Below the pieces are notes generated by a model. That model saw only the letters and a list, made by a program, of their open reading frames with translations. It was not told the DNA's origin and did no database searches. Positions 1 to 64,000 of a DNA stretch of 64,000 nt are shown piece by piece (within the stretch, counting starts at the first letter, position 1; each line of letters opens with the position of its first letter). This stretch comes from Psilocybe azurescens (lineage: Eukaryota > Basidiomycota > Agaricomycetes > Agaricales > Agrocybaceae). The stretch is taken from the NCBI GenBank assembly GCA_023853785.1, contig JAJIRX010000567.1:1-64000 (forward strand), in the 5' to 3' direction. A program made the translations under genes and the position numbers.

Positions 1-339
1 GGATAGCAGATGACGATGAGAATAGGAAAGATATCTTAACTTTGTGCATACAATGCCTGCATTAAAACCACTTATCAAACATACTAATGAATAACCAGAC
101 CCATTCAGGTGTCCATATACTGGAAACCGCTCTAAAATCGAGTAACCAAGTATGTCCATATGTAACATTGCCAAGAAGTGAGAGAAACAACAGCCCTACT
201 AATAAAATAGATAACCCACTACTACTGGTATACATAATTTCAGTCCAATCTGAATGTCAAAAGGTCCAGAGACACTAGGCGGTTGATTTGGCGGCCGCTC
301 GGGCTGGGCCTCTGGTAGCCGCCCTTGCTATTGGGGGGA
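1..339. other. No gene recognised
   Basis: No reading frame with coding character is visible on either strand, and I see no repeat or RNA gene. It lies just downstream of the 3' end of the minus-strand gene that stops at 340 and may hold its terminator region. Confidence 0.5.
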
Positions 340-1572
340 TTAACCGAGTGGCCTAAAGGTGGAAGGCATTACTCGATAAGATGTCTGATGACTACAATTT
401 CGTACTATAGCAATGAACTCACTTATCATTGGGGATATTTTAGAGGCAATAAGACTCCTAACTAGCGCTCTGATTTCGTTGTTGCCCTCAGGGTCAGAAG
501 CCTGCGGCACAGAGGCTGGGGCAGCATTGGCATTATGTGTGCTGGTGGTGACGACATTGCCACTGTTGATCACCATAGCATTGCGACCAGAGGCATTTAT
601 TCCACGTGTTACGACTGGTCTGAATGTTCCTGTAGCGGACTGAATATCATGCGTGGCGGACTGAAATACATTGGTGGTGGACTGAGCCTCATCGGAAGCG
701 GATGACTTGACGGCCTGGGGTGGAGGCCCGTAATATATCGATCTCATTTTGATATCCCCACTGCCGTAGACGAATGCATTATCTCCAGAGGCAAGAATGT
801 TCCCAGCCTCGACTGACACCTGAAAGGCTGTCGAATCAGATGTGGGGGCATTGTCATCAATAGCATCCTTTATGCATTTGACCCCTTGACTAATAGACAC
901 AATGACCTGATTCTGTTCAAATATAGAAAACCCGTCAGGAAATTTTTGAATGCGTCATCAAGCACACAGAACTAACCTGAAATACGGCTTGCGCCTGCAT
1001 CATCTGCTCCTTCAAGCTTCCAATCAATCGTTTTTCGGTACTGTTGACCAAAGCCCGTTTCCACCAAGACCTGCCACTCATTAATTGACAAGTTATCTCG
1101 ACCTGGTTTAAAGTTCTATAGCAGCATTTCAGCTCGGGCACGACACTGAGCGATTCGTGCTTCGCCATACTTGACTAGGCCTTCAACGTATGCCATCAGA
1201 TCCGCAGAAATATCTTCTCCCTGGCAGAGATCTTAGTACAAGAATCGTTGATGGATTTGACAACCATCCGCGCTGTTTGGATGAGATCCATACGTTCCGA
1301 AGAGTTGTTTCTCGTGTCCTTGTTTGCTCACATAAGTTCCTCGACACTTATGCCAATGAAACAATTTTACTCACCTCGGCGATCTTGATAATGGAGCATA
1401 GAACGTTGACCACCTTTGCAAGAGCCGGAACTGGAACGAAACCACAAACAGCTTCCAACGTTGTTAGAGTTATACGTGTATTAGCCAGAATATCATCGGT
1501 GGGATTATAGTCCGCTAAGTGGTTACGAGTCAAAGGCGCATCAACGAGTGCGGCTTCATTGGCAAGAGACAT
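340..1572 (-). CDS. HeLo/MLKL-like adaptor-domain protein with C-terminal HET-s-like repeats
   Basis: Minus-strand gene of several exons; ATG at 1572, stop at 340. Exon 1 (1572-1375) encodes a helical segment with VPVPALAKVV and ends at a GTGAGT donor. Further pieces at about 1345-950 read ANKDTRNNSSERMDLIQTAR, a stretch with MAYVEGLVKYGEARIAQC, and LIGSLKEQMMQAQAVFQ. These match the layout I know for the fungal HeLo/MLKL-type four-helix adaptor domain (family knowledge, not computed). The last exon (about 892-340) has two imperfect copies of one unit: ILASGDNAFVYGSGDI (near 750-812) and INASGRNAMVINSGNVVT (near 528-603). The second resembles HET-s-type amyloid repeats. The exons do not join cleanly: the frame changes near 1212 and an in-frame TAG lies near 1128, so the gene may be decayed or carry sequence errors. 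Function is inferred: a membrane-targeting or cell-death effector. Confidence 0.5.
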
Positions 1573-1740
1573 AATCAAGATTGATAGAGTATCAGATCAG
1601 CTGTAGCTGGTAGAAGGCGTGGTGCGTGTATAATTTGGCACAATACTATTCGATACTTAAATACCCTCGATCGAGTTGGGTGACCAAGCGCTCAGAAACA
1701 GCAACGGATTCACAACAAGACGATTCTTAATGCTGTAACT

Positions 1741-2153
1741 ATTCAGTCGAAATACAAGGGATTCTGAGAAACTGTCGAGAAAATGTACACCCACATCACG
1801 GCGGACGTACGTTATTGAGCTGTCGCCGTGTTCGTCCACAGTGACTGTCCCTGGTTACTCGCTCGGCTTAGCCGGCTACGCTTTTGTTTGTATACTTTGT
1901 GTATATTAATAACCAGGACTATGTCGCCATTACGTGTACATGTCAATGTCTGTAATTGTTCGGTCGGAATACAAGGGACTCCGAAGAAGTGTCGAACAAA
2001 CACACCTGTTCGCCCACACATCAGAAGGCGTACGCCGATGGATTGTCACCGTAGTCGCCCACAGCGACTGTCCCTTGTTACTCGCTTGGCTATGCTGTGT
2101 TTGCATATTAATAGTCGGGACTATGTTGGCACTGTGTATGCATGTCAAGGTCA
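1741..2153. repeat. Two-copy tandem duplication, about 205 bp per unit
   Basis: Copy 1 runs from 1741 to about 1951, copy 2 from 1958 to about 2153. They share blocks in the same order: AATACAAGGGA (1751, 1969), the CACAG-GACTGTCCC-GTTACTCGCT block (near 1839 and 2059), TATTAATA (near 1903 and 2106) and GGACTATGT (near 1916 and 2118). Divergence is moderate, so the duplication is not recent. No coding frame is conserved between copies. Confidence 0.75.
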
Positions 2154-3019
2154 CAGGTGGCTCAGGAAATATGTGTAAAGACGAGAAAGGAAACGTTTAC
2201 CATGGCTTTTCGCATTTTGGCCTTGGCTTACAACATTACTTCTATCCCAGCCAACGCATCAGAAATGGAGTCTAGCCTTCAGGCTAATTTTGGCTTTCTG
2301 CGCTTTGGATCTCGCCAGCTGCCGGCAGTCCCTTGTCTTGGGATAATGAATTACCCACAAACAAAGTCGATTTTTCATTCGGCTTTGATGATCAAACGCT
2401 ACTGACGAAGCTGTCGTATAACCTGACTTTACCGAAATGGACCAAAGTAAACATAGTGTCCGCCATGTCCATCGACGGGACACAGATCATAAGCGAAAGG
2501 TCAAACACACATTATGTACTACTATACGACTAGTATTCAATGTTACGATCCAATGGTGCCCTTCCCCGTCAAAGAATCACATTCATTGGAAGTCTGCTTC
2601 AATCTAGGGGCCCATGATTTTATGATTCTCAGTGCCCTACTGATATCCGGAGCGGAAAATCCCAAAATACAAATAGTTTCTGATATTTGAGGTACTCTGT
2701 ATAAGTTACTAATAGAGCTTTTGAGGCTCAAAGTTAGGCTACATACACTATGCATCATCTTTGAATGCTTGCGGGTACTCATTGACCAGCTGTGTACTGA
2801 TCCAGATGGTGAATTTTTATTGACGCGATGAAAAGGTTCTCGACAGACTAATCCGCGACAGTCTTGACGTTATTGAGCTTGCCAGTGACGTAAGCGATGG
2901 ACTGCGTAGAAATTTAACGGATGAAGGACGCTTCGGCTTTTCCATATCGTAGAACACGGAGCAAACCTCTATCGCAACTGTCCGGAGTACTCCTCCCACT
3001 TCCTCGTATGAAGCCTGAT
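2154..3019. other. No gene confidently assigned
   Basis: Open frames exist on both strands (for example 2817-2999 on the minus strand), but none resembles the C-terminal part of the neighbouring family member at 5816-7701. Part may be 3' untranslated sequence of the gene ending at 3020, or a decayed last exon of it. Confidence 0.4.
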
Positions 3020-4712
3020 TTACGTGAATTTTGGAACCCTCTTGAGGGATCCACTCGTACCAATCCGGCTCCCTTTGTACTCTAAAACGGCTTGAGAAAT
3101 ATCCGGTTCATGCTTGCTGCATCTTAAAGCAGCGGCAGCCCACAAGGTCGTTCGGTAGCAGCCAACCACTAGCTTCAGAGAACCGTTGACAGGAGTGCGC
3201 CGTTTATAGGAGGAATGAAATTCCAGATGATACCAGGAAGCTATCTGATCGTCGAAGTGACGTTCGATATAGGTCATCAGATCTTCTGGTACCACATCTT
3301 TCGAGCATCCGTCTGGTACAACGAGGATCGCTCCACCGAGACTTAAAGGTCTCGTAACCGACTTGAATAGATACCTAAAAACTCTGAAATCAATAGAAAT
3401 GAGCACCGACATCAACATTCCCGAAGAGACGAGAAACAATAACCTAGTTGTGGCGCTCCCCTCTGGCATACTGATTTTGGAAGCTTCGAAATTTTGGCTT
3501 ATATATGTTTTGTTAGACACTCGCAGTTTCTGTTTACTAGGTTTTTGCCAGCCTGCCAGCTCAAAGGGTTTGAAGGTCGGCGGTGGGCGGTAGTTCATCT
3601 TGATATTGTCTTCCTTTGACATGAATATGTTGAACATGACATTGAAGCTACCATCAGAGGCAAACATGCCCACGTCTCCCAGTGAGCAGTGCTTTTCTTG
3701 TCGCTCTCGATCGAGGGCCAGGTCGGGATAGGGATCCCATAGGCGGATTACATCTATGGCTCCGAGTCCTAACGTAGTCTTCATAGGTGCACGCATATAC
3801 GCCTCTATATTCTTGTCAGTACTATCTGGAAGCTGTAGTTTCTGTGAATTTATCTATCAGTACGTGTTGTATACATCATAATTGATGGTGATAACCTCAG
3901 CCTCCATCTTCTCAAGACGAACCCGCGGCTTGCGCGTTGCTTGTGCTTGTGCTTGTGACTCAAGGCCTACAATTTTATGAAGTAAGATGTCGGGGTAGTT
4001 GAGAACAGACTAAATACCTGGACGACCCTGATTGCGTTCTCCAGGATTCCCATGAGGCCGGGCTGTTCTTCCAGCTCTCAAAGTCGAGGCAGATCCAGTA
4101 GCCCTATTCAAGGAAGCGTCATTGCATAGCACTCGCTCTGACTGGATTACAAAGTCTTTAGAAAATGAGTGAGAAAGCATAGATGTAGCTGTCACGAACG
4201 GAATTCCATCTGGAGGGTGCTGATATGTCATTATGTCTACTGCTGCTCTCAACAGGGCCTATGCCTATTGGTATATGGAAATCAGAACCAAGGTCCACAA
4301 AGACGCAAAATACACACTTTTGCTGTGCTTAGGACCTTGGGTTCTATCGCCTTCGTGATATTTCAGTGTATTGTCACTTGTAATGATAGCGATAAAACCA
4401 AACCATTGTATTGATTGACGATTAACGTGGCGATGTTGGTTGTATTACCGCTGCTGTTATCGGTTGTGTTGGTAGTCGTCGTGACGTTGCCACTTTCCGA
4501 GATGATTGTCGAACTGGACTCTGTCAACACAACGCCAAGATAAAGAAAAAGTCAGAAGCGTTAACCTGGGAGTGGAATGGTAGCTGCGTGTGGATACCAG
4601 GTTCATCACGAGATACACCTGCAGCTTCTTCCTCCTCTGTTAACGAGTGCAGGATAGTGGAAGCAAAGCTACTCCTCCCGGACGAGCTATTGAGAGATGG
4701 GGCTTCGTTCAT
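3020..4712 (-). CDS. Agaricomycete hypothetical protein, paralogue of the gene at 5816
   Basis: Multi-exon gene. Exon 1 starts at ATG 4712 (MNEAPSLNSSSGRSS) and is Ser/Glu rich. The next coding stretch (about 4515-4385) holds ISESGNVTTTTNTTDN. The main exon (about 3796-3020) carries the family core: a LWDPYPDL segment, SLGDVGMF-SDGSFNVMFNIF, then GAILVVPDG, ASWYHLEF and LKLVVGCYRTT. The same blocks occur in order in the plus-strand gene at 5816 (IWDVV, IGDVGYL, GILVLPDG, LEWYLFF, LCIVTGCDRATTW). I recognise this as a family common in Agaricomycetes with no known function. Near 3345-3430 the open frame runs through what looks like an intron whose length is a multiple of three. The 3' end is uncertain: the counterpart continues past this point. 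The Ser-Gly-Asn-Val-Thr stretch resembles the repeats of the neighbouring adaptor gene. Confidence 0.5.
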
Positions 4713-5270
4713 TTTAACTTGTCAAATACGATGGCTGCGTGCGATGGCGAGATATGTAGTTGTCGAGTAGTGGCTGAGATGGAATCAACGATAAGATGAG
4801 GCTTGAGGCCTGAGGCCTGAGGTCTGGGGAGCGGTTTAGAAGTGTGTGGAAAACGATCGCAATTAATGTAAGTAAACAGAAGCACAGTTCTGATGGGACA
4901 TGCCGATGTTCAGTGCCAATATGTATCCACGAATCTGAACGGGTTCAAAAGCAAGAGCCAAAATAAGTAATCTTCGCATACAAATTGGTCGCAAATTAAT
5001 TAGTACCGTTGTTCGCATCCAGAAAACAAAGCGGAAGCGTTTGACAGCTTGACAGCGGCTATTTATGTACATACTACGTGGGTACTTCGCCTACACACCT
5101 GCGACACAATAATATACAACCAGCCCTCCTCGCTTAGTACCTTTTGATCCCACCAGTCACGGTGTAAACAAAAGTGTATTTACACACTTATAACCCATAG
5201 TTTTTTTCGATTCACGGACTTGGTTCGCAGGGAAATGCAATCCGTAACCCATAAGCCTGTGATACCCAAA

Positions 5271-5395
5271 GAATGTTTCGCTATGCCAGTGTCTGGCATG
5301 CTCTATGATGAGCTTTGCTTCCAAAGTTCTCACGGGGTGACCATCAAAAGCCAGCATTTTGGCATCGGGCAGTAGAGAGGGTGCTCCCCAATAAT
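5271..5395 (+). repeat. Dispersed repeat, copy A
   Basis: About 125 bp that matches 13601-13761 in the same orientation. Shared blocks include TTCGCTATGCCAGTG, TGGCATGCTCTATGA, GGGGTGACCATCAAAA and the CTCCCCAAT end. Copy A lacks about 30 bp present in copy B. Likely a fragment of a transposon or LTR; no coding content. Confidence 0.8.
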
Positions 5396-5815
5396 CCATA
5401 CTTTTGGGGGTCGGTGAACTACAACTTTTGACTTTTTCAGCTCATTTCGCGATGATTTTTCCTGATATGTCAGTATTTTAGAGCATTGATGCTATTGAAA
5501 TAGCTCCTAGCTACGGCGCACTACTGTACTAAGTACATAGGATAGGAACAAAAAGTGATCTCTCAATGCATTACATGACACGCATCGATCAGGAAGCTTG
5601 CGGTCACACCGGCTGTCCAACATTTGAGCTGTTCCTTGCTGTTGCTAATGGGCTTCCAACGGGCATCACAAGGGTATCACATAAATCAAACAAGACGGCT
5701 ATTGCCAGTTTATTTCCAAATGGAACCAATTATGTAGCTGTCCTTTTGACCAACTCAACCAGATTCAACCAGAACATATACAGCTTCGTCCTGCACTTTG
5801 ACTGGAGCCACGACG

Positions 5816-7701
5816 ATGGACAACCAGGGCGACGACATGGTAACAGAATGCCATTCTTGTTCCTCTATTCATATTTGAACTTTTGTTCAGGCCGTGGATG
5901 ATCGTGATCCTGAGGGACCATATCCTGGGGATAACAGAACTTCAGAAGATACTCATTCACAACGAGGTATGCCGGTACTGCATAAAGCGTGAAGCGCTCT
6001 CATTTTCCGCCAGATTCGATTGCGCGTCCATATCAAGCCATTTTAAACGATACCAGCTTTGCACGATGCCATGCAATCTCTTGCCCATCAAGCGGAACGG
6101 AAACCTATACTCGCTCTCTTTTAATGTTGGGAAATGGCCTTCCGATCTGGGACGTAGTTGGAACTGTGGATCGGCCGCAGCACCATTTCAAGTCGGGGGT
6201 TATGATAGGTGACGTTGGATATCTCAGCGTTGACGGTGATTTCTTCTGTTACTTCAATATTTTTCTGCCCGCAAGCAACGAGTTACAGTCCCGCTTTCCT
6301 CCCAACATGGAGCCTCTCCTCCCTCCGCCGCAGCCGGATGAAATTAAGACAGATGCGAACCATTTCCTCCCGGCACCACACTTGTCAGTACGGGAGTGGA
6401 AGTGACCCAAGTCTCCGCGTCGCCTTTGTGACTATGTTCCACTTTGTACTGCTTCTACTTTACTAAAGCACCTTGCACAACTCAGAGATCTTAAGTTCAC
6501 GGTCAAAGCACGTGAATGTGGAATACTCGTTCTGCCAGACGGTGCGTCTCGTGAAGATCTTGTGTCGACAACTCGGATTCGCGACTACGTCCAAAAACAC
6601 GCATTGGAGTGGTATCTATTCTTTAATGGCGGAAGAGGCAACGTTGCATTTCCGAATGGATCACTTTGCATTGTTACCGGCTGCGACAGAGCTACGACAT
6701 GGGCGACATGTACCTCGGATCCACGATCTCTCACTCAGGCGGGTATTATCACTAATCGCTACAAGGACGGAAAATTCCACAACGACAGCGATATGCAAAG
6801 TCTCTGGTCTCAAGCAGACGATGGCACCGAGAAGTGTGCAGTGTTTGTACGTGCTATGAGGGTGGCTGTGAATATCAGTGATTGGACACAACATGTCCTA
6901 CAGTATGAACCCCACGCCGCATTCCCTTCTACAATATGCTCTCTGTTCCTGTTGTTGGGGTTCGAGCGCGCTTTCGGACATTCAAGGAAGTGCGATTCCG
7001 ACAAACAGACAAACATGTAGCTCGAGGGGAAAACTGGTGTGTCACCTTCAATCTCCATGTATAGTCCTATCTCCACGAGGCTGAGTAGACACCCTAGTGT
7101 ATATTTCATCCACTGGAAGTCATTCTCCACATTCTTCTTAACGAGGTAGGCTGCACTTATATATTAAATCTTGGATTTTCCTTACTAACTTTCGACAGAC
7201 TCCAACAGCTGACGTGGCGTTTGCTGAAGATTCCATGTGGTGTCATCTCGCTAACAAGGTACGTCCCAGATGCTTAATGTGTCTTTCACCCGTAAGCTGA
7301 TCATGCTGTTCAGAGCGATGGAAGAATTGCCCAAACTTTCGAATTGCTGATCAGGATACTAGAGACTCACGAGATTTTGAGCGAAGAAGGCAAGATCTTC
7401 CTGGTTTTTCAAATGCGTTGATGACTTTCTTATCTCATGCCATTAGGAATGGTAACTTTGGTTCCTGTGGGCTCCCATGAACCACCCCAGGTAATATGCC
7501 CTCACGTCGCATTGTGCATCTCTTGCTTAGTCCATTTCCTTCTAGAGTGCGGCTTCCTCTTTGAGCAAATTCTTTCTCCATATACCTTCACTTGTCCTAC
7601 AAGAATATAAGGCCAGGCGTCGGCATCGGGAGGCTGTCCACAAGGTCGCGAAGGTGTTTCCAGGGCCCGGAATGCCTGCAGAGTCTTTGAGATCTGGGTG
7701 A
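5816..7701 (+). CDS. Agaricomycete hypothetical protein, paralogue of the gene at 3020-4712
   Basis: A full model can be read. Exon 1 is 5816-5839 and exon 2 is 5891-5966. Exon 3 is 6014-6387, after a 47-base intron that joins in frame. Exon 4 starts at 6469. Later exons include the stretch with IFHPLEVILHILLNE then TPTADVAFAEDSMWCHLA, and the last exon ends in a Lys/Arg-rich tail at TGA 7699-7701. The core has IGDVGYLSVDGDFFCYFNIF, GILVLPDGASREDL, LEWYLFFNG and SLCIVTGCDRATTWATC. This is the architecture of a family I know only as uncharacterised Agaricomycete proteins; the cysteine-bearing VTGCDKAT-type block is its most constant part. Function unknown. It sits on the opposite strand from its paralogue, about 1.1 kb away, with a repeat copy (5271-5395) between them. 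Confidence 0.65.
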
Positions 7702-8269
7702 ATGACGTCTTTTACATACTATCATATCCGAGGTTCTTCAGAAATACTGTTCAGTGTCTCTTTTACTTTTATTTGCAGTAATACTCTGTCCAGAGCATTA
7801 ATGGCCTGTTTTCGTATTCTGGGTTTTATCTAGTTCAAGTTACATCTGATATACATATTGTCGTGTATCTAAATGCATCTTGTATATAAATCCCTTCTGC
7901 AGGGCACTGGGCACTCCTGGGTCTATCGAATAATAGTAAGTAGACTCCAATTCTATGAATACTGGTCCTGGGGTATTAGTACATGTGTAAGTGTCTCCAA
8001 GTCTTCTCTGCAGTAACCACTGAACAGCACACTTTGGGACTAAGTACCATTGTTCATGGATACGAGCTCCCGGAATTGGCTAGTGTTTTTAATGTCTGGC
8101 TTCCCATCTTAGACTTCTAGCACCTAGCTCCCTCTGGTGACTGTTCTCTGGAAGAAGCATCAGGCTATCATGAGATCCAGAAGTGCCCATACCAAAGTAC
8201 CCCACAAGGTCAACTGTCATGTTAGGATCACGTGACCATGACCCTTAGTCACTTCGGTGCAGAATTTAT
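7702..8269. other. No gene recognised
   Basis: Intergenic, increasingly AT-rich towards the transposon at 8431. No coding frame longer than 60 codons and no RNA gene seen. Confidence 0.5.
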
Positions 8270-8430
8270 GGGAACTTTGTAGATCAACTACAAGTCAACC
8301 TTCAATGTACAAATTTAGAGGTTCTTTGTATTTGAAGTACAAAGAGACTTTGTAGATCATCATGTATTTGATATAATTAACATGGTAAAAGGAAACTTTG
8401 TGTTTAAAATATAAATTGATCCTATATATA
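8270..8430. repeat. Degenerate short-period repeat, left of the Tc1 element
   Basis: Variants of a GGAACTTTGTATTTGAAATA-like unit recur near 8270, 8311, 8346 and 8388. Further variants lie right of the transposon near 10062 and 10134. The transposon therefore appears to have inserted into a pre-existing degenerate tandem repeat. Confidence 0.45.
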
Positions 8431-8640
8431 CAGTAGCTCAAAAAACTGTCCCAATGTTTGGCACTTTCTCACTAATTGTTTAATAACTTGGGAAATAAAT
8501 TTTGTAAAAGTCTGAAAATATTATATGTTATAGTTTAACATGTAACTAACATATTTCTCACCAAGGTCACATGATTTTAACAAACACTGATTAAGTAATG
8601 GAATTTACAAAATAATAGAGCATTGGGACAGTTTTTTGAC
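8431..8640 (+). repeat. Left terminal inverted repeat of the Tc1 element
   Basis: Matches the reverse complement of 9817-10023 almost completely. The block AAAACTGTCCCAATG occurs at the outer end (near 8441), and its inverse CATTGGGACAGTTTT at the inner end (near 8621), so the repeat is itself flanked by inverted sites. Confidence 0.92.
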
Positions 8641-8647
8641 TCTCTAT

Positions 8648-9667
8648 CTAGTACTTAGTATGGCCTCCCTTTGCCTTGATAACAGCCTCCATTCTCCTTG
8701 GCATGCTTTCTATAAGCCTTTGGCATGTTTCTGAACATATTTCAGTCCATTCCTTTGCCAATCTCTCCCACAATTCAAATGCTCCTTTGGGTGGTGTCTC
8801 ATAGGTGTTCATTTGCCTTTTGAGGTAAACCCAAAGGTGTTCAATGGGGTTGAGATCAGGGGATTGTGGTGGCCACTCCATAACTTCAACATCATTGGCC
8901 AAAACCATTCTTGAGCTTTTTTGAGGTGTGTTTGGGGTCATTATCCTGCTGAAAAATCCTTTTCCCTCTGCCATCTCCAAGTTGTCAAAGCTTTCATCCA
9001 CCCCATGCTCCAAAATTCACAGTATTGGTCTGCATTCATCTTCCTCTCAACCTCAGTGAGTGTTCCAACACCATTCCACCCCATACAAGCCCATACCATG
9101 AGATTGTTGCCCCCTCCATGCTTGACAGTTGGTAATGTTCTATCTGAGATTGCTTCACCCTTGGGTTTCCATGTATAGACCCTTCCATCTGAGCCAATCC
9201 TGTTGATTTTTGTTTCATCTGACCAGAGTACTCTTTTCCAATCCTCCACAGTCCAGCCAACATGATTCTGGGCAAATTTTAGGTGTTTTTGACGGTGGAT
9301 AGCCTTGAGGAGGGCCGTTTTGATTTAACAACAGAGCGGAAGTTGTTTTCTTTGAGGGCATTTCTGACTGTTTGGGCACAAACAGGAGAGGGAATAGCAT
9401 CATTGATGAAGTGTGTTGTCTGGACAGCATTGTCCAGCTTTCCTGTTTTGATTTGACGAAAAAGGACCTGTTTATCCTTGGGAGTAAGCTTGGAGGGACA
9501 TCCATCTTTGTTGTTTTGGGGTTTTCTTTGTTGGCATCCACTTTCCTCTTGATTCTTCCAACAGTAGACTTTCCCAAGCCAGTTTTAGACTCTATTTGAT
9601 AAAGAGAATAGCCCTCTTCAAGAAGATTGAGGACAGAATTGTATTGAGAAGGTGTTGCAGGCTTCAT
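8648..9667 (-). pseudogene. Tc1/mariner transposase, frameshifted
   Basis: Start chosen at ATG 9667, just before a paired helix-turn-helix region (YSLYQIESKTGLGKSTVGRI) typical of Tc1 transposases. The catalytic DDE landmarks are all visible: WSDETKIN (first Asp), FQQDNDPKHT (second Asp) and SPDLNPIEHLW (third acidic residue). They lie in different reading frames: breaks fall near 9550-9290 and again near 8960-8900. The expected length is about 340 residues, and the total span fits. Either the gene is inactivated or homopolymer errors split it. Confidence 0.85.
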
Positions 9668-9816
9668 GATGTGGTGGTTAAAGAGAAAGATGGTTGAACT
9701 TGAATTCAACATTTCAAATGTGTACAAATAGTGTCACATGACCTTGTTTAATTTTCTCACAATTTATACAAAGCAATTTGGCTTTCTACAAGCATGTAAA
9801 GCTATTATTTTATAGG

Positions 9817-10023
9817 GTCAAAAACTGTCCCAATGTTTTATTATTTTGTAAATTCCATTACTTAATCAGTGTTTGTTAAAATCATGTGACCTTGGTGAGA
9901 AATATGTTAGTCACATGTTGAACTATAACATATAATATTTTCAGACTTTTACATAATTTATTTTTAAGTTATTAAACAATTAGTGAGAAAGTGCCAAACA
10001 TTGGGACAGTTTTTGAGCTACTG
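9817..10023 (-). repeat. Right terminal inverted repeat of the Tc1 element
   Basis: Near-exact inverse of 8431-8640, with the same inner and outer CTGTCCCAATG sites. Ends at GAGCTACTG followed by TA. Confidence 0.92.
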
Positions 10024-12640
10024 TATGTTGCTCAAAATTTAAACTACAAGTCATCCAATAAAGGAGCTTTGCATTTGAAATATTAAAAGCTTTTGAAGAA
10101 TATCCAGGATTAGAAATACTTATGGTCCTAAAGAGGAACTTTCCATTTAAAATATCATATTTCATAGCCTCTGCAGGTTGGCTCATATTTGAACTTTTAA
10201 GAGGTATTCAGGTCTTCTCAGTATTTAAAGTATTTTGTAAAATTTAAAACTAACTTATATTTGAAATGTTTTAGAGCCCTAATCTTACCACTTCATGGGA
10301 CACCTGAATATTGAACATCCTGATGTGCAAGGTTATGGTGCTTGTGGGAGGGTGCCTAGCAGTGGCTGTGTTAATCTCAGCCATATTTAGCTAAATATTC
10401 TCACAGCTCCACTTTTTTTTTTTTTAGATTTCAGTCATTTCCTGTCCTGTCCTCATTCTTAATTGCTTATCCCTTCCTCTCTTACATTCTCGTTAGTGTC
10501 TATACACATATGTAAGCCCTATATCATGCACTACTTCTTAATATGTCCTACCTGCACTTTGTTAGAGTTCTGAATACTCAAACCTTGGTGTGTTCCTATG
10601 AAGACAAAGGTTAATGTATTATTTTATTTAGAGTCTGTCGTTTTGAGACTCTTGAGAATGCATAAGATGCGTAGTAAGTATCCAAAGATATTTGAGTAAC
10701 TTCGTTAACTGTTAGATCTTTAAGTTTAATGGTCAATTATTATGTACTACTAGTGCAAGACTATAGAAGTAATAATATAACTTGTGTAGTAGCGTGAAGC
10801 CTTACTAACAAGTAATTGTCCTGGTCTACTTAAGTTTGTAGGGTGTAAATTGAGTGTAAAAAGATAATATTCAAGTAGGTATCTAAGGTAATATTATACA
10901 CTATAGCTAGTACTTCTACATTGAACTGGAACTATACAACTAGAATGTTCTGTATAATATTAAGAATGTTCTTGACATATTCCAGTTCTAGGTAGCAAGT
11001 GCTAGCCGAAGGTAGTCAGCTGTATGCATGTTGCACACATGTTTGGTCTTTGGCATTGAATTGTTTTTAGCTGATTGTGCATATGTCAGATTCTCCAGAG
11101 ATACTACATTGGGCAAGTCCTAATCAATAGGACTTGCTTGGCATGTATTTAATACATTATCTACATATTCAGAGTTTATACAGTGTGGAGGAGATGAACA
11201 GTGTACTCGTGAACACGACACTAAGTCCCAATTCACACGGCCCAATGACAACCCCACTTCTCACACAACAAACGTTCAAGGCACACAACACAATTCGCCA
11301 AATCTTGGATGCTCAACGACGCTCGGATACACACCTAGACCCTCAAATACACGCAGAAAGGATCACCATCACAAACCAGGAATAGTGGACAGGGCATCGG
11401 CGTAGTCGTGATTTCCAATGTTTTCATATTTCTTTGAATCTTTTCTCCTTATTTCATGCTTCATTATAATCACACTTTTTCTTATCTATATACATGCTGG
11501 CTAGCGTGTGAGGACGACTGCCATCGTGATGATCCCCTGCTGGAGTTGTGGCACCGCTGACGTAGTTGAGGGGCTACAATGGGGATCCCCTTGGGACAGG
11601 CAGAGCCGTGCGCACGCGATCACACTTCGGTAAGCCATCAGCATGCCATGGTCTATCCTTTAACCGCTCATCCATTTATTTTATTTCAAACGGACACTCG
11701 TATATACATTTTCCGCTTTTTCACACAACGTATTTCATTTCGTCATTCCAAACAGTCACTCCTATCTACCTATTTCATTATTACAGATAAGCTGTGGTAA
11801 CCGGAGGCACAAGAGTACGCGCGCTCTGTGTTTGTATATAGACATTTGTAAAACTGGTAATGGATATTGAATCTCCCTGGACTTTACCTACAAACGAGCA
11901 ACTGAGCCGAGCCCTAGCCTTCTTGAACATTGAGCCGTGCGAGCAAGAAAGAACAATCTATCAATATTTTATCTACACAAATCTCACCTTTTTCGACCAC
12001 CTATATCTGTCTCTCCTCCTGGAAACAATCAACTCTTCCACAACAGTGCTTTGTAATATGTCTAGATACATATGTAGGACTCAAGATAAATGAAAATAGA
12101 AAGAAATGTTTAGAAACAGAAATAAAGAAATGATGCTTAAATGCTACTTTGCATGTCTTAGATTCTCAGGGCCGGCTAATCGACATATCCTCTGTAACAC
12201 ACTTTCATTTGCTGGAGAGGTTCATGAAAATCCATTTGCTGATGAAAGCTCAAATACATTTCTGTACACTTTCAATGGAAGGCCTACTGCAAGCCCTGCA
12301 CCCAATATTCCAATGCTTAGCCTTCCAAATATCAATTATCAGTTCCCAAGTAGTCCCAGCTAATATAGCAGAAAAGAAATGAGCCCAGCATATTGTTACA
12401 ACTTCAAGCTTATATTCATGTACATGGATAAAGCTGACAGTCAAGTAATCAAGAACAGTGAGTTTCAAGTGTTATCAAGTAAGTAGAGATATGATTCTCA
12501 AGAACTAGCTAAAGAACAATTGTTGTATCTACTGGCTATTTAAGCATTTGAGTATCTACAGCTACTAGTAAAATGTGAGTCATATTGTAAGTCAGACAAG
12601 GAAGTGAGTCATAACAGTATTGATGTGAGTCAGAGTCTGA
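10024..12640. other. AT-rich stretch without recognisable genes
   Basis: Continues the degenerate repeat for about 200 bases, then AT-rich sequence with stops in all frames. A poly-T run lies near 10413. GAACTGGAA (near 10925) and TTCCAGTTC (near 10978) form an inverted pair enclosing two copies of AGAATGTTCT. Frames at 11134-11385 and 12106-12363 have no family resemblance I can name. Probably decayed transposon sequence. Confidence 0.5.
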
Positions 12641-12648
12641 TACCTAAT

Positions 12649-13592
12649 CAAGGGGTACCAGGATTTCAGCCCATGACCCGAGGGTAGGGGGGGGAGTTCA
12701 GCATGGCTTAAAATTTTTAATAAAAGTACTTCAAAAATCTATTTTTGATGCTCTGTAGCAACAGCAGATGCATCCACTGCACCTCTAACATGGTCAGGAC
12801 AGTTAATGAGCTACATTCAAAGATATTCCAGTTAGAGAGGCAGGTTTCACAAAATGTACACCTTTTGTCTGTCTTTTTTGTTCAGCCTGAGCATACATGG
12901 GCAAAGGAAAGATAAAAAGTGTATTGTCTTCGTATTTTAAAGCATAAATGTACCTGTTCAACCTGTTGAACAATCTGCAAGTGTTCCTCCAACTGGTAGG
13001 TTCTTTGTTGATTTTCATTAGTCAATATATTCAATCATTTTTGGCTTGTAGCTTCTGGATCAACAATGATAGCAACAGACTCGTACACCTTAGTCACAAC
13101 AAATCAAACAGAATTCACAGTGGATGGGCTTCCAACATGTCGGGGACATGCTCAAAGAACTTGTGACATGGCAGAGATATACACCTGCATCTGCAGCAAA
13201 GTAGACTTCTTGGGTACGTCGTCAGTGTTACCTTTCAATTCATTCATTTTATTTACCATTGGATCACTAACACTGCTATTGCATACAGTTTCATTTAGCG
13301 TGCTTCAACTATAGTTATCCTCCAAAAAAGTGGCACTGCAAAAACCATGAATGCACATCAAAGCATGCACATATGGGTTAAATGGTTGTTTATTGGATAG
13401 AACTACATGAATAAGGCAATCCTGCACTGTAAAGTACTTCGTCTGTCTATGTTTTGCTTGGAATACCCAATACTGTTATGTTTTTCTTGGAATATCACAG
13501 ACATATCTGCTTTTGGCCATGGGGAGGGGGTCCACGACGCCTTAAAAAAATAAATCTACCCCATGTGGTTTCTGAAATCCTGGTACCCCTTG
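12649..13592. mobile_element. Non-autonomous hAT-like element, 944 bp
   Basis: Perfect 21-bp terminal inverted repeats occupy 12649-12669 (starting CAAGGGGTACC) and 13572-13592. They are flanked by 8-bp near-identical duplications, TACCTAAT (12641-12648) and TACCTAAG (13593-13600). An 8-bp duplication and CA-rich ends fit the hAT superfamily. The interior has no transposase. The right flank begins exactly at the repeat copy 13601-13761, and the left flank (CTGATACC) resembles the sequence before copy A at 5260, so the element inserted into that repeat. Confidence 0.82.
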
Positions 13593-13600
13593 TACCTAAG

Positions 13601-13761
13601 AACGCTTCGCTATGCCAGTGCCTGGCATGCTCTATGAGGAGCTATGCTCGCCACTCGCCGCTTTCAAAGTTCTCATGGGGTGACCATCAAAAAGCCAGTG
13701 GATCACGTGGGCTTAGACATTTTGGTATCGGCATTAGAGAGGGGAGCAAGCTCCCCAATCA
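13601..13761 (+). repeat. Dispersed repeat, copy B, interrupted by the hAT-like element
   Basis: Same-orientation match to 5271-5395 with an extra internal stretch. It ends in a small hairpin, GGGGAGC-AA-GCTCCCC. TGAGTCA-type words occur repeatedly on both outer sides (12565-12635 and 13768-13790), suggesting that the host element is longer than the matched part. Confidence 0.75.
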
Positions 13762-14312
13762 AGAGTATGAGTCAGCATGAGAATGAGTCAAGTAGAAGTG
13801 ATCACATGATGCTGTCCATCATGTGATATGTCAAGGTTTATATAAGAAAATGAAAAGAATTGAAAGGGAAAAGCAAAGATGAAGAAAAATAAGGCATTCA
13901 TAACACATATGATTACACATCCAGAGGTAGCAGCAGATGTTGCTCATACTTTAAAGAAACTTCATCCAGACTGAAAATGCTGAAAATGCTTCATAAAGGA
14001 CTGTCCTGAGGAAAACAACAAAAGTTCTGTCCTAATGTGTGTGCCTTGTGTAAAAAAGTAAAGAATGTACAGGAAGGAATAGCCAATATGGGGATTAATG
14101 AGCCATGCAAAAATCAAGATGGAAAATAATGTATGACAGTAATAGTAGCTGCTTAATTAGTAGGATTTTTGTAGTAATGAATTTTCCAAACATATTGCAA
14201 TTTATTTGGTGGGAATTGAACAAGAAATGAGTGAGATATAATTATATTAAGAAATTCTCCCTTTTTTTCTTTTCTCTTTCCTTTTTGGACATTATTGATC
14301 AGCGCCCACAAA

Positions 14313-14752
14313 CATGATTACCTTGCCGTCACTTTCACCCAACCACAAATTCCGCCCCCTCAAATCATCTGACTCCCGTGAAAGCTCTAAACTTGCCGAT
14401 TACGAAGCTCAAGTTCAACGTTCAGGCCTCGGTCTCACTCGTGACACATCAGTCATCCTAGAAAGATATTAAAAGTACTTGTGTAACATATTTAGACATT
14501 ACCACCAGGGATCTTCAAGAAAAATATAAAAGAAATCCATTCCGCTTTAAAGAGTGTGGGTCGATCGTACAGCGTGTAAGTACGGCAGAATTAAATAGTA
14601 TGACACATGCTTTTAGTTTCCAACAGCTGTCACAAGCGGTTGAATGGGAGGACGAGAGCGAGAGTGAGAGTGGTCTCCACGACGGTTATGTCAGGAAACA
14701 CCAAACAGTCGGCGAAGAAGAGTGTAAGACAGAAGGAGTGGCATAGGTTGAG
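14313..14752 (+). CDS. Possible short plus-strand gene, unknown product
   Basis: An ATG at 14313 opens a 52-codon frame (MITLPSLSPNHKF) that ends at a stop near 14470. A second stretch (about 14625-14752) reads VEWEDESESESG and ends at TAG. An intron joining the two is possible but I could not fix its borders. The acidic second part has coding character. No family recognised, and the whole could be a remnant. It converges on the arrestin gene that ends at 14987. Confidence 0.25.
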
Positions 14753-14986
14753 AGAGATCGTCGAAGGTTCCTGCGACAAACAGACAAAAAGACGTACACG
14801 TAGATAAGTAGTGAAAAGATGAAGCTAATAGGGTTATAATTGGCCATATTCAGCGCAGGAGGATAAAGTAAGCTAGAGGACAGAACAGGGATATGAAGTT
14901 GAAGCGAGGTCGTGTAGGGAATTTGTGTATGCAAACGACGCGATTATGCGCTGGGTGGTATCGAAGAGTCAAGAACGGACCGAAGT

Positions 14987-17900
14987 TCATTCCGACTTGG
15001 GAAGAGGAGGTGGTGGTCCAGGAGGAGCAATTGAGTTAGGGTCAAAGCCAGCACGGAAAGGCGTGAACGGCTTCATATCCAGCGCACTAGCGCCTGAGGA
15101 GGGTTTGTTGAGTGATGCAGACGACGACGACCCATTCAACTTGGGTATCTCGCCATTAATGCGCGACAGCCGCGCATCCTCCTCCTGGGTCTCCTTGATA
15201 TACTCCACAGGAGGACGCGGCATGAGAGGCGGCGGCGTCGTAGGCGTTGTCACAGACCCGGCCACACCATTGGCAGACGAGTTGCCGTTGGTCTGAGTCT
15301 GAGTTACGACCGGGGCCGGTCGATTGCCCGAGTCTCTCGCTTCGTATTTGGCGCGTAGCAGAGCCTTTTCTTCCGCGGCTGTTAGCACTTTTGTTGGGGA
15401 AGCGGCAGGGGGGGACTGGAGCGGGTCGGAACCCTGATGCATTGGCACCTGGGCTACGAGGCAGGGCGGACGAGCCACCAGTGTTGGCTAGGGGAGAAGC
15501 AGTGACGTTGTTGGACCGCGGAGGTGGCAGCACAGGTTGAGCATTCGCGTTATCTCTGGCTTCGAACTTCCTTCTCAGCGCTTCTTTCTCTTCCAACGCA
15601 TTGGCGTATTGTCCTGGGAGAGGGGCAGGGGATACAGGTTGCCTCGAAGCAGGTGCAGGCGCGGGTGTTGGTGCTGAGTAAGCTGCGGGCGGCGGAGGAG
15701 ATGGATTAGCCTGGCGGGCAGCATCTTGTGCTTCGTACGCGCGACGGAGGCGCTCCTTTTCAGAAAGATGGGCCATAATGTTGCTTCCTCCCGCAGCCGA
15801 GTCGAACGGTGGCGGAGCATCCGCAGGAGGTGGTGCGGAGGATTGCGCAGGCGCACCACGAGAGGCGGGGAAGAGCGATTCGTACGCGATCGGCCCGCTG
15901 TTGGCAGGAGGCGCGACGGGGTCATCAGCCGACGTGTTCTGCGTCCTATCAACCGCCCGTCTGGCTTCTTCGTATCTCCTTAATGCGGCCTTCTCCTGTT
16001 CCGCGGTCTGATATTGTGGGACAGTTTTGGCTGTACCGGCAGAAGCGCTGCCGCCAGCCTGGCCTGAAGCTGCTGAGCGAGCATTGATAGCCTGGGCATA
16101 GAGTGCAGCACCGGTAGATTGTTTTGATCCACTGCCGGACGATGTCTTGGGATCGGAGTCGTTCCTGGTGTGATTGGATCCACCTCCTAGAGCATTTGCG
16201 GGCTGCACACCTTGGTTGCGTTGGACGGCTGCCTGGGCTTGCTGGAAGAGACGTTTTTCTTCTTCAGCTGAAAGCCATGCATTTTTTGTGGGAGTTGATG
16301 TTGCAGGTGCTGTTGGGCCACGGTTGGCAGGGGTGGTAATTGCTTGAGGCGGAGGAGAAGCTCGAAGCAAAGCAGGTGGCTGCGTAGAGATTAGTCAGAG
16401 ATTTGGGAACAGGAGATTTTGAAGAGGACGTACTGGTGCAGCTGCCTCTCCTTGAACATGGGCCACTTTAGCTCTCGCCTGTTCATACAGAAGCTTCTCC
16501 TCTTCTGCTGTCGGCCATTGCTTGGCTGGCTGTGCAGTAGACCCTGAGCCTGAACCCGAGCCGGATCCTTGCCCTTGTTGAGCGCTGCGCTGCCTATTCA
16601 CGTTGGCCTGAGGCACTTCTGCATTCTTGACCATGAACCGGCTGGCAGTACTAGACGATCCAGCTGTACGTCCAGTTGAGGACGCGAGAACAGGAGCAGG
16701 TGTCGCGACTGAGCCGGTAGTGCTAGGGGCAGTCGATATGACCGGCCTGGAGTTGGCGTTCGACCCGAATTCGTCGACGAGTCCGTTGCCTGGTCTTCCG
16801 AGACCGTATCCGGTTCCGTAATTTGAGTCGTCTGCAAGGGTAGATGAAGTAGCTGGGAGGGTGTTGTAGGCCGACGATGAGGCATTCCGGGTATGGCCGT
16901 AGCCGCCGTCGTTGGTGGGACGATTCAATGGAAGTGTGGCGGCAGGAGGGTCAGCCCGCCCGCGAACTGGGTCGATTCGAGTGATAGGAGCTGCGCCTGG
17001 TATGGTTGGAGGAAGAAGAGATAGACTAGGTGCTGGTCCGATCCGACTAGAGGACAGAAATAAAGTTAGTGAAGTGTGCAAGGGTTGAGCTGGAATATAT
17101 TTACTTGATGGCTTCCTGTGACACATGTCTAAAAGAGACAGATTAGAACCGCACGTGTGTTTTTGGCCTATCAAAAGAGAGACGGAGACGGACCTTTGCC
17201 AGTTAGATATGATAACAGGGAGGTCCATCACAAGGTGTGCCCCAGTTCCCATGAGGGCTTTGATGCAAAGTGTATAGGTGATATCGATGTGCCTGGCGGC
17301 ATTTAACGACGTTGTCGTATGATCTGGCTGAATCATACAGCTGAGTTCCGACGTGTGCGCTGTCCCCCCATAGAGAGTGGCGTTCACGCCCACTTTGGTC
17401 TCGGCGATGTTGACCTGTCTCACTTGGGGTGCGTTCTTCTTCCCTGCTGTGTGAACACCTGCGCGGAACACGGTCGCCTCTCTCAACGTCATCTCGAATC
17501 CTCGCAGGATCACAGTGTGCAAGCTGTCGGACTTGACAGTTGCCACGACAGATACTCTATCTCCTGGCCCAAAACACGTATTTTTGCGTTCGATTATGAG
17601 ATTGACGCCTTCTTGGGCTAGATGTCGGGTTTCGGGTTGTTGGTAAACTGGCCAGGTGGAGTGCAGCTCATGCTTGTCGATGATGATAGGTGCTATAGTG
17701 GAAGCTACGACCGATTTGGCTTTACGCAGGAATCCTCTTCAGATAGGAAGATTAATTGGAATGCATGACGATGAGTCTTTGCGACTCACTTTTTGCCCTT
17801 CGTGCACACACTTGCTACAAGCTCGTACCCAATGCCAGCTGCGCGAGATGAGCGTTAAGTAGAAGAACCATGAAACAGCACTCTCACCTTTGCCATCGAG

Positions 17901-18498
17901 GGCTATGGTGGGCGGTATCGACTCAGGTATACGAATAGAGAAAGGAAAATCTTGCTGATTACCACAAAACCAAATAAGATTCCAAAAATGCAAGCAACGT
18001 GTAAGCTTGTCACTCACCGAGCGCAGTAGACCGTATTCATCAGATGTGCTCCATAGATTGACCGGGCTAGGGCCAACGAAGTCATAAAACGTGTTCGCCG
18101 GTCCTCCGCCTGGCAGCGTCTCGACCTTGCGCAGCTCAACGCGCACCCACTTCGCCTTGACTCCCTGTGGCGTAACCCGGACCTCAATAGCCTAGAGACA
18201 CCTTGTCAGTTGACCCAAACCTCCATCAAGCATAAAATGAGTACATACACCCCTCACTGAAGCCTGCGGTCTGTCCTGACCAGGAGGTATACCAGGGTAC
18301 CCTGTAGCCCAACAAAGTCGTTAGTTTTGCACATTGCCAGACGTGGATGCCGCCCAAGATAAAGAAGGGTGCATACCAGTCACGAAGTCGACATTTGGTG
18401 GTGGCTGTAGGTTTCTGCGTAGAAACACATGATAAGGACTTCTAAGAAGCTCAAGGGACATTATTGCCGACCGAAACTCACAATTTAACCTGGGACAT
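14987..18498 (-). CDS. Arrestin-domain protein with repeated acidic/coiled C-terminal tail
   Basis: Ten exons from ATG 18498 (17-base exon 1), including 18414-18377, 18301-18249, 18191-18018, 17954-17888, 17838-17790, 17736-17194, 17128-17105, 17046-16434 and 16379-14987. The N-terminal half is arrestin-like: WVRVELRKVETLPGGG, FVGPSPVNLW, DFPFSIRIPESIPPTI, GIGYELVASVCTKGK, GPGDRVSVVATVKSD. Such proteins are cargo and ubiquitin-ligase adaptors in endocytosis, or polarity factors. The tail is Pro/Ala/Ser rich and contains at least six copies of a unit like AEEEKxxLxxxYEAR, about every 50-60 residues, probably short helices. Within the last exon the frame changes at a run of seven G at 15407-15413: the repeat pattern continues in another frame (PAASPTKVLTAAEEKALLRA), so an indel is likely there. 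The protein ends PPGPPPPLPKSE. Confidence 0.82.
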
Positions 18499-19841
18499 TT
18501 GCTAGCGGAGGCGCCAAAATGCCACGGAGGGATGTGGGTAAGAGTAAGAGGTGAAGCTGGGGACTGTGTGGCAATGTCCAAGGCCCGACTGGCAGCTCCT
18601 TGATGTCCGACCGACCGTTGCAGCCGGAGGCGCTTAGGTTTCTGATGCGGCTGTGTTTACCCCTGATATGTGGTTCGAAACACTTAGACGATATCAAGTA
18701 TCAATTACACTTCAAGATGAGATGAAATTATGAATGTCAGGAGATAGGATAGGAAAGCTGAACTTAGAGCTACATACAGCTCGAAAGCTTGGTGTTAAAT
18801 TTCTTGCTAGAAATTACTGGAAGCCAACGATAGCTGGGCAGAATTTGAGAAGAGGGCGCCCGTAATCAAACAATTGAGTGATTACAACTCAAATGCCATG
18901 AACATGTATTTGATCTAATGTTTGCAAGGGTAATTGGCGTATCCGCTGTCGATGTTACGCAACTTGCGCCCATCATCGGCTAAGATGACGAGCAAGTGAG
19001 CAGTGAGGACGGGTTGAGGACGAGAACTATATTTTTGGTTGTTTAGAAGAGGAGATCCTAACGAGAACACCATACCTTTGGTTTATCTGAGAACATTGAA
19101 ACTATCCTCAGATATTTCGCGCAACAACCTTTCCATCATATGAAAAGCTTGAACTGCTTTCACAGCCAGTAGATCAGCAGTAGAGATGTGCTGTCGAATC
19201 TATACATGCGGCATTGAATGGGTCATAAATGTCTACCAAAGGCTTACTCCTTGATAAGCTGAATCAAAGACAATCCACGACATAGCCCAAGCCTTCCTCG
19301 CTGTGAAACCGCGATACAGTTTGATACGGTGTAAAAGTTATGTCGAGTCGAGAACAAAGAAAGTTAACGTTAAGCAACACTTAGCAAGTGAATTTTGCCC
19401 CACAAATATGTAGGCGTTATGTAATATTTTGATATTTTGATATTTGAAGTTCCGCAAATTGAAGAAGTGGCTTCTTCCAACTTTGACGATTTACGGACAA
19501 GACGTTCAAATGACGATGTCTTTCTGATTTCTTCCCCGCTCACAGCCAGTAATATCTCATTTCTCTTTACTTCTTAATTTTCCGACCTTTACTCTATTTA
19601 AGACGCAAATCTTACATGTCCTACTGATACTACTTCAAAACCCTACCTATGACATTCAGCTCACTCAACTGTTATTTCGCGTTTACATTGACAGCACCGA
19701 TCCCTTATGCTCTCCCATAGCAATCAAATCGCAATGTTATTGTTCGGCTACAAAAATGTATTTTCAAAGGACCTTCAAGCTCGTCTGCAACGCTATGTTC
19801 ATTCTGACTTCAGTGCTATTCTCTGAGCGTTGGTATCATCC
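18499..19841. other. Intergenic, no gene recognised
   Basis: Upstream region of the arrestin gene and of the plus-strand frame at 19842. No frame with coding character and no RNA gene seen. Confidence 0.5.
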
Positions 19842-20387
19842 ATGTGTTTCCTGGCTGAAGACGGAAAAACTGCCGCCACGATGTCCCACTTCCTAATCAC
19901 GAAGAAGGTACTCTTCATGTTCTTCAACACCATCCGGACTGAGGAAGTACCACGCCTACTTACTTACGGCAAAATTGCAGATGCTATATGCTCCAATTCA
20001 ACACACCAACTTTTATCGATAGAAGGTCTAGAAACTACTCGGCGACATTTCCGAATTGCTATGTATCCACAACCGGAGGCCAAGGAGACTCAGCCGCCCA
20101 AACTAGGATATCTTTCCACACAAATTTCGGAAATTTTCGCGAAATACACAGGCCCATATGCAATCACCTGCGTGCGGACCTTCTATGCCGCATTTAGCAT
20201 GATTTCCACCCGCGAAAAGTGGGTGAAGGGATCTGTTGGATCAACCATCAGCGACATCAAGATATCTCCTGTTTACACCCAGCGCAGAGACTTATACTTG
20301 AGTTATCGCCACTGGGAACTTGAGCGAGGGAAAACCAGGCTTCCCAGGGTCGGGATTGGAGGAACCTGGTTTCTTTCCCATTTCTAG
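19842..20387 (+). CDS. Hypothetical protein
   Basis: Uninterrupted frame of about 180 codons from ATG 19842 (MCFLAEDGKTAATM) to TAG at 20385. Composition is mixed, with no signal peptide, membrane segment or family motif I recognise. It ends 194 bases before the DUF6533 gene on the same strand. Its length without a stop gives modest support, but it could be a remnant of a larger gene or non-coding. Confidence 0.3.
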   Translation: MCFLAEDGKTAATMSHFLITKKVLFMFFNTIRTEEVPRLLTYGKIADAICSNSTHQLLSIEGLETTRRHFRIAMYPQPEAKETQPPKLGYLSTQISEIFAKYTGPYAITCVRTFYAAFSMISTREKWVKGSVGSTISDIKISPVYTQRRDLYLSYRHWELERGKTRLPRVGIGGTWFLSHF

Positions 20388-20580
20388 GCGAGCGGTTGAC
20401 TCTTTGCTTCTCTCCCCGTCCATCGTCTGTCCATCAGGTCATGTAAAGTTACTGCGACCTTACGATCGCTTTCACCCTTACAAGGATATCTTCACCCACA
20501 TTGAATCAACGTTCTCAAGAGCATTGAAGTCGGCTTATCACTCTTTTTTGCTTCCTGTTCGAGGGCTCTTGCTCCACGCG

Positions 20581-22481
20581 ATGGCCGCCGCAGTGGATTA
20601 CACTGAAGATTCTTTTAAATGGCTTTCCGTTGAGCAGGGCGTAGCCTTCTTGTATTGTACGTGGAATTTCAAATGATACGGACCTGATTAACACACTCGA
20701 TCCAAAGTATCAACTGCCGTATGCGTCGTCTACGACCACAGTGAGTTTTTAAATAACTTCGCTACAGGAATTACGTTTCCCACCTATCTATCTTAGTCAC
20801 TACTCTAGATGAAGAGGTAAGCACATGACACCTGTGTACTGGATCTTTCCGGGTGCTCATTCTTCAATAATCGCACATAAAAGATCGACCTGGTTTGGGT
20901 AAGCCTCCATCATCCGTCTCCCCGCTTTGATGCGTCGTTAATCGATTGTCACGACCACAGCACAGACCCAAGTGGTCTATGGTCCAGTTCTTATTTTTTA
21001 TCGTGCGTCTCTGGTATGCCTAGGGTCACCATATTCTCTAATCATGTCCTTGCTAGAATCGTTATGTCGGTGACATATCACAGATGTTCGTGTTTTTTTT
21101 TGAGCCGCTGCCCGCATTGAGATTATCACTGATGTGGCTTACTATGTTCGATCTACAGATACGCTGCCTATTGTAAGTGTATACCATTCAGTTCCCTTTT
21201 GAACGATGATGATTTATTTTGTGGAAAGCAATGGCGAGACACATCATAGAGCGCTCCCCTCAGACCAAGGTATGTCTCTACGTCCAGCATGCAATTTAGC
21301 TTTCTCAAGCTGTCATAATCACTCCCTCGACTTTTGTACTATGCAATCATAGAGGTGAGTATTCATACATTCAGAATCTGGGATTAATCTCATCATCGTC
21401 CCGTTTAGCTGTGTGCACATTTTTTCTGCTCCTCTGCTCGTCGACTGACCTTCTTTAGGCCATGCATTCAATATTGCATTCGGTTATATGGTGACTATTG
21501 TTCTGTGCTCGATGCAGGGTAAGCTATCAAACCCTGCACACTACATACTTTAGACGACGGTCGACTGACCTTTTTTTTCTTCTCAATGCTGTAGGTATAA
21601 TGATATACCGCGTATCAAGCATGTACAACCACAGCCGCAAAATCATCGCCCTCTTCGCAACCGCTGCCTTCATCGAGGCTGTCTCCGTGATCTCCATTCA
21701 GACAGCGGCGTATAAAGCAAATGCTCGTCAGTTAGATTTTTTTCATGAACGCTGTCTCTCCTCGGTTCTTAACAGCGCATTCTTTCTCCTTTACCTCCTC
21801 TCAGCTATACCGGATCCTGCCCCTGGGGTCTTCCTATGTGCCCAGAAGACGTTTCCCTACTGGATGTACACATTATGGATACCCATCATCGGCTTTGAAT
21901 CACTCGTTCTAGGTCTCTCAGCATCGCTGGGCATGAAATACTACAGGACAGTCAGGGCCCTCGCAAACATCCAACTAGACCCCGACCTCAAACTTGACTC
22001 ACTGGCATACATCCTTTTGCGGGACAGCATCACATTTCCCTTCATGTACGTGGCTCAGTAGCGCCTTCCTCCCCTTCTTCTTTTGGAAGAGCCATAAGCT
22101 AATCTACCCCATCTTATTATGATAGCTGTGTCTCTGCATGCATCCTCAACATTGTTGTGTGGATATACCTTCCAGTGAGCCACTGTCATCCGATCTGATA
22201 TCCACCAGTGCCTCTGACTAACCAAATTCTTATTACAACAGCATGCCTACATCCAACTAGCCTTTGGGATAGCATCCTTTTGCCCATGTGTCCTCGGCCC
22301 CCGCCTGATCCTCAACCTCCGCGAAGCATACTACGAACCATTCAATCGTGAATGCGCCGACAGTGATCTACAACCAGGTGGCCCCCATGCACCGGGGCGC
22401 AGGCGATTTGCTGCCACCACAGACTCAGAGTCGCCGGTGGAGGACGGGCTTGTCATCGTAACGGACTCGTATGGTAAATAA
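20581..22481 (+). CDS. DUF6533 seven-helix membrane protein
   Basis: Many short exons. It starts at ATG 20581 (MAAAVDYTEDSFKWLSVEQG), then the first helix, which reads across an intron into TAVCVVYDH. The DUF6533 signature follows, spelled out over three mini-exons: ITTLDEE, IDLVW and HRPKWSMVQFLFFI, then NRYVGDISQ. Downstream exons include the long 21596-22050 exon with hydrophobic segments (IIALFATAAFIEAVSVISI and others), then VSACILNIVVWIYLP, then AYIQLAFGIASFCPCVLGP. The C-terminal tail ends at TAA 22479-22481. Agaricomycetes have large families of these proteins, predicted plasma-membrane sensors of unknown ligand. Middle exons (about 21160-21590) are only partly resolved. Confidence 0.8.
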
Positions 22482-23069
22482 TAATATATTTATCGCCCCT
22501 CTAACCACTTTATCTAGTATATTATACAATGTATGTATGCTGTTGCTTATATTTCTGTACTACTACATGCTTTCGCTATGCTTTTCACTTGCTTTTTCAT
22601 TGTTTTATATATAGAGATATCAGTTTTTATTCCCATTCAATCATCTTGTTCTTGCATGCAATTAAGCGCTGGAGGCTGAGAGAAAATCCACATTATCTGC
22701 CACTGCTCCTGTTCTCTAACGACTCGCGTCTATACAAATGGGCATACCTCTGACAGAAAGGCCTCACAAAAATCTTCCATGAGGGAGGCACAGTTTATCA
22801 GATGAGATGTTTTACATACCATTGACACCAATAGCCAAGGTATTATTTGAGCATACGTACAACAGAAAAGACAGATAGCAAACGGCACTGAAATAATATG
22901 TTGGCCTGAAAAACATAAGAGTTAAAATGGGGTTCAAGAAAGGTAACAGTAGCATGACCAAGTTTCTATACGGCTGTTAGAAACTAGTCAAAAAAAAGAA
23001 GAACACCACAGTCTGCGACAGGTCAGCAAACGAGGACCGTGTGGTTATTTATTAGAAGAATTCGAGTTG
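22482..23069. other. Intergenic, no gene recognised
   Basis: Contains the 3' region of the DUF6533 gene. An AT-rich frame at 22529-22753 lacks family resemblance and is probably 3' untranslated sequence. Confidence 0.5.
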
Positions 23070-23487
23070 GATTCGAGACTCCATGAACAAAGGAAACATG
23101 CAAAGACTGTTCGCGGTGGTCTTCGCTCATCAGGTCGAAGTGCTATGCACACGAGGAACGACTGTAGCACAATCAGTTCGATGGTTAAGGGTGAAAATAA
23201 AATGAAGGCACGGACAAATAATTTATATGATGACTTGCCCAGCTTCGACAGTTTTCGGGAAGCTGGCTTGCAATTTCTCGTGAAACGTTATCCCGACGTG
23301 TGAGTGATAGAACTCTTCCAATGGGTCCGAAATTTGCGACACGAAAAGGATAACCTTTGGAAGGGGTTCCTCTGAGAACAGCTAAACTGCAGATTCGGGA
23401 AGCAAATCCATGGCCGACGTCGAACGTCTTCGACATCCAGCGTATTAAAGATAGTATAAATCCTGCTTCGTCCAAAGGCGGTGCTGT

Positions 23488-24575
23488 CATCGGCAAAACC
23501 GCTAAAACAAAACATTGCAAAGTGACCTATATAAGGTATGTCAAACACAACGTGATTATGTTTTGCCATATATGGCTGATCGAATCTTTGGTTATTCATT
23601 GGAAGGTCGCAATATCATTAGCATTAGATTACCTTGCCCGTTAATTAAATCAGTACTTTAAATTAACTGAGCAAGATTTCAGGCAGTATCCAATGCGAAG
23701 TAAAGTATTTGCTCAACCTTACACTGGGCGATAATATTTTCGAAGACCATTTGTGCATGTAGCATTCTTCGGCCATCCTTTGTAATTTCTTGTAATATAC
23801 CGCAAGGATGAGCTTTGTATGTAAGGCATGCTAATCATTAGACCTTCAATCTATTGTAGGGCGATTATTTCTGTTGTTTGTAATGTGGACTTATCCTGAG
23901 TAGCATTGAGCCTATTTGGGGTGAAACGGCGAGTCAGCATCACAATGAGCCACAGTCCAGTGCGACTGGCGGTGGCCCCGCAGCTCATAGAACTTTGGAA
24001 GAGGAAAACAGAGTATATTACAATCAAAATGCACAGCCGGTTTGTACATTAGAAAGAAAGCTCATGAATATAGAAGAGGAGTGACATATACAACAAATAT
24101 CGGCCTTCGAGAGTACATGATCTCGAAAGTGTTTGTGATGACTAAATCGGTACATATTTGATCACGCCGTATAATTCAGAATGACGATTTGGTATAGTAG
24201 TTAGTGAGACATTAGTGGGGATTCGTGCAGTCGATGGTTCAACTCCGAGAAGTAGTAATCATTAAATAACATAGTGTAGAGTGGTGTGAGATGTGATGGC
24301 ATTCAGGTAAATAAATCAATGAATGGGGAGTGGCCCACAGTTTTAAATTTTCAACCTCGGTATAGCAGGACATCCTTATTTTCTAATGTAAGGTCACCAA
24401 TTTTTAGGCCACCTTACAAGGTAAACCAAGGTTTTATAAATAGTTAATGGTTACAGGTCCTTGCCAAAATGTAGTCTTCAGGTTTGACTATTCATTGCCT
24501 TTTGGGCATTAGTGCCCTTAGCTACCTTACAAGGACTTTGTATTGAAATGTATGGTCTGCGCCGTTTTGCCGATG
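23488..24575. mobile_element. 1088-bp insertion with short inverted ends, inside the F-box pseudogene
   Basis: The left end reads CATCGGCAAAACCGC and the right end is the inverse of CATCGGCAAAACGGC. The element interrupts the F-box homology exactly between the FGQTPFNR and PPLDEAGF blocks. There is no coding frame of note inside. A related CCTTGTAAGGT-like word occurs near the right end twice (24405-24420 and 24520-24535). Most likely a non-autonomous DNA transposon; I could not establish a clean target duplication. Confidence 0.6.
24184..24250 (+). other. tRNA-like segment (A box and B box) within the insertion
   Basis: TGGTATAGTAG (24190-24200) resembles a tRNA D-arm / A box, and GGTTCAACTCC (24236-24246) resembles a T-arm / B box, at a normal distance. 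The acceptor and anticodon stems do not pair convincingly, so this is probably not a working tRNA. It may be the tRNA-derived head of a SINE or a decayed tRNA gene. Confidence 0.35.
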
Positions 24576-25877
24576 GTGGAGCGTGCTTGCACGTTGCGCC
24601 AGTGCTGACGATTAAACGGGGTTTGACCGAAAATGGATATAATAAGATACCAAGAGACAATGTCAGTCGGTCGATGATATACGTCTCTACGACTGGTTGG
24701 CAAAATGAGATATGCAGATGCTGAAGTTGGGAGACGTAGAATATGATAGGTATAAGGATACTTTGCAGTGGTATAGCTCGATTTCAGACGCAGATTACGG
24801 ATTGCAGTTTCATAACAGAGCCCAATGGAATGAATGAAACACAATGGGCCAGGATATTCATCTATTTTTCCGAACAGTGGCGAGAACCGGAAGTCGAGAT
24901 CGGGATCCTTGTTTCCAAATTGATGTAGAACCCAAGGAAGATGCCTTGGGGACCATCTAAAAATGTTGATATGTCGACGAAGATATAAACTGACTTCAGC
25001 AGAGGAAGTGAAGTCAGAGGGGATTATGTAATACAAATTCTGAGCGGCGGCAGTAAGCTTCGAACGAGGTGATGTGAGGGAACCCGGAACCGTGAGCACA
25101 ATTCCTCACACCTCGTGCTCGGGGATTCTGGTGGCCAATATCTCCAAACTAGAGAGCCCGTAGAGCTGCTGGATCGACGTGGTAAAGATATAGATTAATC
25201 ATAACCAGAATCTGCATCTTCAAACAGATAGGAAAGAAATGTTCGAATCTGAATTGGCCAGATCGACGACGACTTCGCAGACTCTATGGGCGAGGTCAGG
25301 TCGACTGAGAAGCGTCCTCAGCAGCAAGCGTACTCGCGGAATGCACTAAAGGTTCGTTGCGTGCATCATCGGTGGATAGCGGTCGAATATGATCTCCGAC
25401 GATGAGGACGCATGTTCGGGAAAGCAGATTATATATAAGACGCATGTACAGCAGGGGCTCTATCACTTCACGGATAGTATGGCAAACAAGTGACAAGGCG
25501 CTCAACGCAACCTATGATGTGATGTAAAGAGAGTAAAATGGAAGCAGATCGGATCCCTCCATAAAGACATCCCGAATATCCTTCATAGCGGGCGAAGGAA
25601 GCAAAAACTTGCCCACTGCATGAATCAGCTCAACTAGAAGGTTTTCCATGACCTGGAGTCTTCGAGGCGTCTGTAAACGAGACATTGTTCAAGTGGTCAG
25701 TGCAATAGAAGGTAGATTCTGGAAGTATGTGTGGGCATTGGTTGGAAGCAGGTTTAGTTCAAGTTCAGGTTTGACGCCGAGAGCGGGTTTTCAAGAGTCA
25801 CGGTGATAGATTACATAAGCACTCCCTCCTTCCACTAGTGACCCAACAGTGACCTCCATCTTGCTCGACGACGAACC

Positions 25878-27953
25878 ATGGTAGTTCCTCAGACTGACGT
25901 TGTCGGCAACGATGCTGACAGCTCGAAAGGCAAGGTCAATGGAAAGACCATAAAATCTAAAAACCAACTGCGACGGTTGAAGCAGAAGCAGAAGAAGCAG
26001 GCAGTGCGTATATTTTCCCCATGATATAACTCTCAATCCAATGTTCGTGTTCAGGAACATAATAAAGATGCGACTTATGACGAATCTGCCACGGAAAGCG
26101 AACGGGATGATGACAGGCCGTCCAATGTTGAGTACGTGTCTGAACAGTTGGATCTCAACGACGCCGGCCTTGAAGCGTTTTCCGACGTATTTGCTCGCTT
26201 CCAGCTTCCTTCTGAAGAATATTCAGTACGTGTTGTTTTCCTGGCGCTCAGGATGTGCTCTGACACTGACTCTCTTTGCAGCAGGGTAGAACCTCGGACG
26301 CCAATAACAAAGGAGAAATCATCTACTCCGATGACGATATGGCGTCCGAAGGCGACTCGGACGCCGAGGTCAAGCCTCTATCCAAGAAAAAGGCGCGAAA
26401 AATGGCGCGGTTAACTGTTGCAGAACTCAAGCAGCTTGTCAAGAAGCCCGAAGTTGTCGAATGGACGGATGTCACTGCGGCTGACCCTCGTCTATTGTTG
26501 CACCTCAAGTCTTACAGAAACACGGTTCCTATACCGATTCATTGGAGTGCGAAGCGTGATTACCTGCAAGGCAAAAGGGGTATCGAGAAGCCACCCTTTC
26601 AGCTGCCAGCATATATTGCGGACACAGGGATTGCGACAATGCGTGATGCGGTCAAGGAGAAAGAGGCGAACATGAGTCTCAAGGCGAAGACAAGGGAACG
26701 TGTGCAGCCCAAGATGGGTAAAGTGGATATCGATTATCAAAAGCTACATGACGCCTTTTTCAAGTTCCAGACGAAGCCGCCTGTGACTGGCTTCGGAGAG
26801 ATGTATTACGAAGGAAAAGAATTCGAGACGTCATTGAAAGAAAAGCGGCCGGGAGACCTTTCACCAGAGCTCGTGGAGGCGCTTTCCATTCCTCCTCTAG
26901 CTCCACCACCGTGGCTGATCAGCATGCAACGATTTGGTCCCCCTCCAAGCTACCCAACACTACGGATACCTGGTCTGAACGCACCTATTCCCGAAGGGTA
27001 AGCTTATCGTTTAATTCCCCTCTACATCATTAACATTCTTTTCAGTGCCCAGTGGGGTTTCCATCCAGGTGGATGGGGTAAACCTCCTCTTGATGAATAT
27101 AATCGACCACTTTATGGTGATGTTTTCGGTGTGCTGCCAAAAGCTGGTGAATCTGGAGTGAGTCAATGCTTTTGCAATTATTGTCCAACCACTCATTCAG
27201 TATTAGGCTGGGGAACCCATTGCGAAAGAGTTGTGGGGAGAACTGGAACCAGAAGAAGGTCCGTCACCTTTTATTACTTATCTTATCAACTTTGCTCACA
27301 GCTTCCAACCAAACAGAAGACGAAGAGTCCGAAGAATCCGAGGAAGGGTCCGACGATGAGGAGTCGGGAGAGCCAACTCCTGCAGACGGCATGCAGACAC
27401 CGTCAGGAATGGAGACACCGTCAGGCATGACGAGTATTGTGTCGACTGTCGCCGGCGGATTGGAGACACCCGATTTCCTGGAGCTGAGGAAAGGAAGGTC
27501 TGTTTCGGAGGCTATGGAATCGTCCGGACCGAGGTCTCTGTACCAAGTTGTGCCAGAGAAACAGACGTCGGTACGCGGTCTCATGGGGAGCGAGCGTGGA
27601 TACGATGTCAGCGCCGTCGCTGGTGCCCCTATACCCGTCCTGGGAGACGAGCGCGGGACAAAGGTACGCTTCCTAATATCCTTATTCACTACAACCAGTG
27701 TACTAATATGTTTGGTTTTCAGAGAAAGGCAAATGGCGTGGACGTGTCACTGGACGCTGCAGAGCTCGAAGGCCTATCGGAAGAGGAGCTGCGCCGCAAA
27801 TACGACGCACACGCGCGCGGCAGTGCCGGTGTCCCCGGAAGCAGTCGCGGAGAGGACTTCTCAGACATGGTGGCCAAAGAAATGGCGAAGAAGAAGCAGA
27901 AAATGGACAGAGAGAAAGACGGCAAGAAGGGCGGCAAGGAGTTCAAGTTTTAG
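25878..27953 (+). CDS. SF3B2: Splicing factor 3B subunit 2 (SF3B2 / Cus1, SAP145)
   Basis: Seven exons: 25878-26003, 26055-26225, 26282-26997, 27046-27157, 27207-27258, 27317-27663 and 27723-27953, about 584 residues. All join in frame. The U2 snRNP SF3b subunit Cus1/SF3B2 helps anchor U2 at the branch point and binds SF3B4. Visible landmarks: NQLRRLKQKQKK near the N-terminus; a DUF382 core with VVEWTDVTAADPRLLLHLKS, TVPIPIHWSAKRDYLQGKRG and PFQLPAYI; a PSP-type Pro-rich segment with PPPWLISMQRFGPPPSYP and WGFHPGGWGKPPLDEYNRPL; then AKELWGELEPEE and an acidic stretch. The tail has ETPDFLELRKGR and SLYQVVPEK. The length lies between yeast Cus1 and human SF3B2. The start is supported by the conserved Lys/Arg-rich N-terminus. 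No frame breaks. Confidence 0.96.
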
Positions 27954-28456
27954 AGATGCCCGATCGTTTGCTAGTTTTTTTTCTTATGTGTTGCGTACCT
28001 GGTCAGATTCTGAATCCCATCTCAGAAAAATTCTTGTAACATCTTTCAAACATTTTTTCCTTTCCTTTTCTCTCCGTCCAGTGCCGTTGTACGTTCGCTC
28101 AAATAATACCTCTGAGTTCACCCATGTTCACTCTAACGTACTCGTATCACATGACTCGTACCTACTTACACTCGGCATGTACCTCCGTTTCTGCCTAGTT
28201 TATACATCCATCTTCCCCTTCTCACCTGTCCCCCTCTCCTCCTGGGTTCTTCTCCTAACAGCTGTTGCCAGCATGTAATTAAAGAATCTGATGTGTTACT
28301 ACCGTTTCACCTTGTAACTTGGTTTCTAACAAAATACTTGCAGAGTACCTGCTCCATCTTGCGACTTTAAAGGATGACTCAAGATAGACTCTCTTGCGAC
28401 AATCGTCGAGAACTTTGTAGAGAATGATGCAAGAATGACGGGCATCAAGAACAATA

Positions 28457-28746
28457 GGGCGTTTCACAGTCGCATTTCTGGCCGTTTTGAGTCATTCTTC
28501 AATGCCTTTTTTGATTAAAAAATCATAAAAATAAAAACGACACCCTTGTGGAACTCCCGGAACAGCTTCATTTTCATGTGGTCTTTTTTAAATAGCTGGA
28601 CAGTGGAGTGCACGAAAAAAAGCGAAAAAAAGTGAAAAACGAACGAAAAATGATGTAAGAGGATAGGAGCTATTTTTGCATAGTTGAAAAAACAGACGTC
28701 AAAAAAAAGCTGAAAATGGGCCACAAAACGCGATCGTGAAACCCCC
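28457..28746. mobile_element. 290-bp MITE with about 30-bp inverted ends
   Basis: The ends read GGGCGTTTCACAGTCGC (28457 on) and, inverted from the right, GGGGGTTTCACGATCGC. The similarity continues through TTT-TGGCC. Both ends abut TA (28455-28456 and 28747-28748), as expected for a Tc1/mariner-type target. The interior is A/T-rich without coding capacity. It lies about 225 bases upstream of the intact F-box gene and could carry part of its promoter. Confidence 0.75.
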
Positions 28747-28972
28747 TAATGCAGGAATGACGTCGGAATGGTGGCTATCGAGAACTGAGTACTGAACAAT
28801 GATAAGTGGTGAGACACTGATGTTTAAGTAATCTACCTGTGACTCTTTTAAAGCGCTCGGCGTTAAAATCGATTTTCAACTTGCTTCCAACCAACTTCCA
28901 ACCCAATTCCAACTATTGTCCACACATACTAGAGCTTTACTGCAGATCTGTCTGCTACTGACTACTTGGACA

Positions 28973-30424
28973 ATGTCTCGTCAGGGGACGCCTCAAAGAT
29001 ACCAGGGCATGGAAGACCTTCCAGTTGAGCTGATTCGTGCAGTGGGCGAGTTTTTGCTCCCTCCGCCCCTTACGAAGGATATTCGAGAGGCCTTCATGCA
29101 GGGAGAGAATTCATATCTGCCTCTACACTCTCTATACCTCATATCACAGGCATCACTGAGTGCATTGTCGCTCGTTTGCCATACTATCCGTGAAGTGATA
29201 GAACCCCTGCTGTACAGGCGTGTTATAATCAACTTTCCCCAATGTACCTTAATGACAATGGAGTTCATAATGAACGGCTATCAAATAATGGTGCCAGATG
29301 GGAACATCCTACGCTTGCTGCTGCGGACGCTTCTCAGTCGTCCCGACCTTGCCCATAGAGTCCGCGAAGTCGTCATCGATCTGGCCAACTCAGACTACGT
29401 TGCAAAGGCCACAAAGGATGAAATAATTGCCAACTTCGAACGTTTCTTTCCTATCTGTTCGAAGATGCGGATTCTGGTCATGAATAATCTATATCTTTAC
29501 CACGTCTATCCAGCAGTTCTCCAGGCTCTCCCCAGTTTGAAGATATTGGCTACCAGAACCTCCCCGAGCACAACGTGTGATCAATTGTGCTCACGCTTCC
29601 CTCAACTTAACTCGTTCGAGATTCACTGCCATCGCTCAGAATTTTGTATTACACAACCCCCTCCGACTTCACTTCCTCCGCTGAAGTCAATTTATGTCCT
29701 CGTTGACCTGTCATCATTTCAAGAATATCCAGATATATTTGTTTGGGTTCTACAGCGATTTGGAAACAAGGTTCCCGACCTCGATTTCCAGTTCTCGCCA
29801 CTGTCCAGACAAATATCTGAATATCCCGACCCATTGGGTTTCCTTCATTCCACTGGGCTTTCTTGTGGAACTGCAATCCGTAATCTGCATTTGAAGTCCA
29901 GCTACACCACTGCAAACTATCCTCATACCCATGATGTTCTACGCCATCTCCCCCAACTTGAGCATCTGCATATCTCGTTTTGCCAATCACTCGCAGAAAC
30001 ATACATCCTCGAGCGGGTGCCATTGTCTCTTCGGTATCTTACTATATCCATGTTCGGTCAAACCCCGTTTAATCGTACGGACTGGTTCGAAATGCGACTC
30101 GGACCAGACTCAAAAGCACCGCCTTTGGACGAAGCAGGATTTATACTATCTCTAATACGCTGCTTGTCGAAGACGTTCGACGTCGGCCATGGATCCGCTC
30201 CTCGAATCTGCGGTGTGGCTGTTCTCAGAGGAACCCCTTCCGAAAGTTATCCTTTTCGTGTCGCGGATTTCGGACCACTGGAAGAGTTCTGTCTCTCACG
30301 CGTCGGGATAACGTTTCATGAGAAATTGCAAGCCAGCTTCCCGAAAGATGTCGAAGCTGGGCGAGGCGTCATACAGATTATCTGTCAGTCTACACTTTCT
30401 TTTCGGTTTTACCTATCAAGCTGA
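28973..30424 (+). CDS. F-box-like domain protein, intact copy
   Basis: Single open frame of about 483 codons from ATG 28973; the earlier in-frame extension lacks an ATG. The N-terminus reads MEDLPVELIRAVGEFLLPPP, typical of the F-box-like domain of Agaricomycete proteins, followed by ASLSALSLVCHTIREVIEPL. The rest is a leucine-rich, repeat-like region (LKILATRT, LNSFEIHC, LEHLHISFC) as in F-box/LRR substrate receptors of SCF ubiquitin ligases. Substrate unknown. Such genes are strongly expanded and fast-evolving in mushrooms. The inverted copy at 23070-25685 is a pseudogene, so this is the surviving member. The last 20 residues (FRFYLSS end) may instead be intronic. Confidence 0.8.
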   Translation: MSRQGTPQRYQGMEDLPVELIRAVGEFLLPPPLTKDIREAFMQGENSYLPLHSLYLISQASLSALSLVCHTIREVIEPLLYRRVIINFPQCTLMTMEFIMNGYQIMVPDGNILRLLLRTLLSRPDLAHRVREVVIDLANSDYVAKATKDEIIANFERFFPICSKMRILVMNNLYLYHVYPAVLQALPSLKILATRTSPSTTCDQLCSRFPQLNSFEIHCHRSEFCITQPPPTSLPPLKSIYVLVDLSSFQEYPDIFVWVLQRFGNKVPDLDFQFSPLSRQISEYPDPLGFLHSTGLSCGTAIRNLHLKSSYTTANYPHTHDVLRHLPQLEHLHISFCQSLAETYILERVPLSLRYLTISMFGQTPFNRTDWFEMRLGPDSKAPPLDEAGFILSLIRCLSKTFDVGHGSAPRICGVAVLRGTPSESYPFRVADFGPLEEFCLSRVGITFHEKLQASFPKDVEAGRGVIQIICQSTLSFRFYLSS

Positions 30425-30919
30425 TCGTGCCATAGTTGTGCCTCGTGTGCATAGCACTTCAATATGATGACCACGAATGGTCTTTTCATGTTTTCTTGGT
30501 CTATGGAATCTGGATAAATGAAATTTTCTAGTGAATTGCAACACGTCTTTCTTTGGCTGACCCGTCATAGTGGTTTCTTTTCTATGCTTTACCTCAGAAT
30601 GAAATCGATTACTGTCTCGACTTTGCACCGGCGCCGAGGACTGTCTAATCAGATGTTTTCGGAAGTGTAAACCTATCACAGAGTGGCAGCAGCGCACAAC
30701 CCCTCCAAGAGCTTGATCTGCCTTTGATTGACGCCTGTCGTTGGCTATCTTTACAGTGTGTGCACCACTGGTAGGGATGATTAGGCGCCTATCTCAAAAT
30801 CTATTTATAACGCGCATATATGAAACTGTATAGAGCTTTTTATACAGCTGTTCTGAATACAATATGTGGTTAAAATATATTAATGATAAGCAAGGGGAAA
30901 TGAAGATCAATCTACGGGC
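30425..30919. other. 3' flank shared with the F-box duplication; no gene
   Basis: The first 100 bases match the inverse of 23070-23165, marking the right border of the duplicated block. No other feature seen. Confidence 0.5.
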
Positions 30920-31350
30920 TCATAAATGATGTCGTCTTGGAAGACGTACCTCCATTCTCAAGTCTGCGTGAAGAATGCTGTGCCCCATACAGACGACCCT
31001 GGACTGATTGGAAGGTTCAGTTTCCCTTCAATCTTTGTTCCATTGCTGAAATTTAGTGTTACTTTGTGAGGTCTCACTGTGCCTTCTATCGTTTTGGTCG
31101 CTGAGAGGTCCTCCTCCCTTTCGTGTGCGAGAAGGGTGGCACTGGATTTGCAGTGTAGGGCATTTCCAGCAAAGCTTCCTACGTCGGTGTACCAACCTCC
31201 CTTAAATCACATTTCCATTGAAAAACTGGAATGCATGTCATCGTATCCAATACGCCCATTTAATGCTGTTGTGCCTGATAAACTGTCCTTGCTTTCAATG
31301 ACGAGTGTAGCAACGAAACTTCGAAATGGTGGTAGACTAAGATCTTATGG
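30920..31350 (-). pseudogene. Broken paralogue of the small protein at 31758-32209
   Basis: A minus-strand frame resembles its upstream neighbour: GTKIEGKLNLPI and a preceding ALHCKSSATLL block align with VKIEGTFPVAF and AILICKDPDSL of the gene at 31758. A TGA at 31207-31209 interrupts the frame between SFSMEM and GGWYTDVGSF, and no clear start is found. It ends at TGA 30920-30922. Function unknown; the alternation of short hydrophobic strands suggests a beta-sandwich. Confidence 0.4.
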
Positions 31351-31757
31351 ATTTGGATAGCGATGTTGAGCGAAGAAGCCTCTTGCTATTATGATATTAA
31401 TTTTCTGCTTCATCGGTTAAACAACCTTGAGGTGAACAGTGTTATTGACCATTTTTTGAACCTCACCTAATCGTAGATAAGAGATTCTGGAAGGGATTTC
31501 TCTTCAGGAGAAACACTGAACTGAAATATTCATACTCCAAGTGAGATATAGAAGATACGAAATCTACTTGCTGTTCCTCAAACTAGGGACGTGGAGAATG
31601 ACCGAGACTTACTGCAGGCCATGTTAGTTGCCCATCACCTCATAATGGGGAAGTAATCACAGCAGTGCTATTGCGCATTAGACGTAGGATTTTGGACGAA
31701 AGAGAAACGTATCAACAGCAGTGCCAAAGTTTCAACGTTAACCTGAGCGTCGGATGC

Positions 31758-32209
31758 CTACTCTGACACCCAAGTTATTTGCCCCGCCATCGGTATTTCG
31801 GTAGAAAAAGCCACAGGAAAAGTCCCCTCAATTTTAACATCTTCCTCCGTCAGGAAGTCGAACGTGGATTTTACCACAACACCCGCTACGTTTCTGGTAG
31901 TCGTTAAGGAATCCGGATCCTTACAGATCAAGATCGCCTTTTTACTTTGTAACGGTGGCATGGCACTGGATAAAAACCGGCCTGAACCAAAGATAGGTAC
32001 GTCGTTGAAGACGATGGCGAGGCTGAAGTTTATTCGGCTGTGGACAAGACTGTACCCTTCGCTGTAGGCATTTTTGTTATCCTAAGAGTTATTGATTAAA
32101 TGAAAGGATATTCCAACAAAAATCAACTACATACGTTGTGTTCAGACGTTGAAGATACCGGTGGAGTATAAGCAGCAGTTTTCGCCTTATGTACGCTTGG
32201 AATGATCAT
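31758..32209 (-). CDS. Small hypothetical protein, 132 residues
   Basis: Two exons with a clean 53-base intron: 32209-32135 and 32081-31758. It starts MIIPSVHKAKTAAYTPP and ends AGQITWVSE. There is no signal peptide. The sequence is rich in short beta-strand-like segments (FSLAIVFNDVPIFG, AILICKDPD, VVVKSTFDF). I do not recognise the family, but a broken paralogue lies directly downstream on the same strand, so this is a small local duplication. Confidence 0.5.
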
Positions 32210-32506
32210 AGATTTGAACCTACAAGCATTTTTGTTGCTTATATGAATTTTTGACTTGCGGCGGGGAGGAAATGAGAGCATTCAACAAAGGAGGTTCCAA
32301 AAGGGAGACTTGAAACCTCTTTAACATTGCTCTGCTGGCTGGGCAATGTTCTCGATAACAAGTCGCTAAGCATGCTGTCGTCTGTTGGCAGATGGTAATA
32401 ATTGAAGAATAAAAATAAGAATCGAGGTACGGAGCCTTGCAGAGGTTGACGCCTCGAATGAGCGAAAGGGACAAAATGTTTACCTTGTGCGCAGCAACGA
32501 ACGAGA

Positions 32507-35435
32507 TCAGTCGGAGTCATCTTCTGAGACTTCATCAGAGTCGACCTCCATCTCATCGACATCCTCCATCCGAATGCCTGCAACGCTGCCATACGGTATC
32601 TTATCCTTCACCCACCGACCCCACAGCACATCCACTCTACACAGGCCGGAGGATGTCCCAGCAGCGACCAGCCCGGACGAGGCTAGTCCATTCCCGTTGT
32701 TCCATGCAACGCGGTGCACGCCCACTTCTCTAGGCCAAGCACCTGTGCTGGGAGGAAAGCCTCGTCCGTCCTGCTTAGCCTTTCCTTTGGAGGCCCGTGT
32801 GACTGTCGGACGATCAATCGACTCCTATTCGAGGATAAGAAATATTAATTGACATTCATATTTATGTGTAATCAAAGTAGAAATCACCTGTGGAAGGAAG
32901 TGGTCCAGCATGCGATACTCTTTTGTATTGCGGCTGTAGTCCATTTGAAAAATTTTATGCACGAAGAAAGGCTGTCGGTCCAGGTGAGAAAACGAATCAA
33001 CTGGTACGTCAAGTATAAGGGACCACGTACAACAGAGCCACCTCTTCTCGTCGATCTCAGCATGTTGGTCGTGGAAAACGTCCCGTCAGAAGCACCGACA
33101 GCCAATTGCGGATGAAAGTCCGACGCATGCACACTCTGCATGATACAAAAAGCTTAATCTATGCAGATCTGTACGAAGCCACATGTCTTACCCAAACGGG
33201 ACCCAGTGGTTCGAATAGAGAATGCCCCCTTCCCAACATACTGGGAGAAGCGGAATAGGCTTTGACCGTGTTTTCGTGGTCCATGGTAATCGGTCCACCT
33301 GCGAAAGGCGAATATGCGAGTGCATTTATGACATCTCCAGCGCTGTAAGCTATCATTAACTTTCAAGTCGATCGATATGAACTTACCTCTGGTACGGTTC
33401 ATGACCGATCCGTGACCCTCTCGGATATCTGTCAGGCATTCCATACCATCGTACCCGGCGCTGGCAATAACGGTTGGATCTTGATCGATGGCAGGGGTTC
33501 CGGAGGGTGAGTACGGAGGTGCCTTGATCCAGCCCAAGGCGCGGACAGCAGATTGATGGACAGAGAGGTGATAGGTGGGAAGAAGATCGACTATTGTTGA
33601 CTGATCTGTGCAATGTCGATCAGACAGATATCCCGAAGTAAAGAGAAGGACAGCTTACTGAAGATACCGAAAGACTTGAGCGCTGGTCCAATGTTGTAGA
33701 CTGTAATGACACCTGGAACACGGCGTTAGACGTGATCGATTGTTCGTAAATTTTGTATGCACCATTGGTCATTCCTATAGCTATTACTTCACTGTTTGCC
33801 CAATCAAAGGTCCAACAACAAGTTTCTTCGAGTTCGATGCGTAGTATGGGATGGGGTAGTCTGACTGCAACCAAGGTTGAGAAAGACGAATTTAGTTGAT
33901 AAATGTGGCTTACCACAGACTGGAGGCCGACTGTCGGCCTCGAGCGACGCAAAATTCGACGGATCGGGGACAAGAAAGACCGAGAATGAACCATCTTCGA
34001 ACGTTCCTCCGAGGAGACCTAACTTCTTTCCCTGGGTCATATCACCTTGCTGAAACAAAATGAACAAGTTGACTTGAGAATGATAGATGGCTATTTACCA
34101 AGTCATGAGAAGGAAGTGGGCACCATTTTAGATCGTAAGCAGGTCCTGTATCCAAGCAGAGCACCATTTCGCACTTCATTCGACCGTCATCCGTCGATTT
34201 GGAAGCAGGCTGAAGGCTTGCCAACGACCATATCTGAACACAAGAATATGATGGTCGAGCTACCTTTCTGCCTATATCGGGGGAATGGGAATGTGAAGGA
34301 AAGGGGGCGACGGCCAGATATTGCTTGTACGAGCGAGCTATCGAGACGTCAATGACATCATGGATTCAAGGAAGAGAGGCTTTACCTGGTCTATCTCCGG
34401 CATGTATTGGGCACCAGTCCATACCCCAAACGGGAGCTCCGGCGTTGAAAACGAGTGCCTTGCTTTGTGGAAAATATTTTGCTTGATAAACGATGAGCAT
34501 GAAGCCATAAATGGGGAAGTGAACGCGTACACATAGGAAAAGATTCAAACATATGCATATCTTGCCGCGTTTGATTCTTTATTGGTCCGAAGTAGCAGGG
34601 AAGAGCTGGAGGTGGTTGTAAGTTCCCCTCTTCTGTAGTGACATCGTCTGTGGGCAAATATGGAGCTGCATCTCTAAATGAATCAAAATCGCGCCAAAGA
34701 AGCAAGAACAGGGAAGAAAACACACTCTATGCTCATAACATGCAGATCGTGCCCGGCTTTTACGTTCGAGTATACCCTAGGTCTACGGCTGGCTTCCGTG
34801 TCCGTGTCGTTTCCAGTCGTTATAGCCTCTTTGTACCACCCTCTATCTTCCGCCAAATCCCATAACGGCCCAGAGCCAATGTTGTAGCCCCACGACTTGT
34901 TAACGCGGTCAGAAATTTTCGAGTTTTCGGTAACGCCATTTGTGAGGGATATAGATGGGGCACCGAAGAGGTGCGGAGGAGAGATAAGGCGTTCAACGCG
35001 TCCTGCGCGTGAATACAGCGGTACAGCTCGATGCCGGTGGTGGACGCTCGGAGCCGGAAGCGCATACATCTGCCTTTTTGCCGTTGGAGGGCCCACAGAT
35101 ACAATGGCCTCTGCTTTTGCTTTCCCTTTCGCCTTTGCAGATGGTTTCTTTTGCTTCACGACCGCCGGTGTCGGTTTGGGTGCCTCCTCCTCTTCTTCGT
35201 CCATGATCTCGTCCACTTCTACTACCTCCTCGTCCTCAACTTCCTCTTCATTTTCGTTCGCGTTCAGAGCATTTGTACCCTTCCCTGGGATAAAGTCGCT
35301 TTCGCTGTTGTGCTCTTCCAGTGTTGCAATAGCCGATGAAGACGCAACCTGGTTCTCGTTTTCGTCCTCCGAATCAAATCTTGCCAAAGTCGCATAGTTT
35401 GTTTTAGACCTTCTTGGTCTTAGTTGTCGACCCAT
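32507..35435 (-). CDS. TFC6: WD40 protein, TFIIIC subunit (Tfc6 / GTF3C2-like)
   Basis: About ten exons; ATG at 35435, stop at 32507. The N-terminus is basic then acidic: GRQLRPRRSKTNY, followed by long Glu/Asp runs and a Lys/Ala stretch, as in chromatin-bound factors. It continues with SWGYNIGSGPLWDLAEDRGW. WD-repeat blades follow: VWGMDWCPIHAG, AYDLKWCPLPSHD, LLGGTFEDGSFSVFLVP, CWTFDWANSEVIAIGMTNG, RALGWIKAPPYS with VIASAGYDG, NALAYSPFAGG, and AWNNGNGLASSGLVAAGTSS. The protein ends in an acidic tail. This layout fits the TFIIIC tau-B subunit Tfc6/GTF3C2, which recognises B-box promoters of tRNA genes; the assignment to this exact subunit is by family memory. It shares a divergent promoter with the oxidoreductase at 35707. 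Confidence 0.72.
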
Positions 35436-35706
35436 GATGACTCCAGACCACTTTTAATGAAATGGTTTATTAAATGAGATCGAAACAATGTGCTCCGAGT
35501 ACGATGTGGATGAAAGAGTGTCCTAGGTCACCGTGGTTGACACCAACAGCGGCCAATTAATCAACGTCCAACGCCGACGGTGATCAACAAACACAAATCT
35601 TATCTTATCTTCACATTTTCTTAACACCGGCTTCCTGTGGATTCTTACCCGGCGAAATTCCAGCCCTGAGCCATTCACATTTACTAAGCCACAATATAGA
35701 GGCACG
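35436..35706. promoter_or_regulatory. Divergent promoter between TFIIIC subunit and oxidoreductase
   Basis: Only 271 bases separate the two start codons (35435 minus, 35707 plus), so the 5' untranslated regions and regulatory sites of both genes must lie here. No TATA box stands out. Confidence 0.6.
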
Positions 35707-37567
35707 ATGGAGGTACGTTGTTGCATTCCTTGACCACAACCGTTTACTAATGAGCAAGCTACCTAGTCATACAAAAGCCGTTGTTCTCCAAGAATCGAAG
35801 GTTCCAAGGACGCCGCTGTACCATGAGGCACCTGTGGTTAAACGGCCTCTTTCCCCGCCAAAACCAGGGGAAGTTGTAATCAAAATGGGGGCAGTAGCAT
35901 TCAACCATAAGGATGTCAGTTCATCTATTCTTCAGCTACGCTATGCCGGCATGTAACGCCGTCCAACGGTTATATTTAATTAGGTGTGGATCCGAAAAGG
36001 ACAATATCCAAGTATCGAAATCGGTGCTGTCTTTGGCGGAGACGGTGCAGGTAAGTTGAATGCATAGAATAAGCACTTCTCTCAAACATTCATATGTAAT
36101 CTAACCTGACACTCTTCTGGCACTACTAGGAACTGTGATCGCATCGGGTATTCCAAATGACCCCTTGCTTAACAAACGCGTCTTCTTGACCCCGTCAAGG
36201 GGCTGGGAGAAGGATCCTCACGCCCCAGAGTCAAAGTATGCATTCCATCGCTTCCCTGTGCTCAAATTAAACCCAGCATATCATGACCCGCAAATCCAAC
36301 ATGTCTTGAAGCAATACTGACTTCATGTGCATAGATTTGGCATCTTGGGAGGTGGCGCTTATCCCCCAATTGGCACCTTCGCAGAGCACGTCGTTGTTGA
36401 GCGGGATCAAGTCATCCCGACTCCTGAACATCTCGATGACGTCCATATAGCCGCATGGCCCATCGGCGGCGTAACAGCCTGGAGGTCAGTATTAACTTCA
36501 GCAAAATCTATCTTAGCTTCACTGCAGTCATCTGAACTCCTAAATACGAACAACTCTTTAGAGCTGTCGCAGTTAACGCACAGGTCGAACAGGGACAGAA
36601 CATTCTTATCACTGGGATTGGAGGCGGCGTCGCTCTTTTAGCGATGCAAATATGCCTAGCTAAGGGAGCAAATGTCTATGTGACCAGTGGAAACGAAGCA
36701 AAGATCCAAAAAGCCATATCTCTCGGCGCCAGAGGCGGCGCGAACTACAAGGAAAGTAAGTAATACACCCTCCTTCTCTCGTCCAAAATAAGAGGCGGCC
36801 AATCTAAAGTTTGCACCCATCAAGAAAACTGGCCTGCACAGATAGGCATCCTGCTTGCCAAACAGAAGAAAGGAGCCATGCTCGACGCGATTATAGATTC
36901 CGCAGGGGGAGATATCTTTGGGCAAGCCGGGAAAATACTCAAACAAGGCGGCCGTGTGGTCTGTTATGGGATGTAAGCCTCTTCTCCCAAGCTTCAGGAC
37001 CCAACACAAAACAATGGGCAGCGCATCTATTGCCCCTCTTTCTCCAAAGATAAAATCAAAAACATTGCGCATATGCTATGCCATGCCATCTAATCCACAT
37101 ATCAAAACACGCTAATAATATTAACACCCCGACAGGACGGCAAGCCCCAAAATAACGCTGACAATGCGGCAAGTTCTCGCAAACCAGCAATTGCTTGGTA
37201 CGTACTCTGAAACGCACCCACCGCCCATCCCATCCCATGATCCAATCATCACAATCCACTCCGTATATTCTCCTTCTTCTCTCCGTTTTTCAAAGTTCCT
37301 GCGAACGCCGAATATTCAAAAATATTTCAACTGACCCCTAATGAATGCATATATGTATATGCGTGTGTAGGTTCTACCATGGGGTCTCACAAGGACTTGA
37401 AGGACGCGACAGACTTCATTGCGAAGCACCGCATCGTCCCTATCGTATCGCATGTTCTCGATGGTCTCGAATCAGCTGAAGAAGGGTTTGAATTAATAAA
37501 ACGAGGGGATCAGTTCGGGAAAGTCGTCATAAAGTTGAGCCAGAGAGATACCCAGGCGAAGCTCTAG
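35707..37567 (+). CDS. Quinone-oxidoreductase-like / zinc-type alcohol dehydrogenase family (MDR) enzyme
   Basis: Nine exons: 35707-35712, 35763-35914, 35984-36050, 36130-36235, 36335-36484, 36562-36755, 36825-36972, 37136-37197 and 37371-37567; all join in frame. The first exon codes only Met-Glu; the intron has an ACTAAT branch site. An alternative start is ATG 35750. The GroES-like half has PPKPGEVVIKMGAVAFNHKD and IGAVFGGDGAGTV. The Rossmann half has NILITGIGGGVALLAMQICL (NADPH loop), AMLDAIIDSAGG and GGRVVCYGM. It ends GKVVIKLSQRD. The catalytic zinc cysteine of classical alcohol dehydrogenases is not evident, so an NADPH-dependent quinone or enone reductase is more likely. Substrate unknown. 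No membrane segment, so probably cytosolic or mitochondrial. Confidence 0.88.
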
Positions 37568-38217
37568 ATCTCGGGACTGGACTGGACTGAAGTCACATAT
37601 GAATGCATCCTAACCCATTCATTTACGAAGGTTACCGTGAGTGATGCATTCTACAGGCTTCGAGTCTTCGATGCATTGCATTGCGAGCGTCTCGCGATGT
37701 GCTCGGCGGCATCCTGGCAATTGTGTTAAATGAAACGGAACATGTAAACATTAATTTAATTCACGGGTGGATACATTAAATACGACCATCCTTCGATAGT
37801 CCAAGGGCGTCACATCTATCGTAAAAAAATTCAACTGCTAGCCCAAAAGGAACGACAGACAAAGACAAAGTCCAGGAAAAAAACACCCAAAAACCCCTGA
37901 AGACAAAAAAGAAAGAACTTTGGTACAGTTTGAGTGATGAGTAAAGACAGCGTGCTAAGGAGTCCGATAAATTAGGTTTTCAAAGGTGCTTTAAGAGTAC
38001 AATGAGAGGCGAAAACACAATCCGCGAACCCGAGAAAAACGAGCGTGGTTGTCAGAAGGGAATGAATGTATCGTTACTGGATTGTCCGATTGCATGGGAC
38101 GAGACGGAGAAATTGTCTAAGAAGAAATTAAGTAAAGTTCGACAATAGCGCGCGCGAGAAGCTCTTGAGTGAGTGGAAGGGTTGAAGATTGTAATCTCTT
38201 CTAATAAGAGAAAATCA
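37568..38217. other. Convergent intergenic region
   Basis: Lies between the 3' ends of the oxidoreductase (plus) and the GT2 gene (minus). A-rich stretches near 37823-37915 may belong to 3' untranslated regions. No gene seen. Confidence 0.55.
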
Positions 38218-41200
38218 TCAACCATGGGTTGAGAACGATCTAAGAAAGTAGATAGGAATCAGTTTCTCCGTCTTCGTGATATATAGACAAATACGCACAG
38301 GTACGAGAATGTGGCACCCAACCACGAGCGAAAGCGGAATTACGAGCGCGTAGTTCCATCCTGCAATCTGCCATTCGAACGGCACAAGATCCGTTGTAAA
38401 GATGATCATCATCGCAATGCACGCGAAGCAGATAATGAAGGAAAGCTTGAAGCGCTGCCAAATGCGGGGCACTATTATTCGGGTGAAATTAATTAATTAG
38501 GATATGTTTGGCAAAAAGTAGGAGGCTATCTTTAACACACCTTCAATCCAGAACGACGACAGCTCGACTTCCTTTCCAGTCGAACCCCATGTCCTAGAAA
38601 GAAGAGGATCGTTATCAGCAAAAAGTAAATGTGGCACCACCATGACTCCCTCAAAGGGTTGTTCATGTCACTTACATATTGTATGAGAACAGATGTGCCA
38701 AGAGTGCGGTGGATAGATGGATACTCATTCCCCCAAAGAAGAACAGGCTGCAACCATGATACCAAGGACAAGACGTATCACCCAGTCAGTCAGGCGTTCA
38801 CAAATATCACAACACCCCCTAAAATAGAAACAACGACTCACAAGAATGGGATCCATCGCAGGTTCTCAAATATGGCCGCAAAGACGTTGGCCTGGCCCAA
38901 TCGGTATTCCAAGAGTGTGTAGCCGACATTTCCAACTCCGGGGAACACAACCGTGCAAGCTAAAAGAATCTCGAAGCTGTGAAGATAGAATCGATCGAGC
39001 TGGGGTGCGAGGCCGAGAAGCAGGTAATTGAGGATTGAGCCGACAGTAGCGGCAGCGATACCATCTAAAATTAAAAGGGTGCGAAGGAGAAAGAGAGGCC
39101 GTGAGTCAGTTGAATTGAACGATGGAAGGATAAGGCGAAATTCGACGTCGTGGGGTGTTCGTATAAACGACTTGTCACGGCGTGATCGGAGAACTCAAAC
39201 AAAATAAGAAATTGTTTCTCACAATACGAGAACATATCTGGATAAAAACAGACCAAGAGATTGAGTTATAATCAGTAAAAAGCTATCTTCGATAGTACCC
39301 AAAAAGAACAGCACATACAGGCCATCATCCCGATCTTGTAGTGAACGGGTGCAGCAGACCAAACGAATCCTCGGAGCTGGGGGCTGATTGGACCGCATTT
39401 CCACCACTTGATCAGTGGGTTAAAAATAATTTCATTGCAACCTGTAAGAAAAAAAAAGAAACAAATGTGAGCTTCACGACATTCAAGACCTCGGGAAGGA
39501 GAAAGAGAGCAACATACCATAGGCATATTTTTGCCATCTCGCAAGTTCGTCCACGATTGTGAGGGAAACGCCTTCTTTAAAGCCTCCATTCGAATACGTC
39601 GCCCAGCGCAGATTGTAGCCCTTGAGGAGCAGCCTAAGCGCCAAATCGAAGTCCTCCGAGACGTTTGCCTCGGACCATTGTTTCTTCTTTCCATCAGCGG
39701 GATCGATAAATGCAGCATCTTGAACAGCAGACCATCGAAGGAACGCGTTGTGGCCGACGAAAGGCGCGACCTCTCCGTTCGCGCAACCGAGCGAGATACA
39801 TTTGTTGATACGCCGTGTGAAGTGAGTGATACCGTTTTCAAAGTAGTGGTGCGCGACCTGCATGACATCTAAAACACGAGATGAGTACCTTGTTCCCGTG
39901 ATGAACCAACGCGTGTAATGCACGTACCGGACTCATGCTGAATGATAGCACAATCCGGCGACTCGAACATCTCTCTGGCGGCATCTCGGAAACAATCCTC
40001 AGGAACGATGGTGTCCGCATCGATGATCAGAATGATTTCGCCAACCCTCAGTGACTTTCCATTGGCACACCACGGCCTGAACTTGTTGTCCGACTCGGCG
40101 TAGAGCTCTTCTTGTGCCATTTTCATGGCCCTGTCTTCGAGGCATTCCTCTGCGGTGTCGTCGGCGCCTTCGGCCTCGAGTTGGGCGAGGAACTTCTCGA
40201 GTTTCAATGAAAGAGCTGTAAGAGAAGAAGTCAACTTCAGTATTGTTGGGTGACAAAAGCGGTCGATTAAGATCGTACCTAAGCCGTAGTTCATGCTTCA
40301 GTAAAAGAAAGGAGAGTCAATACGATGTATCGATCAAGAAAGAGGTGTTCGACGCGTACTTGCTAGCTTTCTTGAACTTTCCAGCCCGCTTGAAGCCGTC
40401 GGGTGCTGAGGAGTGACCAGGGCGGGCCGTCCATCCAATATTGTGATTCGCGTAAAAGGCGAGGCGTTCTTTGCGATCGGCTTCTGAGATGAGCTGCAGT
40501 CCATCGTCGCAGATGAAAATAGCCGAAGTACCGCCTATAAAGATTAATTGAGGGCAAAAATCAGATTGTTTCGCAAATCGTCATACCTTGTCGGGCGTAT
40601 GTCTGCATGGCCTTTTTCACAGAGTATACCGAAGGAGCGCTAGCTCGATAAAGTCAGTACAACAGGAAACGAGTATTGAAAATTAGACAGGCAACTGACA
40701 TGGTCAATTCTAGACTTTCTTTGTAGACAGGCAGCTGGATCGTGATGTGCGGCAAGTTCTTATCAACCTCCGGATTAGGATCTGGCTTGACCGCTGAGTA
40801 GTACATCGAATTTTCGTGGTACTGCGCAACGGGCCCTAGGCTAAATGGAGTGCCCAATCATAGTCAGCCTCGTTGTCATTGGGTAGAAATATTTTAGGAG
40901 AAGACAACGCACATGAGGCATATGTTTCCAATGAGCTGGAGGCAGAAGAACTGGAGAGACAGATCGTGTGAGTTGAGGTTGAACGAACGAATGATGATGA
41001 TGATGATGATGATGATGTAGACAGGAAAGGCAACGTACGATTGATACACAGAAGATGACGGGCAGCGTAGCGACTAAAGCGAAGCGGGTCGCATCTCCGT
41101 CCAGAGCAAATTCCTCGAGGAGAACAGCACAACCAGCAGTCATAAAATCTGTACATCCAAACAAAAAACAAAAATAATAACAAGAAAAAGGGGGAACATA

Positions 41201-42266
41201 GCAAAATTAGAATTGGAGCCCATTGCGTCACGAGGAAAAGGTACGCACAGGCGGACATCGCAGCGCCCATTCCAGCGTAAATCGGGCCTATCAGGACGAG
41301 CTTCCTTTCCTTTCGCTTCCCACCCTTCTCCGGATCAGAGCTTGAGCTGGTGCTAACGCCAGCGGCTGCTGAACGGGGCTGCAGCTTCCAGCTCCACCAG
41401 GAACGTTTCGCTGGCGTAGAAGCGTCCGCAAGCGTAATAGCACTGGCAGGCTGTACTGCTTCTTCCGGCTCGGGCTTGACTTCGTCCACACGCACGCTGG
41501 TGACCGCGGCCTTTTCGTTGAGTGCCGTCTGCGACCCGTCGGGCGATACAACGGAGATAGTAGTCGGAGACGCGGAGGACACTGAGGGCGTGGGGCGGTG
41601 CGAGACGGTACGCGTGCGCCAGATGTGCTTAATCAGCTTCTCCTCGAACTCTTTGCAGAGCGGGAGAATGGTCTCTAGGTTGTAGCTCCAGAGAACGACG
41701 GCACGCTCGTCGCGCTAGTACGGAACGGATGTTAGGTACTGTTAATAATAGCAAGGGGCGTGTGTCCTTACGATAAAAGCGCCGCATTGATCTTTCTCGG
41801 CGGAAGGCAACATATCGATGCTGTCGAGAATTTGGATGCGAGTGTTGTTATCGATGTAGAGACAGTCATCGTCCGGTCCACTGAAGGATGGGTTGTTAGA
41901 AATTAGAACATAAGTCGATCGAAAGACACGAACATTTTGCGAATTGCGGCCTGGACGGAAGTGTTGCGAATCTTCACTGCGACCACTGGGTTCAGCTTGC
42001 GCACGGCAGCTTCAAAAGGAATCAAAGCTGGATTTTCGTATGGAAATACACGAAAGAATCCATTGTCCACGCGCAAGGCAACGCCTGTCGAGACTGTTTC
42101 CTCGAGAGGCATGAACCAGTTCTCCTGCTGCGTGCTCTCATCTAAAATAAAATGCGACTATTAATTGGATCATATACCAGAGAAGAAAAAGAAACCGACA
42201 AATTTTATGAAGCCACGCATCCCAGAGGTCATAGTCACTGTTGTAAATGGTGACGGGTGCTGACAT
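38218..42266 (-). CDS. Membrane glycosyltransferase family 2 polysaccharide synthase (ZtGT2-like)
   Basis: Many exons from ATG 42266 (MSAPVTIYNSDYDLWDAWLHK) to stop at 38218. The N-terminal cytosolic part is Ser/Thr-rich and precedes membrane helices near 41280-40900. Catalytic landmarks of processive GT2 enzymes are visible in order: HITIQLPVYKE, IFICDDGL, GEIILIIDADT (DxD), SEANVSEDFDLALRL (catalytic Asp) and DELARWQKYAYG (RW of the QxxRW-type site). The C-terminus has further hydrophobic helices (LSFIICFACIAMMIIF, YALVIPLSLVVGCHILVP). The highly conserved block GCANGEVAPFVGHNAFLRW matches a fungal family known from Zymoseptoria and Fusarium as a GT2 required for hyphal growth on solid surfaces; the polymer is unknown. 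It is divergent from the KRE6 gene at 43812, which also works on wall glucans. Confidence 0.88.
40991..41017. repeat. Microsatellite, (ATG)9
   Basis: Nine perfect ATG units lie in an intron of the GT2 gene. Likely length-polymorphic between strains. Confidence 0.95.
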
Positions 42267-43811
42267 TTTAGTAGGGATATTCCTGGTTAGTGTATAAGGA
42301 TTAAAGAAGGTGGCGAGTGGGCTGTAGAAAAATTATGACGAGTGGCACAGTAGGAATACGGAACAGCAGCAGCCGTCTCGCAGGGGTACAAGAACGGGGC
42401 CAAGTTGAGGGATTTCGGTCGATATGGACTTTATACATGCTTCTTCCCAAGCTGTAACTCAAGTTGCAATCGGATACAGAGTTTAGACAGCTCAGACGTG
42501 ACATCGGCATTAACAAAATCATCAGTGACACTTGTGACATTCTCTTAGATTTTATTACTGCACTTGCTTGCTTTGGTTTTGATGACTTGTCTTTCTGTTT
42601 CTGTCATCCAGTTCGCCGTACATACGTTCTCGTTTGCGCATGTATCTCTAGTCTTCTTGTTCCTGTTCCTTGCTTATCTTTGCAATGTTCCCTCCGAGAT
42701 CCCACCCTACCACCGCTGCTGCTTGTATTCCGAAATGACACTTTCTTGTTCACATCGTGTTTATCCTTGATGTCTGCTTCTCGCATCGGAATGTCTATCT
42801 TTGCCTCGAGATCTTTCCTCACGCACGGAGGTCCCTCATTTGACATGGTTGGCATATTTATCAGTACCTCAAAGTATGCTTGCTGTCCAATTTGTCCGTT
42901 GTCAGTCGTTGCCGACGATGGCCCGACTACGAACAGCTTTAGGTGCGCTGTTGCTGCTTGTCGCAATATCGTATCGTAATTAGAGCTTAATGTATCGATC
43001 ATATGTAGATCCCATAGGGTCTCAAATGACCTTGAGGAATGGGAGTCAGCGAAGCAAATGGCCTCAGTAACGCCCTTATTCCGGTATGCTAGGAACACTC
43101 TGCCTGGGACCCATCTGTCGTCGCTTTCGAGAGAACATGTGGAATTGATACGATCTCAATCGCCTGGCTGTGGCAAATCGGGAACAGACAATCGTCTGTT
43201 ATTTTTATTTTATTTTTCACATCTGCAGAAGGCCTGCTTCGGGATACAGCTTTTCGTGACAGCGTGTGCGTCCGAAGTTGATAAAGTTCACACAGAAATG
43301 AATCGCATCTTGCTCCGCAGAAGCTTTTCTCTGTCCGTGACTGAAAGCTGCAGGCGGCATACGCGTTTCGGCCACCATATTTCCCCCCTTGCCATTCCCG
43401 ATCGAAAAGAAGGAAGAGAGGCTTACAAGCCAGCGTTTTCACGTAAAACGTTGATGTGCCAGTACAAGGTCTAGACATTCTTCCAGTCAAACCTTGAATC
43501 CACATTGGTCGTTCATACTCCCACCCAGCTAACCTGTTATCAATCCCCCCTGAACAAACAAATCCATATTTTATTTTGTGTATGTGCGCTCCTGCAATCT
43601 ATCTCAAATCACGGAACAATACGCTCACCCTTGTCACCGGTCCTCCCAAACTTACTTGTACAAACGGGTTGACATATGTCCTCATAGTCTCCTGCCCCAT
43701 CTGCCCTGTTTGCTCTTTTTTCAGTTCTCCCCCGCGGGTCTTATAAAACTCTTCATACTTTGAATCAAGTACACCCCTTGCGACCTGCGAGCTGTCCACA
43801 CTCCTTTAGAC
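42267..43811. promoter_or_regulatory. Divergent intergenic region between two cell-wall genes
   Basis: Separates the start codons of GT2 (42266, minus) and KRE6 (43812, plus). It must hold both promoters, which would allow shared control. Overlapping frames at 42464-42979 (plus) and 42604-43098 (minus) are long but resemble nothing I know. The minus one has a hydrophilic, gene-like composition, so a small orphan gene cannot be excluded. Confidence 0.45.
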
Positions 43812-46284
43812 ATGTCCAATACCAGCAGCAGCAGTATTAGGGAGAAGGACGCTGCCCGTCCTGTAACGGCCCACAGTTCAGGGACAGAGACCCGTCCGAA
43901 CACTGCCGCGTCTGACCCCTTCGCCTCCCCTTTCTCCAGCCGTGCCCCCTCGATCCATCACCAACCACCTAGCCCAAGCTCCTCCAAGGTCTCCTTCCCA
44001 GACTCGAGCTTCAGTGGCCCCCGCCGATCGATCCTCAGCCAATCTAGCTTTGGAACGCCTGCGTTCTCGTCTGCAGTCTCCAGCGCATCGCGCCTGTCCG
44101 CCATCGCCCTCGCAAACCCACCCCCGGTCCCTAGTAATAATGCACCCAAGGCCAAATTCCCACGGATGAAATCGCACATGCTCGCAGAAGGCGTGGAGGT
44201 CTCCAAACCGTGGACGGCCAAGAAGAACCCGCGGGCCGTCTTCTCGTATTGGATTGTGTACTTCATCATCTTCCTCGGTGTGGCAGGCGGCGCAGTCCAG
44301 TGCTACTTCACCTGGAGAAACGTCGCGCTGGACAGGGCGCCGCTGTGCATGGTCCTGGACGAGAACTTTGACAACGAGGACGCGGTGTTCGGCCCAAACG
44401 GGACGTTCTTCAGAGAGGTAAATATGGACGGGTTTGGGTAAGTCCTATCTTTTTCCTTTTCCGTCTATCACCATTCCCATCAAACAACCTCTCCCCGCCG
44501 GCGGCGAGTGGGTCACAGTTAGCGCCCCTATCCAACTTTGCTCACCTCATTGTTCTATTTTTAGAAACGGGGAATTTGAGATGACCACGTCGTCGCGCAA
44601 CAACTCCTTCGTCAAAGACGGCATGCTCTACATCGTGCCCACCCTGACAGCAGACAACATCGGGATGAACGCAGTGATGGACGGGACCGTGTACAACATC
44701 ACCGACTGCACGTTCAACATCACGCGCCCGGACAACGGCTTCATCGTACAGGACGGCATCAGGCAGTTCGACTGGCCCAGCTACTTACGCTCGTGTAGCG
44801 CCGTGAGCAATGCCACCGCAGGGACCGTTATTAACCCCGTGCAGAGTGCACGCCTCACTACCCAGAAAAGCGCAAGCATCCGTTTCGGAGGGTGGAGATC
44901 AAAGCAAAAATGCCGAATGGGTAAGAGCTGCCCTTTTTGTTTGATTTGGCGATGTGCTGATTGCTTTGATTTACTATTATCAGTGACTGGGTAAGCGCCT
45001 CCTCATAGTATAGCCTGAAGTTTCCTCTCATAATATGCTCTCTAGATGTGGCCTGCAATGTGGATGCTTCCAAGAGACAGCGTATACGGCGCTTGGCCTC
45101 TAAGCGGTAATTATAATTCAATATAATACTCCATACAGATATATTGACCTTGGAAATACATTCAAGGTGAAATCGACATCGTCGAGTCGCGCGGGAATGG
45201 GATACGTTACACCGCACAGTAAGTCCGCATATCTAAATCTACCCTCCAACTTCAACTCCCACTCCAACCGGCACTGATGTCTGTTGAACAGCGGCTCCAA
45301 CTTCGTACAAGGCGCATTGAATTGGGGCCCCGCACCCAGCTTGAACGGCGTGTCTAAATCCTACAGTTGGTGGACGGACAAGCGCAAATCCTTCGCGTCC
45401 GATTTCCACACCTACGTGCTTGAATGGACGCCCGACTTCCTGTAAGTCATCTTTCTTTCTTTCTTGCTCGGCAACTTTACTAAATAACACATCTATCCTC
45501 GTCGCACAGCCGGATATCAGTCGACACGCGGCTGCACACTCTGCTCGACATGCGGTTTAATGAGCCGTTCTTCAAGCGCGGCCAGTTCCCGGACGTCGTA
45601 TTCAACGGCTCGAGTCTCGTCGCTTTGCAGAACCCATGGATAAACGGGACGAACGCAACTCCTTTCGACCAAGGTATGTCCTTGTCCCTGTGTCCCATTG
45701 TTGCTATCATTATCCCATTCTCTCCTCTGCTCGCATCCGTGCCCGCAGTGCTGTGCTGTCATTATATTTGGGACCCTCATCTAACTCCGCCTTGTTTTAT
45801 GATATCTACAGAATTCTACCTCATTCTGAACGTCGGTGTGGGTTCCACGACGGGATGGTTCCCCGAAGGACAAGGCGACAAACCATGGCTTGATCGTGCC
45901 CAAAGTGCGTATCTCCATTATCCCTTTCCCCATTTCCTTCAATACGAAAGCTTGAGTGTAATCTAATTACCCTCTCTACCCTTTTCTACTTAGATCCTCC
46001 ACATGACTTCGCAGCAGCTCTCGCGAAATGGTACCCTACGTGGCCTTCGAACGTCGAAGACCGTGCAATGATAGTGTACGTCCCTTTCGCCCTTCTCACT
46101 CATTCTCGCTTTTTCTCACTCGTGTCTTGCTTTGACTTTGACTTTACGCTTCTTTCCTTGTTTCCTTCTCCTTCCCCTTGATCCCTGAACCTGGACTCTC
46201 TCGAACGAATGATCGGCCCTCACTCTTCGCTCCGGAAATAACCTGTTCTACAGTGATTATGTTAAGATGTGGAAACACTGCTGA
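43812..46284 (+). CDS. KRE6: Beta-glucan synthesis-associated protein SKN1/KRE6 (GH16)
   Basis: A type II membrane protein for beta-1,6-glucan synthesis. A cytosolic Ser/Pro-rich tail of about 140 residues is followed by a membrane segment (VFSYWIVYFIIFLGVAGGAV) and a lumenal GH16 domain. Visible exons: 43812-44437, 44565-44920, a 7-base micro-exon 44984-44990, 45047-45106, one from 45167, and later ones to TGA 46284. The active-site block SGEIDIVESRG spans two exons and keeps both acidic residues. Other landmarks: VINPVQSARLTTQKSASIRF, PAMWMLPRDSVYGAWPLSG, HTYVLEWTPDF, LILNVGVGSTTGWFPEG and YVKMWKHC at the end. Between SIRFG and VEIKAKMPNG the frame changes by one base near 44887, where the family normally has an unbroken FGRVEIKAKMP. 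Either one base is missing from the sequence or this copy is damaged. Confidence 0.92.
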
Positions 46285-47992
46285 GACCTAACCGACGTTG
46301 GCGGAACACATGAATTCGACTATTTTATTAAGTAATCTCACTTTACCCACTTACCTTCCCCTTCCCCTCACTCGCGTAATGACTTCTATTTAAAACAACC
46401 TTCCATTCCTTTTCCCGGTGTGTTTGCTTTGCTCTCTTTCTTGGGAGGAACCGTATTTGTTTGCTTTTTCTTTTATTTCTATTCTTGGGTAGCGTATATA
46501 GGTGGAAAGAACCATTCAAAGGCCGTGAATGGTTTTCTCTTCAATTGGACGCTTTGTAGTGTACGATACTCAACTCCATGTCATTCATACATAGCATACA
46601 GTCATATTGTTTTATTAATTATCATCGACCACTCAGGCTTACCATTTCATCGCATCCACGATATGTCAAAGCCAAACTTGTAATCAAAATTTAAACATTC
46701 TGTGTGAAGCCGTTCTAATTTTAGGATCTTCCGGGCTTACCATCGATCAGAAACAGCTTTTGCCATCAGGATTTACAGAGGACAGGAGAAAGCACAAGGA
46801 CAGGAATAATCCTCCCATCCCTATCCAAGCACTTGGGCAGCACTTGGGTTTTCCCAACATCACGAAAGTTATCTATGTTCTATTAGTGAACCGTCCGACT
46901 ATCTGGACTCACATTCTGCCACCGATACATGTCACAGTTTAACGGCAAATATAATAATGAACAGCAGTAGGAAACGACAGAACTTACTTAGATCAATGCC
47001 AACTTTATCAGACCTCAGCAACTGTTCATTAAAATATTAGGGGCATCGCCGCACACTGCAGAGAGGGGAAGAGGAAGAGGAACATCGACATCACGGGACA
47101 GATTCGATTCCGGTGAGAAACATAGAGCAATCGACCGCACTGGCAGCGCTCGCAATGGTCCTTATGGATTGATAAGCCGATGAACAGCTAGCGAGAAGCG
47201 AGCAAATCATGAACGGCCTCGTCCGTAATCCGTCAAAATTAAAAAATTAAGCAGAATGACAATCGCGCAAGGCACGACAAGGCGCACGCGAAAAAATAAT
47301 TGCGATGATCTTCTTCCGGTCCCTGATGTTCCTTGCTAGTAAGCGAGATGCTGCACGCATTGGCAGTACGTACGTATGCCTGGTGAGTACATAATACTAA
47401 TGCACCCATCCATAGTACATAGTACCCGAGACACGTTGTTCGCATATCTGCCTGTCTGGTCTGCAAGTTGCATGTCTGACAAGGGTCTGGATGGATGAAT
47501 GGCAGATGATTTAACATGATGCGAAAAGCAAGGAGACGTCTTCTGTACATTTGTATGAGTGAGAGGATAGTACTTTGAAAGGGATGTCTAGACAGAACTT
47601 ACGAACACGAAACGTTCTGATATGTCAGAGATACACAAGCAAACCTTCAATGTCTTCTCGCCCGCCGATAGAGAGAAGCGGAACCTGAGCCCAGAAATTG
47701 ACTGTCAATCCACGGAATCGGGAGAAGAGACATGTCTGGGACTCCCGAGCTGTGCTTTGATCAGCGGAGGAACTTGGAAGAATGCCTAAGTATATCGCAG
47801 CGACAACTACAAGACAAGATGCTGTGAGCCTGATATGATGATCAAAAAATAAAGCTTGATGGGATATGCACATAAGCCTAGGACTTCGGGCAGTTATGGC
47901 TTCATGGGAGAGTCGTCCTATGTGACATGCTGTAGAGCAGAGCACGAATGTCCAAGTAAAATGGTAAGTAACATTGATTATTAAATTATAAG
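46285..47992. other. Convergent intergenic region, unassigned frames only
   Basis: Lies between the 3' ends of KRE6 and COA1. Frames at 46420-46683 (plus) and 47239-47550 and 47625-47945 (minus) show no family resemblance. The last has one hydrophobic stretch and could be part of a small gene. No RNA gene seen. Confidence 0.4.
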
Positions 47993-48899
47993 CTAAAGAG
48001 CGTGTGCAGGAGGGACATCTGCGATATTAATGATTGTCCCGTCATCACAAATGACACGGAACCGGACTGCCAAAGCAAAAAAAAAAAAACGATGAGAAAC
48101 TCGACCATACTACTTAAGGATCGACAAAACTCACGGACGGTAAATGGTATCCCTTTTTCTTTTCGTATGCTTGTGAAATACAAGGTCCCGGAGCCTGTAA
48201 GTGTACGATCAATATTCAAGTCCAGAAATAAATCTGAAATGCTGGCCAGCGGAACAACGAACCTTTTGACCCCCTAACTCTGAAGCTCACGTCGATATTG
48301 CCTTGCAGTTGGCTAATCTGATGTAGCGCAATGAAACGTTAGAACTTTCCTCCGACGTGCATAGAAAGAACGAGCTCCTCCTCCACATGGTTCTGGCTAG
48401 GCAGGAAAAACATAACTCACCCGTCCCTTCACATGAGGATCGCCATTCAGATACCACTCCGGCTGTGGCCTGATGGCCTCACCAAGAACCTCCCGTAATT
48501 GAGGATCTGCCTTCAAAGCGCGCACAATACTCCGAAATACGGAACTCGAAAGCTTTTCTTGGTTCGTAGCGAAGGTCATAAACGCAGCCCAGCCGGATAC
48601 ACCTGTAATCAGCAACCCCAGCGCGATTGGCCATTTTGACTGGTAATAGCAGTTAAGATTTCAAGACACAAGGACGCAATAGCCAGCTTTGTTCTCACCT
48701 GAGCCCTCGGAAGCTCTCTGAACGGTGGGTGTTTCGCGTAATATGGGCGAGGCCTTGAAGTGTCCGAGAAAGTCTCAATCACAGGTTGCGATGTCGGCGG
48801 TGGTGGTCTTGGAAGTTCTGTAGCAAAGCATTTTGCTGTTCTTTTTGCTAAGATACGCGTAGATGATGCCCTTGAGCCCGCCATCCGTAGTATAGACAT
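47993..48899 (-). CDS. COA1: Cytochrome c oxidase assembly factor 1 (COA1)
   Basis: Five exons: 48899-48699, 48639-48421, 48317-48263, 48194-48135 and 48066-47993; all join in frame. It starts MSILRMAGSRASSTRILAKR, a basic mitochondrial presequence. One membrane helix follows (WPIALGLLITGVSGWAAF). The intermembrane-space domain has the conserved VSFRVRGSKGSGTLYFTSI and PFTVLRFRVICDDG blocks of COA1 (DUF1783). COA1 helps mature Cox1 in the Shy1/Mss51 assembly pathway of complex IV. About 202 residues, as expected for fungal orthologues. It ends about 300 bases downstream of the 3' end of the flippase gene, on the same strand. Confidence 0.9.
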
Positions 48900-49205
48900 T
48901 GTAGAAAGGTATATGAACCAGATAAATAGTAGAAGGTCGCTGAAATGCCGGTCTTCACTCGGAAAGCGCGTTTTCGGCTTTCCGTCACGGTCCGGTCACA
49001 AAGATGCCGACAAATTCATGTGCTTGTCCAGTTAGAATCTTATCTTATCCCAGGAGTTGAAGTTGGTTGGAGGGAGCTTAGAGGTTGCAATCATCAGTGC
49101 CTGCAAGAAGTGAACATGGATTCTCAATTCATATTAAAAGACTATACTTGATACACGAGCACGACAGTAAAAGTACAAATTGTCTGATACATCCAGTTTA
49201 AATAG

Positions 49206-52200
49206 TTACATTTCCTTCCCTATTCCGACGCCTTGTGCTGCGACGATCCCTTCCTCCTCAAAATGCTTCGAGATAGAGAAAGGACGTTCGATATAGAGTC
49301 CTTTCCTTTATTAGACGCGGAACGACGCGGCAAGATGTTCTGCTTCGACATGCGTCGCTCAGACAAATTGGTCTGAACCCTCTGCATTTCTACTCCGTTC
49401 TCTTCCGTTGCAAAGTCGAATCCTCGATCGACGGAGACAAGCCCGTCGACATATCCGTCCTGCTTGCAGACCGAACATCCATGGAAGGCCGAGGGAATCT
49501 GCGCTCCAAGGTGACAACGCTGCTGGCGCGGGAATCGCGCCGCGAAACCCTGGATGGCCTGCGCTGGAGGGCAGAAAGCTCGGGAGCAGGCTGATTAGGG
49601 CGCGAGAAGGACGAAAAGTCGCAATTTGGGTATAGTTTTTGAAGGTATTGGAATGTTTCCAAGTCTCCAGGCTGGAAGCTGGATCTCCAGAATTTGTACA
49701 GGAAGCGAGGGGCGAGGGCAAGAGTAAATGTTACAGGGATTCCTAGCCAGAAGTAGGCCGATGTGAAAAGATAGAAATAGTTGCCGTATAACATTGTAAC
49801 AGCATAACCAGGTGAAACAAGAGAATAAATAATCTGAAAAAGAGTGGTTGTCTGTAAGAGAAATGCTTTAAGGGATTTAGAAAGCACTAAAACGCACCGT
49901 GAAAGCCCATTGCACCACAATACCAATAAAGATAGCAAATACAAGCCACCAAGTCCAAGCAGTACCGCTGAAACCAGTGAAAATGTTAGCGACGAGTACG
50001 GCCGAGAGGGCCATAGTCTACGTGGACGGTCAGAATGAGAATGGTTAAACTTGGTTTGTACACAACGCACAGTTGAGAATTCATGGAGATAGACATCATA
50101 TCCATCCTTTCTTGACGAAGTAGAAGTGTAGGAGTATAGAAGGATGAAAAAGATTAGAGCAGACTTGAGAAAATGAGTGGCATTAGCGGACAGTAAAAGA
50201 CCGAAATGGCAAAAATACCTGGACAATTCCGTCCATTACGTGGATCATGAAAGATCTGAGGTTGAACCAAGTACCCTCGCGACCGTATCGATACAGTTCC
50301 GGGACCTCCATCAAAACACGCGAATCTGCAGACCCAGAATTGAGATCAAGACAGGAGTTATACGCAAAATGTTGGCTTACCAAGAAACCGGTCAAAAATG
50401 CCGATGCCAACAACAGGAGCGATTGTCCACAGTGAATTCCAGAATAAAATGTATGTATAATCGAATACACTGCAAAAATGATGTTCATATCACGATTTCT
50501 GAGTATAATACGCGACTTACTAGTTGGCACTCCATCCGTCGTATATTTGGAACCAAAACAGAATACCCGTGGGGACGATGTTCTTGTAGAAAAAGTTAAG
50601 GATCCTAAATGACAAAAAATCAGCTCGAGCTCGGTCGATCGGCGTAGAAGACGTACATGACACCATTACGAGCGTACGACCAATGACCATGAACGAGGAG
50701 AAGTTTCTTCAAGAATCGGAACTAATGTTTTCAGTCAGACCATCTCCAGCTCATCGTTCAATAAAAAGGACATACCTGCCCAATAGCATAATCCGACGAA
50801 TTGACAGCTTGCAGTCCTTCTTCTCCAGAGATACCAACTCCAACATCTGCAGCCTGGATCATGCTGACGTCGTTCGCACCATCTCCAATAGCCAAGGTCA
50901 TCGCGCCCAGGCCGTTTTTCACCATTTTGACCACCAAGGCCTTTTGAAGAGGGGAAACACGGCAGCAAATCACACCATCGCAGAGGATAGCAAGACGCAG
51001 TAAAATGTCTTTGTTTACATCATCGGCGAACGCCTGTCGACCATGACAATGTAAGTTTCAATGATAATTTGAAAATGAATGTCAGAACCGACCTCCAGTA
51101 ATGCAGCACCATCTACTACGAGAATGAAACCTCCTGGGCGGTCACCATTTTCTGGACCAACGATGGAGCTGACTCCTGTGTTTATTCTACGCAAGGGTAT
51201 CTCCGGCAATGCATCGCCAGCTCCTTTCGAGAATTCCGAGGGATTTTCGTGGTCCTGCTCTGGGAAGAATTGCGCTAGAGCGTTGAGCATTTGTGCTTGC
51301 ACAGGCCGAGAACCTCCTCGAACAATGATGATGTTCGAATCATGACCAATCAAGTTAGTGCTTCGTCCAATGGCTATAGACATGCCCAAGTCAGTGAACT
51401 AGTTTGCGGAGTAGAAGCAAAAAAAAAAGGCTGGTTGGCAACTGACCGACGGCTGTTTCGAGTTTATCACCTGTGGCAACCCAGATTTTGATGCCTGCTT
51501 TCTTAAGATCAGCAATCGTCTCTGGGACTCCGTCCTGTAAACGATCTTCGATGGCGGTTGCCCCCAAAAGGTGAAGATTCTGCTCCAACTCGTTTGAGAC
51601 GGCTTCGACAAGCTCTTCTCGATTATCAAGGGCATTTGTGGCATTCTGATATTTAAGTCTCCAAGCAGTATATTCTTCCTCTGATCGCCGATTGTTCAGA
51701 ATCAAGCAGAAAGTGGATCATTATCATTACATACCTGAAATGGATTTATAGGCCAACGTCAAAGTTCGCAACCCAGTTGAAGCGAATTCGCTCAAATGAC
51801 TTTCCGTCTCTTCTTTCATATCATCTTCTCCTGGTCGCAGACGTTCGAAAATTACGTTGTCAGCACCCTTTGTAAGCAACAACAACTCGTTTCTTTCAAC
51901 GTCCAACCTGCGGAGGACTACGCTCATGCGTTTGCGGGCGCTCGTGAATTCCAATATCTCCAGAAGTTCGTACTTTTCCACCTCTGCCGACCTTGGTGTT
52001 TTTAACGATAGAATTTCCTTGTCCTTGCCGAGGAAAGCGAAACCCATGTCTGCAGCAGCTTGAACTAGAGCTGACTCGTCAGGAGATTGGGCCTTGTATT
52101 CTATAGCACCAGTTTCTGGATTCGTCGCTGCAATCACGGTATGGCATAGTGACAAGACAGTAAAGAAACCGTTGATAATTGCCGACTCTGAAGATGGATC

Positions 52201-54167
52201 GTGATCCGCGTTGGGCCCCGATGCTGCTTGAATGTCGCCAAACAGTACTGAATCCTTGAAGGTTTCATCATTATGAGCCACTGAAGGAGGTTTTCTTTCT
52301 AATGCAGCATCAACGCTGTGAGAACTTGAACTTGGATGGGCTCTGGTTGCCCAAAAGTCTACTTCAACAGCTTCTTTGGCCTGCTCGTTGACTATAGAAG
52401 ACGGTTTGACGTCAGAAAGATCCTCTTCGTCTTCTCCAAGGAGTGCGCTATCCCCTCTATAAGCTTTGCCTGCTATTGAGCACATTCGAAATACCATAGA
52501 ATTCTGGAGATACGGTTATTTTCAAGGCATCTCGTCGCGAGACGACTGTCGCATACCTGCGTAAGTGTCCCTGTTTTATCAGAGAAAATGTACTGTATCT
52601 GGCCTAGATCATCGGAAAGATTCCAACTTCGCGCTTGGGTTGCTTGTCCAGTTTTTTCGTAACATATATCTGAATCAAAATAAATGAATGCTGCTTGACA
52701 TGTGCGAACAACTTCGATGGATATGTATAGAGAGATTGGAACAATATCCTGGAATCTGATGCCCCAAGTTCAAAATGATGATACATTCAAGATCGATGGA
52801 AAACGTACGTTAAAAGAGCAAAGGCCCACGTAATCAAGCCGTTGATCCTAGGATTATCGTCGCTTCGATTATCCTCAAAGAGCCATGGCGCGCCCAAGGG
52901 GTAAAATTTGACCTCCAAACGAGAGTCAGCAATAGCACAAATCACCGCCATAGCAGCCAAGATAATCAGATTGACGAAACTAAAAATAAATGCTATCAAT
53001 ATCCATTTCCATGCGCATACAGGCAGACGTGGGACATACACTTGTGGATTCATCTGCCTTTCAACCTTGCTTCGTTTACTGGGAGTTCCACCCGAGTTCA
53101 TGACTATTTTGGAATCCAGGCCCGTAAAAGCACGACTCCAATCACCCAGCCCGTATTCCTCAAAACCGTTCCGCGAAGGAGGGTCGTGGACAAGTCGATA
53201 GGAGACGTCTCATCGCCTGTTGTAACGTTGGCGTTGAGTCTATACATATCCGTATCTGGTCGCTCGCACTGAACACGAAACGAATTTCGATTATCAGCAC
53301 ATTCTCGGGCATTGTTGAGACGACTAAGAGCAGGAACACCTCGGCGCGATTTTAGGTTCGTTTCTCCGTCCAAGTTTTTGTTTCTACGAATGCGACGTTT
53401 TCGTCCTCGGATGTCGAACATATCAATATGTCTGCTGGAAAAGCTTCGTTATCCATGATCTTGACAAAATCGCCAACCCGAACGTCCTCCCACAATGTCT
53501 CTTTCCAAAAGGGCTTGTCCAATACATTCTCTTCGGAGTGTTCGTGGTTGTATTCAATAGATTTGCCCCCGGTTGTCGTAGACTTTGAGCGGCTTGGAAG
53601 TATACCACGAATAAATGTTTTATCCTTGGCATCCGTCGCGTTAGGATTCGTCCAATGCCCTCCTGATAGAACCAGAACTTTGCTATAATTGACCTGTTTA
53701 TCTGACTGATGGCGTTTGAAGTCTTCGTATCCGTCCTTCAATGCAGTAACGCCCACTACAATAACCAATGGCAGAATTACAACACCAGGTGAAAGCGTCG
53801 AGAATTTTGGAAAGAACTGGAGAACTGCGATCCCCAAAAAAGAATCTGAGGAAAAGTGAGTGAGAGGGCAGACATTGGAGTTAGATCGGACAGCCTACAT
53901 GTTTGCTACACGCCTGAACTGTTCGAATAAATTTCGAGGAACAAACGTTATTAGGGTATACTTGGAGGTGATAACTTGGTTTGAGGTGTACATATGTTCG
54001 CGCTTCACCCTGCCCTTGGGATCCAAGCATTCTTGGGGCAGCGATTCGTTTACATAGACGGTCCTTGGCGGTCCAGGCGGGCGTTTACGAGTGAAGAGAT
54101 CCTCCACATTAAAGGCAGCCAAGCGCGCATACCAATTAGACTGCCCAGCCTTAGTGGACCTAGCCAT
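49206..54167 (-). CDS. P4-type phospholipid-translocating ATPase (Dnf-like flippase)
   Basis: Large multi-exon gene from ATG 54167 ([20 protein letters not shown]) to stop at 49206. P4-ATPases move phospholipids from the outer to the cytosolic leaflet. Landmarks in order: the N-terminal block [36 protein letters not shown]; the [13 protein letters not shown] actuator; the phosphorylation motif [12 protein letters not shown] (near 52590-52560); nucleotide-binding [16 protein letters not shown] and [19 protein letters not shown]; and the hinge [20 protein letters not shown]. Six C-terminal helices follow, ending in a Ser/Arg-rich cytosolic tail. The NLDGETNLK type of actuator motif and overall layout fit Dnf1/2-like enzymes, which usually need a Cdc50-type partner. 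The frame breaks just before NLDGET at a run of five T (53375-53379), where one base more would restore the canonical VETKNLDGET. Confidence 0.92.
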
Positions 54168-54856
54168 TGACGGAAGGAAGAAGTGGAAGTGACGATCGTC
54201 CGGAAAGGCTCTGACCAATCTCTTCAATGACTACTGATAGTCACCCGGAGTTCCCAAGTCCTTTTTTGGCACACTCGGACTCTGAATCAGCAGGGTGAAG
54301 CGGCATGGTGATGTTTGATAGCGGCTTCATCTCGCGTGAAACGCGTCTGGGTAGAGTCGGTATAGATCACGTTGCTGATTATCTGTTGCTTGACGGAGTA
54401 TGACACCGTGACATTTATACATATTAGTGCAAAGATGGCCGCGGTCTTGAGGAATATAGGTAACTTAACGTCAATGGCCTAAAGGGCAGAGGGTCAAAAC
54501 AGAGGACAGGGATGGGAGAAATTGAACAAACCAGGAATAATCTAAAACGTGACAGCAATTAACCGGGCCCGAACAATCCGAGCCTTTGGTCATGTCATTT
54601 GAGTCATGACTTGATAAAATAGACGTTATACAAGGCTTCAAGCATTGAAATTTGAGAGTGGCAGGTGTGAGGTTTCGTATTACAGGCAGTGAAAATAAGA
54701 GGGGTATAACATCCAAATTCCAATAGATGACGAGGTTTATGAAGATGAGCAAATGCTGAGAGAAATGAAAATAAATTATGGAATAAAATAGAGAATTGCA
54801 GATCCTTGCGGACTACTCAGCGTCCTCGGTCCTCGGAAGCGGTACCTTCAGCACAT
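54168..54856. other. Promoter region of the flippase gene; no gene seen
   Basis: Lies between the 3' end of FAN1 and the start of the flippase on the same strand. No coding frame with family resemblance. Confidence 0.5.
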
Positions 54857-57800
54857 TCATGTACTCTCCACTTTAGTGGTCTTTGGCAAGCGCGATAGCG
54901 ACATTGTGAATACCGAGTGAGAAGCCGACTCCGAGAATGGAAGCATGTCCATTCCTTCTGGCAGCTCCAGATTGTAATTTCGTGGTGAAACTCGCCGACG
55001 TTTCGCAGATGACTCGTCTGTGTTTTCCTCTGGCTCCGGATCCAAACGTTCATAATCTTCTTCATCCGAAACGCTTTCCACTTTAGGTCCTTTCCTCCGC
55101 CGGGAAGGACCAACACTGCACTGGCTGTGCGAGACTTTCGCTTTCTGGATGAAGAGACGTTTGGCGCAAGTCGAGGCTGGCTGTCGTCTTTGACCCAGCA
55201 GATCTCAACAGCAACCTTCGCGCGGTGGAGACAGTCAAACCAGACTTTCTGGTTCGCTTGAGGAGAGTCACCGGGGCCTTTGACTTCCACAAATTTGCAG
55301 ACGCCTTCTCGTTCGCCCTCCTTTACTTTCCATATGAAAAGATCAGGACCTCCGCTACTTCTGCCCTTGTAATCTTCGCAGAAATGTTGGCAAATCGTTG
55401 CCAACGAGTGTCCTCCAAAACACTGAAAAAGTGTAAGCCACAATATACTGGACGAATTGACGATGCTGTACCTCAAGTATATCGAAAAATTCTTCGCTAG
55501 TGCATAAGTCCCAGCTTACACCTATGCACCATGTCTTCTTCTCCCGATAAGCACTATCGTGTTTCTTAACAATCTCGCGCCAGGCCCCATTTTTGATCTC
55601 TTCTATCCTTTGATCGATGAGCTCTTTCCGCGCGTCTTTGAATGTTTCCTCGAACATATCAAGAGGCGCGACCTGGTACGACGTTTCGAATGCTCCTGGC
55701 ACATCCGCGAAAATAATGTCCCAAAAAGGAGAGCAAATAGCGTAGTTAGAATTTTGGTCTCGCAATGGAAACTGATAATGGAACAATTCGGTTCATTTTG
55801 CTGGAATATAGAAGAGAAAGTAATGCAACTTACCCCTTGAATCCTTGGTCCTCGTAGTATTCTAGAGCACGTGTTTCGACATTGACCGTCTGGCCGTCTC
55901 TGCCTTTCCAGCTGGATTTTTGGCTCAGCTTCTTCTTCGTAAGCGCAGGCTATATATAAGTTCAGGAAAGAGTAAAACATAGCAAACAACAGAACACCTA
56001 CCTCGGGTGGTTTGTTGGTACTCGCGGAGTTACTCTTCTTGACAGACACATATCCTTGAAGTCCTGCTGCGTTTTCTTGTTGAAGGCCCTGTCTGTCGAA
56101 TTCTGGGGATAGATCCTTGTCGCCATAAGCGTCGTCTCTGGGGCGGGCTCCAGTTTACCGTTAGAGCGAGACCGTTCACTAACTGGTACTCCGAGCTTTA
56201 TCTCCAAGCTCAATAGCCGCTTGACCAGACCAGGTCGAAATACTAAAATCATTATGTCATTAAGAATTTTGTCACATCAATAGCAATCAACACACCGAGA
56301 GTAGTGTCTTCGTCTTGTAGAGCCTCTTTGACACCTTCCAGAGTTTGTAATAGGAGCTCTTGCTTAACTTCTTTGGTGCCGGCTTGACGCGTGAGGTGGC
56401 CAAGAATAATGGCCCGTCGCTCATAGCACGGTGCCCGTTTACTACGCCTCCAAAAGTCTGGCTGAGCAGATCATTAATGATCTTCAGCTCCAACCTGTAC
56501 TCCTTCAGTGTACCCAAGGCCTTAGTAGCCTTGTGCAGCATCCGTGTAAAAACGTGACCTGTTTATCGTTAATACAGGTCCTGGAAATTGAAGTGGAACA
56601 GAACTCACCACTCTCAAATCGTTCCAACCCAGGTGATTGTGACCGGACTCCTTCAGCTCTTCGCTTTTCGACATGTTTTTGCCATTCCGGATATATCCAT
56701 TTTTCTAAGTGAACCTTGATTTGCTCCTCCTTGCTGATCTCGGTAACAAGCGACACTTCGACATCTGCATTTTCCAATGCAGGATTGTCTCCTTCTGTCT
56801 CCTCTTCTTTCTTTACGCAAGGCGTCTTCGACAATCTGACGTTTGAAATGTTGCTGGGCGTTTTGAGAGGTGCTGCATGCGACGTCCCAACATCTGCGTT
56901 GACCAGGGTGGTAAACTTATCCTTGACTTGCGCAGAGGGAATCTTCGTATTCTTGTGTCCGTATTTGTCTTCGGCAGCTTCAATAAGATCGTCCAAAACG
57001 CTCTCCAGCTCTAAAGCCCGCTCATAGGCAAGAAGTTCGTCTCTCGAAGACCAAATGTTATTACTACGGGTGCATTTATATCCCGTATAATCCCTCTTCT
57101 TGAAAGTGGTAAGGAGTGCTGGAAGTAGCAGCGCTGTCGGATGTTCTGTTTCGCGGTAACAAATGATATGAAGACGCCTGACTAGTCGAAAGAATTCGTG
57201 CTTGACACGAACACATTTGCCTGCGAGTAGCGATCGCGTTAGGGCAAAATGAAATCACCCATATATGGTGCGTACCAAGCTCTTTTAAAGCCATTCTTTT
57301 CAGGTGCTCTTCTTGGGTTGTCTTTCTTTTATTGCTGGGTCGAGCCATCGCAAAAGGAGGTTGAGACTGAATTAGGTGGTTATCCTTAGCCTTTCCTTTC
57401 TCTTTTCCAATTGGCGTGGAGTTATAGTTGGGAAGGACGTATTGAGTGGCTGCATTGCACTGAAGCATGTATATCATGTCAGATTTCTAGAGATCCAGAT
57501 TAGTTGAAGCCTTGTCATATCTCTTGTGTTAATTCTTGACGTGTACCTTGCAGTTTGGTTTGAATTTACACCTCATACGCTTGCCCAAACCCTTCAACTG
57601 CGGAATTGGAAGTCTTCCGAGAATTTCATTGGTTGTCATGCAGGTTTCGTCTTCGCAGAAACACTCGAGGATTCCTTCGTCTTCGGATGGTTCAAGGAGA
57701 GCACGCAGACGCTCCTCATCTGCCAGTATTCTTGAAGTACAGGCTTCTTCGGGCCCACCGTTAATAGGCGAAATTTCGGGTGACAACTCAATGACTGGTT

Positions 57801-58475
57801 TGATACCCTCCTCTTCGTCGCTGTCCATAGTGAGATCAATTATTTCATGCCCGTCTGCAGTCTTCTCTGGGACTTTCGTGTGGGGTTCCGCTGGCATAGA
57901 ATGGACGTCTTCCTCGATCTTGGCTGAACTGTCGTTATAAGGTTGATTTAGGATATCTTCAATAGGTTTACACAAATCGGAAATGGCACGCTCTACGGAT
58001 TCGGGTCCCAATGCTTTTCATAGCTTGCCAAAGCGGAGAGAGGGTGCCATTGGTCTGCTTTCCGCAGAACAAGTCGCACAAGACAATATCGTGCATTGTC
58101 TAACACAATATAAATCGAAATTTATTAGGATTTAAACGACAAATCTTACAAGATAGCCTGCTGAAACTTTCCAACATTTCGACCTCTTGCATATTTAGAA
58201 GTTCATGTTCGTTGTTCAGGACCGTCTTAACCATGTCTATTCAACAATCAAGACAGTTAAAGCTTGTTCGACGACTAGAATGGCGAGCACAACTTACCTT
58301 CAAATACAGTTACATAGGCAGAAGGCCACTTTTCTTTGTCTTGAGTTGATCTTTGTTCATCGATCTTGTCGAGGTCCTCATTGATAGAGTCGATAGAATC
58401 TTGAACCGCGTCATTCCCACCAAAGATGAGTTGCCATTGTACTTGATGTTTCCGGGGTGTCTTTGCGTTATTCAT
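54857..58475 (-). CDS. FAN1: FAN1-like structure-specific nuclease (VRR-Nuc)
   Basis: Starts at ATG 58475 (MNNAKTPRKHQVQWQL). FAN1 cuts 5' flaps and crosslink-repair intermediates. Landmarks: RLVLRKADQWHPLSAL; ERAISDLCKP; an acidic mid-region; LALQ-like helical TPR blocks; CYERRAIILGHLTRQAGTK; LLLQTLEGVKEALQDEDTTL then FRPGLVKRLLSLEIKLGVPV; ETRALEYYEDQGFKG; and ADVPGAFETSYQVAPLDMFEE. The VRR-Nuc core has GGPDLFIWK and FVEVKGPGD, keeping the PD-(D/E)xK residues. Coding continues in changing frames: breaks fall at T4 58015-58018, A4 56452-56455, A5 55723-55727 and near T3 55091-55093. Each is repaired by one extra base in the run. Stop chosen at 54857 in the frame of the acidic tail (SDEEDYERLDPEPEENTDE); 54817 is the other option. 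Four breaks could mean a pseudogene, but their uniform type points to sequence error. Confidence 0.85.
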
Positions 58476-58948
58476 AATGAGATAATTTAAAATCAGTTCA
58501 TTAAATAGGGAAAATATATGTTACAAAAGCTAGATGGATGTTGGGCAGGTGAAGGTAAACTTTAACCTCCTACAAGTTGTTGAAAGTTCTGTGGGGCAAC
58601 AACATTGGCCGTGGAAAAATTGATGGGAGTTGCTGTGTCACAAATCACATGATTTATCACACCGCGATTCATAGTAATTCGTGACTGCCCCTTTTGACCC
58701 CCCCTTGTTACCCCTTGACATGAGTGACGCCCAAGGTAAGGGCGGAACTTAGGAAAGTAATTCTCACTAGGTTCTTTTAACTTCGAAGCAGTTATTTAGG
58801 AGTTACAATCACGAGGCCTCTGCTTCAAAGCTCTGTTTCTGGACGGCGGTACTTCGAGAAAGTTAATGATAATTAAATGAGAGTGACTAGCGGAAATTTT
58901 GAGACCTGTAATTTCAAGAAATCCCAACAAAAAGGGCTCCAGACATAT
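58476..58948. other. Intergenic, no gene recognised
   Basis: FAN1 promoter and the 3' region of the membrane protein gene at 58949. A C-rich stretch (58688-58720) includes two CCCCTTG words. No coding frame. Confidence 0.5.
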
Positions 58949-60580
58949 CTATGACCATGAGGTGGTGTAACCAGGAGGAGGATCGTCCGACAGACCCTGT
59001 GCCCACGGCGATTGCTGCTGAGCCGTCAAGGTATCAATCCTTTCTCTCATTATACGTAGCTGCTCCTTCATCTCGTCCATATTCATCTCGCGATCTTCCA
59101 CTTCTTCAGTAACGGCGGCGGCGGCTCCTCGTTGATTTCGAATAGGTGCATACTTCCGGATGGAGGGACGCCGCTCCACTCTATCACTGGATAATTCGGA
59201 AGCCAACGCCGCCATTTCTTGCTGTACCGCACGGAGACGCTGATCAAGTTCTCTTTGTCGAGCTTGTCGAACAGCTTCGATATTGTTGCCGCGGTTGGAT
59301 GGTACTAGCAAATCGCTGTTTGGCGTCGATAGATGGTCTCCGGTGGTGACAGTTACCAATGGCAGATGTCTGTTTGAATTATATGCCAGACCAGAACTTG
59401 ACGAAGCGTAGTCCGTGTTAGCCGCCGTGTCCGGACCATTGCTTGAGCTGCTGTCGACGATTCCACCATGAGCAGCCTCGGGAGACTGTGCAGCAAGTCC
59501 CTTGCTGGTAGTGGATATCGAAGTTTGAGGTGAATGCATGCCGCTACGTACTGGTGCAAGGGGCGTTGCGCCTGTATTGCCTTGAGATATCTGGGGGTCA
59601 TAAAAGGATCAACTGAGCCACTAGGACGCGGCGGGCTTTGCGAAAGGGAAGCAGGATTAGCCTCGACCATCAATCGAGGATCAAATCCACCAGTTTCTGA
59701 TTTGACTCCTTTTGGTCTCTGTCTCCGGCGACGAACAAAGAAGATAAGCGCAGCCAGTGCTGCGATGACCGCCAAGCCTCCAACGACGCCCCCTACGATA
59801 GCCCCAACAGGAGTGCTCTTCTTGTTATTGGTATCCTGTGTCGATTGGGACGGTGTTGACTGAGACGTGCCCGACGGCGACGGCGAAATGTCTTCGTGTC
59901 TATCACACATATATATAATTATCAGTACCCAAAGTTGAATCTTTATCGTACTCTTGCACACTCACGTGTAGATAGCATAGTCGAAATTGACATATGCTTG
60001 GGTTGTAATCCCCGAGGTTGATATAACTAAAGTGTGTTGTGTATTCGTCAAATTCTTTTGCGAGTATACGAGTTGATTATAGCTAAGAGCGCTCGTGCTC
60101 GGGTCCGGTGGGCGCGTGTAGAGCTGCGGCTGAGTATTGTCCAGAGTGAAGTTTGCGATGGTCGTGGTAGTGACACCATCTCCCATATTATTCGCAAGGA
60201 TAAAGAAGACATAGATAGCGGTCCCTAAGTGGTGATGTTAACCTTGTACCAAAGACTGCGTTGTCCAAATCTCACGCACCGTTGAATTGCATCGTAATAG
60301 ACATCTCTTGAGGAGATCGGAATGTTGCCGCATTGTATGTACTGCTAAAACATTGCGAGGGGTCGGCCACAATGGCACAACCACTAGCTGAAAGGCAAGT
60401 TTCGTCGTGCCAAGTACCCGTTGGTGGAACATAGACAACCTTCTGCTTTGTCACGGAGTCGCCAAAGGTATCATCAATTGTCCTGTTAACAGCATCTGCC
60501 TCCACCAATGGCACCAAGAGAAGAAATGAGAAGAGGACGAAGCGAGCCACATCCAACACATGAAGAGAGTTGACGACCAT
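58949..60580 (-). CDS. Single-pass membrane protein with Ser/Thr stalk and coiled-coil tail, copy A
   Basis: Three exons: 60580-60280, 60224-59966 and 59899-58949. The signal peptide (VLFSFLLLVPLVEADA) is followed by an ectodomain starting VNRTIDDTFGDS with Cys residues (DETCLSASGCAI) and a lectin-like strand pattern (TLVISTSG, VNFDYAIYT). A Ser/Thr/Pro stalk leads to a membrane helix with Gly motif (GAIVGGVVGGLAVIAALAAL) and RRRRQR stop-transfer. The cytosolic part has a heptad region (RQRELDQRLRAVQQEMAAL) and ends QGLSDDPPPGYT. Plausibly a cell-surface sensor or wall-anchored receptor; no function is known to me. The frame changes at a run of five G (59593-59597): a sixth would restore the frame and the alignment to copy B. 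It is a tandem paralogue of 61337-63049. Confidence 0.78.
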
Positions 60581-61336
60581 GAAGACTTCAAGGAAGTGGG
60601 CGAAGGTAAGAGAGGTCCCCCACCGTCTTTCTCAAGGGACTGTCGGTTTGACTTGGCCATTCTCTTTGACGTGAACGTAATTCACAATACCAACATAGCA
60701 ACAACGACGCACAGCATATGCAGGGTTAATGCAGTCTAAGTAATTGGGGTTTCGTCAGGTTTCGTCTCATGATCAGTTAATTTGTTCAGGCATGGCCGCG
60801 CTTATCGATTGTGGCGCTAAGTCGATGAGTGATCCACGACTGTTGCGGACTGTAGTTGTGCGCATTCCTACTCGAGAGTTGATATTATGAAGTCAAGGTG
60901 AATTATAATGAAAAACACACCATCTTTCGGGCGTCAATAGTAAGTAGACGTGGAACATAGGTGCCCTGGCGCTTCCGTCAAGGCCGATAGAACTTATTAG
61001 AAGGAAGTTATGTACAGATGTGTACATAAGAATCGGATGCAGCGGATATCTCCTTCCGCCATCAGCTAGGCGAACCGCAGTATCATACGACCTTCCAAAG
61101 AGCGATTGCGAGTCATAAAGTGAGCAAACTTAGAAGAGCGCAAATTAAAACCAAAACTAAAAGACCATATGAATACAATAAATTTAATTAACCTACCACA
61201 ACCCTGTCCATAATATAGTGGACATTGAAAGTGATAAAGATTGGGGCTGAAGTGTAAAAATCAACACCTCCCAAACTCCTGGTATAATTTCGAAGAAGCT
61301 AGTATTAAGCTAGGGAGGGAGCTAGGGAGGAGAGAC
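60581..61336. other. Promoter region of copy A; no gene seen
   Basis: Separates the two tandem membrane-protein genes. No coding frame or repeat noticed. Confidence 0.5.
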
Positions 61337-63049
61337 TCATGCTGATGCCGGCGTATAGCCTGGAGGAGGATCGTCCGACAAGCCCTGAGCCCACGCTGAC
61401 CGTTGTTGTTCCCTCAGATACTCAATCTGCTCTTTCAAGAAATGCAGCTGATCCCGCATTTCCGCCATGCTCATCTCCTCCTCTACTTCAACCACAGCAG
61501 CCTCCTCTTGCCCTTGCCCTTGCTGGACCACCGTCCTCCGCCTCCTCACAGACCCAGGCCGACTGCCTTTCTCCCCAGATATGTCAGACGCCAAGAACGC
61601 CATTTCCTCCTGGACAGAGCGTAATCGTTGATCCAGCTCATTTTGTCGCGCTCTTCGAATATCTTCCACGTTACCGCTACTGCGTACGGAGTTTGACGAT
61701 GTTATCTCATTGATGCCACCAGGCGATAACGGGTAGTCCGGAGTTGTAACTAGCCGCAATTGCCTCTGACTGCTACTGTTGGTTAGATACGCGATGCCAG
61801 AGCCTGAAGGTGTGGTGTCGCTCCGACTTCTTCCTTGTTGTCCGCTACTCGGCCCAGGACTAACGTATCCCTCGTAGGGAGTATCGGAATGTGACGAAGA
61901 CGATGGTCCGTGGGTAAAGGAGGAGGTCGATAAAATTGCAGTTGAGGTGGGGCCGCGTAAAGGATTGAGCTCGTTCCTACTTTGAGAGTTGTAAGGATCT
62001 GTGAAAGGCTCAACGGAACCAGGTAATCGATTCTGCGAATTAATGGGGGATCCAAATTGTTGCATCAAAGGAGGCGTATATCCATTGGCCTCCGGTCGAC
62101 TAGCTTCCAGCCTCTTTCTTCGCCTACGGATAAAACAGAAAACGAACGTGGCCAGGATCGCCAGGACTACTAACCCCCTACGACGCCGCCTGCAATGGCA
62201 CCCGCCGATGAGGACTTCTTGTTACTTTCAGGTGAAGAGTCGGCTTGGTGTCCTGTAGGTGTAGAAGTAGCTGGACTAGAAGTTGGGCCTTTTGTTTTCG
62301 ATGCCGACGACGACGATCTTTGTGAAGTAGAAGAGGAAGAGCTTCCAGCAGTGGGCAATGGAAGAAGAGGGGCATCATCATCATGCCTACATATAGTATC
62401 TAACGTTTAGCAACACACCATACTTGATCCCAGGTGATATGCTCACGTATAAATCGCATAGTCAAAGTTGACATACACATTTGAATCAACGCCTGATGTC
62501 GATATCACCAAAGTATGTTGCGCATTTATAAGGTTTGTTTGTGAGAACACAAGTTGATTGTACTCTATGTCCTGCGAAGTGAGATCGGGAGCATGTTGGA
62601 AAAGCTGAGGCGCTTTCCCGTCTAGCGTGAAGTTGGCCAGGGTTAATGTTGTGATTCCATCACCCTCGTTGTTTGCCAGCACGAAGAAAACGTAGATGGC
62701 AGTTCCTAAGAAGAAGTCGTCATGGAACGATATGACTCCACCACAGTATCAACGCACCATTGAATTTCATTGTGATGGATATACTGTTTAGAGATGGAGC
62801 GTACGTCGCCGCAGTATAGGTTCCCTTGAATGTTTGTGACGTATCTGCATTTATCGCGCATCCGATGCATGTCTCGTCTTTCCAGACCCCAGCAGTCGTC
62901 GGTAAATAGGTAACTTGCAGTCCTGTTTGTGAGTCGCCAAAGCTATCGTCAATTGTTCGGTTTACGATGCCAGCAACCACGAGTAGCGGGCCAAAACCAA
63001 GAAAATAGAGGAAGAAGAGAGCACCAGGCCCCAGTCTGAGTATGACCAT
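61337..63049 (-). CDS. Single-pass membrane protein with Ser/Thr stalk and coiled-coil tail, copy B
   Basis: Three exons: 63049-62758, 62705-62447 and 62386-61337, with intron positions identical to copy A. The signal peptide (ALFFLYFLGFGPLLVVAG) precedes IVNRTIDDSFGDS. The ectodomain has AIYVFFVLANNEGDG and VYVNFDYAIYT. The stalk is rich in Ser/Thr (SSSSTSQRSSSS). The membrane helix (GAIAGGVVGG then LVVLAILATFVFCFI) is followed by RRRRKRLEASRP. The tail has ARQNELDQRLRSVQEEMAFL and EMRDQLHFLKEQIEYLREQQ, a strong coiled coil, and ends QGLSDDPPPGYTPASA. A run of five C (62174-62178) breaks the frame inside the membrane helix; one more base restores it. The conserved C-terminal PPPGY resembles a PPxY ligand for WW-domain ubiquitin ligases (inference). 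Confidence 0.8.
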
Positions 63050-63130
63050 GGCGAGGAGGAGGTCGAGGTCAAGAGAGACCCATGAATTGCGGCCGGCCAG
63101 TTAGCACCTTTGCATATGTATCAGTACCCC

Positions 63131-63331
63131 CTAGTAACGGATATCAGAGAGAGCCCAAAGTCCCTTCACAGCCCATGGTTGTGATATCCGAGCCATTCCT
63201 TTTAAAACCTCATTCACGATGGATGCCGCATCGGCAGCCTTGGGGTCCAGGTATGTATCGCAATTTGTTGCAATAGTGAGTACAGTGCCCAAAATAGCAG
63301 CAAAAATGCAAACTTGATAGAAAAAGATCAT
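63131..63331 (-). CDS. Possible small secreted protein
   Basis: A 66-codon frame from ATG 63331 with a hydrophobic start (MIFFYQVCIFAAILGTVLT) resembling a signal peptide, then DPKAADAASIVNEVLKGMAR. No family recognised and no neighbouring exon found; it may be chance. Confidence 0.28.
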   Translation of the reverse strand: MIFFYQVCIFAAILGTVLTIATNCDTYLDPKAADAASIVNEVLKGMARISQPWAVKGLWALSDIRY

Positions 63332-63639
63332 TCAAAAGATGTTGATTCTAATAGCCCCGGAAATTGCAATAGCCATGCGAGTCCTAAGCCTTATATTCAT
63401 TGACGACGGAAGGCGCAGTGTAAACCAAAGTAAGATCGGAAGAACTTGATAAGGAGTAGTAGTAGGAGTCGACGAGAGCCAACTTCCAAGCTCCAAGCCT
63501 CAGCAAGGCGGCGAGACAGTCAATTATTGTGAGAAAATAAATTTTCACGTGATTTAAAGCGTGTTGTTGGTCGTTGTTGACGCGTTGTAGTTGAAACCTC
63601 CTCAGCAAAAACTTAAACATATCCACAACATATCTATTC

Positions 63640-64000
63640 ATGTTCGCCGCTACCACAACAGATGCTCTAAGTCTTTCGGATCCCATAATTCTCAGGAAAT
63701 CTCCTTCGTCAATTCCATCGTGCTTGGACCTCATCGAAACACCCACAGCAAGCTCGTGGTCGCCGGACAACAACTTTCTGTATATTTCATCTTCGTACAT
63801 CGTACACAGATATGAACCGACATCAAATTCCTTAAAGGATGTCTACACTCAGTCGCGACCGATTTCCCATCTGGTGGCCAAAGATAAACACACTGTTGTC
63901 TTCGCATCTGAAGATAAAATTCACATTCTGGAATGTGAACCCAATCCACGTATTTTACAGACTTTCGATTCGCACAAGACGCCAGTTACGTCGTTATCTC
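63640..64000 (+). CDS. WD40-repeat protein, N-terminal part (cut by window end)
   Basis: Open frame from ATG 63640 (MFAATTTDALSLSDP) to the window edge, about 120 codons. The pattern SSWSPDNNFLYISSSYIVHRYE, VVFASEDKIHILE and FDSHKTPVTSLS is typical of WD40 blades: a strand pair followed by the H-x-x-x-V turn. It may be a NEDD1-like microtubule factor, but that is only a guess from the N-terminus. Family-level identity beyond WD40 cannot be set from this part. Confidence 0.6.
   Translation, partial: MFAATTTDALSLSDPIILRKSPSSIPSCLDLIETPTASSWSPDNNFLYISSSYIVHRYEPTSNSLKDVYTQSRPISHLVAKDKHTVVFASEDKIHILECEPNPRILQTFDSHKTPVTSLS

Follow-up and report, generated by a model that had tools for sequence, protein, structure and literature searches.

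A duplicated gene pair in Psilocybe azurescens as a candidate variant of fungal amyloid signalling with a non-NLR partner

Fungal amyloid signalling, as known mostly from ascomycetes, runs from NLRs to HeLo-type effectors. The window analysed here, a stretch of 64,000 nucleotides from Psilocybe azurescens, holds two neighbouring genes on the minus strand, E1 (the candidate effector) and S1 (the candidate sensor), and raises the question whether such an effector could be switched on by a partner that is not an NLR. The explanation that we favour, tentatively and short of calling it probable, is that E1 and its paralogue E2 would be MLKL-type death effectors with an amyloid-like switch, triggered by S1 and S2 as cognate non-NLR partners.

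The gene at 340-1572 in the initial annotation was confirmed as a minus-strand gene of four exons with GT-AG introns, which were placed with the aid of E2. Exon 1 (1375..1572, MSLAN...IIKIAE) begins the candidate MLKL/HeLo-like helical domain, shows 55% identity to E2 exon 1 and is followed by a GT-AG intron; exon 2 (1171..1318, its end set by aligning an E2 intron) continues the domain, and exon 3 (977..1115, ending in SWWKRALVNSTEKRLIGSLKEQMMQAQAVFQ; 50% identity to E2, splice sites present) completes it. Exon 4 (340..912, 31-39% identity to E2 exon 4) is an open frame encoding a stalk, two repeats, a linker, a candidate amphipathic C-terminal helix (403..477) and the stop. The latter helix was found in both E1 and E2 by alignment and appeared as a helix in a low-confidence model (the pLDDT values of the structure predictions were 34.2 and 34.9). 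Exon 2 contains a frame shift in the window copy, which may be an assembly error since it lies at a spot where four near-identical assembly copies disagree and where the copy on contig C457 is open. We rejected the idea that E1 is a pseudogene on the same grounds, and the stop past the frame shift sits in an intron, aligned with an intron of E2.

The last exon of E1 holds two related units of 25 residues, repeat 1 (739..813, VEAGNILASGDNAFVYGSGDIKMRS) and repeat 2 (538..612, VTRGINASGRNAMVINSGNVVTTST), in line with the two copies of one unit proposed initially; their internal similarity was reached by 3 of 1000 shuffles. E2, a diverged copy of E1 on contig C457, has kept both units (QKIDVGEDAEAENTGNVETT and QGIKIGRGARVNNVGNVTTT) in clearer form (0/1000), and no shuffle out of 1000 reached the score of the E1 repeats against those of E2, nor that of repeat 2 of E1 against repeat 2 of E2. 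Both genes encode a related pair of pseudo-repeats towards the C-terminus, as HRAM proteins do with units of about 21 residues. The repeats are spaced by 66 residues in E1 and by 31 in E2; of these offsets that of E2 fits, and that of E1 does not fit, the loop of 6-18 residues found between HRAM repeats in 154 of 155 cases (PMC4518210). The resemblance to HET-s-type repeats noted at first was only partly upheld, being clearer in the E2/S2 pair, but without a match to the HRAM register or to the Pfam profile PF11558. In HRAM motifs position 19 is an invariant glycine, and positions 5, 8, 10, 16 and 18 are hydrophobic (PMC4518210); under strict scoring the best counts were 3 (E1), 2 (E2), 0 (S1) and 1 (S2) of 5, counts that most shuffles reach, and with alanine and threonine allowed one glycine of E1 scored 5/5, which 372 of 2000 shuffles equalled. 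We therefore rejected the repeats as canonical HRAMs. PF11558 had no match in the E1 pieces or in spliced E1 and E2, which is weak evidence since the profile recognises no more than 38 of the 155 published proteins with a double repeat (PMC4518210), and none over the whole genome, where its control matched nowhere either. PDB searches with the repeats, the effector and the sensor core gave no match or weak ones only (E 0.35 or worse).

The assignment of the N-terminus to the HeLo/MLKL type did not hold up in profile searches: HeLo, Helo_like_N, HELL and MLKL_N had no match in the E1 pieces or in spliced E1 and E2, the only Pfam matches being sub-threshold and unrelated (DUF1697, E 0.19; OprB, E 0.013), and a PDB profile search with the effector was empty. 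Comparison of the E profile with two true MLKL_N (PF22215) genes of this genome, on contigs C506 and C479, gave a probability of 0.65%; these genes are like E in their presumed four-helix type, but without significant profile similarity to it. What is left is a weak link through a gene on contig C470, the best match of E outside its own family (E 0.07; pairwise 2e-07), of which the N-terminus has a sub-threshold match to MLKL_N (E 0.014) and did not recover E when used as the query.

The neighbouring gene, initially placed at 3020-4712, is present together with its SGNVTTTTNTTDNSSGN stretch, but its proposed end at 3020 was rejected: the C-terminus that it shares with S2 and with P0001, a 208-aa relative of S, runs on in another frame to 2820. 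S1 comprises an S/T/N-rich N-terminal stretch (4402..4524, with SGNVTTTT) that is the candidate sensor-side motif and has a counterpart in S2, core exon a (3473..3853, GDVGMFASDGSFNVMFNI...), which belongs to a multigene family, core exon b (3074..3373, GAILVVPDGCSKD...SWYHLEF...NGSLKLVVGC), which resembles P0001, and the conserved C-terminus (2820..3071, EPDWYEW...SRLSRISLSRTFSSRQ), the frame of which differs from that of 3023-3853, all on the minus strand. The four assembly copies do not differ in length at this frame change, so it is either genuine or a mistake that all of them share. P0001 was all that one of three protein-database searches returned, the other two having no matches at E<=10. 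The scanned S1 pieces and P0001 contain no NLR domain and the family had no convincing match in Pfam or PDB, in agreement with the initial view of the S1 core as uncharacterised rather than NLR.

S2, a diverged copy of S1, lies upstream of E2 on the same strand at a distance of 3.4 kb, with another S-family piece in between on the opposite strand. The E family was found at two loci in this genome, plus one weak E-like match, and both E genes have an upstream S gene on the same strand that carries the N-terminal stretch. Searches of this genome found this stretch only at the two E/S pairs, while the S core gave 46 exon-level matches, and S-family pieces crowd the region. The two pairs together fall within 26 kb and therefore count as one independent locus, and the linkage as a single observation. 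Effector and sensor are both constrained at the protein level, with pN 0.283 versus pS 0.818 for exons 1-3 of E1 and E2 and pN 0.215 versus pS 0.603 for the core of S1 and S2.

The proposal that a motif of S1 matches the effector found modest support for repeat 2, but not for repeat 1 and not in a pair-specific manner. With a profile of the four repeats the S1 stretch was the best non-effector match in the DNA that this search covered, yet only at E 0.74. For repeat 2 the score was reached by 16 (E1 with S1), 3 (E1 with S2), 9 (E2 with S1) and 54 (E2 with S2) of 1000 shuffles, that is by less than 2% in three of these four composition tests and by 5.4% in the fourth, and by 1, 0, 1 and 3, respectively, of 1614 real segments of 34 residues. 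For repeat 1 against the S stretch, shuffles reached the score too often for significance (61 to 281 of 1000), and the cognate pairs were not more alike than the crossed ones (E1 repeat 2 with S2, 40; E2 with S1, 36; E1 with S1, 35; E2 with S2, 31). These scores suggest a modest motif match between effector and sensor that appears stronger for repeat 2 and is not pair-specific.

If the preferred reading applies, the N-terminal four-helix membrane domain of E would be held quiet at rest, and the non-NLR core of S1 and S2 would sense a ligand or a self/non-self state. The clustered S/T/N-rich stretches of S would then act as a template for polymerisation of the E repeats, a pair of beta-arches that could stack into an amyloid-like beta-solenoid, and this would free the helical domain to permeabilise the membrane. 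The wider claim would be that of a basidiomycete amyloid-signalling cassette whose receptor, a non-NLR protein from an unnamed and expanded family of mushroom genes, activates through a short N-terminal template a nearby MLKL-type pore-former with a new double repeat outside the HRAM register; in that full form it is unlikely.

A possible, if rather doubtful, alternative is that E1 and E2 are amyloid-controlled death effectors triggered by distant NLRs, as proposed for other Agaricomycetes, with S1 and S2 as bystanders from a local gene-family cluster. The genome has at least 151 NPHP3_N matches (150 of 459 candidates scored); among the matches listed none lies on C457 and the nearest is on contig C477, at 373 kb. 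In Agaricomycetes NLR-side motifs are reported at sites away from effectors (PMC9815663), and the region is crowded with S-family pieces in any case. The N-terminal stretch was found only on S1 and S2, which argues against the bystander role, and the E-repeat motif had no match in six NLR upstream stretches, a tiny sample of the at least 151, with two of them near-identical. A repeat-2 query likewise found no other site, in a search so insensitive that it missed E1's own repeat. No NLR was found beside E as in NLR-effector amyloid pairs, which does not exclude E from that class, because 98 of 155 in the published set had an adjacent one (PMC4518210).

It is decidedly unlikely, in our view, that E and S form a functional pair without amyloid, in which S would bind and restrain E in the manner of a guard or of a toxin-antidote system, with the repeats as a static beta-solenoid stalk or an oligomerisation element; the duplication and constraint of the pair, the absence of the HRAM register and the helix candidate after the repeats in both E1 and E2 are in line with it, but it leaves the likeness of repeat 2 to the S stretch unexplained. 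More improbable still is the absence of any functional link (E being a helical orphan, the stretch of S being of low complexity and the pair having been copied in one segmental duplication), which agrees with the 26-kb proximity, the weak profile match of the motif and the lack of cognate specificity but not with the constraint on both members of both pairs nor with repeat similarity far beyond shuffles.

Returning to amyloid-controlled effectors with S1 and S2 as partners, the arrangement recalls HET-S/NWD2 and the ascomycete HRAM pairs (PMC4518210) in a candidate helical effector with two C-terminal pseudo-repeats of about 21-25 residues and in a partner with one N-terminal motif-like stretch that is charge-poor and nearer to repeat 2; HRAM partner motifs are less charged, and tend towards repeat 2 in HRAM1 and HRAM4 pairs, with the opposite trend for HRAM2 (PMC4518210). 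It differs from these systems in that the hydrophobic/glycine register of E does not exceed shuffles, S is not an NLR, the E1 linker is much longer and a helix candidate follows the E repeats. Partners of the S kind are not described in the consulted portions of PMC9815663, PMC7889193, PMC12881547, PMC4518210 and PMC5485727, which is no proof of their absence from print. It is plausible that E/S represents a new variant of fungal amyloid signalling. A conserved effector gene whose neighbour is a non-NLR partner with a matching motif would, if true, add a second receptor class to such signalling, suggest what a large and uncharacterised family of mushroom genes may do, and open somatic incompatibility or immune cell death in mushrooms to molecular tests.

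In basidiomycetes virtually no NLR-side motif was found to be co-localised with effector-side motifs, and in a survey of BaMLKL proteins amyloid-like motifs occurred in only a few of 500 and never in neighbouring NLRs (PMC9815663), unlike E, of which the neighbour S is a non-NLR gene. The NLR05/08/22/29/44 motifs have a core of 25 residues with three N-terminal hydrophobic residues and a C-terminal G[DN] (PMC9815663). E resembles these agaricomycete proteins and motifs in its candidate MLKL-type N-terminus, its core of about 25 residues and a C-terminal G[DN], which by eye is found in all four effector repeats and in S1, with NN in S2.

The gene pair of the window was found to have a diverged counterpart on contig C457 of the same assembly: the candidate effector gene E1 (window 340-1572, minus strand) has a paralogue, E2 (C457 25,579-24,470, minus; exon 1 55% identical to E1), and the neighbouring candidate sensor gene S1 a copy, S2 (C457 about 31.0-29.0 kb, minus; core 60% identical to S1). 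In both pairs the sensor gene lies upstream of the effector gene on the same strand, with a spacing of 1.2 kb in the first and 3.4 kb in the second. C457 carries both pairs, oppositely oriented and within 26 kb (5.1-31.0 kb), with the effectors 15 kb apart and COX4-like and JAB/MitMem_reg-domain genes in between. The value of pN is below that of pS in effector exons 1-3 (0.283 and 0.818, the synonymous sites of E being saturated) and in the sensor core (0.215 and 0.603), which indicates protein-level constraint on both genes. Unrecognised short open frames (a gene or a remnant; no Pfam match at E<=1) lie between E1 and S1 at window 2202-2690, plus strand, as does a directly repeated segment of some 200 bp (1733-2152, pieces 73-78% identical), and an extra S-family piece is found on the opposite strand between S2 and E2 (C457 27.3-28.5 kb).

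Comparison with the C457 paralogue gave four E1 exons (1572-1375, 1318-1171, 1115-977 and 912-340), separated by GT-AG introns of 56, 55 and 64 bases. Introns and gene content alike mark the genome as fungal. In the window the frame changes inside exon 2, at a site where the assembly copies disagree. As the assembly copy of E1 on C457 is open and the in-frame stop that follows the frame change lies inside intron 2, for which E2 has an aligned counterpart, E1 is probably an intact gene in a noisy assembly. Four stretches of the assembly carry the sequence of window 1-10000: C477, whose first 64 kb are the window, C476, C456 and C457:1-9.8 kb. They sit at contig ends or on contigs of 10 kb, the three others being about 99.5% identical to the window and differing mostly by gaps, which suggests redundancy of the assembly or haplotypes at the locus; we took all four for assembly copies of a single locus and gave them no weight as independent evidence. 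Reversed C457 overlaps window 1-9816 and thus probably extends the chromosome past window position 1; alternatively, it may represent a different haplotype.

The initial annotation described two C-terminal copies of one short unit in E1, the second of them resembling part of HET-s-type repeats. The two units of about 25 residues in the last exon (VEAGNILASGDNAFVYGSGDIKMRS and VTRGINASGRNAMVINSGNVVTTST in E1, VVAQKIDVGEDAEAENTGNVETTTF and VETQGIKIGRGARVNNVGNVTTTAT in E2) indeed resemble each other beyond shuffles, most clearly in E2 (equalled by 3 of 1000 shuffles in E1 and by none of 1000 in E2 or between E1 and E2); near its end each of the four has G[DN] and then V or I, and a candidate helix follows repeat 2 in both proteins. 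The register of the HET-s-related amyloid motif (HRAM), given in PMC4518210 as G19 with hydrophobic positions 5, 8, 10, 16 and 18, fitted no better than shuffles (with A and T taken as hydrophobic, one E1 glycine had all five positions, as did 372 of 2000 shuffles), and PF11558 did not match. Membership of HRAM1-5 was therefore rejected; the repeats are like HET-s in their double layout but lie outside HRAM1-5 as defined.

In a profile search of 8,498 open frames from the stretches of DNA analysed, the S/T/N-rich N-terminal stretch of S1 (4402-4524) was the top non-effector match, but only at E 0.74. With an assumed splice junction in S, the similarity of repeat 2 was equalled by 16, 3, 9 and 54 per 1000 shuffles (E1-S1, E1-S2, E2-S1 and E2-S2) and that of repeat 1 by 212, 281, 61 and 111. 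Against contiguous S stretches, repeat 2 was equalled by 1, 0, 1 and 3 of 1614 real segments and repeat 1 by 0 and 8 (E2) or 68 and 217 (E1), the T/N/S-rich controls numbering only 12. Low charge and a resemblance to repeat 2, as seen in the S stretch, are the reported trend of the NLR-side motifs of HRAM1 and HRAM4, HRAM2 showing the opposite one (PMC4518210). Cognate motif pairs were no closer than crossed ones, a point against co-evolution within each pair.

A functional pair is best supported by co-occurrence, although both pairs lie in one region: among the best candidates scored in the genome (70.4 Mb, 937 contigs), E was found only in the two pairs and in a weak C470 match, and the S stretch in no gene but S1, with its four assembly copies, and S2 (E 0.0019), in searches where short queries are insensitive (one missed E1's own repeat). 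The S1 core gave 46 exon-level matches at E<=1, of which 24 reach E<=0.001. Six matches belong to the copies of S1 or to S2, and among the rest are copies or separate exons of a single gene, which puts the family at fewer than 46 genes. A further member lies at window 5533-7830 (plus), and relatives cluster nearby at C457 about 33, 40, 56-59 and 62-65 kb. No Pfam match above cut-offs was found in the pieces of S scanned, and PDB matches were at E 0.7 or worse. Protein-database searches gave no relative of E and, for S, only P0001 (208 aa; 68% identity across 37% of the query). S1, S2 and P0001 share the C-terminal tail SRLSRIxLxxTFSxxQ (window 2820-2876, minus), a possibly basic segment that may bind membranes or a partner.

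The HeLo/MLKL-like N-terminus first proposed for E1 was not borne out by profiles: HeLo, Helo_like_N and MLKL_N did not match E, whose sole Pfam matches were unrelated and sub-threshold (DUF1697, E 0.19; OprB, E 0.013), and profile comparison with the true MLKL_N genes on C506 and C479 was negative (two-sequence profiles, a weak test). The resemblance to mushroom MLKL-type domains (PVPAL...ILKI.E) is a lead only. The top genome match outside the E family was C470:53144 (E 0.07; pairwise 30% over 56 residues, 2e-07), in a gene whose N-terminus matches MLKL_N below threshold (E 0.014) and as a query found itself only. By eye, this N-terminus is followed by an apparent kinase-like stretch with an HGD loop (C470:52700-55200), unconfirmed by Pfam in the short pieces scanned; the order recalls animal MLKL.

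The proposed amyloid cassette gains support from the E2/S2 pair and from the more distinct repeats of E2 and loses some by the failed profile tests, and is still at the level of a hypothesis. Judged from sequence, E is most likely a membrane-acting helical effector released through amyloid-like stacking of its repeats, for which S or a distant NLR would deliver the template. Against the context given in the consulted text of PMC9815663, a non-NLR partner linked to the effector would be a novelty. At least 151 matches to NPHP3_N were counted in the genome; of six NLR upstream stretches read, three (two of these near-identical) carry another short stretch of the form ISGGTHTLV or IEGGTFNTV, possibly the basidiomycete NLR-side amyloid-like motif. 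A helix-turn-helix frame at window 9218-9733 (minus), with a weak resolvase HTH_7 match below cut-off, is possibly a transposon piece.
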